Below are positions 1-64,000 of a stretch of DNA of 64,000 nt, one piece after another. How positions within the stretch are numbered: the first letter of the stretch is position 1; each line of letters opens with the position of its first letter. The DNA is taken from positions 4,038,085 to 4,102,084 of the forward strand of contig OX422192.1 in NCBI GenBank assembly GCA_949130485.1. Direction: 5' to 3'. The position numbers and the translations under genes are program-made. This stretch comes from Agelas oroides (lineage: Eukaryota > Porifera > Demospongiae > Agelasida > Agelasidae). The notes under the pieces were generated by a model. It was not told the DNA's origin. It searched no databases and saw only the letters and a program-made list of their open reading frames with translations.

Positions 1-3000
1 AAACCAAGTAAGGAACAGAGGAATCACTGATTGGGGATCCATGTAGAGTACCACCACAACAGCTTGTTCCACAAATGCTATATTACACAGATAGAAAGAA
101 GAAGCCAGTGCCCATATCTGCCTGATCTATAGAACCCTTGTCAGCTGGCATGGTTATTATATGTACAAACCTTTGGAGACGTGATAATTGGAGGCAGGAA
201 AGTCAAGAGATGCATAATGTGCCCCCCCCCCCCCCCCCCCAATCAAAGTCTTTCCTATGCCTCTGCAACATGTCACAAGAGGAAGCAACTTCCTTTCAGG
301 TTTGTTCAACAGTAAACAAAACACCATAAATATACATTGTACACCTGCATTATGGGAAGCAAAGTATGACTACTCACTTAAGCCTTGCTAGGAGAACATA
401 CATTGGCAGCTGTAGTACATAAATATCAATACGCAGGTCAAAGAAAAGAGGTAAACTCACTGGAATTTGGATTCTGCAATGATGATATTCTCAGTAGTTA
501 CTTATACAGACCCTCAGTTCCACCAACTAGTCTTGCTCCCACTACAGCTCATCATCACTCGCAGTGTGGCAAAAGCAAGTCAGGCTGGAAGCATTACACA
601 TCAAGCCTGCCACTGACATCAAGTTACTCTGTCTTAGAGAAGCTATGGAGATCAAACAAAACTCAGGCAGGTCCTAACCACTGACAGATACCTGAGCTAC
701 CAGGGAGAGAACTGGGAACTGTTCACTTACATTTATAAACGTCACTGACTGAATTTGAAGAACTTGCCATTCTCCCAGCAATTAGCATAGATACATAGAG
801 AGAAAGCTTTTACTGGTAAGAATAAAAGCAACTTTGCCAGGTAATTTCTGAGAAACACTGCATTGAGCAAAGGACAAATTTAAATTTGACGGCAAAATTG
901 AATAGCCAAATACCATAGCAACTCCTATTTTTTAACAGGTGTTTACTTGTAGTGCCTTCTTGGGCTAGCTGAGAACACAGCAGTTCCAATACTCTCCACC
1001 TAGCTCAGCTGCTTAGAACACAACGGTGACATTAATTCCTCTCTACCTTTGCTGCTCTCTTCCCCTCTCTTCTGTGGGTTAGCTGAGCGTATTTATGGGG
1101 CTCAGTTAATGTTGCTAAAATCCTGAATTTCACTACCAGCCTTGGTTATGACTACTATGACTGCTAGGAGGACTACATGTCATGACTGGGCCTTTAAAGG
1201 TAGCCAGTGTTCCAGTTCATTCCAGGTCTGAGAGCTAGAGTGAGAATCAGTTGGAATTCAGCTAAGGCCTTTAGGCAATGCTGCTTATGTAGCTTGTCTT
1301 CCGCTTCTCTGCCAGGGGTCCATGTGATTCAGTGGTAATATCTCAGCTGGATCCCAGAATTTTTTCCATGGATTTATTTCTCACTCTCTCAGCAAAAACA
1401 TCATTATTCATGAGTGCCTATTGTCGTCAACAGTAAATAACATCAAGCCTCTGAGCACAACAGTTACATTACTCTCCACTTCAGGTGCTCTCTTCTCTGG
1501 TGGTCAAGAATTGAGGTCATCCAAGATTTGTTGGTACATATACATGTAGCTTCACGCATGTCTAAGGCTTGAAGTACAGGAGTTCACACTAATACACCAT
1601 GTAGACATCAGATGGTCTTACCTGCTGGTACTCTGCCATTGCAGCAGAAACTAAATGGCCGCAGTTCTCACTACCACTCTGTAAATGCATTCAATGAATT
1701 TGAAGATATCATGCAAGTTTGACTAACTCAACCAATTTTCTATTACCCTTGGTAAGATGCCTCAGGCTGGGGCCCAATATTATCATGCAAACTTGCTTAC
1801 TTTTTCATGTCATCCATTCAAATTGAAATTTTACACCTTGGTTGTAAATTCTTCATTGGATGTGTACTCTTATCACCACATACAATATGGAGTACTTATG
1901 AAATAAAGCCTGTTGTTAAGATCCTGCTTTGCGTGAGGAAGGGGAATACCTTAGGACAACAAATCCACACTAATGAACTCTCCCCAAAAAGATTGCATAA
2001 TCATAGTTATGCAGTAAAATAAACAACTAATCATGCAGCATTTAGCCTTGTCTGCAGGAGGCTCCTCCCTTGCTTTTGTTGAATAATGTTTGCCTCTTTG
2101 CCTCTGACCAATGTTCAAGGTTGTACCCAAAAGCACTCTTGAATGAAAACAAACACTGGATATACAACATTCTGTGCACCCATGTAACAAGCACCACAAG
2201 GCATACCAGTAGTTGGAAAAATGGCACAAGATGTTCTACCTTGTTTGGTTGCTGTTTCCAGATACCATTCTTACATATGTTTGTTTTCATTTGAAAACAC
2301 TTGTTCTAGTAGTGCATTGGATTTGGCTGTTGTTGGATCCACTGCATCTCAATTGCTTACATACTGTACGTGTGTTTAGTTGTAGTAAGCTGAGTTTTGT
2401 ACTTTGTTCAAATGCCTAGTATATGATTATGTCTTGTCATGTAAAGCTTGTTCATGGTCCTAGTAACATATAGCTATACATTAGCTAGTGCTGTTAACTG
2501 TGAAATTTCACCACGATGTCAGCAAAAAGTTTGACCGACTGATGACCTTGAATGCTCCATCCACTTCAAACACACATCTGGAAACAGAATGTTTGGAGAT
2601 AAAATGGGTTCTTTGGTAAAATAAATTTGTTATCGACTGCCTGACGGTATAGGAAAAACCAATTCCCACTAGTTTGCCCTTGTTGTTTGGTGTGAAGCCG
2701 GAGTACACAGCCTTGCTCACAAAGGCCGTCATGCTGTTCAGTGTGTGCAAGCTAAGTTGTTGGCAAATCTGAAATGTAATGTTACCACCGTACACACTGA
2801 CATTCAAGCTTGCAGCTTTGCAAAAGTCACCAAGTTCTGCACCGAACAAACAACGGTATGTTAACTGGTTTCACTAGTTTATGACACACAACCAACTGGT
2901 GCAAGTGGTCAGTTGTGTCACATGTTTAGTAGCTGAGTCCATCACTTCAGAAGGGAATGGTCTACTGACTTTGAACTTTCAAGAGTCATCACCATCAATG

Positions 3001-3240
3001 CTCTTACATACTGCGCGTCACGTTTCTTGTAATCGTCAGATTGTTGCATTTTTGTAAAACTGGCAAGTAGCTACGTTGTCATGCACAAGTTGCATTCAGT
3101 GCAACAATAAAGCTTGCAAGCTGGTGAAGCTCTTTAATTTACTGGTATGTAGAGCTTGCAATCTTAGTATGATGTTCTATGAAGGCAATCACATAAAGCT
3201 AATTTTGTTATTTTTTTTCCTAAACATTTATGCAGAAGCA
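1..3240. repeat. Dispersed low-copy repeat segment, window start
   Basis: No convincing gene is visible here. Several stretches recur elsewhere in the window: the area around 295-500 resembles 62120-62300, the area around 165-330 resembles 44690-44850, and 2480-2580 resembles 63135-63235. The shared order indicates an old, diverged repeat family or segmental duplication. A run of 19 C residues lies at 222-240. A 113-codon minus-strand frame at 2508-2849 shows no family motif, and part of it lies in the repeated DNA, so I do not call it a gene. Confidence 0.5.
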
Positions 3241-3268
3241 AGGGCACAGTCAAAATAGCAACTCAATG

Positions 3269-3835
3269 CTAGTGATACAAGACTGACCGGGAAATAAGTG
3301 GATGTGAGAAAAGTACTGAGTTATAGTTAATTAAATAATACACGTGCGCACAGAGCAAGGTAAAAAACAGATAAAAATAGATAAAAAGCACATCATAGAG
3401 AAAAGGATGGTAGCTGCAGCAAGGCAGCCTTAAATGAACGAGAAGATGGTAAACGGACCACTTCCTCAGGGAGGCTGTTCCACAAATTACAAACGGATAC
3501 AAAAAAGGAGGATTGAAAAGAGGTAGTTCTGGCAAAAGGAACGTGAACCGTGTGAGGGAGGTGAGTCCTTGGATTAGGATGAGGAGGGGGAGAAAAATAT
3601 GAGGATGGAGAAATGATGGATTCATTATGCTCCTGCATAGCAGAACTTTCTGCCTAGAGCGGTGGGAGCGGAGGGTAGGCCAGTTCAAATCAGAGGTGAC
3701 TACAGTTGAGGGGACTGACCATCGCTTTGTGCACAATTTTGCTGCAAACCCCTGGATGGACTCCAACTTGTTCGAGAGAGTGATGGAGGGGGGGTCCCAA
3801 ACACAGCTACAGTAATCAAGCTTAGGGAGGACCAA
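3269..3835 (-). pseudogene. C-terminal part of the non-LTR ORF2-like protein
   Basis: The first 60 residues (VLPKLDYCSCVWDP, then LESIQGFAAKLC) match the conserved region after the reverse transcriptase in CR1/L2/Jockey-type elements. The remainder is a loose hydrophobic tail and probably out of frame, because a parallel frame at 3638-3393 carries a more plausible ending (VCNLWNSLPEEVV, typical of this family's C-terminus). A frameshift near 3640 is inferred. Confidence 0.75.
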
Positions 3836-3970
3836 GGCCTTGTACAGCTGTGAGTGTTTTCTGGTCAGCCAATTGGAAGTTGCGATAGATAAGTCCTAGC
3901 TTCTGCTTGGCTGACTTACAAGTGTTGGTGATATGGGTGTTCCATTTCAGGTCACTAGTGATAGTAACTC

Positions 3971-4450
3971 CTAAATATTTAACTCAACAACGATAACAAG
4001 GTTGGTGTTGATTGTTATTGATAACTGAGGTTTGGTGCGACTCCTGGAGATAATCAGAAGTGAGCTCTTTGTCGGATTAATCGAAAGGCCAGAGGATGTG
4101 ATCCAATTGGATATTAGATCCACATATGGCTGGAAGATGGTTGAATCATAGCTTGTACAGAGGGGTCGGTACAGTAAGATGTCGTCTGCATAGAGAATGA
4201 CAGTGGACCCAGGAGAGAAGTGGAGTTCGGCCAGGGAGTTAATGTAAGTGATGAATAACAGGGGTCCCAGAATGGACCCCTGTGGGACACCAGAATGAAC
4301 AGGGAGCAATGTTGAGGAGTAGCCATTGAGCACAACTTTTTGGGAACGATTGGAAAGGTAGCTCTCGAACCATTTTAGTAATGGCCCTGAGACGCCAACA
4401 GTTGACAGAGAACGGAGGAGGGACTTTGTCAAATGCCTTAGACATATCAA
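3971..4450 (-). pseudogene. Reverse transcriptase fragment with YADD active site
   Basis: This 159-codon frame holds the second half of the RT palm: a WFESYLSNRSQKV helix, HSGVPQGSILGPLLF and LYADDILLY (catalytic aspartates), followed by thumb-like residues. It overlaps the upstream fragment at 4239-4625 in a different frame, so at least one indel separates them. It continues, again with a frame change, into the C-terminal fragment 3835-3269. Confidence 0.85.
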
Positions 4451-4625
4451 GGAATGAGGCAGCTGAGCTTAGACCATGATCTAAGTTTCTCTGCCAGTCA
4501 TGGGTAGCAGTCAGGAGTGCCTCCTGGGTTGAGCTGCCAGGTCGGAATCCAAACTGTCTGGGGGAGAGGATGGAGTTTGTGATGAGATGGTGCAGGAGCC
4601 TATTGTGAACAATACATTCAAGCAA
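4239..4625 (-). pseudogene. Reverse transcriptase fragment, N-terminal palm motifs
   Basis: This 128-codon open frame contains the FGFRPGSSTQEAL motif and FLDMSKAFDKVP, the first catalytic aspartate region of a LINE reverse transcriptase. It then runs out of frame into unrelated residues; the continuation is in the overlapping frame 4450-3971. It is part of the truncated non-LTR element spanning about 3262-4645 and has no start context of its own. Confidence 0.8.
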
Positions 4626-4726
4626 CTTGGAGGGTATGGACAGTATTATAGGCCATGGTAAAAAAAAAAATGTTTCTCAGGCAAAACTTTCTCCAAATTA
4701 GGGTAGGGGGGGAGGCTCTTTTTTTT

Positions 4727-5053
4727 TTAAAATTTTTTTAAATCAATTAGTGAGAAATTCCCTAGAAAACCACAGTCAGCATTGACATACTGTATACAAA
4801 CAAATGTAGGTAGCAAACACTTAAAAAATGTAGCATCTAAACTTTCCTTCTTCAATGCCTGTGGCTGAAACTGAGACCGCTTTCGGCGTAAAATCTTAGG
4901 ACAGTCTTTCAAACACTGACCACATGTAGGATAAACATCATGGTCTGGTGCTAAGTCGGAGGTAGATGCACAATGAATGCAAACATCAGTAAATGATTCG
5001 CTAGAATAGAATGGGACTTCCACATGGTCACTGCACGTTAGGTTGGCTCTCAC
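4727..5053 (-). CDS. Unrecognised Cys-rich ORF fragment
   Basis: I do not recognise this 108-codon frame. Its first half has paired cysteines in a zinc-binding-like layout (CIHC, then CGQC and a further Cys four residues on) followed by a basic KILRRKR stretch. That could suit a nuclear or transposon-derived zinc finger. The second half is hydrophobic and ends in T/A-rich DNA. It lies just upstream, in minus-strand reading order, of the truncated LINE. It may be an exon, a transposon relic or chance. Confidence 0.2.
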   Translation of the reverse strand: MRANLTCSDHVEVPFYSSESFTDVCIHCASTSDLAPDHDVYPTCGQCLKDCPKILRRKRSQFQPQALKKESLDATFFKCLLPTFVCIQYVNADCGFLGNFSLIDLKKF

Positions 5054-5616
5054 AAATACTTTTGAAATTAACTGTGTATCTACAACTGTAATGTGAAAAC
5101 GATGCAGGGATGAGGCTTTGTAAATTTACCTTCACTATTATATCATCCCTACCTTGTTTGCATACTTTTTGGCATGCTATCCCTACATTTTTGAATGTCT
5201 TTTAAGTCTTGTTTCTGTACTTTTTTGCTCAGTTACAGTTAGACCTAAGCCTAAGAAGAACGTTTCTCTCAAGTGTAACCATAACCCTAGAACTTGAAGC
5301 AGCATTGACAGTATAGTAGTGGTTGCAAGCATATAATATACCAGCTGGATTGCGATAAAGGGCTAACCACTCTCTGTACCAGATTTCGAGCCCTTTGTGA
5401 ATCCGATTTCCTGGTTTTCCGATCACATGACGACTGACCAGCACAGAAAACTGTACCGACAGAGCATAAAAGCTGACCGGCGTTACTAAAGCTGTATTTT
5501 GTAGTGCAGCTATAAGTAAGCAACTAAATGCAGCGCCGTACCTATGTGATGTCCACGAGCCTTCCCCACAACCACGAGAAGAGACCGTGCCGGTCAACGC
5601 GCGCGATTTCACGCGT

Positions 5617-5671
5617 GCACTAGTCTCGTTCCCAAACCAATGACCATGGTTATTGGTTTGGGAACGAGACT
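5617..5671. repeat. Short hairpin, TCTCGTTCCCAAACC-type
   Basis: A near-perfect inverted repeat: AGTCTCGTTCCCAAACCA faces TGGTTTGGGAACGAGACT around a central CCATGG. The ends resemble the Mutator-like MITE family found elsewhere in the window (CTCGTTCCCA). A diverged relative lies at 27910-27960 in the paralogous segment, so the hairpin predates that duplication. Confidence 0.6.
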
Positions 5672-5700
5672 GGATGTGCGCATGCGTACAAGATTAGAAA

Positions 5701-5817
5701 ATGGCGCCCTTCGCAACGGACAGCTTGTTTGACCACAGTAAAATTGAAGTTATGAAGTCGCTGAGTGGTTGGGAAGCTGCGCGCTCTGACGAGGATCAAT
5801 TTCGTGCGCAAATCAAG
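5701..5817 (+). CDS. Candidate first coding exon of an unknown gene
   Basis: An ATG in good context (AAAATGG) opens 39 codons ending exactly at a consensus donor (AAG followed by GTGAGT). The peptide begins MAPFATDSLFDHSKIEV and is acidic and polar, with no family match I recognise. The paralogous segment at about 27990-28110 keeps the same layout, including the donor-like GTGAGTAC, but its frame stops at the fourth codon. This copy may therefore be the intact one, or both may be relics. No following exon was identified, which keeps confidence low. Confidence 0.3.
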
Positions 5818-5869
5818 GTGAGTACCTGAGCCGTTTTCGAGTTATCGTCGTTTGACAAGTGGTCTGAAC

Positions 5870-5891
5870 AAAGAAAGAAAGAAAGAAAGAA
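5870..5891 (+). repeat. (GAAA)n microsatellite
   Basis: About five GAAA units lie in the presumed intron after the candidate exon at 5701-5817. The paralogous copy near 28160-28190 has a shorter run. Confidence 0.9.
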
Positions 5892-6213
5892 GACGAAAAA
5901 TGGCACTTTTGCTACCGCACACTTTTGCGTTTAGCTATCTTTCCGCGTGGTTTTTGGGCAACTATATGAGTCTTGTTGATCACAAAGGCACTCAAAGAGG
6001 AAGCCTGGGCGCTTAAATAAGCTTTCAGCGCATTTGAGGTGAAGTTATACGGCTTTTGCTTAATAAGTATTCGGCGCCATCCCTACATAGAGAGTCTACC
6101 GACTCTCTGATTAAGAGAGACAGCAGTTGCAATACTAGACACATAGATTAGTATAACAGGTTTTTTCAGTGTAAGTACCATAGTTATTAGTATAAGGGGA
6201 CCTGCATCAGTGC

Positions 6214-7066
6214 ATAGATAATAGACCTACGGAGAAGGGATTGGAAACGCCTCAAATTTATCCGGGCATTGACGTCACTACCCGGAACTAGAGCGTGTTA
6301 CGGTTGTACGTTGAAATTGCCCCACCAGCACAGCATATACTGAAGTCCTGCGAACTCGTGAAGCAATGTACCAAGCTAGTAAGGCTCTCAAGGCATTATT
6401 TTAGTCGTGAAATTTAATTGCAAGGATGCAGCAGCGGAGCTCATGAGAGTTGCTTCGTTTTCGAAGGCAAATAATGTCGTTTTTAGTGGTTTTGTAGTTT
6501 TTCCAAGTTTGCTGTTAATGCAACAACAATTCCAATTATTCTGTATGTTACCTGTGTACATGGTAAATGTCTAGATTAAACTAAGAAACTTTGAATAGCG
6601 CTTTACATAAAAATATTATACAGATTTAGCCTGCACGACCAGTACTTGAGATTGTAGTTTTTCCAGCAAAGTTCCAGCTACAAGCTGCACATACCCCACA
6701 CAGATCGAACATATACTTACTGCTGTATGTCTACATTACAGTAATGTTTCGATTGTAGGTAACAGCTGAGAGAATGGAAGGGGTAAAAGTACTGGTACCA
6801 TGCATAGAATGTACTGTTTTTCTCACAGTTACGGGTGTTTACCAGGTACTGTACATGCTTTAGCGGCGAAGAACTGTAGAATCGCACGAATCCGCTAGAT
6901 AATCGGCAGTTGTAGGTATGTCTACGCTGCACTAGAGCTCTGGCAGGTGCTCGCTACAAGACGCTAGCGCCATTTGTAGATCACGTGACCGTAACGCGCA
7001 CCGGAATGGGAAATTGCCCAAAAAAATGCGCGTTTCCAATCCCTTCTCCGTAGGTCTATTATCTAT
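6214..7066. mobile_element. 853-bp non-autonomous DNA transposon with 37-bp TIRs
   Basis: The two ends are exact inverted repeats of about 37 bp (ATAGATAATAGACCTACGG at the left, its complement at the right). They are flanked by CATCAGTGC at 6205-6213 and GATCAGTGC at 7067-7075, an 8-9 bp target duplication with at most one mismatch. The interior has no plausible ORF. The flanking DNA resembles 63390-63460, which lacks this insertion. A 9-bp duplication would suit Mutator-like elements, 8 bp hAT; the superfamily is open. Confidence 0.85.
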
Positions 7067-7299
7067 GATCAGTGCATGCTGAGATAAGCATCAATTTAGC
7101 AGTATGACAGACTTGCATTCTAGGGTCTCAGAAAGGAACCCTTTTACTATTTCTAGCACCACTGTGTACTCACCTGTACCAAGGGCAGGAGAAGAGCTCT
7201 CCATTTAGATACATGGCCACAGCTTCCCTATAGCAGCACAGCACATGGCATTGAGGATTCTGTGCTGGGCAGGTTGCAGAGTGGCATATTTGCTCGAGT

Positions 7300-7700
7300 C
7301 CTGTTGACAGTACGTACCATACCTTTTACTAAATTTTGCTAAGGTAATGTGTTCACTGTACACATGACCTATTTTGGTCTGTGGTTTTTGTTCATTTCCC
7401 TTCAAGCATTGTGTTTAGCCCTAACCCTAACCCAAAGCACCCCCTCCCTTGAACTTTTGATAACCTGTAAGCACTGTCATGATTATATTAATGAATATTC
7501 AAGAAAGAGCCTAAAATTAGTTCATTGTGTCCATCAGGTTAGTTGTACTCAGGTACAGGTTAGCTGTAAAATATAATGTTAGCCTCCTTCCCAAGTTCCT
7601 CCCTTTTGTTGCATACTGCCAGTCCAGTATGAAGATGGGAAGAACCTGGGGATGTGACTAATGCTGTCTCTTACGTGTTTTACTGAATGGAGACCATAAT
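7300..7700. repeat. Repeat segment related to 63620-63965
   Basis: The sequence from about 7300 (CCTTTTACTAAATTTTG) to 7695 (TACTGAATGGAGACCATA) aligns by eye, with small gaps, to 63625-63962. Both include TTAGTTGTACTCAG and CTCTTACGT. It has no coding potential that I recognise. Confidence 0.7.
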
Positions 7701-8050
7701 CATGGCGTACGGTAGTACGCCATATGTAGGGATGACCCCGAAAAAAAATGGCCGCCACATTAAAAGTGCACAAATAACACGCTCGAAATGTCTTCGTTAG
7801 ATTAGTCAAAGGCCTGTATGAGCCATATCAGGCATTATCGAGTGTTTTCATGAGCAAAAAGACTGTTAAGTTTGCTGGAAAGTATCGCTAAGCACCAGAC
7901 CGGCAAGTCGCCAAAACGGACAAATCGTCTATCTTCTGACTTTCTTCTTCTTCTTCTTCTGCCTCTCACCGCGATAGCACGATAACGGCTGGAGCTTTTA
8001 CAACGATTCAAACGCAAAACAACAGGATAAATCACTAGGTATTGCACCTG
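7700..8050 (-). repeat. Repeat segment, inverted relative at 34780-35090
   Basis: Read on the minus strand, this stretch resembles 34790-35080 on the plus strand. Both translate to YRAI-V-GR followed by a run of basic or acidic residues, then a DLL/GDL stretch and LSSK. The open frames are short (70 and 64 codons), so they may be relics of one transposon gene. A (CTT)n run lies near 7940. No family is assigned. Confidence 0.45.
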
Positions 8051-8302
8051 CCACTTATCGGTCTAAGAGAAAGAACTCAAACTTGTCGGCGATTCTCAGG
8101 TAATCTCACACTTACGCTAGCTGCTACACGCCATTTTGCTCGAATTAAATATTACTCATAATTACGTCACCAGGGTTCAACTGAGCACGTGGTTCAGTAC
8201 TTCGTAGAGAAGGTGAGAATTGAGCGTTGCAGTTTGCAAATCTGATTTCGTGGATCAGTTGACGTGGTTGTGCTGCACTTTACATCGAACGCAATATGCT
8301 TA

Positions 8303-8785
8303 ATGTCCGCAAGAAACGAGCGCAGGACAAGCAGAACTACCTGCGAAACAAAGGGGAAAAAAAGGCAAGCGTCCCGTAATAATTACTGGAAGGACCCGGA
8401 GAAACACAGGGCATCTTCCCGGGCGTCCTCCCATGCCTGTTATTGGAAGGACCCTGAGACGAAAAGGGCGTCCTCCCATGCCTGTTATTGGAAGGACCCT
8501 GAGACGAAAAGGGCGTCCTCCCATGCCTGTTATTGGAAGGACCCTGAGACGAAAAGGGTGTCCTCACATACCCGTTATTGGGAGGACCCTGAGACCAAAA
8601 GGGCATCTTCCAGGGCATCCTCCCATACCCGTTATTGGGAGGACCCTGAGAAAGGGCAGCTTCCCGCATATCCTCCCATACCCGCTATTGGGAGAACCCT
8701 GAGAAAGGAAGGGCAGCTTCCCGCGTATCCTCCCATAGTAGTTATTGGAGGAACCCTGACAAAAAAAGGGCAGCAGCTCGTATGA
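8303..8785 (+). CDS. Basic tandem-repeat ORF (YWKDPETKRASS repeats)
   Basis: From an ATG at 8303 the frame encodes a Lys/Arg-rich start and then a repeated block of about 16 residues, YWKDPETKRASSHAC, in about seven degrading copies. It shifts into other repeat-derived residues after about 8650 and ends at a stop. The DNA is a minisatellite with a 48-bp unit, two or three units being nearly identical, so length change by slippage is expected. YxxDPExxRA-type repeats are known at the N-termini of some invertebrate transposon proteins; that link is inference. No catalytic domain follows. Confidence 0.4.
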   Translation: MSARNERRTSRTTCETKGKKRQASRNNYWKDPEKHRASSRASSHACYWKDPETKRASSHACYWKDPETKRASSHACYWKDPETKRVSSHTRYWEDPETKRASSRASSHTRYWEDPEKGQLPAYPPIPAIGRTLRKEGQLPAYPPIVVIGGTLTKKGQQLV

Positions 8786-8790
8786 CTAAT
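8405..8790 (+). repeat. 48-bp minisatellite within the ORF above
   Basis: Units begin GTCCTCCCATGCCTGTTAT and contain GGAAGGACCCTGAGACG. The first three are almost identical; later ones diverge and change length. The unit is a multiple of three, so all frames show repetitive translations on both strands. Confidence 0.9.
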
Positions 8791-8989
8791 TTGAAGGCTG
8801 CAAAAGCCAAGCTCAAGTGGTATAGACGGTACTATGCCAGCTAGTGTTTTAACCATCAAGTACTTCATATGACTTAGAACACTAGCCACTGATATTCAAT
8901 TTCAAGTTTTACTGTCAACTTTCACATTTCAAGTTTGCTTGTATAGTCATTTACATGCATATAGTACACATACAATGTTTACTGCGAGT

Positions 8990-9240
8990 TGATGGTAGCA
9001 CTTTGGCTGGTGTCTTCTTAACATCCTCCTTTTGTGTTGTGCCTGAGTCTTCATATTCCTCCAACGAAGCAAGTGGCAGCCTATTGGTAGCTTGGTATAC
9101 TCAAACTCTAGTAGCACCGAGTCAACAGTGCATGGCTTCATTCCAAACTTCTGCACTAGAGGTGGCCACAGAACTGGCGGTTGTTCAGCTCCACAGACCC
9201 CTATGTGTTCGTTTCAACCGATTTAGACTATAGCTACTCA
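8990..9240 (-). repeat. Repeat related to 33560-33720 and 34130-34235
   Basis: The reverse complement of 8993-9075 (GAAGACTCAGGCACAACAC...AAGACACCAGCC) recurs at 33655-33720 and 34158-34225. A motif around 9428-9480 (AAGTTTGATGTTTGGATT) likewise recurs inverted at 10040-10075 and 33180-33215. I see no gene. Confidence 0.6.
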
Positions 9241-9619
9241 CCATCAAACAGTTCTGTAATGGGGTCTTACGACTCAATACTCTGGTGACAGTCTATGGAG
9301 AGTTTTTCGGTGAACCCATTAGTAGTCCACGTGAAATGAGTACAGGATTTATAAGCTTGCATGCAAAGCCTTATTAAACTCATCTGCTTTTCACTTGGTT
9401 TTTATGAGGCTTTGCTTGGACTGTACTTCTAAACCCCCCGAAGTTTGATGTTTGGATTGACGATTTCACTTCAAAGCGTTTGAATTTATGACAATTCTTA
9501 GCTCTTTCTACTATCATACTGTACACACCATGCATCTTCCCCTCGGCCTACCCTCCCATGTCACTTCTCTCTTACCATTCCTAAAAAGCAATACAAAAAA
9601 AAAAAAAAGAGCAGGAACA

Positions 9620-10434
9620 AGTCACAAAAAAGTTTTCTGAATGAAAACAAGTGCATGTAGGGATGGAACCCTCAAAAACCAACGAAACTAGATGGGAATG
9701 ACACCACAACAATTTCACACCATCCCTACATCTTGTGCCATCTTGCCAACTATGCACACCAGTAAACTCTCTAGCCTATTCACACCCACTAAATGAATAC
9801 TAGCTGTAGTTAGCGCTGCTCACTCCACAGCCTTTTACATAAAGACAATCCAAATCTGCCATGTTCAGCAGCAATAAAATTTCACAACATAACTTACTCC
9901 AACAGACCCAGCTCATGCACTCGACAGTTTCTGCATTCAAGACTAGTCTCACAAGCCAGACCCTTTCCGTTCCACAGTGCAGATCGCTTTCAGTACAGGC
10001 ACGCAGAGGAAGGCACTAAGAATCATCATAAATGCTTTGAAGTGAAATTGTAAATCCAAACATCAAACTTCTTCCCTCTGTGTGCCGCATACTGAAAGCG
10101 ATCGGTGCTGCGCAGAAAGGGTCTGGCTGGCAAGACTAATTCAAGACCGACCATACCTGCCATTCTCAGCAACTACATCACAGCCACCCACAACATAACT
10201 CACCCCCCATGCACATCAACATGCACTCCACACCCAGCACTACCCATCCCACTGCCTTCCACAACCCTCCTATGAACACAACTAACAAACACAAAGCATA
10301 GTTGGCAAAATGGCACAAGATGTAGGGATGGTGTGAAATTGTTGTGGTGTCATTCCCATCTAGTTTGGTTGGTTTTTGAGGGTTCCATCCCCACATGCAC
10401 TTGTTTTCATTCAGAAAACTTTTTTGTGACTTTT
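9620..10434. mobile_element. Foldback element with about 135-bp inverted arms
   Basis: The left arm, about 9620-9757 (GTCACAAAAAAGTTTTCTGA ... GCCAACTATGC), is the inverted complement of about 10299-10434, with few mismatches and one small indel. The loop carries no gene and is split by the 195-bp MITE at 9944-10138. It could form a very long hairpin. No clear target duplication is seen, and the superfamily is unknown. Confidence 0.85.
9944..10138. mobile_element. 195-bp Mutator-like MITE (TAGTCTC ends)
   Basis: The ends TAGTCTCACAAGCCAGACC and GGGTCTGGCTGGCAAGACTA are inverted repeats. The flanks ATTCAAGAC at 9935-9943 and 10139-10147 are a perfect 9-bp target duplication, as expected of Mutator-like elements. 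It is nested inside the foldback element 9620-10434. The ends resemble, but differ from, the TAGCCTCGTTCCC family. Confidence 0.9.
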
Positions 10435-10476
10435 ATAGTTTGGACTCTGCTGATTAGCCTTGAACCCAGGCTTTCC

Positions 10477-10528
10477 GTTCCGGATTTTGTCTCACAGCTT
10501 TGGAGAGCTGTGAGACGAAATCCGGAAC
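10477..10528. repeat. Perfect-stem hairpin
   Basis: GTTCCGGATTTTGTCTCAC faces its complement across a short loop, with one T/C difference. It lies just outside the 3' end of the adjacent Helentron-like element. Confidence 0.8.
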
Positions 10529-10545
10529 TACATCATATAATGAAA

Positions 10546-11109
10546 GGCACTGAAGTGGTAAACCCTCGGCGCAGCAGTGCATGTGATCACTGTCTCATGA
10601 ACAATAGTATCATGACGTTCGGTTTGCTCTCGAGTTGATATGGCATGCCTTTCGATATCAATTCATTCGTAGCATCCAAAACCGTAACGATCAATTACAG
10701 GTACAGCAGCTTTACACTGCGGGCATACCTTTGTTGGAGGCATACTTACTGCCAATGGCCAATAATCGTACTCGCAAAGAACGTCTCTCCCAAGAACAAA
10801 ATGGCCGCTAGCCACGTGGTCCAGATTCATACGCATGCGCGTTTTCAGCGGAGTAAAAAAATGGCCGACTTATCATGTAGCCATACCAACAGGAAACGCT
10901 CTAGCTTCGCAACGAAGCATTTTCAGAGAAAATCGCTTCAAATTTCGACCTTCACCCGCCGCTGAGAAGGTTAGTATCGTTTGTGGCACGAATAATCACG
11001 TGAAAAGTGAGATGTTGAGTAACAGACACACACACACACAGACAGACAGACACACAGACACACAGACCAAGTACCGTAACCCTCGCTGCGCATGCGCGCC
11101 GAGGGTTAA
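10546..11109 (-). mobile_element. Helentron-like non-autonomous element, copy A
   Basis: On the minus strand the element starts with TTAACCCTCGGCGCGC in a near-perfect 30-bp palindrome (11078-11109), then a CA/GA-rich simple repeat. It then carries a 5' leader with the start of a zinc-finger ORF (MPPTKVCPQCKAAVP) near 10700-10745. It ends with GCGCCGAGGGTT (10560-10571) followed by a small hairpin ACCACTTCAGTGCC. A terminal repeat at one end, a subterminal inverted copy at the other and a 3' hairpin fit Helentron-type Helitrons. Related copies lie at 30665-31738 and 51070-51530, with a 3' end at 47860-47960. The Helentron assignment is inference; no Rep/helicase is present. Confidence 0.6.
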
Positions 11110-12020
11110 TTATGACCAAAACTGCAAAAGAGTGATAACTAGGTGAATGCACAGCATTGTGGGGGCGAGCGTGAGCTCGAATGCGATGGATGCGCAAGTG
11201 CGTGCAGTAGAGTGTGAGCGAAGCTGAAGGCCTGGGAACCGCTCCGAGCATGTAGTACATTTCTGCATTTCCAATGCAGCAATCTCTGCATGAAACTTCC
11301 GCATCTTAGCCTGAACAGAGGGCTGTTCAAACAAAGGCAGCTGTGACTGTTGTCCTCTTTGCCCTTCCCTGTTACGCTGTAGTCTGGCCTCTCTCTCACT
11401 GCCAGTCTCAGCAGCCAACCTGCATTGTGATGTTGGTTGGCACTCATCTGCTGTAGCCTGGCTGCTCTCTCTTCTTCAGTCTCAGAGGCCAGCCTGTGAC
11501 ATTGGTTGGCACTCATCTGCTGTAGCCCGGCTGCTCTCTCTTCTTCAGTCTCAGAGGCCAGCCTGTCCCTCATCTGCTGTAGCCTGTCTGCTCTCTCTTC
11601 TTCAGTCTCAGAGGCCAGCCTGTCCCTCATCTGCTGTAGCCTGGCTACTCTCTCTTCAGAGGCCAACCTGTTGGCACTCATCCTGGCTGCTCTCTCCTCT
11701 TCAGTCTCAGAGGCCAGTCTGTCCCTCATCCGTTGAAGCCTAACTGCTCTCTCCTCTTCGCTTTCAGTTGCCAGACTCTGACGTCTGTTATCGCGTATTT
11801 GCCGCAATCTGGCGTCTCTCTCTTCGACAGTCTGTGCGGCGCGTCTAGCCCTATCTCTTGCTCTCCGCACTCTCAGCCGTTCCTCTCCCTGTTCCGCGGT
11901 TTCAGAGGCACGACGAGCTCTCTCTCGCTCTCTTCTACGCTGCAGTCTGTCTTCTCTGTTCCGTGATGACTCGGGGACTCTGAAGAATCGACTCCATTGT
12001 AGAACACGTGGCGTCTGCAC
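11110..12020 (-). pseudogene. Helitron-type N-terminal protein, frameshifted
   Basis: The frame from 12020 gives about 200 residues dominated by RLASETEEERAARLQQM-type repeats. These are strongly charged and predicted to be helical or coiled-coil, with MSAN insertions in three places. Near 11420 the coherent sequence moves to the frame 11418-11110, which continues ETGSEREARLQRNREG, then LPLFEQPSVQAKMRKF and a CTTCSERFP zinc-like motif. That order matches the start of Helitron polyproteins as I know them. The frame change near 11415, and the lack of Rep and helicase domains, show a broken gene. Family assignment is from motif style, not a search. Confidence 0.6.
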
Positions 12021-12160
12021 TATACGTTGACGTTACGTGCGTTAAATTGGATAAGTTTAGGATATGCGGCACGACGTACGACACATAATATATAATATAT
12101 ATATATAAAAGAAAGTCGCCGTTAGCATCACTAGAAGGGGGCTCGCTCACGCTCGCCCCG
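11130..12160 (-). mobile_element. Helitron-like element, GGGGCGAGC family, carrying N-terminal ORF
   Basis: The ends carry GGGGCGAGCGTGAGC motifs in inverted orientation (GGGGGCGAGCG at 11160-11170; CTCACGCTCGCCCC at 12146-12159). The same ends occur at 18810-19485 and 45327-47196. The minus strand encodes an Arg/Glu-rich repeat protein like those at the N-terminus of many animal Helitron polyproteins. Only this 5' part of the coding capacity remains, so it is a truncated or non-autonomous copy. It directly abuts the Helentron-like copy A. Confidence 0.6.
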
Positions 12161-12292
12161 ATAACTATGTGCACCGTTCGTAGACCTACCAGCTCGTACC
12201 TGCTCATACTTACAATTGGCTACAAATAGCTAGCTAGATACGAGGTCTCTTCTCTTACCTGTTGTGGAGCCTGCAGTCTGCCTGCATATTAA

Positions 12293-13305
12293 GGTGGCAC
12301 GGTCGTCCCTCGGCGGAGGTTAACGAAAACATAAACTTGGGTTACAGTCAGGACCAGGGTTACTCCTAGTTTCAGGGTTAGGGTTTGGTTTAGGGCAATC
12401 TTGCTTTGCCTAATTTTAAAAAGGGTTTTAGTAGCTCATTAATATATTCATGAACCCAAAATTGCCACTCGATGGACGCATCTACACGCTCACTGTAGGT
12501 AGCGTCCCAACCACCAATGTATCTCAAATCAATCTATGCCAGCTTTTGTTCAAAGCTACTCTCAAAGTCAGGCTAGACTCATGTTTGTCACTACTCTTGG
12601 AATGGACAACTTTGACTGCACCAAAATCAAAGCACATTTCGAAAAATTCACAGCTTGTCTACGGGAGGGGCTCATTCACGAGTGGAAGCAAGCATTACTA
12701 GCCCCACCTCTCCCCCTTATGTCGCTAAACAACTCACGGCTCTGTTCCACACACAGCCACCGTTCAGCTCCCTTGTCTGTCAGACTGTAGCATGCACAAA
12801 CGATAAATTGCGTATTCTAGTTAAAGCCCAGCCCAGCACTCGAAGCACCTGGCCACGGTCACCAACTAGACTAGGCATACGGCCGCGAGACCTGGGCCTA
12901 CTCAACAAATACAGTCTTGGCCACTGTGGCCTTTTTGCTGCTTCTAGACACAAGCTTGCTTTCACAAGCAGGCATCACGCACTACTCACAGCTACAGACA
13001 CTACAGCACTCTACTAAACTCCTTCTCTTTTTTTTTTTTTTTTTTTAAGTCGATCTAAGCTTATCTTCAAAGTTCCGAGCACCACATGAAGGGTGCCGCC
13101 AGGCCACATCTTAACTAACTTAATTATAAACTGATTATTGGATGGCAATGCCGACAGGAAATGGGGAAAATCCCCAATTTTACGGACCGTGAACGGTTTG
13201 AGACTCCCAAAACGGAATGTGCGCTAAAATTTTAACAAGACAAAGAAGACTATCAACTTGGATTCCAGGTTTGTTGACCTTGAAAATGCAGGGTACCGTG
13301 CCACC
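12293..13305. mobile_element. 1013-bp TTAA-target DNA transposon, twin 1
   Basis: The ends GGTGGCACGGTCGTCCC and TACCGTGCCACC share an inverted 10-11 bp core (GGTGGCACGG). They are flanked by TTAA on both sides (12289-12292 and 13306-13309), typical of piggyBac- or Kolobok-like insertion. The interior has a poly-T tract near 13028 and no credible protein: the parallel open frames are equally open in the twin at 13995-15009 but show no motif. A third, much-invaded relative spans 35152-42966. Confidence 0.85.
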
Positions 13306-13309
13306 TTAA

Positions 13310-13990
13310 GATGCTACACATAACTTATTCAACATGTCACATTTGTCAAGTCAACCCAATCCAGTGCTACCACAGAACAAACACGACACCACTAATCATA
13401 TTCTTGAGGACCAATGAACGGAATGTTGCCTAGGGGTGCCACACAGAGCTAGCTAAATTCAACCTATTAATATGCAAGAAGGGAGAGATTGCCTGACTTC
13501 CACCCGGAATTACACGCCTTTAATGAGATTCATTGATCTCAATTCGGACATTAACAACATCCACAAGTATCCACAGAGGGTTAATGAGATTCACAGCCCT
13601 GTTCTGTTCGGGTTTGGGTCCACGAAAGGCTTAGGTCATACTCATGAATATTCAACATCATTTACCCATTCCTTTCAACCCCAAGCCAAGCTGCCAATGC
13701 TTCAACAGAAGTTCAATAATGAGGTTCATGAGAGTCAACATACTCTAACCCTCCCATTGGACAGTTGACTGAACCCAGGGTTGTTCATGGGTAATGCTGA
13801 GGTCTAGTTAAAGCCAACTCATTAATATTCATGAGGTGGACAGAAACACCCCAGATTATAGAGCTCTGTCGGGCTTTAATTAGATTCATAGGCTCAATTA
13901 GGGTTAGGGGGGTTCGGGTTAATGAGATTAGGGTTAGGGATTTTAGGGTTAAGGCAAACTAGGGTTAGGGCTAGGGCTAGGCTTAGGGTT
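13310..13990. other. Spacer between twin elements, telomere-like repeats at the right
   Basis: There is no gene that I can support. Degenerate TTAGGG-like motifs (GGGTTAGGG, TTAGGGCTAGGG) cluster at about 13895-13990, ending against the second twin's TTAA. A 98-codon frame at 13472-13768 has no recognisable feature. Confidence 0.5.
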
Positions 13991-13994
13991 TTAA

Positions 13995-15009
13995 GGTGGC
14001 ACGGTCGTCCCTCGGCGGAGGTTAACGAAAACATAAACTTGGGTTACAGTCAGGACCAGGGTTACTCCTAGTTTCAGGGTTAGGGTTTGGTTTAGGGCAA
14101 TCTTGCTTTGCCTAATTTTAAAAAGGGTTTTAGTAGCTCATTAATATATTCATGAACCCAAAATTGCCACTCGATGGACGCATCTACACGCTCACTGTAG
14201 GTAGCGTCCCAACCACCAATGTATCTCAAATCAATCTATGCCAGCTTTTGTTCAAAGCTATTCTCAAAGTCAGGCTAGACTCATGTTTGTCACTACTCTT
14301 GGAATGGACAACTTTGACTGCACCAAAATCAAAGCACATTTCGAAAAATTCACAGCTTGTCTACGGGAGGGGCTCATTCACGAGTGGAAGCAAGCATTAC
14401 TAGCCCCACCTCTCCCCCTTATGTCGCTAAACAACTCACGGCTCTGTTCCACACACAGCCACCGTTCAGCTCCCTTGTCTGTCAGACTGTAGCATGCACA
14501 AACGATAAATTGCGTATTCTAGTTAAAGCCCAGCCCAGCACTCGAAGCACCTGGCCACGGTCACCAACTAGACTAGGCATACGGCCGCGAGACCTGGGCC
14601 TACTCAACAAATACAGTCTTGGCCACTGTGGCCTTTCTGCTGCTTCTAGACACAAGCTTGCTTTCACAAGCAGGCATCACGCACTACTCACAGCTACTGA
14701 CACTACAGCACTCTACTAAACTCCTTCTCTTTTTTTTTTTTTTTTTTTTTAAGTCGATCTAAGCTTATCTTCAAAGTTCCGAGCACCACATGAAGGGTGC
14801 CGCCAGGCCACATCTTAACTAACTTAATTATAAACTGATTATTGGATGGCAATGCCGACAGGAAATGGGGAAAATCCCCAATTTTACGGACCGTGAACGG
14901 TTTGAGACTCCCAAAACGGAATGTGCGCTAAAATTTCAACAAGACAAAGAAGACTATCAACTTGGATTCCAGGTTTGTTGACCTTGAAAATGCAGGGTAC
15001 CGTGCCACC
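13995..15009. mobile_element. 1015-bp TTAA-target DNA transposon, twin 2
   Basis: Nearly identical to 12293-13305 over its whole length: I see only a few substitutions, plus a longer poly-T. It lies in the same orientation, with TTAA at 13991-13994 and 15010-15013. Each copy has its own TTAA duplication and different flanks, so they are two recent insertions rather than a simple tandem duplication, unless conversion has homogenised them. Confidence 0.85.
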
Positions 15010-15013
15010 TTAA

Positions 15014-16076
15014 TTTGCTAGCGGATATCATGGAACGGACTTGCTTATTTGAGAGTCCCACCCACATTGCTTGGAGCTGTTTTCCACTTGCGATCTACTG
15101 GGATCATATGCTGGGACAGAGGGATACAGAGAGTCACATCCAAATTTTCAAGTTATCGAAGGTGAGTTGGATTAGTGTGCGAGGGCTGAACTAACAAGCC
15201 AGGCTTCTCACAGAACAGAGTAGTCTCGCGTAGCCAGACTCTAGGATTCGGCATGCTTTCTAAGGTTCTTTTCAAGTTCAAGTAAGGACTGTGTATGACA
15301 GGCCAGGCTAGACTCTATGTGCTCACAGACAGCAGAGGCTAGTTGGAGGCCAGCTGGAGGCCGCACTTAACCTGTCAGTCCCCCATACTTGATAGTAGCT
15401 GCCCAGGAGATGACAAATGGCTGTATGACAAGCTATTCGGCAAACACCCTCTCTCAGTAGTGGTCTCATATAGGACTGGTGTATAAGCTACACCATAGTC
15501 AGTGGGAGGATTGCAATGTGTGGGGTTTGAACAACAGATAATATATAACCTTCATATATATACATATCTATGTTTGAACCTAGGGTTGTGTATACGTACC
15601 TATAATTTCACTGTACAGTGTTATGTGTAGATTCGTATCCAGCCTTGGCACGAGGCTAATTATGTGTGCGATGAATCGAATTCCTTACTGGGTCTTGTTC
15701 ATGATATTAGCACTACTAGCTAGCTACAATAGAACACTGGCAGATGACACCACCTGACCGTGGCACATATACAACAGCAGACAAGAAAGAATGATTGACA
15801 AAGCAGAGTGCATGGACCAGCTAGGGAGTGATATCCAATGGTCAGAAGTGCTCATCATGAGGAGTGGTAGCTAGCAAATTGGCAGCTGACATGCAGTGAT
15901 GCCTAATCATGGCACATATAGTCTTCTAGTAGTTTCATCCTTCGTTTCCTGTGAGGCTTTTATACATGCACAAAATATGGTAGCACTAGCTATCATATTT
16001 TAATTGTTACTGTTTTTGATTGAATGTACTGACTACCATCTGCTAGGTTTCCTTGGACTGGGTGGATCTAATTACC
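15014..16076. other. Gene-free stretch upstream of the NLR
   Basis: No ORF, promoter element or repeat that I can name. A possible acceptor (CTGCTAG) at 16040-16046 would allow an upstream untranslated exon. Short self-similar motifs (TAGTCTCGCGTAGCCAGACT at 15228-15247) are not structured enough to call. Confidence 0.4.
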
Positions 16077-16331
16077 ATGGGTCACGACCTGGAGATACGG
16101 CAATACAGAATCAGCATGTTGTGTGCTCTTCGGAGAGTCTCTGTTTACTCTCGGTCATGCATTGTACAATGGGAGCTGCTTCAGCTTGGGCTGGCCACTC
16201 TGGGGACTGCCCTAGCTCTCTACTACCTGATGGTGTGCCTATCCCTGCTGATGGTACAGGAGATCCTACTGTCTACGTTAGTGCTGGTGATGGTGTGCAC
16301 CTGCCTGAGTGTGATACTAAGACCATGGAAG
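16077..16331 (+). CDS. NLR gene exon 1: hydrophobic leader (candidate)
   Basis: An ATG in good Kozak context (ACCATGG) follows an in-frame TAG at 16044-16046 and opens 85 codons ending at AAG/GTAGGT, phase 0. After a basic 30-residue start come two long hydrophobic stretches (LQLGLATLGTALALYYLM; then about 20 more apolar residues), so it would be a membrane or signal segment. It is clearly paralogous to exon 2 in the LQLGLxTLG block, but has no 2A motif. It splices in frame to exon 2. Alternatively it is an upstream decayed leader and translation starts in exon 2. Confidence 0.5.
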
Positions 16332-16495
16332 GTAGGTGTTGGTTTGATAAAGGATGTAACACCATCAGTGAGTTTTGTGCCCTAGTCGCTTGTGGAACTT
16401 GGGCTCGCACAGTGTGCAGTTCTGTCCATCAACATTACATTCAATGTTTGACTGTCAAGAAGTAATAACATCTATCTGCATTCCTTCCTCTGCAG

Positions 16496-16703
16496 GATAC
16501 CTTGAGATCCAATGTGACATGCACCCTCACCTCCCCCACCATGGGTAATGAACAGGAGACGACAAGGAACAAACTCTGTACTGGAGGGTGGGACCACCTC
16601 CAGCTTGGGCTGACCACTCTGGGGAGAGTCTACCTTCTGGTGTACCTCTCCTTGCTGCTACTGCAGGCAGGGGATGTGGAAAGAAATCCTGGACCTACAC
16701 CTG
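16496..16703 (+). CDS. NLR gene exon 2: signal-like leader ending in a 2A-like motif
   Basis: The acceptor follows a pyrimidine tract (TTCCTTCCTCTGCAG), and the donor GTAAAT leaves phase 1. Within it, an ATG at 16541 in near-perfect Kozak context (CCCACCATGG) starts a 52-residue leader. Its order is a polar start, a hydrophobic LGRVYLLVYLSLLLLQ core, then GDVERNPGP. That is the D-V/I-E-x-N-P-G-P consensus at which ribosomes skip a peptide bond before the last Pro. Sea-urchin and sponge NLRs are known to have such 2A leaders acting as signal sequences, giving cytosolic or exported protein depending on skipping. Activity here is inference; the motif is intact. Confidence 0.85.
16541..16543 (+). 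promoter_or_regulatory. Likely NLR start codon in optimal Kozak context
   Basis: CCCACCATGGG matches the vertebrate-type Kozak consensus at -3 and +4. Starting here gives a leader of ordinary signal-peptide length (52 residues to the 2A Pro) and a total protein of 935 residues in the seven-exon model. Use of exon 1 instead gives 1035. Confidence 0.6.
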
Positions 16704-17650
16704 GTAAATGATTGTAAATTTTGTAGTTCACATTGTACGTGTACCCATACACACTTTTACAATGTAATGTAGCTTTTGTAGCTAAGCCCTCTCAGTAAAA
16801 CGTATCCAGGAATCAGCAAAATCCTTCCACGAATACATTAGTCCTGAGTAAACTGCCTATTTTTGATAGTGACTGATAGCGACACTGCCTATTTTTATTC
16901 TCCCACTAATCACTATATAATTATACACTAGTATCCTTGCTGAAGTTGACACAATACAGAGAGTAGCTGCTTTATATAGTGGCTGGAATCAGTCTTGTTG
17001 TCACCTGAGCACTGATTTCAGTCCATATGACTGAAACAACCAGCTGCAAAGCATGGATATAAAATAAAGGGATTGAGAGACAGTTTTAGTCATGATAGGC
17101 ACAGTTGTGCATGATTATGCCACAAGTTAGAGGGATGTTCATGGTTGTATTTGTCCTAGTTAATAGCCATTTGTGTAATGAATTGGACAGGGACAATATC
17201 TTACCATGTGTTTCATAATGCTAAATGTTATAGTGATGCACAAGTCAAAACTAATTGAGCAAGCAATCAAAATGTACAGATTGAGTGCGTTTATGCTTGT
17301 CGCATGGGTCTGAGATGTGCTTTCACTAAATACCCTGTCAATTACACTGCTCATATCTCTTTTATTGCCGAGCAGGAAGCGAGGTAAATAATCGTGCAGT
17401 GTGGGGTTCGAATCTCTGTTTTGTCTGTAACGCTCAGGAATGCAATCTGCAGCGGCGTGTGTAGGAACGCGTCATCACGAGGTAGAAGTGAAGTCGGATG
17501 CTGAGAGGAGGAAGAGATTAACCAGGGTACGAGTCAGCGACACCGTCGAGCAGAGGATGATTTCCGGAGGCAGCAATGACGAGAGGCTGACGTAGGCACA
17601 ACCTCATTCGTGCCTACATTGGTCAGTGTCTTGTCGTTGCTGCCTCTGAC

Positions 17651-18158
17651 TAGCCTCGTTCCCAGGCTCTCACTGTAAAAAAATTTGGGTTACTTCAATC
17701 ATATGTTGGTCATCTCAGTTGCATGCCTGTTGTGTACGTAATACATCATAATTTTAAGGAATGCTTACCATTTGAATCAAAGTGTAGTTGAGAAGCTTCT
17801 CCCTTTTATTAAATTAGGATCATCTTGCAGAAGGCCTATAAATCAGCATGTCTGGTGAGGTTTGGTGTTTCTTTGATCCTACACATCTGCCCCTGCATGG
17901 AGGAGTTCCTTGGTTGCATGGTTATATGATAGAAGGGAGAAGCTTCTCAACTACATTTAAGCTTTGATTCAAATTGGAAGCATCCCTTGAAGTTTGTAAC
18001 GTGTCACATACACAACAGGTATGCAACTGAGATGACGAAAATATGGTTGAAGTAACCCAACTGTTTTTACAGTGAGCTCCCAGCACGTGAACGAAAACTC
18101 TACCGCTTTTCCGTACTGCAAGCGATAGAAAGCCGGATGGGGCCTGGAAACAAGGCTA
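17651..18158. mobile_element. TAGCCTCG-family Mutator-like MITE, split by another MITE
   Basis: The left end TAGCCTCGTTCCCAGGCT and right end GGGGCCTGGAAACAAGGCTA are the family's TIRs. The flanks GCCTCTGAC (17642-17650) and GCCTCCGAC (18159-18167) are a 9-bp duplication with one mismatch. The interior is occupied by the CACTG MITE at 17671-18074. It lies in the intron between NLR exons 2 and 3. Confidence 0.85.
17671..18074. mobile_element. CACTGTAAAAA-family MITE, copy 1 (nested)
   Basis: The TIRs CACTGTAAAAA...GGGTTACTTCAA and TTGAAGTAACCC...TTTTTACAGTG extend for about 65 bp. A second copy with closely similar ends lies at 32505-32959. Inserted in the TAGCCTCG MITE, so it is the younger event. 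The target duplication is unclear. Confidence 0.85.
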
Positions 18159-18322
18159 GCCTCCGACAGTGTTGCTGCACTTGTAGTATGGTTAATCTAC
18201 AAGTGCAGTGACACCGTTGAGCAGAGGATGATTCCTGGAGGCAGCAACGACGAGAGGCTGAGGCTCTCCTGGATACATTCACATATGCCCTAGTTGAGTA
18301 TGTATGTTGCTCTCACATGCAG

Positions 18323-18589
18323 TACCTACTTCAGACCTCCCAAAGCTAGCCCGGCTTCCAGTGGCACCTGATTGGTGGAGTCTTGGTGTCCAACTGGGCT
18401 TGCCTCTTGACCGACTGCGCAGCATTCAATACAACAATGTACAGTATCCTGATAGTTCTAATCGGTGTCTGACAGATATGTTTGATTGGTGGCTGAAAAG
18501 TGATTGTGAATCCACCTATGAGAATCTGGCCACTGCACTTCGTGCTATAGGCAGGAGGGATCTTACACTGGAAGTTTGTAGAGAAAACA
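18323..18589 (+). CDS. NLR gene exon 3: DEATH-like domain
   Basis: The exon is phase 1 at both ends (acceptor AG at 18321-18322, donor GTGAGT at 18590). A second acceptor at 18333-18334 keeps the same phase and would drop four residues. About 80 residues fit the death-domain fold: DWWSLGVQLGLPLDRLRSI, RCLTDMFDWWLK, then YENLATALRAIGRRDL. The spaced Trp, the LG.qLGL start and the ..L..AL..ig ending are typical. Such domains recruit adaptors or effectors by homotypic contacts. If the 2A skips, this domain would sit only a few residues from the new N-terminus. CARD/DED-like alternatives are less likely. Confidence 0.8.
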
Positions 18590-18775
18590 GTGAGTAATTA
18601 AGAAAAAGTTGGTACAAATACGTAAGTTTAGCTGTAATTGTTTAGTGTATACTATAATGTAACTATGCCATCATGATGCACGACACTCAATACTTGAAAG
18701 CATTGTTTAGCCTATGTCTAATGTCTTATACCTTTGTAATACTTAGTTACGGATTTTCGTTTCCTTCATGCTAGG

Positions 18776-19485
18776 TACTAGTTTACTTTAACTAGAAAAT
18801 GTAGAACATTGTGGGGGCGAGCCTGAGCAAGCTGATACAAGCTTATGTCACTGATGAGTGATGTAATACAATCATCCTCCTACATGCACATCCATTTACC
18901 ATTACATAGGGGGCTTTCAAATTGTTTTTTGCTTGCTGGTTTACTAATTTGTCATGGTATATAGCAGGAACTATAGCCAAATTTCATTGAAACGCACAAG
19001 TAGCTAAGTCCTCACCCGAGATAGCCAAGTATCACATATGCCAGCCATTTCTCCAGCCATTTCTCCAGCCAGGGCAGCTATAAATGTAGCTACACATGCA
19101 TGGACTAAGCTTTACGATGAAATCATGAGCTGGATTTCTGGCATTTATGAGTGCCGTCAATGCCATGCGTGACTGGCTCTACCGCAACCTCAACCACTCT
19201 CCATATTAGTACCGCTTGTGAGCGGCCTGCCGTTGATGGTCGGTAGAAGCACAGACCAGAAGTAAGTTGCCACATGTGCTTTAACTTCAGTTGTCTTCGC
19301 TCGGGCAGTAGACCTCATAACATGCTTCGTGCACGAGATCGATCTCCGTGAAATATTTGAATGCGCTCATTTAAAATTTACGGTATATGGCCACAAGCAA
19401 GCATGTACGTACGTACGTACGTAAACACACTTCCGCAATGCAGTCCCGCTAGTGTGGGGCTCGCTCAGGCTCGCCCCAATTATTA
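18776..19485 (-). mobile_element. Helitron-like GGGGCGAGC-family element in an NLR intron
   Basis: The right end (GGGGCTCGCTCAGGCTCG, 19455-19480) and left end (GTGGGGGCGAGCCTGAGC, about 18811-18828) match the family's termini. Beyond the left end is a small palindrome (CTAGTTTACTTTAACTAG). Its minus-strand 5' region (ACCGTAAATTTTAAATGAGC) equals that of the 45327-47196 element. It has an (ACGT)n run near 19405. No ORF. Lies between NLR exons 3 and 4. Confidence 0.6.
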
Positions 19486-19525
19486 TTACTGCCTGCTGCA
19501 GACCTTCTCTACTATACCTCTTTAG

Positions 19526-21280
19526 ATCTCGACATGGTACCTGGAACAACTGCTTCAGCAGGCAACAGTGACGACCTTCCTGTTAATAGGTATGCAGAGT
19601 ACCTCAAATCAAAGTATGCTTGTAAAACACTACTCGAGGATGAAAAAAGGCACTATGCATCCAAAAAAGGGACAAAGTATATAAACCTTGCTGTTGTTAG
19701 AAAAGAAAGTATTGACAAATCAGAAATGGACAAATTTACTGAGGCCACCATACATGGAAATATTGACGATATAATAAGGAAGAAACAATCACTGGAACTT
19801 AGTGAGGTGGGTCGACTGGAAGATGGTTCCCTAGCTAGGTGTGTCCTAGTGCAGGGAGCCCCTGGGGTAGGGAAGACTACGATGGCCTGGGAGCTGTGCA
19901 GACAGTGGGGAGAAGGAAGGCTCCTACAAGAATACTCCCTACTAGTTCTACTGAAGCTACGAGACAGTTGTGTGCAAAAGGCTACAATTGTCACTGACCT
20001 GTTCTTTAATTCTGATCGCTACCTCCAGTCAGAGACAGCCAGAGAGGTCAGCCAGAGTCATGGGAATAGAACTGCATTCCTGTTAGAAGGTTATGATGAG
20101 CTTCCGCAAGAGTTGCGAGAGAACTCCATATTTGCTCAACTTATCGATGGAGATATTTTTCCAAAGGCTGGTGTCATTATCACAAGCCGTCCTTCAGCAA
20201 GTGATATTCTATTTAAGCACTGCTGTCGGCAGAGCTACCAACATGTAGAAGTGCTAGGGTTCACAGAGGAACAAATAAACAGCTATGTGAAAGAGAGCTT
20301 TAGTGCTGGTGAACAGTACCAGCGTCAGTTTGAATCATATCTTGCCTGCTACCCACACATTCGTGCATTAATGTACATCCCGTTGAACTGTTCAATTGTC
20401 ATTGATGTGTATCAATCCAGCAAGACAACGGACAGCATTGTTCCCAGGACCCAGACAGAACTGTACACTGTTCTCACCAAGATCCTACTCAGCAGATATC
20501 TAACAGCTCATAAAGTACATGGAAAGGAGAGGAGGTGGAACTTACACAGTCTTGCAGATGTTCCCTCAGACATTGGACAAAACCTCCTGAAACTTAGTGA
20601 ACTGGCATATCAAGGCATTGTCCATCAGCAGTTGATCTTTCACACCATTCCTTCAGATCTGGAGACAATGGGACTCATGGACATGGAATATGATGAATTG
20701 GAATCAGTTTCATACAACTTTCTTCATTTGACCATACAGGAATTTCTTGCTGCCTACTATGTATCAAAGCTACCACCATCTCAGCAAGCCCGAATAATAG
20801 ATAAATCTATAGGAAAAAAACATTTTGTTATCATGTTGCGTTTTTTTGCTGGATTAACAAAGTTTAATATTCAACATAGTTCTGATAGTTCCTTTTCTTC
20901 CCGACTTTTTAAGTTCCTTAAGGAGCTAGTGACGAGAACACCAGTAAAGTGTCTTCGAACATACTATAGCCAAAGTAGCAGTAAACTAGAGAGCTTGCGG
21001 TGGATGTTTGAAGCCCAAGATAAGCAGCTCCTGAGACAGGCACTTGGCACTGGAACACAAGACCTGAATTGTTTTTTTCAGACACTAGCTCCATTTGACT
21101 GCTATGTTCTAGGCCATTGCATTGCTTACAGTGACTGCCAGTGGAAACTTGTTCTTTGGTCATGCAATGTTGGAGAAGAGGGCATGAGGATGCTGGCCAG
21201 AGGGAGTAGCGACTGTCTTCACAATGTTCAGAAGATCAACCTCAGTGAGAATGATTTGAAGAATGGAGTTACACACCTGG
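19526..21280 (+). CDS. NLR gene exon 4: NACHT ATPase
   Basis: This single 1755-nt exon encodes the nucleotide-binding oligomerisation module. Numbering from the Met at 19534: Walker A GAPGVGKTT at 108-116; Walker B-like AFLLEGYDEL at 181-190 (first acid is Glu, not the usual Asp); sensor-1-like VIITSRP at 214-220; LGFTEEQI at 241-248; and the helical-domain signature FLHLTIQEFLAAYY at 396-409. The C-terminal part starts the first LRR (WKLVLWSCNVGEEGM, then VQKINLSENDL). The preceding acceptor (CTCTTTAG) joins exon 3 in phase 1; the donor GTAATT at 21281 is weak but leaves phase 1. No internal stop is present, so the receptor core appears intact. Confidence 0.9.
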
Positions 21281-21638
21281 GTAATTGACATGTGCTATCT
21301 GTTTGTGTTGTAATTATGGTATTGCACTACATATAGCTGGGACAGTCCTTTCACAGAAATCAGAATGTTTAGAGTAATCTGAATGGTATTAGAGAATGGC
21401 TGCAGAAACATGAAGGTTCATTTTTAGGTTACCATAAGCCAAGGATTTTTGTTGTTGTAGTTATTTACGTGCTGAATTTCACAGTAGACTTGCATCAGAT
21501 GTGAACAATGCCTTGGGGTGGAATCATACATTGAAACAGCACTGAGACAGAGTAGACACACTATGATCTAGGAACTCCAGTGTGGATAATTGTGTGGCAT
21601 AAAAATGTTCCCTTTTTTATGTATTTTATGCCATCACT

Positions 21639-21758
21639 TAACCTTGTTCCCAGGCCTCCCCTATTTTTGTTCTTCGGTTTGCGTTCAGTATAATGCACGG
21701 AAGCGGAAGAGCAGCCAAACCGAAGAACAAAAACAGGGGAGGCCTGGGAACGAGGCTA
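21639..21758. mobile_element. 120-bp TAGCCTCG-family MITE
   Basis: Almost the whole element is a hairpin (TAACCTTGTTCCCAGGCC ... GGCCTGGGAACGAGGCTA). GCCATCACT at 21630-21638 and 21759-21767 is a perfect 9-bp target duplication. It lies in the intron after the NACHT exon. Confidence 0.95.
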
Positions 21759-22969
21759 GCCATCACTTACCAAAACAAAAAGGCTCAAGTCACAACTCAC
21801 TATATGTCCCAATTTCACCATGAGAGAACTTCTGTAGGACATGAACTGATTATTAGGAGGCACCCCATGGCCTTAGAATTTGACGTATCCACAAACAGTA
21901 GTACCTAGTCAGCCATTCAGCCATATTTAAGAAGTAAGCAATTTACCTCAGTGCTTAGCCTCAGGTAGTCAGTGTGAAGTACAGGGCTGACACAAGAATG
22001 CCTGATTACATGTCAGTATTTAGCAATTTGTAGCTTGTGATTTGTAGCTTGTGATTATGTAACAAAAGATTGTCTTAACGTCACTGTGGTACATGTCCTA
22101 AATTTGTTCTGTAGAGCCTGCAACTGGCAATAAAGTGGCTTGCCATGGCCTAAATGCATTCACAAACAGTAGTAATTCCTGTTAGAGTTCTAAGTAAAAT
22201 ATGATGAGTTTGGCCCAAGTGTTCTGTTAACTTGGCACAAGAGTGCCTAATTACATGTCAGAGTTTTTAGCTGGGTTTCTGTTCCTGACTAATCTCCCTC
22301 GATCCACTGTTGTATAATGCTATTCCGCCTGCCATTGTGCTGCTCCAGGGTTGGTTTCTGTCTGCATGCATGAAATAGAAAGACAGAATAACTAAAGAGA
22401 CAAATGTCTGCTACTATGACACACTGGTCAGGCTCACTATTGTGTAGTTTGTGTAGGTAGTCATGAACCCAGTAAAGTAAATCTTGATAACTGGCATGTT
22501 TTCAAAGCACGCTATTATCCTGTCTGAATGAGATTAATAGGAACCACCTGCAAGTACTGCTTGAATCCAAGTGGCTAAAGGAACGCATTCTAAAGGTCCC
22601 TGCTACTGCTTAACACCTGTAAGAAATATGCTCGTGAGGTAGATGTGAAGAAATTGCTAATAGCTTGCATGCAGTGACACTAATGAAATATTCTAAATCG
22701 GGGACTGATGTGGCTTCCCTGAAGATTAGCAGTACCCACTATAGCAGTGTCCACCAGGCTCTGTCTCTCTGCGTCTCTGGCTGGGGTGGTGATGTACTAA
22801 GCTTGACAGGTTAATCTGGTGGTAGCTTGTTATAACAGTAGTAGTAGATGACTACCAGTGATACGAAAAAGCTATGCTATGGCTTGCGGTTGTATATATG
22901 AGGGTCAGCATTGGCCCAATAACCCTGAGTACGTGGCATTTCTACCTGATGCATACTTTGCAACGTGTT

Positions 22970-23476
22970 TTGCACATTTAGTACCTATTATATTACACAC
23001 ATAGTGAGATTACATTGCCAGATTTATAATTAGCACCTGACACAATGAGGACATGTCCCAACAAGGAATGTTGTAACATGCCACTTGGGACAATGAGAGT
23101 ATTACAGATAGTAATAGACAAGTTCAGTGTTGAGAGTGATATAGGAACATCATTGATCACTGTGTACACATGTTCATTGTTACAACATTCCTTGTTGGGA
23201 CATGTCCTCATTGCACATTTATGACCTATTATATTACACACATAATGAGATTACATTAATTAGCGTGGATATGACACTTGGGACAATGGGAGTATTACAG
23301 ATAGTAATGGAGTGAGTTCAGTGTTGAGATTTCAGTGAGTGCATTAGGAGGAACATTGATCACTGTGTGTGCATGTTCATTGTTACAACCGTCCTTGTTG
23401 TTGGGACATGTCTTGGTTGCGTCAGGTGACTTTACTGTCACTTCCATAATGACTGTTTTGTTGTGTCCTGCTACAG
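22970..23476. repeat. Intron repeats preceding LRR exon 5
   Basis: The block CACATTTA(G/T)...ACCTATTATATTACACACATA occurs at 22972-23005 and 23213-23245, and in diverged form at 24640-24670. ATGAGGACATGTCCCAAC at 23045-23062 is repeated inverted at 23197-23214. The block running into the exon (GTATTACAGATAGTAATGGA ... GTCAGGTGAC) also precedes exon 6 (24725-24907). These mark duplication of an intron-plus-LRR-exon unit. Confidence 0.75.
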
Positions 23477-23644
23477 CATCTGCCCTGAGGGGGAACACTG
23501 TCCTAACTGACCTGAGTCTGAGGGACTGTGGTATTAATGCTGAGGGAACATCTCACCTGGCGCAAGCACTGTGTGACATCACCACACTGAAGGAACTGGA
23601 CTTCAGTGGGAATACTGTTGACTCACAGGGTGCTAGACACCTTT
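23477..23644 (+). CDS. NLR gene exon 5: two LRRs (168 nt)
   Basis: This symmetric phase-1 exon (acceptor TGCTACAG, donor GTAAGT) encodes 56 residues, two 28-residue RNase-inhibitor-type LRRs: LTDLSLRDCGINAEGTSHLA and LKELDFSGNTVDSQGARHL. It closely resembles exon 6, and their upstream intron sequence is duplicated too. Confidence 0.85.
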
Positions 23645-24314
23645 GTAAGTTGAGTAGTGGGGTCAGGGGTGATGGACCAGACTGTGTCAGTGTGGTACAT
23701 CGAACAGTAGATGTCTTTTGTCCAAAATGTGTCCACAATATCTTTGTATCAGTGTGTAACTAGTTAGCTATCAAACCCATTGTGTTAGCTAAGTAAACAG
23801 ATACAAAGTAAAAAATTGCATACCTACCCACAACAAGGCTTTGAGCATGTCACCATGGATACTGAAACTCAAGTCTCCATTCAAACTAGATTAGATCATA
23901 GACTAGGTAGTAGTTTCATGATTGATTGTGGAAGCACATACCACCTAGACGAGGAGTATAAACACAGGTATACTCTGCTAGTCAGTTTACATACCTGTAG
24001 TGTCGTGGAAGGTAAACAATCTAGCTGAGTATATCGTTTTTATATTCTCCACTTCACCCTTGTTTCTGTAGTAACAGGTGGGTATTCCATATACTGACAG
24101 GAAGTTGTAGATTCTGTTTCATATACCACAGGAAGTTGTAGATTCTGTTTCATATACCACTGGAAGATGTAGATTCTGTTTCATATACCACAGGAAGTTG
24201 TAAAATGATGTTTCCAATAAGCTACCTTTTTTACAGTGTGAACTACCTTGCATATTTACTAATAACAACAAGGACCAATCAGGTTGGAGAATATAACACA
24301 TAATGCATGCTAGT

Positions 24315-24399
24315 CTGGGATTTATGGTTTACAATAACTACCCTTCTCCTTGGGCTCCGTCCTCTGAGTTGGGTGGTTATTGACCATAAATCCCAGCCT
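24315..24399. repeat. GGGATTTATGG hairpin family, copy 1
   Basis: TGGGATTTATGGTTTACAAT faces ATTGACCATAAATCCCAG across a loop of about 45 bp. The flank at 24205-24300 (AACAACAAGGACCAATCAGG) recurs inverted beside copy 2 (47240-47326) and beside copy 3 (51810-51929). Confidence 0.7.
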
Positions 24400-24907
24400 A
24401 CCTTGCATTAGTAACTTATACCACATTGAGGCAGTAAAGTGATGTCTTTCATGTGAAAATGACCTACTCTATTCATCCAGTAAAATACTTACAGAATGAT
24501 GTGATGTATAATTAGAGGTACCCGTGAAGTTTCTACTTACATGAGTATGAGAGGTATCCACTTCAGTGATGCTTTTTCAAGTGTGTCCTGGATGACATGT
24601 TGTTTTGAAATGCTAGTCAGAGTTTTTGCAACATGTTTTGCACATGTACAAGCCTTTATTCAACACACATAATCATAATTAGATTTTACATTGTACTTGA
24701 ATCTATGGCACTTTAGACAATGAGAGTATTACAGATAGTAATGGAACAATTTCAGTGTTGAGATTTCAGTGAGTGCATTAGGAGGAACATTGATCACTGT
24801 GTGTGCATGTTCATTGTTACAACCTTCCTTGTTGGGATATGTCCTCATTGTGTCAGGTGACGTTACTGTCACTTCCATAATGACTGTTGTGTTGTGTCCT
24901 GCTACAG

Positions 24908-25075
24908 CATCTGCCCTGAGGGGGAACACTGTCCTCACTGAGTTGAGACTGGCACGCTGTGGTAATGATGCTGAGGGAACATCTCACCTTGTGCAGGCAC
25001 TGTGTGACATCACCACACTGAGGGTACTGAGCTTGAGTGGGAACACTGTGGACTCACAGGGTGCTAGACACCTTG
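24908..25075 (+). CDS. NLR gene exon 6: two LRRs (168 nt)
   Basis: It has the same length, phase and splice sites as exon 5, with a similar sequence (LTELRLARCGNDAEGTSHLV, LRVLSLSGNTVDSQGARHL). Differences concentrate at exposed LRR positions. Exon duplication together with its upstream intron is evident. Confidence 0.85.
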
Positions 25076-25732
25076 GTAAGTTTAGCGGTGGGGTCTGAGG
25101 TTGCTCACCCGTAACTAACATATCCCTTGCAGTAATACCAAGCTTAATTAATTAACCCCTTAATCCCTATAGTGCACTTTTGGTTACATCATACTGCGCA
25201 CTGCGCAGAAAAGATAGTCTATGCATGCTACGCGCGCTGGTTCTGCGTCAGCAGAAAGGGTGGGACAGGGGGAGGTGGGTGGGGTCACACGCAGGGTGAC
25301 ACGCACATGGTGGCTGCTAGGCTTGGCTGTCAAAGCGCCATGGTTGGGACCGGGTGGGCCAACTCTCACCCTGGCTGCACGGACAGGCTTAGAGAACGCT
25401 ACTCTCACCTTGTAGGGGGTTCATTTCTGGCAAGGAAGGCTGCTTGGCTCTGAGTGGGTGTATGACAACCGAGAGTGCTGACTATTGCATGCTCGTTAAT
25501 GAGTGGGCATGGTCAAGGTCACAAGTCTGCTTGCTAAGGCTGGAAGTGGACTTAGGCTCAGTTTTGGAGTCAGAGCTTGACAGAAATGGAGATACAGTGC
25601 ATTAAAGGCATGTATAGGCTAAAGCTAGTCTCCAGTGAAAATAATTCAGGGTTTAAAGAGTTATATAATATTATACAAGGATGCTACAACTTCGTCAACA
25701 AGGTTGTGACATGGTTGAAACAGGGTTGTGGA
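25076..25732. other. NLR intron, no gene seen
   Basis: Open frames around 25172-25453 occur in three frames at once over a GC-rich stretch, with no motif. I regard them as chance. Confidence 0.4.
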
Positions 25733-26148
25733 TAGCCTCGTTCCCAGGCCTTCCCACCATCCAGTTCTTGATCACTTGCAGTATGCAATAATGGAGGGGA
25801 AGGCCTGGTATATTTTATCATGTGAATAATGTCAGTGTCTACCTAGGTAGACAGAGGGGGAGAGAGGTCCCCAATCGAATAATGCATTTCGCACATGTGT
25901 TCTTCGTTTTGAAACAGGAATGGTACATTTTTCGCTTCGCAAAGGTTCGAAACTCCAGGGCTTTGGGCAGAAACTACACGGGAAGGCCTCAAGCTTGTTT
26001 TTTTTTGATTGGGGACCCCTCCCCCCCTCTGTCTGCCTAGGTAGACACTGACATAATTCATGTGATAAAATATACCAGGCCTTCCCCCTCTTTTGCATAC
26101 TGCAAGTGATCAAAAACTGGACGGTGGGAAGGCCTGGGAATGAGGCTA
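25733..26148. mobile_element. 416-bp TAGCCTCG-family MITE
   Basis: The left end TAGCCTCGTTCCCAGGCC and right end GGCCTGGGAATGAGGCTA are flanked by GGTTGTGGA (25724-25732) and GATTGTGGA (26149-26157), a 9-bp duplication with one mismatch. Inside is a second inverted pair (GTATATTTTATCATGTGAAT and AATTCATGTGATAAAATATAC, both followed inward by the palindromic CTACCTAGGTAGAC). The element is thus a hairpin within a hairpin. Confidence 0.9.
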
Positions 26149-26391
26149 GATTGTGGACATGTTGTCACATCCTGTATCGCTAACCTATAGTATACCTAGC
26201 TTGTACTACACATGGCTTCACTGCTTCTAACTGCCTTAATTGGAACTTACACACCCTGGTGTGTAACTAACCTAAATGGCACTTTTAAGTACTCTTTGTG
26301 GTTTGCAACTCAGCTGGGTGCCTTTAATCCACACAGGCAGTGTAGTACAATAAGTATGTCACAATGTTGTTCTGAAGCCTGACAGTGGTAA

Positions 26392-26925
26392 CTCAAGTGT
26401 GAGTGAGCTTCACACTAGTAATGTAAATGTGAGTGAGTCTCACGACCCATTGTGTAGCTGTGAATGAGCCTCACAGTGGTAACTCAAGTGTGAGTGAGCC
26501 TCGCACTCGTAGTGTAAATGTGTCACAACCCATAGCAAACTGTGAGTGAGCCTCACAGTGGTACCTCAAGTGAGCCTCACTCGTAATGTAAATGTGAGTG
26601 AGCCTCACAACCTGTAGTGTATATATAGCTGTGAGTAACCCTCACACTCGTATTGTAAATGAGAGTGAGCATCACAACCTGTAGCGAACTGTGAGTGAGC
26701 CTCACAGTCATAACACAAGTGTGAGTGAGCCTGAGAAGCTGTAGCGAACTGTGAGTGAGCCTCACAGTCGTAACACAAGTGTGAGTGAGCCTGAGAAGCT
26801 GTAGCGAACTGTGAGTGAGCCTCACAGTCGTAACACAAGTGTGAGTGAGCCTGAGAAGCTGTAGCGAACTGTGAGTGAGCCTTGCAGTAGTAACTCAAGT
26901 GTGAGTGAGCCTCACATATAACACC
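26392..26925 (+). repeat. 60-bp satellite block (GTGAGTGAGCCTCACA units)
   Basis: Four near-identical 60-bp units at about 26690-26925 (GTGAGTGAGCCTCACAGTCG, TAACACAAGTGTGAGTGAGC, CTGAGAAGCTGTAGCGAACT) follow a degenerate series from about 26392. The half-unit GTGAGTGAGCCTCAC is itself partly palindromic. The minus-strand open frames here are translations of the repeat, not genes. It lies in the long NLR intron. Confidence 0.9.
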
Positions 26926-28306
26926 GAACAAGCCCCAGCCAAACCTAGCCCTAGCTCAGCCTTACAGAACTGACTATACCCTAGGCATACCGTTACTATA
27001 GCAAAGTGCACACCATTACTAGCGTAAGCATGCCGTAATGACATGCTAGTTATGATATGTGCTTTGCTATACTACTTACTAGAATAGGTAGCCATTACTA
27101 AGAAAAGCACACTCCCATTTAAAGCCCGTCGACCACTCCTCACACACAAAGTAGTATATACTCACCATGAAAATGTCACCACAGTACAGACCTGAATGTC
27201 CAGCGAAAGATTATTTGATGCAGGAATACCTACCACTGAACAAGCCTCTCAGACGACGAGAGTCCATACGTTGGTTCGCCCATCCCCTTAGTTAATATTA
27301 TGAAAGAAAATAAAAACATTAGAAATGTAAAAAAGTATGCAAACAAGGTAGGGAGGATAATTTATAAAAGTGAAGGTAAATATACAAAGCCCTATCCCTG
27401 CATCTTTTTCACACTCAGCTAGTTTAAAAGATGTAGAAATAGTGCTTTGTATAGCTACATTCACTTTTATAATGGCATTGACAGTTTAGTAGTGGTTCCA
27501 GGCATGTAATAATTATGTGTAATATACCCAGCTAGAACCTGGTGAAGGGCCAACCACTTTCTGTACCAAACTTTGTGAAACCAGTTTCATGATTCAGTTG
27601 TCATCACATGACGACTGACCACCTGCAGCACAGAAAACTATCAACTATCATACTGACAACTGGCTATCCTAGCTTTACAGTTTACTAAAGTTGTGAGTAG
27701 GCTATTTTTATTGTAGCTACAAGTAGGCAGCTGAATGTAGCACCTTACCTACGTGGTGTTCATAAGCCTTGTCCTGTCATGCAAAAATCTGTCCTACCCA
27801 AAATGGTCCCCAGACCAATTTTTACTCTGGACCAAAATTTTTGTGACAGCCCAATGCCGCGGTGGAAAAAGACCATGCCAGCAGTGCGTACTGCCTGCTG
27901 CTTGTGTACTAGTCTCGCTCCCAGACCAATGACATGGTCTTTTGGTCTGGGAATGGGTCTTTGTGTACGCATGTGTACAAAATTAGAAAATGGTGTCCTA
28001 AGCAAAGGACGGCAGCCTCAGAGTGTTGTGAATGGCTTTTGTTGACCAGAAGCTATGAAGACGCTGAGTGGTCTAGAGCTCCACCTGCAATAAGCTTTAG
28101 TTTTGTGCTAAAATGACAGTGAGTACTTAAACCATTTTTGAGATAACGTTGTTGAACATAGTAGTTGTCTTAACAAGAAAGAAAGAAAGAATATGAAAAT
28201 AAGAATATGAAAATGGCACTTTCACACACTTTTGCATTTAGCTGTCTTTCACAAGGCTTTTGGGCAACTATACGAGTCTTCCTGATCATAAAGGCACTTG
28301 TGCCAT

Positions 28307-28867
28307 AGTGCGTGGGAAGATCAAAGGCGCCAGTGTGCCAATATATGCCATATGGCACTGCCGCTAGGGCTTCCCAGTGCCAATATGAGAATAGTGGCTA
28401 GACATGCACACATTATGCCGGCATAATTTAAAGCACAATAGGCAGCTATTAGCATAAGCACAATTTCGAGCATAATAGGTAAGCCCAATGCGCGCTTACA
28501 TAATTTTTTAACCTTTGAACCGAATGCCACGTGTAAATTAACTGTAGTATACGTATATACCGCTCACACTAGGTACTACTAGCACGAGGATCGCAACGTC
28601 TGACTCTTGCAACAGCTCATATCAGAGCTCGGGTAGTATACCCAAGGAGACAGAGTCCACATCTCATTGCTGGACCGACTCAAGGCCCCTACGCGATCAG
28701 AACTGTCACGTAAATGCTGTGTACACATTGGGCATAATGGGGAATATAACTGAGCATAATTGGTAAAATTATCAGGAATAAAGGAATAGCATAATAGGGT
28801 AGCAATGAAGCATAATGTGCGGGAGCCTAATAGTGGCACACCGGCGTCTTTGATCTCCCACGCACTT
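28307..28867. mobile_element. TIR element of about 560 bp
   Basis: AGTGCGTGGGAAGATCAAAG at the left is matched by CTTTGATCTCCCACGCACTT at the right, extending to about 33 bp with a few mismatches (GCGCCAGTGTGCCA against TGGCACACCGGCG). The interior is rich in GCATAAT motifs and has no gene. It lies at the left edge of the insertion into the paralogous segment. Confidence 0.7.
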
Positions 28868-29613
28868 AATGAGATATTGGCACTGGGAATCCTTAGGTAT
28901 ACCTATGGTCAATTAGTAGCAACAGCTTTTTTCTGCATTGTTGGAATGGAAATACAGTCAAAGTACAGAAAAAAAACAAGACACAAAACTGAGTGTTCAC
29001 TAAGAACATGTACAAACGTTCCAAGGGTCAACAGGACGCGATCATTCGCTTTCAGCAACTCGGTACATTCCACACAGCCCCGTACGTTTACACAGCCCTC
29101 ACACAGCTCCGTAAGTTCACGCAGCCTCGTGGCTATCCCCCGTGTAGCGTAGACGGTTCACACAGCCATCGTAGTATCATTTATATATTTGCTATAGCAG
29201 TGATTCTCTGCAACGAATACGAATCCTTTGCTGTACACCTCCAACTCCAACTCCTTCTTGTTAGTGCCAGACCGCGTGTCTTCCGCAGTGGCCGCAGTAT
29301 AGCTACGCTCGTTTTCACAGCGCCTCCGAGCCGTAGTAGTAAGTTGCTGTTTCTTTCGATCTGCTCTTTCGAGATTTAACGGAAATTTTCAGCATTACTC
29401 CCAGATCACTCCATCAACACGGGGGATAGCACACAAAGATCAGCATACCAGTCACCTTCAAAGAAAAAGTCAACAGAGAAACTCCTTCACAGAAACTCTT
29501 TCTTTGTCGATTCTTGCAAATTATGGCGCAACTTGGTTCACGATTGTATTACACCGTGCACTGTTATCACTCATACGTACATTCTTGTGCTCCTTCCATA
29601 TACTATGGCACGA
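28868..29613. other. No gene supported
   Basis: Overlapping open frames (28805-29152, 28993-29379) have no recognisable motif, and they overlap each other. Read from 29030, short CACACAGCC(C/G)-type repeats recur (29070-29165). Confidence 0.35.
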
Positions 29614-29758
29614 ATTAGTTATTGTATGGCTGCTCGTGCCCCACGGCAAATATTGGCACTGCGTGACGTCAAAGCACTCGGGCCTACGGCCCTCGTGCTT
29701 TGACGTCACCCAGTGCCAATATTTGCCGTGTGGCACGAGCAGCCATACAATAACTAAT
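29614..29758. mobile_element. 145-bp hairpin MITE
   Basis: Arms of about 65 bp are almost perfectly complementary (TTAGTTATTGTATGGCTGCT at the left, its complement at the right), around CGGGCCTACGGCCC. It holds CRE-like TGACGTCA motifs in each arm. It marks the right edge of the inserted block in the paralogous segment. Confidence 0.85.
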
Positions 29759-30788
29759 ACTCAAAGAGGAAGGCTGGGCACTTAAATAAGCTTTTAGTGT
29801 ATTTGTGCTGAAGTTATATGGCTTTTTGCCTAAGTATTGCATACATTGCACATCCACACCATCCCTACATAGAGAGACTACCGACTCACTGATAACTCCA
29901 ACTATTGAGCCCCACCCCCAATTTGTTTAGTATTCATAGCACTGTGAATACCAACCAAGTCCAAGAGCTGGGATCCTCAAAGCAAGCCTTAGGCGGGGAG
30001 TGGTCTCGCCTTTTCTGTAGTAGGCCACAGGTCGGGAGTCCAAAGGGACCAAAACCTGTGGTCATGTAATGACCAGAAAGGGTACTCCCCTGAAGACCAG
30101 CATTTATTCTACAAAAACAATAACCTACTTTGCCATATAATATACCCCACCCGTTTAAGTCATAAATGCCCCACCCATTTAAGCCATAAATTCCGCATTC
30201 CCATATCCCCATTATGGTTAACTTCACAAATTGTGTGTGCAGAAATTTTTTCACATGATGAACATTGATGTGCCAGCCGGTGTTGGTACTCCCCAACTCG
30301 ACACACAACCATAAAACATGGCTATCAGTCTTTGTAGCCCTTGAGTAGTATGAAGCAATTGATTGACCAGGTAAACCACAAGTTTACTCAGTCTTGTAAC
30401 TGTTGGTAACCTACCTGCAAGGAGCAGTAGATGGTTTGAAAAGGTACTATCAAGCAACGCAGTGCTGCAAGTCAGCTAGAGTACAAGACTACCAAACAGG
30501 GAACTGGGTACAAGACTACCGGCTAGCTGCATGCAGCTTGATTGATTCCCAGTCCCAGAATGTGGCAAGATGTGCTGGTGTTCTGATCATCACACAGGGT
30601 GGGCCCTTGTCATAAAAATGTTATAGTTGTAGGGAATAGCAAAAAAGATAGCCACATGAATGAAAGGCACTGAAGTGCCAAACCCTCAGCGCAGCAGTGC
30701 ATGTGATTGTATTCTTGATATCATGGTGAAATGACAAAATAACATGTTCTACTGACACAATACTCTTTCAGTTGCTTGCCATAGCTTC

Positions 30789-31267
30789 TCAGTTACTCTG
30801 TTTTCTACGTAACACTTCATCTGGTATTTCAGATGCTCTCATGCTTGCTTTGTGCATTCTATCTTGCTCTTTCCTCTGCACAGTTTGCTCAAAGGTTTCA
30901 GACTCTCTCATGCTTGCCATACGCATTCTGATTTGTTCCTGCCTATCCACAGTTTGCTCAAAGGTTTCAGACTCTCTCATGCTTGCTTTGTGCATTCTAT
31001 CTCGCTCTCTCCTCTGCACACAGTTTGCTCAAAGGTTTCAGACTCTCTCATGCTTTCCATGCGCATTCTGTTTGGTTCCTGCCTATGCACAGTTTGCTCA
31101 AAGGTTTCAGACTCTCTCATGCTTGCCATGCGCATTCTGTTTTGTTCCTGCCTATGCAAAGTTCGCTCATGTGTTTCTGACGCTCTTTCACAGGCCTTGT
31201 GCAACTTATCTTTAGCTTTCCTAGCTGATTTCACACTATCTGATTCTACTGCTCTCATACGTTTCAT
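30789..31267 (-). pseudogene. Charged 23-residue-repeat protein, frameshifted
   Basis: The frame 31267-30977 begins MKRMRAVESDSVKSARKAKD and then repeats about every 23 residues (RMRMASMRESETFEQTVHRQ). Near 31010 the repeat passes into the frame 31019-30789 (same motif, ending EIPDEVLRRKQSN). Predicted helical and highly charged, it is like the N-terminal repeat region of Helitron-type proteins. DNA repeats of 69 bp make slippage likely. Confidence 0.5.
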
Positions 31268-31295
31268 AGCTTTCTCTCACAAATTACACTGCTTT

Positions 31296-31391
31296 TCATT
31301 TGGATCGAAAGACATGATCACAGCGTTCACATGTCTTCCGCCTTACAGGTACAGCAGCTTTACACTGCGGGCATACCTTTGTTGGAGGCAT
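31296..31391 (-). pseudogene. Helentron-like ORF start with a CxxC...CxxC zinc finger
   Basis: From the Met at 31391 the frame reads MPPTKVCPQCKAAVPVRRKT and ends CERCDHVFRSK before a TGA. Two CxxC pairs 13 residues apart would bind one zinc. Copies A and C hold only the first half, up to AAVP, joined to different DNA. The charged repeat frame continues about 30 nt later (31267-30789), so the stop or a frameshift probably broke one original ORF. Confidence 0.55.
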
Positions 31392-31739
31392 ACTTACTGC
31401 CAATGGCCAATAATCGAACTTGCAAAGAACGTCTCTCCCAAGAACAAAATGGCCGCTAGCCACGTGGTCCAGATTCATACGCATGTGCATTTTCCGTGGA
31501 ATAAAAAATAGCCGACTTATCATGTAGCCATACCAACAGGAAACGCTCTGCTTCGCAACGAAGCATTTTCAGAGAAAATCGCTTAAACTTTTCGACCTTC
31601 ATCCACCGCTGAGAAGGTTAGTATCGTTTGTGGCACGAATAATCACGTGCAAAGTGAGATGTTGAGTAACACACACACATACACAGACACACAGACCAAG
31701 TACTGTAACCCTCGCTGCGCATGCGTGCCGAGGGTTAAT

Positions 31740-32030
31740 GAGCAACTCATATTATACTACATGCATGCAACATGCATGTAGCACACGGTGTGCATGTAGC
31801 ATGTCCACTGATCACACACCAAGCATATTGCATCCCAGATGTCATGCATGCAACATGCATGTAGCCCGTAATATGCATGTTGCATGTCCACTGATCAGGA
31901 AACATGCATGTTGCATCCAGGTTGCCATGAATGCAACGTGCGTGTTTTTTTTCAAATGAGCCCACACCATGTACGAAACATGCATGTCACATACAGGCAC
32001 CTGGTAACATGCATGTTACATGCACACCAC
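31740..32030. repeat. ATGCATG-rich palindromic repeat cluster
   Basis: ACATGCATG and its near-palindromic variants (CAACATGCATGTAGC, GTCCACTGATCA) recur about ten times. No gene; abuts the 5' end of Helentron-like copy B. Confidence 0.75.
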
Positions 32031-32504
32031 TCCATGTAGGGAACAACAAAAAAAAACCAGGTTTTCCAGCAGTTTACCTCAAACTTGTGTAGGGTTTTCA
32101 GTCTTGTGACAGTAGTTTGTTACAACTTTGTACAAAGATACCAGTTTGTCACCAGGTTTTACAAGATTGTCATAACCTGGAAACAAGGTTGCATGCTTCT
32201 TATATATATACAAGCTTATTACAACCTTGTCACATGCTTGTGCAACCTTTTCATTTTGTATGGGACAGACTGTATCAGTGGGCTACATACAACAGGGAGG
32301 TGTCTATATTGTCCGAAATGTGTCCTTGTTATCAGTAGGTGAACTAGTTGGCTATCAAACCCATTGTGTTAGCTATGTAGGCTATAGCATGGTATTATTT
32401 ATTGGATATCAGTAATTATGATAACGGCTGGTTATCGAACAATTTCCGGACAAAACTATCATGTGACCAATCATGTGCCGATCTGTTCGGTTATAGAATG
32501 ATCA

Positions 32505-32959
32505 CACTGTAAAAACATTTGGGTTACTTCAACCATATTTTGGTCATCTCAGTTGCATGCCTGTTGTGTAAGTGAAACATTAGCTATGAACCTCATCAAG
32601 GGATGCTTACAATTTGAATCAAAGGGTAGTTGAGAAGCTTCTCCCTTTTGTTAAATTAGGATCATCTTGCAGAAAGCCTATAAATCAGCATTTCTGGTAA
32701 GGTTTGGTGCTTCTTAGATCCTACACATCCGCCCCTGGAGGAGTTCCTTGGTTGCATGGCTATCCAGGAATGTAGTCAAATAGCTAGGCTTTCTGCAAGA
32801 CGATCCAAAGTTAACAAAAAGGAGAAGCATCTCAACTACACTTAAGCTTTCAATCAAATTGGAAGCATCCCTTGAAGTTTGTAACGTGTCACGTACACAA
32901 CAGGCATGCAACTGAGATGACCATAATATGGTTGAAGTAACCCAAATGTTTTTACAGTG
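32505..32959. mobile_element. CACTGTAAAAA-family MITE, copy 2
   Basis: The ends CACTGTAAAAACATTTGGG and CCCAAATGTTTTTACAGTG are inverted repeats extending to about 65 bp. The flanks read ATCA at 32501-32504 and 32960-32963. The interior also has a broad inverted section (GGGTAGTTGAGAAGCTTCTC facing GAGAAGCATCTC). Confidence 0.9.
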
Positions 32960-33559
32960 ATCACGGCTACTACACTACATGCACTCAGAGTAGGCTATCA
33001 TTCGTCCAGACAGGTAAAATACATTTACAGGATGTGCATCCCACATTCAATGCTGTTCAATCTGTAATGTGTTTTAGGCCTAGCATGTCCCATATTTGTC
33101 ATGAAGACACATGGTCTGTAAAGTACAAAAGTATAGAACTTCGTTGTTCACAAAGAACAAAGAGTTGTCGTAAATTCAAACGCTTTCAAGTGAAAACGTA
33201 AATCCAAACATCAAACTTCTTTATTTAGGTTAGACACCAAAGCATAGGGATCTATGGGATTTAGAAGCCAAAGCAAAGCCTTATATAGAACCCTTGCAGT
33301 TTTATGAGGCTTTTTGCAGGCTTTATAAATCTCGTAGATCCCTACACTGTGTAGTCAATCTGATTTAGACTATATATATCTAATCACCATCAGACTGTTA
33401 CTGCAATGGTGTCTTACAACTCAGTGCTACGTGACTTCTGTGGGAACGAAGTCTACAGAGAGTTTTTCAATGAACCCAGTAGTACTACTCCATGTGAACT
33501 GCAAGCAACTGAGCAACCGCCCATTTCAGCAGCTGCCTCCTCTAGCGCAGGAGTTTTGA

Positions 33560-34260
33560 ATGAAGACCACTGTTGACTCGCTGCTACTAGCTGCATTAGA
33601 GCAGTTCGAGGACCAAGCTACCGACAGACCATTACTCTTTGCATTGGAGGAGTATGAAGACTCAGGCACAACACAAAAGAATGCTGAGAAGACACCAGCC
33701 AAATTGTCAACTTTAGGTTGTAAATGACCATTATAAGCAAATGGGGAGAACCAGGTATCTTTTCTCACGTGAGCATGACGTAATCCAAAAATGGCGAAAA
33801 TTTTCAGAACAAACAGGCTGCGTTTCACGTATTGTTCAACCGACTATACGTTCAACGCTCGGTGTATACGACAATTGCCCTCCGCTAGATACGTGTGGTA
33901 AGTTACCTGGTACCTTGGCTCTTTTCGCTGTTCTGGGCCCGGTGCGCCCACGCACAATTAAACCCTTTCTACCATCCTTTCTATCCTGACATCACTCACG
34001 TGAGAAAAGATTCCAGGCCCTCTCCCGCTTTTCCGTACCGTAAGCGACGGAAAGCTGGACGGGGCCTGGGAACGAGGCTACATGTAACAGACACAATCTA
34101 AATTTCCTACAAGGACTTTCTAATGAAGACTGCTGGAAATGAAACTGGAATGAAAACTGCTGGAATGAAGACTCAGGCACAACACAAAAGAATACTGAGA
34201 AGACACCAGCCAAATTGTCAACTTTAGGTTGTAAATGACCATTATAAGCAAATTTGAAAT
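33560..34260. repeat. Direct repeat flanking a truncated TAGCCTCG-family MITE
   Basis: GAAGACTCAGGCACAACAC through TAAATGACCATTATAAGC occurs at 33655-33740 and 34158-34250. Between them lies a MITE whose right end GGGGCCTGGGAACGAGGCTA ends at 34080. The left TIR is missing: the sequence begins near 33745 with the inner palindrome TCTTTTCTCACGTGAG. The duplication may have removed the left end. Confidence 0.65.
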
Positions 34261-35779
34261 TTGAAAATAAAAAAATTTAATATGAGTGGCTAGTGCTCTA
34301 AGTTGCCAGCTGGTGTTGTAAGTATCAAGTACCTAGTGTCTACGTGAATTACAGGTCTAGCCATTGACAATCAGGTTCCAGAATGACTTCAAGCTAAAGT
34401 CTGAATGGAAGTAGAAACTGCTGACCTTGCAAACTACACGTGCTCAGTGTGTGGAGTCCTCACATACATTTTCAGTTTACAGCAGCTCTAACAATATATA
34501 CTTTATAATACTTCTCCTGGAAGCATGCACATATCTCCTCTCTATGTTTTGTGTTATACCACCTGACCTTGGCTGTTGTCTTCACGTAATTTGTGTCAGC
34601 TGCTGCTTCTTATCATGGCAAGCTACCTAAATACATGCTCAGTTGAGCTTCCAGGGGCATACCTGCTATAAGTAGTGTTATAGTCTAACAAAATGGTGTA
34701 TAGTGGCAAGCATAAACATGGGATTACCTGAGAATCTCTGACTAGTTCAAGTTCTTCCTTTGGGAATGATAGGTGGTGAGCGCAATACCCAGTGATTTAT
34801 GCTGGATTTTTTTCGTGTTTGAATTGTTGTACTAGCTTCAGCCATTATCGTGCTATCCCGGTGGAAGGAAGGGAGGAGGAGGAGAAGATAGATGATTTGC
34901 TTGTTTCAGCAACTTGCCAGTATGGTACTTTAGTGATGCTTTCCAGCAAAGTTAACGGTCCTGTTGCTCATGGAAGCACTCAATAATGGCTGATATGGCT
35001 CAGAGAGGCTGTTGAGTAATCTACATTTCTTTTAATGTTGTCGCTTTTTTTCGGAGCCATCCCTACATATGGCGTACTACTGTACACCATAATATTGGGT
35101 TAATTGTGAAGTGGATTTTCAGAACCCTGGAAGTTGTTTTAAGAACTTTAAGGTGGCACGCCCATCACTCGGCGGAAGTTAACGAAAACATAAACGTGGG
35201 TTACAGTCAGGACCAGGGTTACTCCTAGTTTCAGGGTTAGGGTTTGCTTTAGGGTAATCTTGCTTTGCCTAATTTTAAAAAGGGTTTTAGTAGCTCATTA
35301 ATATATTCATGAACCCAAAATTGCCACTCAATGGACACATCTACATGCTCACTGTAGGTAGCGTCCTAACCACCAATGTATCTCAAACCAATCTATGCCA
35401 GCTTTTGTTCAGAGCTACTCTCAATGTCAGGCTAGACTCACATTTGTCACTACACTTGGAATAGAGCGCTTGCAATTACGTCACAGAATGACATCACATT
35501 TACTTTCATATGGCAAAAAGCATGGCATGGCATGGCAACCAGTGAGCGAGCGATGGCTCAGCAGCTGTTGCCAGATTACTTGTACAAACTCGACGCTAAG
35601 CTGAAGGTCTGGTACCAAGAAAAAAATATCTCTTATTTAGAGGGAAAACCCGTATGCACTAAAAAAAGCTGAGTTTTGCCAAGATGTATCTGACTTGCCT
35701 TCTCTTTGGTAAGCCTGTGCTAGCTATAATTTTGCATTTTGGCAGATTCTTTATACTTCACTTTGTTTATCATTCTGCA

Positions 35780-36016
35780 GCTACCCAGATATCACTTTTT
35801 ACCTGTTGTACACAACTAGCTTGGTTACACTCGAGGAAATAAAGAACTATAAGAGTCTCCTGAGCTACAAGTACTACACTGGTGGATGGGTACAGAAAGT
35901 GGGATGGAAGAAGTACGTTGAAGGCACCATTCTGATTGTTGGTAAGGTGAAGCACAGTTATTCTGCTAATAAACCCCCTCTCACTGTCTCAGTGGCGGAT
36001 CTATATGAATTTTGAA
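35780..36016 (+). pseudogene. N-terminal part of the YqaJ-type transposon protein
   Basis: The frame reads YPDITFYLLYTTSLVTLEEI and continues with GWVQKVGWKKYV and ILIVGKVKHSYSANKPPLTV. That is the usual sequence preceding the SWIM finger in YqaJ-bearing transposon proteins as I recall them. It is cut by the MITE inserted at 35990. The sequence resumes after the MITE at 36632. Confidence 0.5.
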
Positions 36017-36079
36017 AAGAGGGGTTCCAGTATGCGATTAAAGCGTGCGTAGGGCGCCTGCTAGGGGGGACTGGGGGCA

Positions 36080-36114
<35 letters not shown>

Positions 36115-36631
36115 GGAAACTTTTGGATTTCTGACCTTCTGAGATCGTTTCTGGTGTATTCTTGGGGTGAAATTGCAAAAGTTGGACGACCTACTGCTAA
36201 ACCTGGTTGTTGTGTTTGAAGCCCGCAGAATTAAAGGCGTGACTCCGCTTCGGGCCGCAGAGGCTGCAAAGCAGCTGGTTATCCGCGTAAGGCGCGGGAA
36301 AATAAGCGCTCTCATACTGATAGCATATGCCATCCCTAGGTGCAGAGGAAGCAATGCATGAATAAGCTTTAATTCTCTTGCTCGCTTTGCTCATTGTCTC
36401 TATTGTTGCCACGTGCTTCTGGTAGTATATACGTGCACGTAGGCCATGCACGCATTGAATTCTTGATACAGGAGTTGATACACGTACGTTATTGCTACTG
36501 TTGAAGCTGGAGTGCGTAGCTCCAGTGTGGGCATAGTGTACGTCGTACGTTTGCGCATAGTATTTTCGAAGGGAGCCCTTCAAAAGAGGGGTTCCATGGA
36601 ACCCATGGAACCCCCTCTGGATCCGGCACTG
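35990..36631. mobile_element. hAT-type MITE inserted in the YqaJ ORF
   Basis: The ends CAGTGGCGGATCTA and TGGATCCGGCACTG are inverted, with the CAGTG...CACTG termini typical of hAT elements. A clear 8-bp target duplication is not visible. It includes a run of 30 C residues at 36082-36111, and inner inverted motifs (AGAGGGGTTCCA near each end). Confidence 0.75.
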
Positions 36632-38014
36632 CCTCTCCGCCCATGGGTCCTTGTTCACTGTAATGGAACTATTCTTGTAGCACACTGCAATTGCATGGCT
36701 GAACTGGCCGAAACTTGTTCACACGTGGGTGCTGTTCTTCACACCCACCCAAAGTATCCCATACTTACAGCTCAGTGAGATTGACTTTAGTGCTCCTAAA
36801 CGTAAAAAAAGTTGATCTAGCCCCTTCTTTTGCCCCTGTTCCTGTTCGTAAGTCAATAGCCCCATCACAGACAGAGGACACCTTTTTTAGTGAGATAGCT
36901 ACAAAGCAAGAAAAGAAACCAATAATACTTTCAATTGTCGAACCATACAGAGAAAATTTTATTCACCACAGAGACCATGTTCCTCAGCTGCTATATGAAA
37001 TTTTCAAGCCTGTCCACTTGGAGTACAACTACACTCAGTTGCTGACACTAGCAAACGATTATGCTTAGGTCAAGGTAACTCCAGCAATGGTGAGCTGTTT
37101 AGCTCAATTGACATGAGACCAGTCTAAATCAAAACTCTGGTTTCAATTTAGAGCTGGAAAAATCACTGCCTCTCGACTTAGGCAGGTACTTCATACAGAT
37201 CCCCACCAGCCTTCTCTGTCATAGCTAAAAAGTATTTGCTACCCTGAAATTGACAGGTTTAGCACCCAAGCTACTTCATGGGGTTGTGAACACGAGAAGG
37301 AGGCACTTCTAGCTTATAAAGCTCAGATGGTAACAAATCATGGAAGTTTTGAAATCTCATGTTGTGGTTTCTTTGTCAGTGCAGAACACCCATTCTTAGG
37401 CGCTTCACCTGATGCACTCATTCAGTGTGACTGCTGTGGTCAGGGTGTCATTGAGATCAAATGTCCACTGTGTGCCAATCAAATGTCATTTGTGGAAGCA
37501 GCTGATAGAGTTGGAACTTTCTGCCTTAGTGAACTATCTGAAACTTAAGTTGAAGTGCGATCATAGTTATTACTACCAGTGTCAGCTGCAAATGTTCGTG
37601 ACAAAGCGAGATATTGTTGTATGGTCACTGGTAGAGCTACATATTGAATACATCACAATAGATGAGACACTAATTCAGTCCGCTATTCCAATTGCTGAGA
37701 AGTTCTGGAGGTTGTGTGTCCTTCCTGAGCTATTGGGAAAATGGTACACGCGTAGGCAAGCTCACAATGTTCAATCTGACTGCATAGAGACTGAGGAAGA
37801 CAGCGGGACCTGGTGCTACTGCAGGGAAGACAAAGGTGGAGAAATGATTGCCTGTGATAGTAAAGTCACATGCATAAAGTGGTTCCACCTTGACTGTGTT
37901 GGGATGTCAGCATCTACTGTACCTCAAGGAAAATGGCTATGCACAACATGCCATTCAAGTGAACATAAAACAAGTCACCAAGTAACATTTAAGTTTATTA
38001 AAATTTTGTTGTAG
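36632..38014 (+). pseudogene. SWIM - YqaJ nuclease - PHD transposon protein, broken
   Basis: 36650-36778 encodes a SWIM zinc finger ([19 protein letters not shown]). From about 37125 comes the YqaJ nuclease start ([19 protein letters not shown]). Then 37327-37548 carries FLGASPDALIQCDCCGQ and VIEIKCPLC, with the catalytic Asp and the Glu-x-Lys pair visible. After a frame change the 37412-38014 frame continues (HSYYYQCQLQMFVTKRD) to a PHD-like finger (WCYCREDKGGEMIACD...WFHLDCVGM...WLCTTC). Stops near 36776, 37065 and 37218 and at least one frameshift make it a pseudogene. The nuclease presumably served transposition; that is inference. Confidence 0.75.
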
Positions 38015-38069
38015 CATGAATGTTCAGGAGAATGAACATAATTCAATGTAATAACATGCATAAAATTAA

Positions 38070-38486
38070 CTAGATAAAAGGTACGACACCTTCAAGCACA
38101 TTGTTAAGAGCACAACAAACCCTAACAATTGAGTCCAAAACTACTCTTCCACTAGTTTTATTTGAAACTAATTTCTTAGGCAAGACCCCTGATGCAGACA
38201 AAATCTGGAAACGCTGACGTACTACTCCAATGATTCTTTCCACATGAATCCTCACATTTGCTAATTTTCTGGTAGCTTCAACATTACCAGGAGGTAACTG
38301 CTCACACCCCCTAGTGAAGGCCGGAATGTCAAGAGTGGCACCACAATATGCTATGGAGTCAGCGATATCGAATCCCCTGTCTGCAAGGACAACATCGCTA
38401 GGGAGTAGATTATTCGAATGTTGAAATGTTTGCATTGAGACTTGGGATGGAAGTTCTTTCGATTTATGGCATTTAATTTTAACCAC
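38070..38486 (-). pseudogene. DDE transposase C-terminal part (DDE_Tnp_4-like)
   Basis: The 138-codon frame includes VVLADRGFDIADSIAYCGA, LDIPAFTRGCEQLP, TRKLANVRIHVERIIGVVRQ and RFQIL. These match the Asp and Glu motif regions of Harbinger/ISL2EU-type DDE transposases (DRGF, then RIHVERxIGxxKxRF). The N-terminal half, with the first Asp, is missing, cut where a TAGCCTCG MITE is inserted at 38516. It is convergent with the YqaJ-type gene, as expected of an ISL2EU layout. Confidence 0.8.
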
Positions 38487-38515
38487 AGCGTTCTCTTAGG
38501 TTCCCTCGCTGGAAT

Positions 38516-38647
38516 TAGCCTCGGTCGCAGGCCTCCCCCGTTTTTACCTTCCGTTTGCGTTCACAATAATACACGGGAGCGGAAGACCGTGTATTATTGT
38601 GAACGCAAACGGAAGGTAAAAACGGGGGAGGCCTGGGAACGAGGCTA
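38516..38647. mobile_element. 132-bp TAGCCTCG-family MITE
   Basis: The left end TAGCCTCGGTCGCAGGCC and right end GGCCTGGGAACGAGGCTA enclose a near-complete hairpin. CGCTGGAAT at 38507-38515 and 38648-38656 is a perfect 9-bp target duplication. It interrupts the transposase gene of the ISL2EU-like element. Confidence 0.95.
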
Positions 38648-38995
38648 CGCTGGAATCCTATAAAACTTTATCCCTGCTTCCCTTGACTCCGTACTATCTC
38701 TCGCCGTACATCTGTAAGCGCAACAAGAGTTCACCATACTGATTTTTCAAGCTTTAAACAGAGCAGTACACGAGCTTCTGATTATGTAATGATGTGACGT
38801 GATTTGCAAGCGCTCTACGGACAACTTTGACGGCACCAAAATGAATGCACATTTTAAAAATTCACAGGTTTGTCTACGGGAGGGGCTCATTCACGAGTGA
38901 AAGCAAGCATTACAGGGTTTTGCAGAATCTATGCAACGCTGATCCGTGGGACTGATTGATTCAACGGTACGTGACGTGGCTGGATTTGGAGAGAG

Positions 38996-39199
38996 ATGGC
39001 CTGTTGCCGATGTAATCGTACGGGCCGCTGCCAGAACTGTGCTTGTGTGAAAAGAAGACAGCCATGCCAGAGCTGCCTACCACAGCGACTGGGGAACTGT
39101 GCTGACTGTTCAGACTCAGCCGTTCACACCTCAGGCCTCAGTCCTGGTCTCACAACTCTCTTCACTTTCTGTGACTGTGACTGTGACAACCATACCTGA
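38996..39199 (+). pseudogene. Retroelement N-terminal Cys-rich domain
   Basis: The frame from ATG 38996 reads MACCRCNRTGRCQNCACVKR and then CQSCLPQRLGNCADC: ten cysteines in CxC, CxxC and CxxxxxC spacing, reminiscent of a CRC/tesmin-type zinc domain. It probably binds nucleic acid. A frame change then leads to the frames starting at 39099 and 39223. Confidence 0.6.
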
Positions 39200-39222
39200 G
39201 ACTCCTCCACGCTCAAGCGCCC

Positions 39223-40603
39223 TTGAGAATGAACCAACGCTTCCTCAATTTACCCCCATGGCAGACCCTGTATTACTCAACACAGTTTACTGACAACCTC
39301 AACGCTGCCTTTGCTGAGGCTGTGCACTGGAAGATGAATCTCTTCAAGGTCCCCTATGGGAAAGCAGGGAAGTCATTTGTTTCTGAGCTAGCTAGACTAT
39401 TTAAGGCTTTTGCCACTAGCTCTGCTCTCGAGTCTGTTGCTCTGAAAGCAGCTACACTCATGCCTATTCTCCTACTCCAGAAGCCTGCCCGCAAGTCAAA
39501 AGCCAAAGACCACATCACATGCCTTGAACGACGACTAGACACCTGGCGAGAGGGAGACCTGAATGAATTATTGAGAGAGGGGAGAACAATACAACAACCC
39601 ATCTCCAAGACTTTGCCACAATGAACAAATTTCTCACTCATTCGCTAATTTGATGTTCCAGGGTAAGACCAAGGCGGCACTTCGCCTCCTCTCTGAACAG
39701 AGTAAGGGAGGTGTTCTCCATTTGGATGATCCTATTGAAACTGAGAATGGACAAAGAAAGGTGATGGACATCCTTCTGGAGAAACACCCTCCATGTCAAC
39801 CAGTACACAATGACGCAATCATTAATGATGACACCCCTGATGTTCACCCTGTTCTGTTCGAATCTCTGGATGCTGCGGCGATTAGATCTGCCGCATTGTA
39901 CACCAGTGGAGCAGCTGGACCCTCTGGTCTCAATGCACTTGGATGGAGAAGGCTATGCACTTCGTTCAAGACAGCATCCTTTGAGCTTTGCCAGTCCCTT
40001 GCTTTTACAGCAAAATGCCTCTGCACAGAATTTGTTGATCCAGTAAGCATTGCACCTCTCATGGCCTGCTGCCTCATTGCCCTAGACAAGAACCCTGGTG
40101 TTCGGCCCATCGGTATCGATGACACAGCTAGACGCATCATTGCTAAAGCTATTTTAAACATCACAAGACAAGACATACAAGAAGTAGCCGGCTCTGTACA
40201 GCTCTGTGCAGGTCAGATTTCAGGCATTGAGGCAGCTGTGCATGCTGTTCGCACCCTGTTTCACAGAGAAGAAACTGAAGCTCTCCTATTAGTTGACGCC
40301 AGCAACGCCTTTAACTCCCTTAACAGACAAACAGCTCTACACAACATCCAGAGACTTTGCCCCTCCCTTGCTACTGCTCTCATCAACACCTACAGAGCCC
40401 CCTCTGAGCTGTACGTAGACGGAGGTGTACTCCTATCTCGTGAAGGAACCACTCAAGGGGACCCACTGGCTATGCCAATGTACGCCTTGGCAACCATTCC
40501 CCTGATCAGGAATTTGAAAGACAGTGTGAGTGATGTAATTCAAGTATGGTATGCTGATGATGCTTCTGGTGCTGGAAAGATCACCAGACTACGTGAGTGG
40601 TAG
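39223..40603 (+). pseudogene. Retroelement RT region
   Basis: Frames 39223-39624 and 39650-40603 are parts of one protein: near 39618 the coherent sequence (SHSFANLMFQGKTKAALRLL) shifts frame. The RT palm is clear: KNPGVRPIGIDDTARRI, LLLVDASNAFNSLNR, LLSREGTTQGDPLAMPMYAL, QVWYADDASGAGKI. The frame ends REW-stop at 40603, where TAG stands where a second Trp codon is expected. Confidence 0.85.
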
Positions 40604-42059
40604 GACCAACTTAATGCTCTAGGCCCTAAATTCGGTTGTTTCACCAACGCAAGCAAGACCTGGCTTGTCACCAAAGAGAACTGTCTCTCTACTGCAGTAG
40701 AGGCTTTCACTGACACAGATGTAAAAGTCACCTCAGAGGGCAGACCTTACCTTGGGGCAGCTCTTGGCACAGAGGACTACATACAAGCATTTGTAACCAA
40801 CAAGATCCAACAATGAGCTGGAGAACTAGAGCAGCTGGCATCTATCGCATGCAGTCAACCTCATGCTGCACACGCAGCTTTCACTCATGGGATGACAAGC
40901 AAGTGGACTTATCTCACCCGCACGATGCCTGGCATTGGCTCAAATCTCTCACCACTTGAAACCATCATTAGAACCAAGCTGATGCCTGCACTTACAGGCA
41001 GACCTCCACCGAATGAAACTGAACGTGAACTCCTTGCACTGCCAGCCAGACTAGGAGGCATTGCTCTGTCCAATCCTACTCAAGCCACAGATACCGAATT
41101 CCTCTACTCCACTAAGATCACTGAAGCTCTGACAGAGGCAATTCTCCACCAAGACTTTCAGTACCCTGAAGAAGTAATCACTCGCCAACTTGAGACAAAA
41201 ACGAGATTCTGCTAGGCAAGTCTCTGAGCAACTGAAAGAATCCCTGAACCACTCCCTCAAGCGATCCATGGATCTTGCCCAAGAAAAGGGAGCCTCATCC
41301 TGGCTAACCTCTTTGCCGATTGAAGAATTTGGCTTTGCACTCCACAAAGGGGCTTTTTATGATACACTTGCCCTCAGATACAACTGGCAGCCCCTGCGCA
41401 CTCCATCAACATGTGGCTGTGGTGCCAAGTTCTCCGTAGAACATACTCTCTCCTGTCCCAAAGGTGGCTTCCCCTCAATAAGACACAATGAAATCAGAGA
41501 TCTGACTGCCAACCTTCTAACACAAGTTTGCAATGATGTCCGTATTGAGCCAGAATTGCAACCAATCACTGGTGAATCTCTCACTGGTGCCTCATCTAAT
41601 GTCCAAGATGGTGCACGCCTAGACATTGCTGCCAACGGTTTCTGGGGAGGCAGGTTCGAAAGAACTTACTTTGACGTCCGAGTTTTCAACCCATATGCCC
41701 CCTCCAACCGGCAATCCAGCCTCTCTTCATGTTACCGCAAGCAAGAATCTTTGAAGAAACGTGCGTACGAGCAGAGAGTCAGAGAAGTAGAACATGCCTC
41801 TTTTACCCCACTAGTTCTCTCAGCTACCGGAGGTATGGCAAATGAAGCCACAGTTTTCTACAAAAGACTTGCTTCTTGTCTAGCTATGAAATGGGACCAG
41901 TCGTACTCCTCCACCTTGTCCTTGCTGCGCTGTCGCCTGACTTTCTCTCTTCTCCGCTCAGCCATTCAGTGTATCAGGGGAGCTCGCTCCAGCTGTGGTC
42001 ATGCTGCCAAGTCGCTACCTCCCATTGACGTGGCCATCTCTGAACTTCAATGCATTTGA
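40604..42059 (+). pseudogene. Retroelement C-terminal region with CxC-H-C motif
   Basis: Downstream of the TAG the same frame continues (LGPKFGCFTNASKTWLVTKE) to a TGA at about 40816, then TSKWTYLTRTMPGIGSNLSP and LPARLGGIALSNPTQ to 41215. A frameshift near 41200 moves it to 41190-42059 (LAQEKGASSWLTSLPIEEFG, CGCGAKFSVEHTLSCPKGG, DGARLDIAANGFWGG, YFDVRVFNPYAPSNR). The C-C-H-C finger followed by a D...D/RVFNP region may be a restriction-like endonuclease as in R2-type elements; that reading is inference. Confidence 0.75.
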
Positions 42060-42966
42060 AGTACTTGTCTCATTCATTCCTTACTCACTACATTTAAAAA
42101 AGAAAAATAATAAAAAAATAAAAAATAAAAAATATATATATATATGATTATATATTTTGTTTTGTTTTATATACAGTTTTTTAATTTTAATTTATAATCC
42201 GTTACACACCTTAAAAAAAAAAAGCAACGCTGCTTAGAATGCGTAAAGCGAAAAACCATATTGCGTTCCTTATGGAAGTCAAAGTTTGCACCGTGGGGGT
42301 GGGTGGGGGCTATGTAATAGGACTCACCCTTTATCTAATTATGTGACTATGTGTAAGGAGGTAACGTTTTGTTCACAGCCACTTAATTATCAACCAAACA
42401 CAGCTGGGCACTTCAACGCCTTGCGCTTGCGTGTTGCAAAGATTCTGCAAAACCCTGCACTAGCCCCACCTCTCCCCCCTTATGTTGCTAAACAACTCAC
42501 GGCTCTGTTCCACACACAACCACTCTTCAGCTCCTTTGGATACTTGAGCGTAGTGCCAACGATGTATTGCGTATTCTAGTTAAAAGCCCAGCCCAGCACT
42601 CGAAGCACCTGGCCACGGTCACCAACTAGGCTAGGCATACGGCCGCGAGACCTTGGCCTACTCAACAAATACAGTCTTGGCCACTGTGGCCTTTCTGCTG
42701 GTTCTAGACACAAGCTTGCTTTCACAAGGAGGCATTACGCACTACTCACAGCAACTGACACTACAGAACTCTACTAAACCCCTTTTTTTAAGTCGATTTA
42801 TTGGATGCCAATGACGACAGGAAACTGGGAAAATCCCCAATTCTACGGACAGTGAACGGATGAAGACTCCCAAAACTGACTGCCTGCTAAGTTTAAGAAG
42901 GCAAAGAAGTCCATCAGCTTGGATTCTAGGTTTGTCGACCTTGAAAATACAGGATTCCCTGCCACC

Positions 42967-43806
42967 TTAAAGGTAATTGACTGTCGTCAGTGGAGTCTAT
43001 TTGCTGAGACAAGATTCTGTTTAGCAGGAGCAGACATAGCTACCACAGGGGCTAAGATCAACTATACTCGGGAGGTAGTCCCAGGTACAGTGGCAGTATG
43101 TTGAAGCTTGCAGGTGGCATCGGTGTAGTCTGTGTATTTACCGTGGTTTCCAGTCGAAATGTTCTGATTTGCTTGCATTTTGTGTACATATGGAAGAGCA
43201 GCCATTGTTGTGTGTTATGATGATTGTGAGTTGTCAGGCCACCCCCTCATAAATAATAGGACTCAGGACACACGGCCACTAGAAGACAGACTGCTTGTCT
43301 ATGTATGGAATACATCATTGTCATGTGAGATGATAGCAGGCTCCTCCCCTTCTCTCCATGGTGGGAGGAGCTGGAGAATTAAACTACCATACCATACCTT
43401 GTGTCAGTTCGAAGGTTAAGACACATTAGTGCTGTGGTGGTTCATTTCACAAGAAGACCAATATTGACATTCCTCAACTCTATATCCAAGTTATTGTGCA
43501 GACGCATTAATGTCGCCAGTTAGCATCGTGAAACAACTTCAGTGCTAGTGTGAATGTATAACAGGTGCTTTCATTAATGTTGTTGTGATGAGAAACTCAA
43601 AGTGAATGTGAGGTATTCTCTCATTTGCACCAATCAGATTCCTAGCCTCGTATATACCCTGGCTCTTTCTCACTAGAGATTCACAAACTTTAATGTGTGC
43701 AATATTCCCAGACTGTCTAGGAGTGCCAACACTACTACAGTACACACTATAGTCAATATGTTATTGTATGAAGAGTGAGTTTATGTGTGCATGGTTCCCT
43801 CCACAG
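42967..43806. other. End of the long NLR intron
   Basis: No gene supported. Two 60-80 codon frames (42919-43104, 43180-43419) lack motifs. The pyrimidine-rich acceptor for exon 7 is at 43792-43806. Confidence 0.4.
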
Positions 43807-44093
43807 CACTGTTCCTGAGGAGGACACACAGCCTCACTAAGTTGTACCTGGCATGCTGCAATATTGGTGAGGATGGTGCATGTCAGCTGGCAGAGGCCGT
43901 CAGTGCCAACTCTACACTGAGGAAGCTGTGGCTGTGGGACAATCCACTAGGAGAGAGGGCAGCCAAGGCACTGGTGGAGAGTCTAGCACACAACACCAGT
44001 GTGAAGATTCTGAGGCTACCACAACAGTATAAGGGCATGATTAGAAACACTGTAGTGCGTGGCAGAGTTAGCAACAGAATTGACTGGATTTGA
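43807..44093 (+). CDS. NLR terminal exon 7: LRRs and stop
   Basis: An acceptor (CCCTCCACAG) opens phase 1, as required after exon 6. The frame encodes LTKLYLACCNIGEDGACQLA, LRKLWLWDNPLGERAAKAL and a partial third repeat (VKILRLPQQYKG), then a short basic tail and a TGA. The repeats have the RNase-inhibitor type of the other exons, but the sequence is much less similar to exons 5 and 6. The 18.7-kb preceding intron is full of transposons. The exon could belong to this gene with more LRR exons unrecognised between, or to a neighbouring NLR. No AATAAA is obvious downstream. Confidence 0.65.
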
Positions 44094-44689
44094 TTATAAG
44101 CAACTAAAATCAAAATTAATGTGTATTGTTCAGCACAGTGTGTCATACATTAGTTTGTGTACCTATGTATTATTGTTATTTTTTATTGACTAGAGTCCAT
44201 TGCATGTTGTTTTGGTTCAAATATTTTCTATCAGTTTTTTAGTTATAAATTACTGTAATGTTATTAGTTTGTAGTTTCAATTAAGAAAACACACAACCAC
44301 AAGTTTCTTTTCATTTATTAATTAGCAAGATGATATCAACTGCTTGTAGTTTTAGTCTCCCTGCATTAACCTTTATAATTAGTTGGTAGCGAACAAACCA
44401 TGAATATGTATGCACAAAATGAATGGTCTGGAATGAGACTATCTCGGTCTCATTTCACGTGGTATTGGTATTGATATAATTACTTGCAGCTTGGTGATTT
44501 GGTGCAACATATCAAACAAATGTGCTGGAGAAAAGCTAGTTGTATAGTGCTAGTCTCAAAACAATACTGGTCCACTTCATATAAGGCCACTTTAAATCAA
44601 TTGTTTGTACTAACACAACTACAAGTAAATGCAGTCCATCAGTCAATAGGTTATTATTTCATTCCGATGTAAAAGCTGACATGATGATT

Positions 44690-45310
44690 GGTGTACGAGC
44701 CTTTGGAGACATGGTATATAACTGGAGGAAAGTAAAGGAGTGCATACAGTGATCCAGCCATGTTTAACTTGTGATGCGAGGAAGCAAATTACTGTGATCA
44801 AGCAATGTTTAACTTGCAATGAGAGGAAGCCATGCAATTTCCTTTCCTTATACTTTTTCTATTGCCAGGTTGAATGTGTTCATGGTCATAGTAACATGGC
44901 CATGCACTTGATACTGAATTCGCATAGGAAACAAAAACCATGTAGGGAAGTATAAATGTGACAGCAATTGACCTTGCACTTTCTGAGACACAGTGCATCG
45001 AGCAATAGAAAATGTGCTGTAATTACTTTCACAAATCTCATATATAGGTTGCCATGGTATGCTTGTTTAGTTTTCCTTAACATGTGTTTACTTGTAGTCA
45101 GCTGATTTTGCTTTGTTCACCTTTGTGTTGTCGTATAGAACTGATCATATTTCAGTCCATGACACACAACCAACTAGTGTATAAAGTGGCCAATATTGTC
45201 ACATGTTTTGTAGTTGGCTTCACAACAGCTTCAGAAGGGATTGGTGTACTTTACTGTTTTAGAAGTTATCAATTGTCTCACAGTTTGTGCAGAGTGCAGA
45301 AACTTTTCTG
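44690..45310. repeat. Copy of the dispersed repeat seen at the window start
   Basis: GAGCCTTTGGAGACATGGTA (cf. position 168), GCCATGCACTTGATACTGAA (cf. 62850) and GTGTTTACTTGTAGTCAGCTG (cf. 62765 and 63020) place this as a third copy. No gene. Confidence 0.6.
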
Positions 45311-45326
45311 AGATAGATTCTTTATT

Positions 45327-47196
45327 GGGGCGAGCCTGAGCGAGCCCCACACTAGCGTGACTGCATTGCGTACGGTGGCCCAGAAGTACACAAAACGCGT
45401 TTTTGAAATCCGGGTTTGACGACGTTTCGTTTAATTCGACGTTCGCAAACATGATATTTACGGTATTATTTAAGGTCACCTGGTGCAGTCACCGATCACT
45501 CTGTGCGGTCACCGATCTGCTCTGTGCGGTCACCGATCACTCGGTGCGCTCACCGATCTGCCCTTTGCGGTCACCGATCACTTTGTGCGGTCACCGATCT
45601 TAGCGTGCGCTCACCGATCTGCCCTGTTCGGTCACCCATCTTAGCGTGCGCTCACCGATCTGTCCCGTGCGGTAACCGATCACTCTGTGCGGTCACCGAT
45701 CTTAGCGTGCGCTCACCGATCTGCCCTGTTCGGTCACCCATCTTAGCGTGCGCTCACCGATCTGTCCCGTGCGGTAACCGATCACTCTGTGCGGTCACCG
45801 ATCTGCTCTGTGCGGTCACCGATCTTAGCGTGCGCTCACCGATCTGCCCTGCTCGGTCACCCATCTTAGCGTGCGCTCACCGATCTGTCCCGTGCGGTAA
45901 CCGATCATTCAGTGCGGTCACCGATCTGCTCTGTGCGGTCACCGATCTTAGCGTGCGCTCACCGATCTGCCCTGTGCGGTCACCGATCTGCCCTGTGCGG
46001 TCCCCGATCTACCCTGTTCGGTCACCGATCTTAGCGTGCACTCACCGATCTCCCCTGTGTGGTCACCGATCACTCGGTGCGGTCACCGATCTGCCCTGTG
46101 CGGTCACCGATCACTCTGTGCGGTCACTGATCTTAGCGTGCGCTCACCGATCTCCCCGGTGTGGTCACCGATCACTCGATGCGGTCACCGATCTGCCCTG
46201 TGCGGTCACCGATCACTCTGTGCGGTCACTGATCTTAGCGTGCGCTCACCGTTCTGCCCTGTGCGGTGACCCACGACTCAGTGCGGTCACCGATCTGTGC
46301 GGTGACCGCACAGGGCAGATCGGTGAGCGCACGCTAAGATCGGTGACCGCACAGAGCAGATCGGTGACCGCACAGAGTGATCGGTGACCGCACGAGGCAG
46401 ATCGGTGAGCGCACCTTAAGATCGGTGAACGCACAGGGCAGATCGGTGACCGCACTGAGTGATTGGTGACCGCACAGGGCAGATCGGTCACCGCACTGAG
46501 TGATCGGTGACCGCACAGGGCAGATCGGTGACCGCACTGAGTGATCGGTGACCGCACAGGGCAGATCGGTGAGCGCACTGAGTGATCGGTCACCGCACTG
46601 GGCAGATCGGTGAGCGCACCGAGTGATCGGTGACCGCACCAGGTGACCGTAAATAATACCGTAAACTTCATTTTTGCGAACGTCGAATTAAACGAAACGT
46701 CGTCAAACCCGGATTTCAAAAACGCGTTTTGTGTACTTCTGGGCCACCGTAATTGCGCACGCGTGTATGCTTGTTTGCTTGGACCGACCACTTACCGTAA
46801 ATTTTAAATGAGCGCATTCAAATATTTCACGATGATTTTCAGCCGTGAGAACGAGCATGAGGGCTACTGCCAGACTGCAGGGTCGGCGTGAAAGAGAGCG
46901 AGAGCGAAGACGATTCAAGTTGAATGCATTGGCAGCACGCACGGCAACTTACTTTCTGACGATCGCATGACAAGGCAGGCTACGAGTGACAGACAGGATG
47001 TACGCTGGCTTCAGGTACGCGCTTGGCATGACCGCTCATACATAGCTGAGGAGGAGCCCCTTGCTAGCTCAATTCATGGTTTGACTGTGAAGCTTAGCCC
47101 ATGCCCATGTAGCCATAGTAGTCCTGCTGGACGAATAGCTGCATGTGTGTGGGCATTCCAAATCATGCAATCTGCTACTCGCTCAGGCTCGCCCCA
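45327..47196 (+). mobile_element. Helitron-like GGGGCGAGC-family element, split by a foldback element
   Basis: The left end GGGGCGAGCCTGAGCGAGCC and right end CTCGCTCAGGCTCGCCCC match the family. After the inserted foldback (45371-46751) the 5' region resumes (ACCGTAAATTTTAAATGAGC). It leads to an Arg/Glu-rich start near 46856 (MRATARLQGRRERERERRR), like the N-terminal region of the relative at 11110-12020. The frame stops at about 46970. No Rep/helicase. Confidence 0.6.
45371..46751. mobile_element. 1381-bp foldback element built of about 20-bp GGTCACCGAT repeats
   Basis: The extreme ends TACGGTGGCCCAGAAGTAC and GTACTTCTGGGCCACCGTA are perfect inverted repeats, within unique arms of about 105 bp. 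Inside, 20-21 bp units (GCGGTCACCGATCTGCCCTG, GCGCTCACCGATCTTAGCG) run for about 820 bp, then in inverse orientation for about 340 bp, turning near 46300. ATTGCG at 45365-45370 and 46752-46757 is a 6-bp target duplication, which restores the sequence of the 18776-19485 relative. The element is mobile without any gene of its own. Superfamily unknown; a 6-bp duplication is unusual. Confidence 0.9.
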
Positions 47197-47239
47197 GGAT
47201 GATTCACCATCTTTCTAGTATAATAGATTATGCATAGTA

Positions 47240-47326
47240 GCCTGAGATTTATGGTCAATAACCACCCAACTCCAAGGGCAGAGCACGAGGACAAGGATGG
47301 TTATTGTAAACCATAAATGCCAGACT
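47240..47326. repeat. GGGATTTATGG hairpin family, copy 2
   Basis: GAGATTTATGGTCAATAACC faces GGTTATTGTAAACCATAAAT. With its right flank (CCAACCTGATTGGTCCTTG, 47350-47370, to CAACTTCCTGTAGTATAGAC near 47440-47460) it is the inverted equivalent of 24100-24400. Confidence 0.7.
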
Positions 47327-47759
47327 AACATGCATTGTGTGCTACATTTTCCAACCTGATTGGTCCTTGTTGTTATTAGTAAATATAGAAGGTAGTTTAC
47401 ACTGTAAACAAAGTAGCTAATAGAAAACATCATTTTTCAACTTCCTGTAGTATAGACTCTACAACTTCCTGTCTGTATATAGAAAATAATACCTACTTGT
47501 TACTATAGAAACAAAGGTTATAAGTGGAGAATATAGTGTATACTATATATGTGCCAACAAGTTCTTGGGAACAAGAGGATGTGATATCAAGCTTATAATA
47601 TGTGATGCTTATGATACTGCATAGCAATAGGTAATGCATAACAGTTTTGGTCACATAGGCTCTCATCGACCACGACTGCCAGTTCAACAGCACCTCCTTC
47701 AAGTGGTAGTTTAACTCTCTCAAGCACACTGTACACTCACCAATGTGTGGCTTGTGTGC

Positions 47760-47962
47760 TATCCTCCTCCTTAGAAGTGGCCACACCAGAGAACACAACT
47801 ACGGAGACTGTCAACAGATGGAAGGAGAAATGGAACCTACTGTTATTTCTACAGTCGATGATACTATTGTTCATGAGACAGTGATTGATTCTAGTTAACA
47901 CACAAGTACAATCACTTGCACTGCTGCGCTGAGGGTTTGGCACTTCAGTGCCTTTCATTTAT
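47760..47962 (+). mobile_element. 3' end of a Helentron-like (AACCCTCGGCGC family) element
   Basis: GATACTATTGTTCATGAGAC through CTGCTGCGCTGAGGGTTTGG and the hairpin GGCACTTCAGTGCC (47939-47952) match the 3' ends of copies A and B on their minus strands. The region 48040-48090 also resembles a leader piece near 10615-10650. No 5' terminus was found here, so it is a fragment. Confidence 0.65.
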
Positions 47963-48089
47963 GTATTAGTACTATAGTAATATCAATCCGTAACACAGCG
48001 TTTGTCCGCTGTAGAGAGCTTCTCAGAGGGTCCGTTATGGAAGGTTGACGTTTGCTCTCGAGTTGATATGGCATGCAGTCGAATCGCCA

Positions 48090-49318
48090 CCGTACCGGAA
48101 GTCCATACGTGGCCATACAACATTATTTTCGGCACACAGTCAAACGCGCGCGTTGAATATAACCTTTGACCCCAGTCCACGCAGACCTAAAAATCGGTAT
48201 ATCTTGGGATATGCATGGGCTATTCCCATGCAACTAATAAGCGGGCTGTGCGGGAAGTAGAAGTACACATTAGCGCAAGTTCCACGTGCGTGCGTAATTC
48301 TACGCGGAAGTTACAGCTGTTTGCGGTACCTGCTCAACGGTCTGCACATGACTTGGGGCCATTTCCAGCTTCCCGAAGAGACAGCCAAGACACTGACATA
48401 GTTGATTACTACTATCATTATGCTACTCAGAAAAGTTATTGAAACTTGTGTTTGCTATTTTTCAGGATGTGAAATGAAAGAATTAATTATGCATACAGAA
48501 AATGTGTAAAAATGTGCGTAGCTGGCATGTTAACTAGCATACAAAAGTTTTGAGCAACACAGGTAGCTTATAGCATAAGGTAATAGGTGATGTGAGTGTC
48601 AGAGAGCACTATAGTGGTGACTTTCACTACAAAAACTGGCATGACCAGCTCCAGAAAGTTCCATCTTGGTCTGTGTCGGCTATGCTTCTTGCGTCACTGC
48701 GAGTCAACCAAGTACAAGGAGTACACTTCCCTGTGTAAGTGAAAAATAAACCCATTAACAAGTGCGTGTGTGTGTACTATGCATGCTCAAAATAAGTAAA
48801 GAGAAATTTTCGTTTTATATCATGATAACAGACTAAGCAAAAACCTCCGATCAAATGCAGTATACACAGCTGTAAAATGTAGCCGATAAAAAATCTAGCC
48901 TTGCTTCAAGTGAAAGATCAGGCATCTGATGGAGCAACCATTGTTACTTACATGCCTTCTTTGCTGGAATAAGCAGCTATTTTCTACCTAGCCCCCCACC
49001 CTAGCTGCTATTTGTCACCTGAGGTACATAATCTCTAGCAGGTTGAACTGAAGCTTCTGAAACAATTGGGGAAGTCAACCTTGACACGGATTGTCTCTCT
49101 AGGGAGAACCTACTTCAGGGCTCATGCAGCTGCTTTTGAGCTTTCTTCTCCCCATTGCCCTCTGAACTTAAGTGACACTTATGTATTACAAAAAATGGTT
49201 GGGGATAATCAGAAAGACCAACAAGCAAACAAAAATGTGCCTTTCAACTGAAGTTCTCAAGCTACGATGGGCACACATTTTTGGATCAATGTGATACACA
49301 TCTACATGGAAGGACAGT
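48090..49318. other. No gene supported
   Basis: Short frames (48215-48442, 49066-49251) show no motif and no splice context that I trust. The interval has an even, AT-rich composition. Confidence 0.4.
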
Positions 49319-49727
49319 GGTATGCCAGAGGAGGGAGGACATGACGTCACGTCGTAGCGACAATTTATGGCATTCCAAGGGCAAGAATCGTGGATGCAAG
49401 CTACAAGGATCGCTCTATGGACTAAGTCACGATGGGCGCATAGTGTTTTCGACTAAGCTGAAGCCATCTGGCTAGTCAAAATTGGATATTATGGCTCACC
49501 TCACAGGCTAAGCTTGTAAGTTGCCAGTTTATCGCTAGGCAAGTCACAGGAGGCCATTTTAACTGGCAACTTGTTCAGTTTTGTCGAAAACCTTACACGC
49601 CCGTAGTGCCCATTGCTACTTTCTCCATAGAGCTGTTCGTTTAGCTTGTATCCACACTTCTTGATCTTTGAATGTCAGCTATTGTAGCTATCACATGATC
49701 ACGTCCTCCCTCCTCTGGTGGTATACC
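49319..49727. mobile_element. 409-bp inverted-repeat element
   Basis: GGTATGCCAGAGGAGGGAGG at the left pairs with CCTCCCTCCTCTGGTGGTAT at the right over about 24 bp. The interior is gene-free. Its right end directly abuts the next MITE at 49728. Target duplication not determined. Confidence 0.6.
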
Positions 49728-50173
49728 TAGCCTCATTCCCAGGCCTCCCCATTTTTTGTTATTTGATTTTCGTTCAGTATAACACACGGACGCGGAAGAG
49801 CGGTGAAAAATCATGGGAAAGGGCCGGGAATTCTTATCACGTGACGTGACACAAGGTGGACAATGAACTGCTCAATGGTAGAGTCTGGTACGTTATTTGA
49901 ATGTGGACCCCTCCCCCAATATGCAATGTCCACCTCGCATCCACCTGCAGATGCAATGTCCACCTCGCATCCACCTGCAGGTGCAATGTCCACCTCGCAT
50001 CCACCTGCACGTGCAATGCATGTCCACCTCGCATCCACCTGCATGTGAATGACGTCAGGTGACGCCATTCACGTGATAAGTGTTTCCAGGCCTCCCCCGT
50101 TCTTCTACTTCTGTGTATTAATACTGAAGGCGAACCAAAGAACAAAAACAGGGGAGGCCCAGGAAAGAGGCCA
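49728..50173. mobile_element. 446-bp TAGCCTCG-family MITE with 30-bp repeats
   Basis: The left end TAGCCTCATTCCCAGGCC and right end GGGGAGGCCCAGGAAAGAGG are family TIRs, more diverged than the others. Inner palindromic parts (TATCACGTGACGTGAC, GTCACGTGATAAG type) surround four 30-bp repeats at 49922-50042. No clear 9-bp duplication remains. Confidence 0.75.
49922..50042 (+). repeat. 30-bp tandem repeat, four units
   Basis: The unit is GCAATGTCCACCTCGCATCC followed by ACCTGCA(G/C)(A/G)T. Four units are nearly identical. Open frames across it on both strands are repeat translations. Confidence 0.9.
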
Positions 50174-51060
50174 GTAGTAAGCCAGGTATAGTGTACATAT
50201 GGCAAACAATTGCATAACTGACACACACTCTATCTAATTGGACACTTTTGGATGGTCAATCAATACAAGACAGCCAACTTTAAGTTGTAAGGGACACAGG
50301 GAGAGCCAGAGAAAGGCAAAAGGGAGACTATAACTTGTGCCAAAGGGAAGTGAGTGTGTGAATCAGAATTTCAATGCCGCAACTGTCTAAACACACCAAC
50401 TTACCAGCAGACCAAGAACTTAGATGAGAAGTTCATCATGTGGTAGTTGACAGTCAAGAAGACAACTGAGGAATCCAACAATGTGGAGGAGAGTGACAAT
50501 GATCTGGAGATAGACGATGATGGTGAAGTTACTAAGCTCACAGGTTTTGGTTTTGGGGATGGAAAGTGGTGTAGAAAAGGCTTACTGTTCCCCATACAGC
50601 AGTTGAATTAGTCTCTGTTACTTATTTTGTTGTACAAATGCCTCAAACCTTGCTCTACTGGTGTACACAGTACTATACACAATGGGGCCATTTACAGCTT
50701 CCTTCAGTTACAGCCTTCCTGTCTTCAAGCATAATACTAGATGCTTCTGGCTACCTCCTGATACCCATATCTCTTGTGTTCCGCTAATGTACTCTTCACA
50801 AAATGAGCTTAAACATGCACACTAATTCATCGACCCGCCCTCTTGGACGCCTATTTCCTCCTTGTTTTCCTAACTTGCAAATTTATTTCACCTATCTATA
50901 AGTTACGTACCTTTTTTGACCATAACTGTGTCTCAAACGATCCTTTCCAGGGCGAAAAACCTGCAACTACGCGATTCTGTGAGGGCTGAAGTACACAGTG
51001 TCAAGTCAGCTTCCTCGCCGCCATATTCTACTTCCGGGTTTGCGCACTGCGTAATTAAAT
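50174..51060. other. No gene supported
   Basis: A plus-strand stretch at about 50455-50580 reads as acidic residues (EESNNVEESDNDLEIDDDGE) ending near a possible donor, but I have no family for it and no partner exon. Confidence 0.3.
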
Positions 51061-51069
51061 TTACAGGAA

Positions 51070-51530
51070 GTTGCACGCTGGCGATTCGACTGCATGCCTT
51101 TCGATGTCAATTCATTCGTAGCATCCAAAACCGTAACGATAAATTACAGGTACAGCAGCTTTACACTGCGGGCATACCTTTGTTGGAGGCATACTTACTG
51201 CCAATGGCCAATAATCGAACTCGCAGAGAACGTCTCTCCCAAGAACAAAATGGCCGCTAGCCACGTGGTCCAGATTCATACGCATGCGCGTTTTCCGCGG
51301 TGGCCGACTTATCCTGTAGCCGTACCAACAGGAAACGCTCTAGCTTCGCAACGAAGCATTTTCAGAGAAAATCGCTTAAAATTTCGACCTTCATCCGCCG
51401 CTGAGAAGGTTAGTATCGTTTGTGGCACGAATAATCGCGTGAAAAGTGAGATGTTGAGTAACAGACACACACACACAGACACACAGACTAAGTACCGTAA
51501 CCCTCGCTGCGCATGCGCGCCGAGGGTTAA
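51070..51530 (-). mobile_element. Helentron-like element, copy C (5' part)
   Basis: The 5' palindrome AACCCTCGCTGCGCATGCG...GCCGAGGGTT lies at 51499-51530. The leader and the zinc-finger start (MPPTKVCPQCKAAVP) match copy A, including the shared downstream DNA ATGCCTTTCGATGTCAATTC at 51092-51111. The 3' hairpin end was not found, so it is truncated or continues in unrecognised form. Confidence 0.6.
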
Positions 51531-51809
51531 TAACCTCCGAGAGGCGGACGCTTCTTGATTCTGGACAGCGGACAAGATTCGAACTCCCAGTGTGACTTTT
51601 CAATACAAAGTTGCCTCTAAATAACGGACACACAGGAAACCACACCTATAAAATTGTAGCACACCCGCACATTTTGAGAACAATCAGGAATTTAGGCGAT
51701 TAAAGATAAACACGCACGCATACGCATGAACGCATGTAGACAGAATATTAAACTTCCCCCCACAGTAAATAATACGTTGTTGTCAAGAAGTTTTTAACAT
51801 TTAGTTATA

Positions 51810-51929
51810 GTTATAGCACAGGTGCCAGGGATTTATGGCAGTAAACAGACCGAGTCCGAGGGCGTAGCCCGAGGACGAGGTTTGTTTACTACAGCCATAA
51901 ATCCCTGGCCACCTAGTACCTGTGCTATA
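51810..51929. repeat. GGGATTTATGG hairpin family, copy 3
   Basis: TTATAGCACAGGTGCCAGGG pairs with CCCTGGCCACCTAGTACCTG...CTATAA with a small bulge. The loop includes CCGAGTCCGAGGGCGTAGCC. The right flank (CCAACCTGATTGGTCC, 51942-51957) is shared with copies 1 and 2. Confidence 0.75.
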
Positions 51930-53516
51930 ATTTTTATATATCCAACCTGATTGGTCCTTTGTTGTTATTATTGTAAGCACACCTGTACATGTGCAAGTGT
52001 TTACAGAAACTTCAATATTATTTACTGTCACAGTAAAAATGATGTAAAATCTGTACAATAGTCTGACAATGTAGTAGACTGTAAACTAAAAATACATGGA
52101 GAGGGAATTATGAGCCATAATTTCCCTTGTAGCCCTCAGGGAGGGAAATTATCACAGTAAATCCCCACCTGTTGTATAGGCAAAACTATACTGGGTGGGA
52201 TATATGTCTAGATGTAGGGCCTATACAAGTCCAAGTGTTGTTTTAAGGAGTCCACCAATTCCTTCATTTTATCTATGTAAGGCTTGGGTCCATAACGATG
52301 ATATGCGCATGGGATTTCAAGTCCATATCCAGCTCCTCTGTTAACAATCATGCATTTTTATTGATTATCTACCCATATATTATTATTAAAACATTATTTG
52401 AGGATTATACAATTGAACCTCCGAGATAGGGACAACCTCCGAACAAAGGACAAGAAACGTGTTCCCAAAGTGTCCTTTGTTCGGAGGTTCGACTTTAGTC
52501 ATGTGATCTTTAGCCAATGATTCTTCTTAATTTCAGTCATGTGTTCTAAGTAGTATATACTTTCAAAAGCATGCAGCACTGTCTTGATACGTACATTCCT
52601 TACTCCATGTGCTTTCTGGAACTTGAACATGAATGTGAATTTGTTTGCCACCATCATTCAAAGGGATTGCAGCCATTTGACACAAACTAGTGGAATGCAT
52701 TGTGGGGTGAGCCTTAGTGAGTATACGTCCAGAACATGAAGCTTCATCCCTTCTTCCCAGGAGGCTACTATAGCTGAAATATTATGGTACCAATAAGCCC
52801 CACACTCAATGCAATAAGATACGTAGGGGAACCTCTACCACCCTCTGCTGTCTGTCAGCAGTCTATAGTTTTTACTTCAGACAGCTTGGAGAATCCTGTG
52901 CCACCATTTCAATTGACATGCCAAGTGTCAGGTATTGGCCAGTCATGCTTTTTACCGGAGACTTTCAATTCGATAATATAGCTTATAGTCACTCACAATC
53001 AGGCGAATGCCCGAGTCACATACCTCGCAGTCGCTGAGACATTCAATATCACCTTTGCAGTACATATAGAGAATTGTGAGAGCTGGTGGTTGACCTGTTT
53101 TTGTTTCTCAGTGGCAGAGCACTGGCATCTCCGAATATACGTCCCTACAGTCACTCTCACAAATCTGTGCAAACAACGAAAAATATAGCCTAAATGGTCA
53201 CATTCTAAATCTGTGCAAACATATTGTCTCCATACTACACAGTCTCAACTTGTTTATTGCAGTATGCATATAATGATGAGTCATTCCCTCTTGTGTATAC
53301 ATTTCCCTCCATCCAGGGTGACTTCAATTCTTGACCACCACAGACAAGAGGGGAAGAGTGCAGCTGAGATGGAGAGCTAATGCACCGGTGTGTCTGCTTA
53401 GAACATCTTGCCTTGTGCTACAAATTAAGAGATTTTGATATTTTGAGGCGAAATAGAGGAAAGCGAAAAGCCAGCAGTCACCAAGAATCAAACCCAGGAC
53501 AACCTGACCGTGGTGT
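51930..53516. other. No gene supported
   Basis: A short inverted repeat occurs at 52420-52490 (ACCTCCGA(G/A)...GGACAA facing GTCCTTTGTTCGGAGGTT). The 65-codon frame at 52784-52981 has no motif. Confidence 0.4.
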
Positions 53517-53838
53517 TTAACCGATTATACGCGAGATTAAATGGAATGGAAAATCGCTCACTATGCTCCGCCCCTTGAGGCCTCCTGGACCAACCCACTT
53601 GTAGTAGTAGGGGAAGCCCCAAGCGTATCGCATGACCGGTACAAAGCGCCCTAGGCCGTGATAACGCTTGGGGTATAGTCTAAGTTCACCCGCTTTGAAA
53701 CGGTTTCCTGTTGCGTCACTTTATAATCCGTCGCGCGCGCACCTTATTAAATATTCATAATCCGTCGCGCTGCCGTAAGTTAAATACATAATACTATAGC
53801 TAGTATAGTAAAATGCAATATAAAATGCGTATATAAAA

Positions 53839-53955
53839 AAGTGTAGTATTTTTTTTGAAATACTACACTTATTGACCAATCAGATTAGTATTACACTTTT
53901 TTTTTTAACAGTAAGGTATGAAAACAGAGTAATACTAATCTGATTGGTCAATGCG
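53839..53955. repeat. Two adjacent hairpins
   Basis: AAGTGTAGTATT faces AATACTACACTT (53839-53870). ATTGACCAATCAGATTAGTA faces TACTAATCTGATTGGTCAAT (53871-53952). Confidence 0.8.
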
Positions 53956-54125
53956 AAGCGACGCGTACGTGGTTGCTGCGGGGACGCAGCCGTTCATTTT
54001 TCAAATTTGGGTGGAGCAGAACAGTGGCGTAGGAACCGTAACGGCCGTAGCGGCTTTGGCCGCTACACTTTTGAGGCCGCAAATAAATATTCATAACCTG
54101 CTAAAGTTACTGTAATAGCTAAAGC

Positions 54126-54152
54126 TAGCCTCGTTCCCTGGGAACGAGCCTA
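54126..54152. mobile_element. 27-bp minimal TAGCCTCG-family element
   Basis: TAGCCTCGTTCCCTGGGAACGAGCCTA consists only of the two family TIRs fused head to head. AGCTAAAGC (54117-54125) and AGCTCAAGC (54153-54161) form a 9-bp target duplication with one mismatch. It may be an extreme internal deletion, or the footprint of an abortive event. Confidence 0.65.
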
Positions 54153-54795
54153 AGCTCAAGCAGCCTCTTCGATGCACCAGTCTCATATGCAGTTACATGC
54201 GTACATGCAATTCCGCTTAAAGTATACAATAAAGCAATCAAAATCTTGACAGTGAGATGGCTTGGTACGAGACTAGTGCATACAAACTACTATACTATAG
54301 ACTACTATAGACTACTATATACAAAGCGACGAAAGCTGGGCGGTCCCCTGGGAACAACGACGAAGTCAGTACGCGTATAATCTTACTGTTTCCAAATATT
54401 TTACTGGACGGCTGGGAAGGTCTGAAAGCTTATACCCTTGAAAAAAGGCTTTATTTTGCAGTCTAAGGGTGCACACTTTGAAAAAATTCGCCGCCGCGCT
54501 ACGCGCGTCGAAATTACTTTACATTTCTCCGCCGCGCTTTGCGCGGTACAACATGGCCTCTACACTTCAAATTTGCTTCCTATACGCCTATGCAGAAGGC
54601 GGAGCTCTCTTTTTCGGACTACAATGCGAATAGCTGCCTGTTGTAACAGCGCTTTACTGTTAGCAGAAAAGTAGAATTATCGAGCGAAAGTGTTTCAGAA
54701 TTCGTGTCGACGTTCGTTGAAGAGTATAGGCAGTAGCGAAAACGGCCCTGACGAGTGTGTTTGCAAAACTACGGAAGCTCGGCACGGGTTGGCAT

Positions 54796-55237
54796 TAGCC
54801 TCGTCCCCAGGTCTCCCCCGTTTTACCTTCCGTTTGCGTTCACAATAATACATGGGAGCGGAAGGCCGGCGAAAAACCGGGAAGGCCTGGGAGCATTCAT
54901 CACGTGAATGACGTCAGGTGGACGTGAGGTGGACGTAGGGGGGGAGGGGCCCAACTGCCAAAACAACGCGCAGGACCATCCGTTCGAGCGCTCTACTGCG
55001 TTTTCGGGCTCCAGACTTTAGCGTGATGGAAACTACTCGTCTTGACCGGTAAGAAACTCGCTTTCAAGTTTAGTACGTATATATTTGAATATCGGCCCCT
55101 CCCCCCCTACGTCCACTCGCGTCCACTCACGTGATGAATGCTCCCAGGCCTTTCCCGTTTTTCGCCGGCCTTCCGCTCCCGTGTTTATTGTGAACGCAAA
55201 CGGAAGGTAAAACGGGGGAGGCCTGGGAACGAGGCTA
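54796..55237. mobile_element. 442-bp TAGCCTCG-family MITE
   Basis: The left end TAGCCTCGTCCCCAGGTC and right end GGCCTGGGAACGAGGCTA are flanked by GGTTGGCAT at 54787-54795 and 55238-55246, a perfect 9-bp duplication. Its second inverted layer (GGGAGCATTCATCACGTGA facing TCACGTGATGAATGCTCCC) encloses a GC-rich core with GACGT-repeat motifs. The layered structure parallels the copies at 25733 and 49728. Confidence 0.95.
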
Positions 55238-55507
55238 GGTTGGCATGCGCTGTATGGTTACTGCGTTCGGCTTGTGCTTGTGTGTTTAGCCTCATATTCA
55301 GGTTTTATCGGCACAGCGTTTGCTACTTGCGGTACCACGAAGGTTATTAGGTGCTACAGACGGCAAACGCTAGCGTGAGAAAGCTTGGTTACGAGGCTAA
55401 TAACTTTCGAGTGTCTTGTCACGGAAGCTCAGTAGCAGTGCATGGCTTCTAGGGACCGTTTTGATGGCAGCTGAATGTGGATTATAAAGCTATAGTATTA
55501 ATACGTG

Positions 55508-55639
55508 ATAGCATGATTTGCTGTGGTATTTGGGATTAATAGCACTCGTAATGCAGTAAATTGTACTCGGCTACGCCTCGTACAATTATTTCTGCATTAC
55601 GAGTGCTATTAATCCCAAATACTACAGCAAACCATGCTA
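55508..55639. repeat. 132-bp hairpin
   Basis: TAGCATGATTTGCTGTGGTA and the following ATTTGGGATTAATAGCACTC are complemented by GAGTGCTATTAATCCCAAAT and TACTACAGCAAACCATGCTA. A MITE-like hairpin without a visible duplication. Confidence 0.8.
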
Positions 55640-55699
55640 TTACATATACTTAGACCATACAGCATGGTGGCCGTCAGAAGCGGCTCATTGGCTAAATGG

Positions 55700-55766
55700 T
55701 TAAGTGTTAGAGTTAGGGCTAGGGTTAGGGTTAGGGCTAGGGTTAGGGTTAGGGCTAGGGCCAGGT
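55700..55766 (+). repeat. Interstitial telomere-like (TTAGGG/CTAGGG)n
   Basis: About nine hexamers alternate TTAGGG and GCTAGGG-type variants. It is inside the 53521-55992 element, so not a chromosome end. Confidence 0.85.
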
Positions 55767-55999
55767 AATGTATATAGTACTTCCTTTTTTTTTCTCTGGT
55801 CTTACAAAATGTGAACATCTTTGCTTCGGTAGCCTCTTATGAATATTTAATAAGATGACGTAGCCGTTTCAAACTGGGTGAACTTAGTCTATCCCTAACG
55901 CTTAACCGTATCCGTGACGCCAATTGGCGTCTACCACGTTTCGTGACTTATTTGCGTATGACGCCATTTTGGCGTCTACCGCGTATAATCGGTTAAAGG

Positions 56000-57300
56000 G
56001 TTAGAGGCTGCTGCGTTCCTAGCCTAGCTAGTGCGGATGCTCACAGGGCCTTGAGACTTGCATGGTAGTGTAACAGAGGCGTAGCTAGCTAACTGATTGG
56101 CTGAGGAAACCTCAGAGTAATGCACCTAGCCTGTCAATAGTATGCTCCACCTCACCCACCGAATGGGGTAGGAGAGGGTGGGGATTTGTCATGTCAATTT
56201 CCCATTTATTAGGCAGGATGTTGGTGTACTTTGCCTATATATATATATAATTATACTATAATGAATGCTAGTGGCAAATGCCCCACCCTGCCCATCTCAC
56301 GGGGCACAAATTCATTGGCAATCCCCAACTCTCCTCCCATCCTCGCCCCAGGAAGGTAGGGTAGGGTATACCAATGTTATGTGCATAATACTTATGGCAA
56401 CAGCTATCATAAGCACTCGAAATCCCAACCATGAACAGAAAAATGTCTTGGTATCTACGTTTAATGCTCATATGGTGGCAGTGCCTCCTCCCAAATTCCC
56501 ATACCACAAACTCGGGTGAACTATGCCCACAAACTAGTTCCACCCTGATGTGAACCACCACTAGTAGGGGTGAGCCTGAGCAAGCTGGTAGCGCTAGATT
56601 GTCTGTAGTAAAGAAGCAACCTGTGGTGCCAACCCAGACAGCAGAGCCAAAGTATACTGGCTGACCTGCTTCTGTGTTTGTCACGTTTACTGATTGGAAA
56701 GAAGACCTGCTTCCACGTTTGCTTTATTGATTGTACACTGGACAGTCCCATTAGCACAGCTGGTCTCACCAAATGGGAGTCCTGCATGCGTGTGGCAGAA
56801 CACAACGGGGCAAGAAAACTTGGTAGTAAAAACATTCACTTCCACATTAAGATTGCTGGTTAGTCATAATTCACCACATCCATTCTGTGACAAAATGCTA
56901 GACCTTGCAAGAAAGTGGAGCCAAGGTTAAGGCCAGTTTTCTTGCATGTGAGAACAGTCTTGATGCTAATTTGGCTCCACACATGTGCATGGTTCATGGT
57001 AGTTTTGGTGCAGTTCATACAATGCAGTCTTGTGTGCATACAATGTATGCAACTCATAGCTGTAGTGTGTTTGGTCAATTTAGCAGTTTGAACATTAGCA
57101 TGATTATATAGAAGATATATCATGCTTTGCCAGCTCATAACTTAGCATTATTTGAAGGACAGCAAAACTAATTTGCACATGCAGTGGTGAAAGTTCTAGC
57201 TCTCATGCAGTAAATTCAGCTTCCGTGTAGCTACTTGAATTATTGACAAGACTAGTCCAAGTCCATGTGCAGTTGGTGCACTTTAAGTAATTGATTTACA
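56000..57300. other. No gene supported; possible coding relics
   Basis: Open frames overlap on both strands (56265-56519, 56268-56684, 56521-56835, 56678-56863). None has a motif I recognise. A GGGGTGAGCCTGAGCAAGC at 56568-56588 resembles the Helitron-like family end, without a partner. Confidence 0.35.
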
Positions 57301-57356
57301 CCTAATCACTTGTTCATAGAGGAAATAATGACAGCTCATAAAATACTGGGTCAGCT

Positions 57357-57596
57357 GTGGAATACAGTGGCCTCCAAGCCTATTTTCCTGGCCAGCAACC
57401 AAATTCTGATATATTGGTGTTTGGCCCCACCATACAGTTTGACATACATGGCAATCAGCAGTGCTACATTTGGATTCCACACATCATTGAGAAGTTAAAC
57501 CGAGTTGTGAATCCACTCTCGGTGATCCCCTCTGATAATGCCTTGCAGGATGTCATCTCAGGCATTCAACAGCTGTCTGGAGATAATGTATTATAG
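57357..57596 (+). CDS. Unrecognised ORF, possible exon
   Basis: The frame includes GQQPNSDILVFGPTIQFDIH and IWIPHIIEKLNRVVNPLSVI. Its composition is protein-like, but I do not recognise a family. It lies about 450 bp before the next candidate exon and could be part of the same broken gene or transposon. Confidence 0.2.
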   Translation: MEYSGLQAYFPGQQPNSDILVFGPTIQFDIHGNQQCYIWIPHIIEKLNRVVNPLSVIPSDNALQDVISGIQQLSGDNVL

Positions 57597-58030
57597 TGGA
57601 GTGTTCCTACTTGGTAAAGTACACATACTTGTGTGCAAATTGTTTTTGTGGAATAGCTAGCATTTCTACTCACTAAAATCATACGGGATTTATTTAGCTG
57701 ATATACGTATTCTGACTTTATACCAAGGTATTTCCTAGGCCTTTTGTGGCAAATCCAGCCCACAGCAGTTGCTGATCTGGCTTACCACGAACACTTCATT
57801 AGTGATCATGCAAACAAGAAGTTTCACAGATGATCTACATTAGCCATGCACTATTGCATCATGCACCATTTATTGGAAGTAAATATTTAGCGAGAATCCT
57901 GCCTCCTTCATGGCATGACATTGTGTACTCCATCCCCGCATGCTATATACATAGTGTATTGTGCCCATGCCTGAATGAAATACTTTGGCTCCATGCATAA
58001 TTCTTTAAAGCTCTCCTGTTTGGCATGCAG

Positions 58031-58397
58031 GTTTAGCAGCCATTTCCATGTTCAGCAGTTCTATGCAGCGTCACTTTGGGTCAGTACGCATCCACCTGGT
58101 TGTGAGCTCCATCAGCAGAAGACAAAAGTTGCAATCACAATGGCTGGCAATTACCCCAAGGGAGTTGTGACTCATCTGACAGACAGTACAGCAAGAATTC
58201 AAAGTGGAGCTCTTCAATTTTTGTATGATGATCCCAGCAGTGACCAAGTGTTGAAGCCTACACTGATGAACAGCTTCAGTGGGGCAGAGATAAGCACACA
58301 GCACCAGCAGTTCACTGCTCAATGCCCACCGATTGTCACTGCTAATGAATTCTTATTAGATGAGCTTGTGAAAGTTGTGATAAAGGATGTTCTTTAG
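58031..58397 (+). CDS. Possible exon of a P-loop ATPase/helicase-like protein
   Basis: After an acceptor-like GGCATGCAG the frame runs to a TAG at 58395. It contains VAITMAGNYPKGVVTHLTDS, SGALQFLYDDPSSD, LMNSFSGAEIST and CPPIVTANEFLLDEL. A hydrophobic stretch ending YDDP (Walker-B-like), then a GAE segment and a PPIVTANE strand recall the second half of SF3- or DUF927-like P-loop ATPases. There is no Walker A here, so it would lie in a missing upstream exon. This is a tentative reading by eye; the domain could be something else. Confidence 0.3.
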
Positions 58398-58432
58398 TTC
58401 CTGCACACAGGTACGCTGCACAAGCTAATTTT

Positions 58433-58697
58433 GGTTCCCTTTCACACTAAGCGTTTGCAGTGTCTAATAGACAATCTGGACAGAATCCTTAGGGATAAGG
58501 AGAGGTCAACACATGTTCTAGAAGCTACGTGTCAGCAGAGAGAGGGATGTTGATGTCAGAAGAGGAAGATATACGGATACCATGCAGTGAATAGAAGTGT
58601 TATGACATTAGAGGGGAATGTCAAGTGGTAGTGCATGCACCACCAAATAAGGGAGTCATAAAACACATGCTACAGCAAACAGCCAGAAGTCAAATTG
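58433..58697 (+). repeat. Direct repeat left of the Penelope-like fragment
   Basis: It runs from GGTTCCCTTTCACACTAAGC to GCCAGAAGTCAAATTG and is repeated at 59395-59647, with a 12-bp deletion and a few substitutions. Confidence 0.9.
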
Positions 58698-58731
58698 AGG
58701 AGGAGAGGGGACCACTGGTGGTGATACCGGG

Positions 58732-59174
58732 ATGAGTGAGGACATTAGGCGTGTTTGCAGGAAGTTCAACATCAGAGTAGTTTTTAAGTCCGGGCGGACT
58801 CTCTGCTCAATGTTGATCATGGTCAAGGATACATTACCTCTTGGTAAGCAATCCAATGTGGTATATATCGTATCCCCTGCAGCTGCGGTCAGGTCTACAT
58901 CGGGGAGACCAGACGGAGACTGGAGACGAGACTGAAGGAACACCGAGATGCCTGTGAGAGGGGAATGATGGAGAAGTCAGCTGTAGTGGAGCATGCGTGG
59001 GAGAATCACCATCCGATCGACTGGGAGGAGACCACAGTGCTGGACCATGGCAGAGGAGAGGAGCTGTTGGTGAAGGAGGCCCTGCACATCCAGATGACAC
59101 CCTCAGAGGAGCGCTTCAACCGAGATGGAGGACTGGAAGTCCCTGTTTGCTGTACTGCTGTGATGAGGAGGTAG
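58732..59174 (+). pseudogene. Penelope-like GIY-YIG endonuclease domain, frameshifted
   Basis: The first part reads MSEDIRRVCRKFNIRVVFKS and LPLGKQSNVVY. At about 58866-58870 an extra AT in TATATATCG shifts the frame. The other frame (from 58878) continues CSCGQVYIGETRRRLETRLK, EHRDACERG, AVVEHAWENHHPIDWEETTV, EALHIQMTPSEERFNRDGG. These fit the family: the VYIGET strand, Arg helix, HAW motif and the metal-binding Glu region. The nuclease nicks the target during insertion of such elements. The frame change and the lack of RT show it is dead. Confidence 0.8.
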
Positions 59175-59275
59175 GGAGGGAGGAGCAATCCACACTGACC
59201 TTTGACCTCCAATGACGTGTATCCTCAGTAGTGCATGGCTATAAATAGCAACGTTTGTTCGCACCTCTTCACTTT

Positions 59276-59345
59276 CACCTTGATGACGACTGGAGCATTC
59301 AGTCGAAACATCAGCAAGTTATTTTCCGGGCTCAAGTTGGTAACA
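59276..59345 (+). ncRNA. Hammerhead-like motif in the Penelope tail (weak)
   Basis: TTGATGACGACTGGAGCATT followed by CAGTCGAAACATCAGC contains a GATGA core, a stem (GACTG/CAGTC) and GAAAC, arranged as in the hammerhead ribozymes known in Penelope-like elements. The usual CTGATGA is TTGATGA here, an extra C precedes the stem, and I could not place stem I or the cleavage site. It may be a decayed ribozyme or only the family's hairpin. Confidence 0.25.
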
Positions 59346-59394
59346 GATAACCTTCTCTTCATTTATGCAGAAGCCACTGAAAGAAAATAATTTA

Positions 59395-59647
59395 GGTTCC
59401 CTTTCACACTAAGCGTTTGCAGTGTCAATAGACAATATGGACAGAATCCTTAGGGATAGGGAGAGGTCAACAAATGTTCTAGAAGCTACGTGTCAGCAGA
59501 GAGAGGGATGTTGATGTCAGAAGAGGAAGATATACGGATACCATGCAGTGAATAGAAGTGTTATGACATTAGAGGGTGGTAGTGCATGCACCACTAAATA
59601 AGGGAGTCATAAACACATGCTACAGCAAACAGCCAGAAGTCAAATTG
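59395..59647 (+). repeat. Direct repeat right of the Penelope-like fragment
   Basis: Second copy of 58433-58697; begins GGTTCCCTTTCACACTAAGC and ends CAAATTG before unrelated DNA. Confidence 0.9.
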
Positions 59648-62100
59648 TAGTACCAGTTTGAATAGGTGTCCTTAGTGCACTTGATACATAGTTACATATG
59701 TGTACCTCCTCAGCACGCTATATGACGGTCAGAATAAATAAACTTATGTACATTGATAAGCCATCTGCACCAGTTGACAATCTTAATCGCTTGAGTAAGC
59801 ACAGCAGGGGCTAGGGGCTGTAGTGTTGTTGTTGAGGTCCCATTAACCTCACTGCCTAATGCACAGCCAACCATGCTACCCATGTACATGTACTGCGTGG
59901 CTTATATAATAGAGTCTGGTATGCTTTTAATAAGTGTATTAATTTATTTCTCTATATCAGATCATGCAGTTCCTGAAGTTACTTCAAGTTGTTTGTGGGA
60001 CCATTTCTAGGCTGTTACTGTTCTTTGGCAGGCTGTACAACGAGAGGGATCAACTGCACCAACCATCAGTCTGTTTGTTGTGCAGTATGCCCAATACTGC
60101 CACAACAGATGAAGAAATTTTGAGGTGCATGGTTCAACTGTTATCATTGATGTTCCACAGCTCAATCTGATTCAGATGAAGCTATACAGAAGAGCAAGAA
60201 GCACAAGAAACATAGCAAGGAGAGATATGCATGACCCCAACTCAGAAGGAAGTAAGTTCAAGGTATTACACCAACCACATCTGGAGAAAAGCCTTGGTAC
60301 ACTTCTGAGCATGAAGGTTGATTAAGATGTACATCATACTTGTCACTTTATATCACAATTTTATGCATTCATATAGCTGAACAGCAGGAAGAAGGTGAGA
60401 GACAACAGGAGAGAAATCAGCACAAGAAGAAGAAAAGGAATAAGAGGGAAAAAAAAAACGAAATGAGGCTAGTCAAGAACCTATAGTTAGAGGTTTGTTT
60501 ATCAGATCTTCAGACCGTGCATGCATTGTTCTTTGATCCAGAACCAGATGTGGTAGGTCAATAAGGAACTACAACTGTAGTCCTTGATAAAAAATCTGCC
60601 AGTAAGGGTTACAATACTAATAGGGTATGCTTTGGAATAATTGCACAGTGAGAAGTGAGAAGCAAGCACTGCAAACACTGCAAACACAAGAAGAGCAAGC
60701 ACTGCAGACAGAAGAGAAAAAGGACAGCAGACATCGAATCTACACAAATAGGTTAGTTCTAGATCTATAAGCCAAATATTGAAATACATATTCATACGAC
60801 AACCACTGATCATTTCTATCCAGAACAGGATCTATCCAGACTTGGATTCTTACTCACAACCTGGTGATGCAGGTGAACAAGAGGGTGTTGTGTCTGTTAT
60901 TCTCAGTGGAAAATCTTCAATTTTATCATGCCACAAGCTGGTAGTACAATTTGGTGCAGGCAATTAAACCATGCAAACCAATGTTACATATTTGTTCCCT
61001 GATAACAGATGAGGAAACTTCAAGCAAAAATATAAGACAATAAAAAGATCAAGAAACAAATATTGGAGATCGAATCTGAGCTTGTGGGTTAGTATAATAT
61101 ACTTATCAGAGAATGTATCTATAGGACTTTTAATGTGAAGTTCATGTCTCTTATTAACACAAAATATCATGACATTTATTTGCTTGTCAATACTTCACAT
61201 GCAATTAATTTCATTCTGTGCACTAGCGATTGAGCCAAAATGTACAAAGACTGATGAACTTCCATATAAATCTTTATAGCTGCACATTTACTGTACTTAC
61301 GTCAGTGCATACACTATTCCAATCCTTCCATGTTCTTCAATCTTACGTGTTGGAACTACTCCAGTGAAACATCCAGCTTCAGGTAGTTATTTCCCTAGTT
61401 ATAGCTTTCTAAATCTACTGATGCACATGAATTCCTTGCATAATCACTAATACATGCATGTGAACATGAAATTCAACGTATGCATGCACGTCTACATGTA
61501 CGTGAGAGATACATGCACAAAATTTACAATCATGCTGGAATCAGCCTACAGCACCAATACAAAAACAAAAGCATGGTAAATCACACCCATCCATCCAATA
61601 AACCTCGAGTGCCTGTAATATGTAAGGAATGCATGGTACACAGGTGTATTTTATGCATAGTGTACCACCCTGAGATGGCAAAGGTGCATGCTCAGCTGCA
61701 TCTTATACTCAGCCCAGCAAAAGCACTGGATGCACGTATTTATCAACCTGCTTCTAAACAACACGCACATCGACTTTACCACCTACATATCTAATAATTG
61801 GTGATACAACAATTAAATACTAATCTGAATATGCAGGTAAAAAAAAACAGGTAAATTCACTGGAATTCAGGGTGTTTACCTAGCAAGGAACAAAGAGATT
61901 CTGCAATAATAAAGTGTATCACTGGTGGTGCACAACTCTTTCTCTGTTGGCCTGCCACCTAGCTATGATACCCTCTTCTGCATTATTGTTCATGTTGTCA
62001 TTTTCTACCGCATGCGAGAGTGGCACATACCACTAGCGGACATAAACTAAGTAAAAACCTTTATACTTCAAAATATATCAACTTAATCCGGAAAGGTGAG
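59648..62100. other. No gene supported
   Basis: Several 60-100 codon frames exist (59964-60170, 60125-60325, 60779-60967, 61480-61794) without motifs. Basic stretches near 60180-60240 and 60385-60470 (EGERQQERNQHKKKKRNKRE type) might be exon remnants but have no clear splice pairs. Confidence 0.35.
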
Positions 62101-63965
62101 TGATGGAGGAAGCGAATTATTCATGGTTGTTCAACAGCAAACTCAATTTTTACATTGTACATCTACACTGTAGGAAACATGAAATATGACTTATAGGCCT
62201 TGCTTGGTGAATGTACATTAGCAACTCTAGTAACATTACAGAGGTACATACTGTGGCATTATGCTTCGAGATCTCAAAACACTGATGGCCCCTTCGATTC
62301 CTAGAGAGCCACTGCAATGTGCTCACCTCTCATACGTCACACATGATGGTTAATCTCTGATTAATCACTCGTGATTACAGTTTAATAACTATGCATTACA
62401 TATCTAATAATTGGTGATACAACAATTGAATACTGCACATATAAATCTGAATATGCAGGTTAGAAAAAGAGCTAAATTCAATGGAATCCTAGCAAGGAAC
62501 AAAGAGATTCTGCAATATTTCTCTGTAGCTACTTATACACACATGCAACAGGGACAAAAACTTGGGAAATATTTACTTACATTTGAATCTGCAGAACCCA
62601 CAATTTCCCTATCAGCTAGCATAGGGTCATAGAGAAATGCTTTTTACTGGTAAATATAAAATTGATAGCAAAAGTACAATACCATCCCATAAAATTTGCA
62701 CATCTCAAAATAGTGCATTATATTGCTCAATGTACTGTATCTCAATTGCTTACAATACTGTCATGTGTTTACTTGTAGACAGCAACTGCTGAGTATCATT
62801 TATGTTGTCATGTAGAACTTGTTCATAGTCCTAGTAACATGTGGCCATGCATTTGGGATTCAGTTAGCATCACACAGAGGTGATAAATGTAAAAGCAATC
62901 AGCCATGAGCTATATATACAGTGCATTAGCGTACAAAATGCACTGTTCTTAGGTTCACAAATAGCATAGGCACCTCTGCTATGGAACGCATATTTAGTTT
63001 TGCTTAATTATTAGGCATGTGTTTACTTGTATTATAGGCAGCTGATGTTTGCATTTTGTGCAACTCTCAATTATTGTGTTGTCATGTAGAACTTGCTTTA
63101 CTGATAATATGGCCATACATTTGATTAGCTAGTCAGTGCTGTTGACTGTGAAACTCCACCATGATGCCAGCAAATGATCACACATATAAGTCTGAGTGAC
63201 TGATGACCTTAAATGCTCCATCCACTCAAAATCGGTAAAAAAATTGCAGACACCTGCGCTCAAACCCAGCAGTGTACATTCTGGAACACAAACAAACCTA
63301 CAGAATCTATTGTTTTGGTCTCTAATTGTGTTTTAGCGATGTAACTGTACTGTGTCCTAGCTAATTGGCCTGCCAGGCACATGATAGTATACCGTTATTA
63401 AGGGAGAGAGCAGTTGCGATACCTAGACATATAGATTAGTATAACAGATTTTTTTGTAAGTACCATAAGGCTGCAATTTGTTGATTTTTAGTTTCTCATC
63501 AGGTGCTTCCCCTGCACACAATGCAGGCAGGAGGGTATTACCATTGTTCATCCAACAGATATTTCTCACAAGAGAAGTTGACAATCGTGATGGCAAGATG
63601 ATTGTCGCTCATTGTCTGCTATTACCTTTTACTAAATTTTGGTAAGGTATGTGTTCACTGTACACAAAAAAAAAAGCATTGTGTATAGCCTTAATCCTGA
63701 CCCAAAGCACCCCCTCCCTTGAAGTTTTGATGACCTGTATACGCAGCTTCATATATATAATGAATATTCGAGAAAGATCCTAAAATTATGAGTTAATTGC
63801 GTCCATCAGGTTAGTTGTACTCAGCTACAGGTTAGCTGTAAAAAGTATGTTAGCCTCCTTTCCATGCTCCTCTCTCTTGTTGCATACTAGTATGCAGATG
63901 GGAAGAACCTGGGGTGTGACTAAATGCTGTCTCTTACGTATTTTACTGAATAGAGACCATAGTTT
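62100..63965. repeat. Diverged copy of the window-start segments
   Basis: It is in the same order as the left end of the window: 62120-62300 resembles 295-480, 62690-62860 resembles 44870-45100, 63135-63235 resembles 2485-2575, 63390-63460 resembles 6100-6180, and 63625-63962 resembles 7300-7695. Many pieces are missing, including the 6214-7066 transposon. The open frame at 62411-62632 has no motif. Confidence 0.65.
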
Positions 63966-64000
63966 GGACTCTGCTGATTCTGTCTGCCGAGAGTTTAATT

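Follow-up and report, generated by a model that had tools for sequence, protein, structure and literature searches.

A hydrophobic leader closed by a 2A/StopGo motif ahead of DEATH-domain receptor genes in the sponge Agelas oroides

Ribosome-skipping sequences on immune receptors have been described in the sea urchin Strongylocentrotus purpuratus, where about 35% of the NLRs (85/241) carry SpNLR2A according to the introduction of Roulston et al. 2016 (PMC4981915), and where the results of the same paper count the 26-aa N-terminal 2A in 14 of 87 NCBI entries. The SpNLR2A studied there is located at the extreme N-terminus and doubles as a signal peptide, its skipping reaches about 80% in vitro, and the non-skipping mutant goes mainly to the Golgi; non-LTR retrotransposons, also named there, have 2As with the same octapeptide. 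In viruses, the 2A/StopGo motifs 2 and 6 of Li et al. 2026 (PMC12846837) have the same core (D/G/C/N)(V/I)ExNPGP, with an L-rich hexapeptide ending in (A/S/C)G before the D. According to this research paper, such L-rich contexts are a recognised class, for which activity in vitro was seen with one representative of motif 6 (motif 2 was left out of the assays there). The residues it lists as preferred at the variable position of viral 2As do not include R, and it describes StopGo as rare among genes of cellular organisms. DEATH-NACHT-LRR receptors with the same domain order as our gene, named NLRD, are reported in the sponge Dysidea avara (PMC12909245), in a paper whose main text contains "signal peptide" 0 times and "ribosome skipping" 0 times; in PMC5890393, the term "2A-like" belongs to the name of a different protein. 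The first-pass annotation of our locus had assumed precedents of 2A leaders on NLRs in sea urchin and sponge, of which the former is real (PMC4981915) and the latter was not found in our literature search. 2A on NLRs is thus already known from sea urchin, and the novelty here lies in a leader that is both long and conserved, in the wide range of DEATH proteins that carry it, and in carriers that are not NLRs. Among the matches listed in that search, no paper was found on 2A in sponge receptors; the work of Rao et al. 2025, which reportedly treats eukaryotic and viral 2As, may overlap.

Below we compare these systems with a gene in the window, that is, the whole stretch of 64,000 nucleotides of the Agelas oroides genome that was analysed. 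Unlike SpNLR2A, the leader here has 120-160 residues, counted from a Met that we chose as a plausible start, with two or three hydrophobic stretches; in several of its types it has a conserved N-terminal M[GP]-x5-6-WRA[RK]IG, and it also precedes DEATH domains accompanied by ankyrin or ZU5. In contrast with the viral motifs, the 2A is cellular, usually stands at an exon end with a phase-1 intron, and lies ahead of DEATH. It differs from the retrotransposon 2As in that the exons of the window gene, which has an exon-intron structure, are without a reverse-transcriptase frame, while at least one 2A place of the retrotransposon kind seems present elsewhere in this genome.

Table 1. Features of the leader-2A-DEATH-NACHT gene, in window coordinates
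Feature	Position	Strand	Remarks
Leader exon 1	16077..16331	+	ATG in ACCATGG; 85 codons; 255 nt; phase 0; donor GTAGGT at 16332
Hydrophobic stretch 1 of leader, residues 42-58	16200..16250	+	Kyte-Doolittle window
Hydrophobic stretch 2 of leader, residues 63-79	16263..16313	+	Kyte-Doolittle window
Leader exon 2, with 2A and phase-1 donor at its end	16496..16703	+	
Hydrophobic stretch 3, continuing into the 2A, residues 130-146	16628..16678	+	Kyte-Doolittle window
DVERNPGP octapeptide (2A/StopGo), with the skip predicted at the Gly-Pro bond	16673..16696	+	intact in 5/5 paralogs
DEATH domain exon	18323..18589	+	Pfam Death 8.2e-08, over cut-off; 267 nt in 5/5 paralogs
NACHT and HD2 exon	19526..21280	+	3' end at GTAATT donor inferred; open in 5/5 paralogs
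Open frame with leucine-rich repeat, probably LRR exon of the window gene	23308..23760	+	Pfam LRR_6 2.2e-07
Open frame with leucine-rich repeat, probably LRR exon of the window gene	24742..25095	+	Pfam LRR_6 1.1e-04, below cut-off

The second leader exon lies between the acceptor CTGCAG and the donor GTAAAT; its frame reads ...RVYLLVYLSLLLLQAGDVERNPGPTP in the window sequence, is also given as ...LGRVYLLVYLSLLLLQAGDVERNPGPTP, and runs on in frame across a phase-1 junction into the DEATH exon. The exon beginning at 19526 matches Pfam NACHT at 1.2e-22, over the cut-off, and NLRC4_HD2 at 4.8e-07, below its cut-off. The octapeptide agrees with the core (D/G/C/N)(V/I)ExNPGP, has R at the variable position, and is preceded by LLLLQAG, which on comparison by eye resembles the L-rich class with (A/S/C)G; the coding frame is open on both sides of it in the joined exons of 5/5 paralogs. 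In this way, splice ends, phases and Pfam matches uphold the octapeptide, its exon and the in-frame junction to DEATH and NACHT as first annotated, and a 2A closing a hydrophobic leader ahead of DEATH-NACHT was rightly recognised. From the sequence, the leader probably consists of two exons with about 152 residues and three hydrophobic stretches, and the octapeptide takes up its residues 145-152, or begins at residue 45 when counted from the ATG at 16541 in exon 2. Within exon 1, the segment 16170-16260 repeats in diverged form the hydrophobic region 16589-16667 of exon 2; their local score is 31, while 500 shuffles reach no more than 14. This likeness stops just 5' of the 2A, and the exon 1 copy is without one. 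An Rfam scan of the window gives 0 matches.

A search of the genome with the leader finds an array of five almost identical leaders on contig C10, in which the window copy is the fourth and the remaining copies have 89-96% identity to it; each of the five has a NACHT exon downstream on the same strand. When the four exons are joined, all five paralogs give 830-831 aa without a stop, with GT-AG ends and matching phases, while the introns differ; the intron between exons 1 and 2 has indels among the five, and the length change of 6 nt in exon 2 keeps the frame. The pairwise dN/dS, summed over the five, is 0.43 for exon 1, 0.59 for the DEATH exon and 0.33 for the NACHT exon, and within exon 2 it is 1.23 in the first 27 codons and 0.23 in the last 44. 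The window gene is one of five tandem leader-2A-DEATH-NACHT receptor genes, and LRR frames follow in the window copy.

The array also bears on where translation starts. The ATG at 16541, which had been annotated as the Kozak start of the leader, is doubtful in this role: it stands in ACCATGG in 3/5 paralogs, and in the alignment of five it is replaced by AAG in L009 and L012, the former having no Met before the 2A in exon 2 and the latter one Met, six codons past this position. The upstream exon, on the other hand, has its ATG, its 255 nt, an open frame and phase 0 in 5/5 and joins exon 2 in frame, the donor GTAGGT being GTATGT in one of the five. Because two of the five paralogs are without the ATG, and because the upstream exon is open and in frame in all five, 16541 is probably not the start, and the short leader as the sole start is rejected; in the window copy the short start may also be used. 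Moreover, exon 1 has 11 homologs in the protein database, 10 of which start at the same Met, the remaining one (P0244) having this Met internally. Their likeness reaches the donor and then fades across the next 10-15 residues rather than abruptly, so that likeness alone cannot place the exon 1 boundary. On these data we judge unlikely a dual targeting of the sea-urchin type, in which translation would start at 16541 with a short 2A signal peptide, the unskipped receptor being secreted and the skipped one cytosolic. The 26-aa N-terminal 2A signals of the sea urchin are its precedent (PMC4981915), and the ACCATGG of three paralogs together with the Met six codons on in a fourth would suit it; however, the remaining paralog offers no Met in exon 2 before the 2A, the first 27 codons of this exon have the dN/dS of 1.23, and the upstream ATG exon joins in frame in all five. 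Furthermore, the 2A is not within about 26 residues of the N-terminus from either start, and 10 measured leaders place it 120-160 residues from a Met chosen as plausible.

Overall, D[VIM]ExNPGP is found at 285 places in the genome (140+79+66, by three patterns jointly covering the motif), and the reversed-pattern control is 0 for each of the three patterns, by which chance occurrence of the octapeptide is rejected. The sequence was read at 45 of the 285 places, with three duplicates dropped, and in addition at L053. Among the 45, the first GT[AG] within 24 nt past the octapeptide is in phase 1 in 40, in phase 0 in 2 and in phase 2 in 1, with none in 2. Fewer than 55 codons are open ahead of the 2A at five places (L032, L043, L044, L047 and L048), which may have a split or broken leader, and at L021 the leader frame is broken. 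The same octapeptide DNA (GACATTGAAACTAATCCTGGACC) is seen on several contigs (C1:10533858, C2:15228207, C16:3299464 and others), with some copies inside long open frames of up to 1749 aa, and is perhaps a repeated element. At L024, a cysteine-rich stretch and reverse-transcriptase-like frames are seen by eye after the 2A place, which is probably a 2A-bearing retrotransposon.

The positions of these places relative to DEATH exons are far from even. In a genome search with the DEATH exon of a 2A-bearing ankyrin-type gene, a query that favours the coupling count, the best 150 of 803 candidates were scored, all of one subfamily. On the same strand, a 2A lies no more than 5 kb upstream for 104/150 of these exons and no more than 10 kb upstream for 113/150, leaving 46/150 without one within 5 kb. 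Downstream on the same strand a 2A is found for 1/150 within 5 kb and 8/150 within 10 kb, and on the opposite strand for 0/150 at either distance. As controls, uniform placement of the 2As gives a mean of 0.86, and shifting them by 30-200 kb, which allows for clustering, gives 2-17 DEATH exons. With the 36 closest relatives of the query left out, the 2A is upstream in 71/114, downstream in 0 and on the opposite strand in 0. Other searches give the same orientation with lower counts: for Pfam Death (best 150 of 870), a 2A lies within 10 kb upstream on the same strand in 15/150, downstream in 1, and on the opposite strand in 1 and 0; for NACHT (best 105 of 314), upstream in 12/105, downstream in 1 and opposite in 0. 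Counted from the 2A, at least 122 of the 285 places are followed by a scored DEATH in the next 10 kb, which is a lower bound as each DEATH search scored its best 150 candidates, and 10 have one upstream. Where 2A and DEATH are no more than 45 nt apart, they are by position in the same frame in 9/9 places, and the gap read at one of these (L045) is open; outside the nine, L014 has 2A and DEATH in one open frame, and the database protein P0239 has leader, 2A and DEATH as a single frame (Pfam Death 4.7e-05). The DEATH exons behind the 2A are just under the Pfam cut-off at L014, L015, L018 and L026, and the DEATH-like frames of L023, L025 and L028 are without a Pfam match. Our own profile, built from 8 seed exons, finds a DEATH-like frame downstream in 17 of the 20 2A stretches fetched, the 8 seeds included, and finds none at L020, L024 and L027. 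The arrangement of membrane leader, 2A and DEATH is genome-wide, with the window gene as one instance; DEATH directly behind the 2A, first remarked on in this gene, is common in the genome and no peculiarity of this gene.

It has also to be considered whether the 2A came from a mobile element or by chance, outside the receptor gene. The window is rich in elements, and one 2A place or more (L024) has, as judged by eye, neighbouring frames that resemble reverse transcriptase; nevertheless, such an origin is extremely improbable, given the reversed control of 0, a 2A-DEATH coupling specific in strand and order, and exon order, phases and splice ends identical in 5/5 paralogs. For the window gene, a retrotransposon origin is rejected on this last ground.

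What follows DEATH varies from place to place, in frames which outside the C10 array were read separately and not as joined exons. NACHT-LRR stands behind DEATH in one frame at L015 and L018 and over two frames with a stop between them at L016, NACHT in the window array and also at L049 on C8, and LRR with no NACHT match at L014. Ankyrin repeats follow at L022 and L026, and at L025 too, behind its DEATH-like frame. Downstream of a 2A place on C11 (L051:570-2999), a DEATH frame is followed by ZU5 (4e-08) in a further frame. The arrangement belongs to many DEATH genes and not to one NLR, some of them being without NACHT in the stretch read. In addition, a frame with two Death stretches (4.1e-18) is seen downstream of a C9 2A place (L050:1314-2873). 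In the C1 family (L021:5893-6927, L018 and L019), a conserved stretch KPPFGCGCGKCTF...IPSASSF.Y is seen between the DEATH and the ankyrin or NACHT parts, the frame at L021:5893-6927 having no Pfam match.

Several unlike leaders share their ending, which in most is a hydrophobic stretch followed by [AS]G and the octapeptide. The N-terminal M[GP]-x5-6-WRA[RK]IG is common to the leaders read on C1, C2, C3, C4, C7, C8, C13, C14, C16 and C22, and is missing from those on C9, C11, C17 and the start of C1. Ten leaders were measured on the Kyte-Doolittle scale, two from the C10 array and eight from outside it, and each has two or three stretches above 1.5, with the 2A as far from the chosen Met as given above. 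In the genome, a C1-type leader as query gives 88 matches, from the best 150 scored out of 194 candidates, and a C8-type query gives 41, with 98/98 candidates scored; merged, they make 118 leader loci of two types, 110 of which have the octapeptide inside the leader match or within 600 nt after it. Among the eight remaining, the match at C3:504208 is full length and the other seven are partial. In the protein database 1130 proteins match the leader profile. Most of the best 120 are of C1 type; D[VIM]ExNPGP is found in 119 of these 120 and NVETNPGP, with N for D, in the other, in a count that favours copies keeping the 2A as the query included it. The first 28 or so residues are among the most conserved in these 120 leaders. 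The sequence of signal peptides is not usually conserved and the leader N-terminus is, so we infer a function of the leader's own. The simple signal of the first-pass annotation thus gives way to a longer leader, whose conserved N-terminus and two or three hydrophobic stretches look unlike a simple signal peptide. For a C1-type leader, AlphaFold gives a model with three helices and a poor pLDDT of 52.

Putting these observations together, we think it probable, on sequence grounds, that skipping yields two products, a membrane leader, which is conserved, and a DEATH receptor in the cytosol, while a minor share stays fused and linked to the membrane. The ribosomes would first translate the hydrophobic leader of about 150 residues, and most of them would fail to form the Gly-Pro bond after ...GDVERNPG, by which the leader would be freed as a small membrane protein. 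Translation would then continue into a free cytosolic DEATH-NACHT-LRR receptor starting PTPVPTSDLPKL... (PTPVPTSD), and ribosomes that do not skip would make a fusion that the leader holds at a membrane or directs to the secretory pathway. As there are two or three hydrophobic stretches, a fusion held in the membrane may have its DEATH domain on one side or the other, and the charges do not decide between them. The skip ratio would be set by the 2A and its leucine-rich approach. The released leader likely has a role of its own, since its N-terminal part is conserved and not the hydrophobic core alone. More tentatively, and with rather less confidence than doubt, we suggest that the 2A is a standing device of innate immunity, in which phase-1 introns have served to spread a cassette, made of a conserved small membrane protein and 2A, among DEATH receptors of several kinds, a hundred or so of them at least. 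Each mRNA would then give the membrane partner and the cytosolic receptor at a fixed ratio, and the leader would serve as a functional partner (anchor, sensor or brake) and not as a signal peptide.

The octapeptide might instead be a conserved peptide motif or a relic that has lost its skipping, leaving a single membrane-anchored receptor. This we hold to be very unlikely: the R at the variable position, outside the residues favoured in viruses (PMC12846837), would speak for it, but 110/118 leader loci, belonging to two types, keep the exact octapeptide, and the leucine-rich approach falls in the class with an active representative. Under the skipping reading, which we prefer, the 285 octapeptide places, at least 122 of which have a scored DEATH in the 10 kb that follow, speak against the rarity of StopGo in cells. 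Skipping, regarded as uncommon beyond viruses, would seem to be an ordinary device in this animal as far as sequence can predict it. The genome would therefore be a natural multi-family system for asking what skipping is for, and missed leader exons would lead to mis-called N-termini of such receptors.

Besides the receptor gene, some other elements are seen in the window. Frames of a YqaJ-like recombinase, a PHD finger and, on the other strand, a DDE_Tnp_4 transposase lie close together at 37225-38495, and RVT_1 reverse-transcriptase fragments are located at 4242-4676 (-) and 39575-40600 (+). A direct repeat at 12616-13017 and 14318-14719 holds two nearly identical 133-aa frames, the first of which has no Pfam match, and a STPR repeat frame (8.3e-17) is found at 11142-12032 (-).
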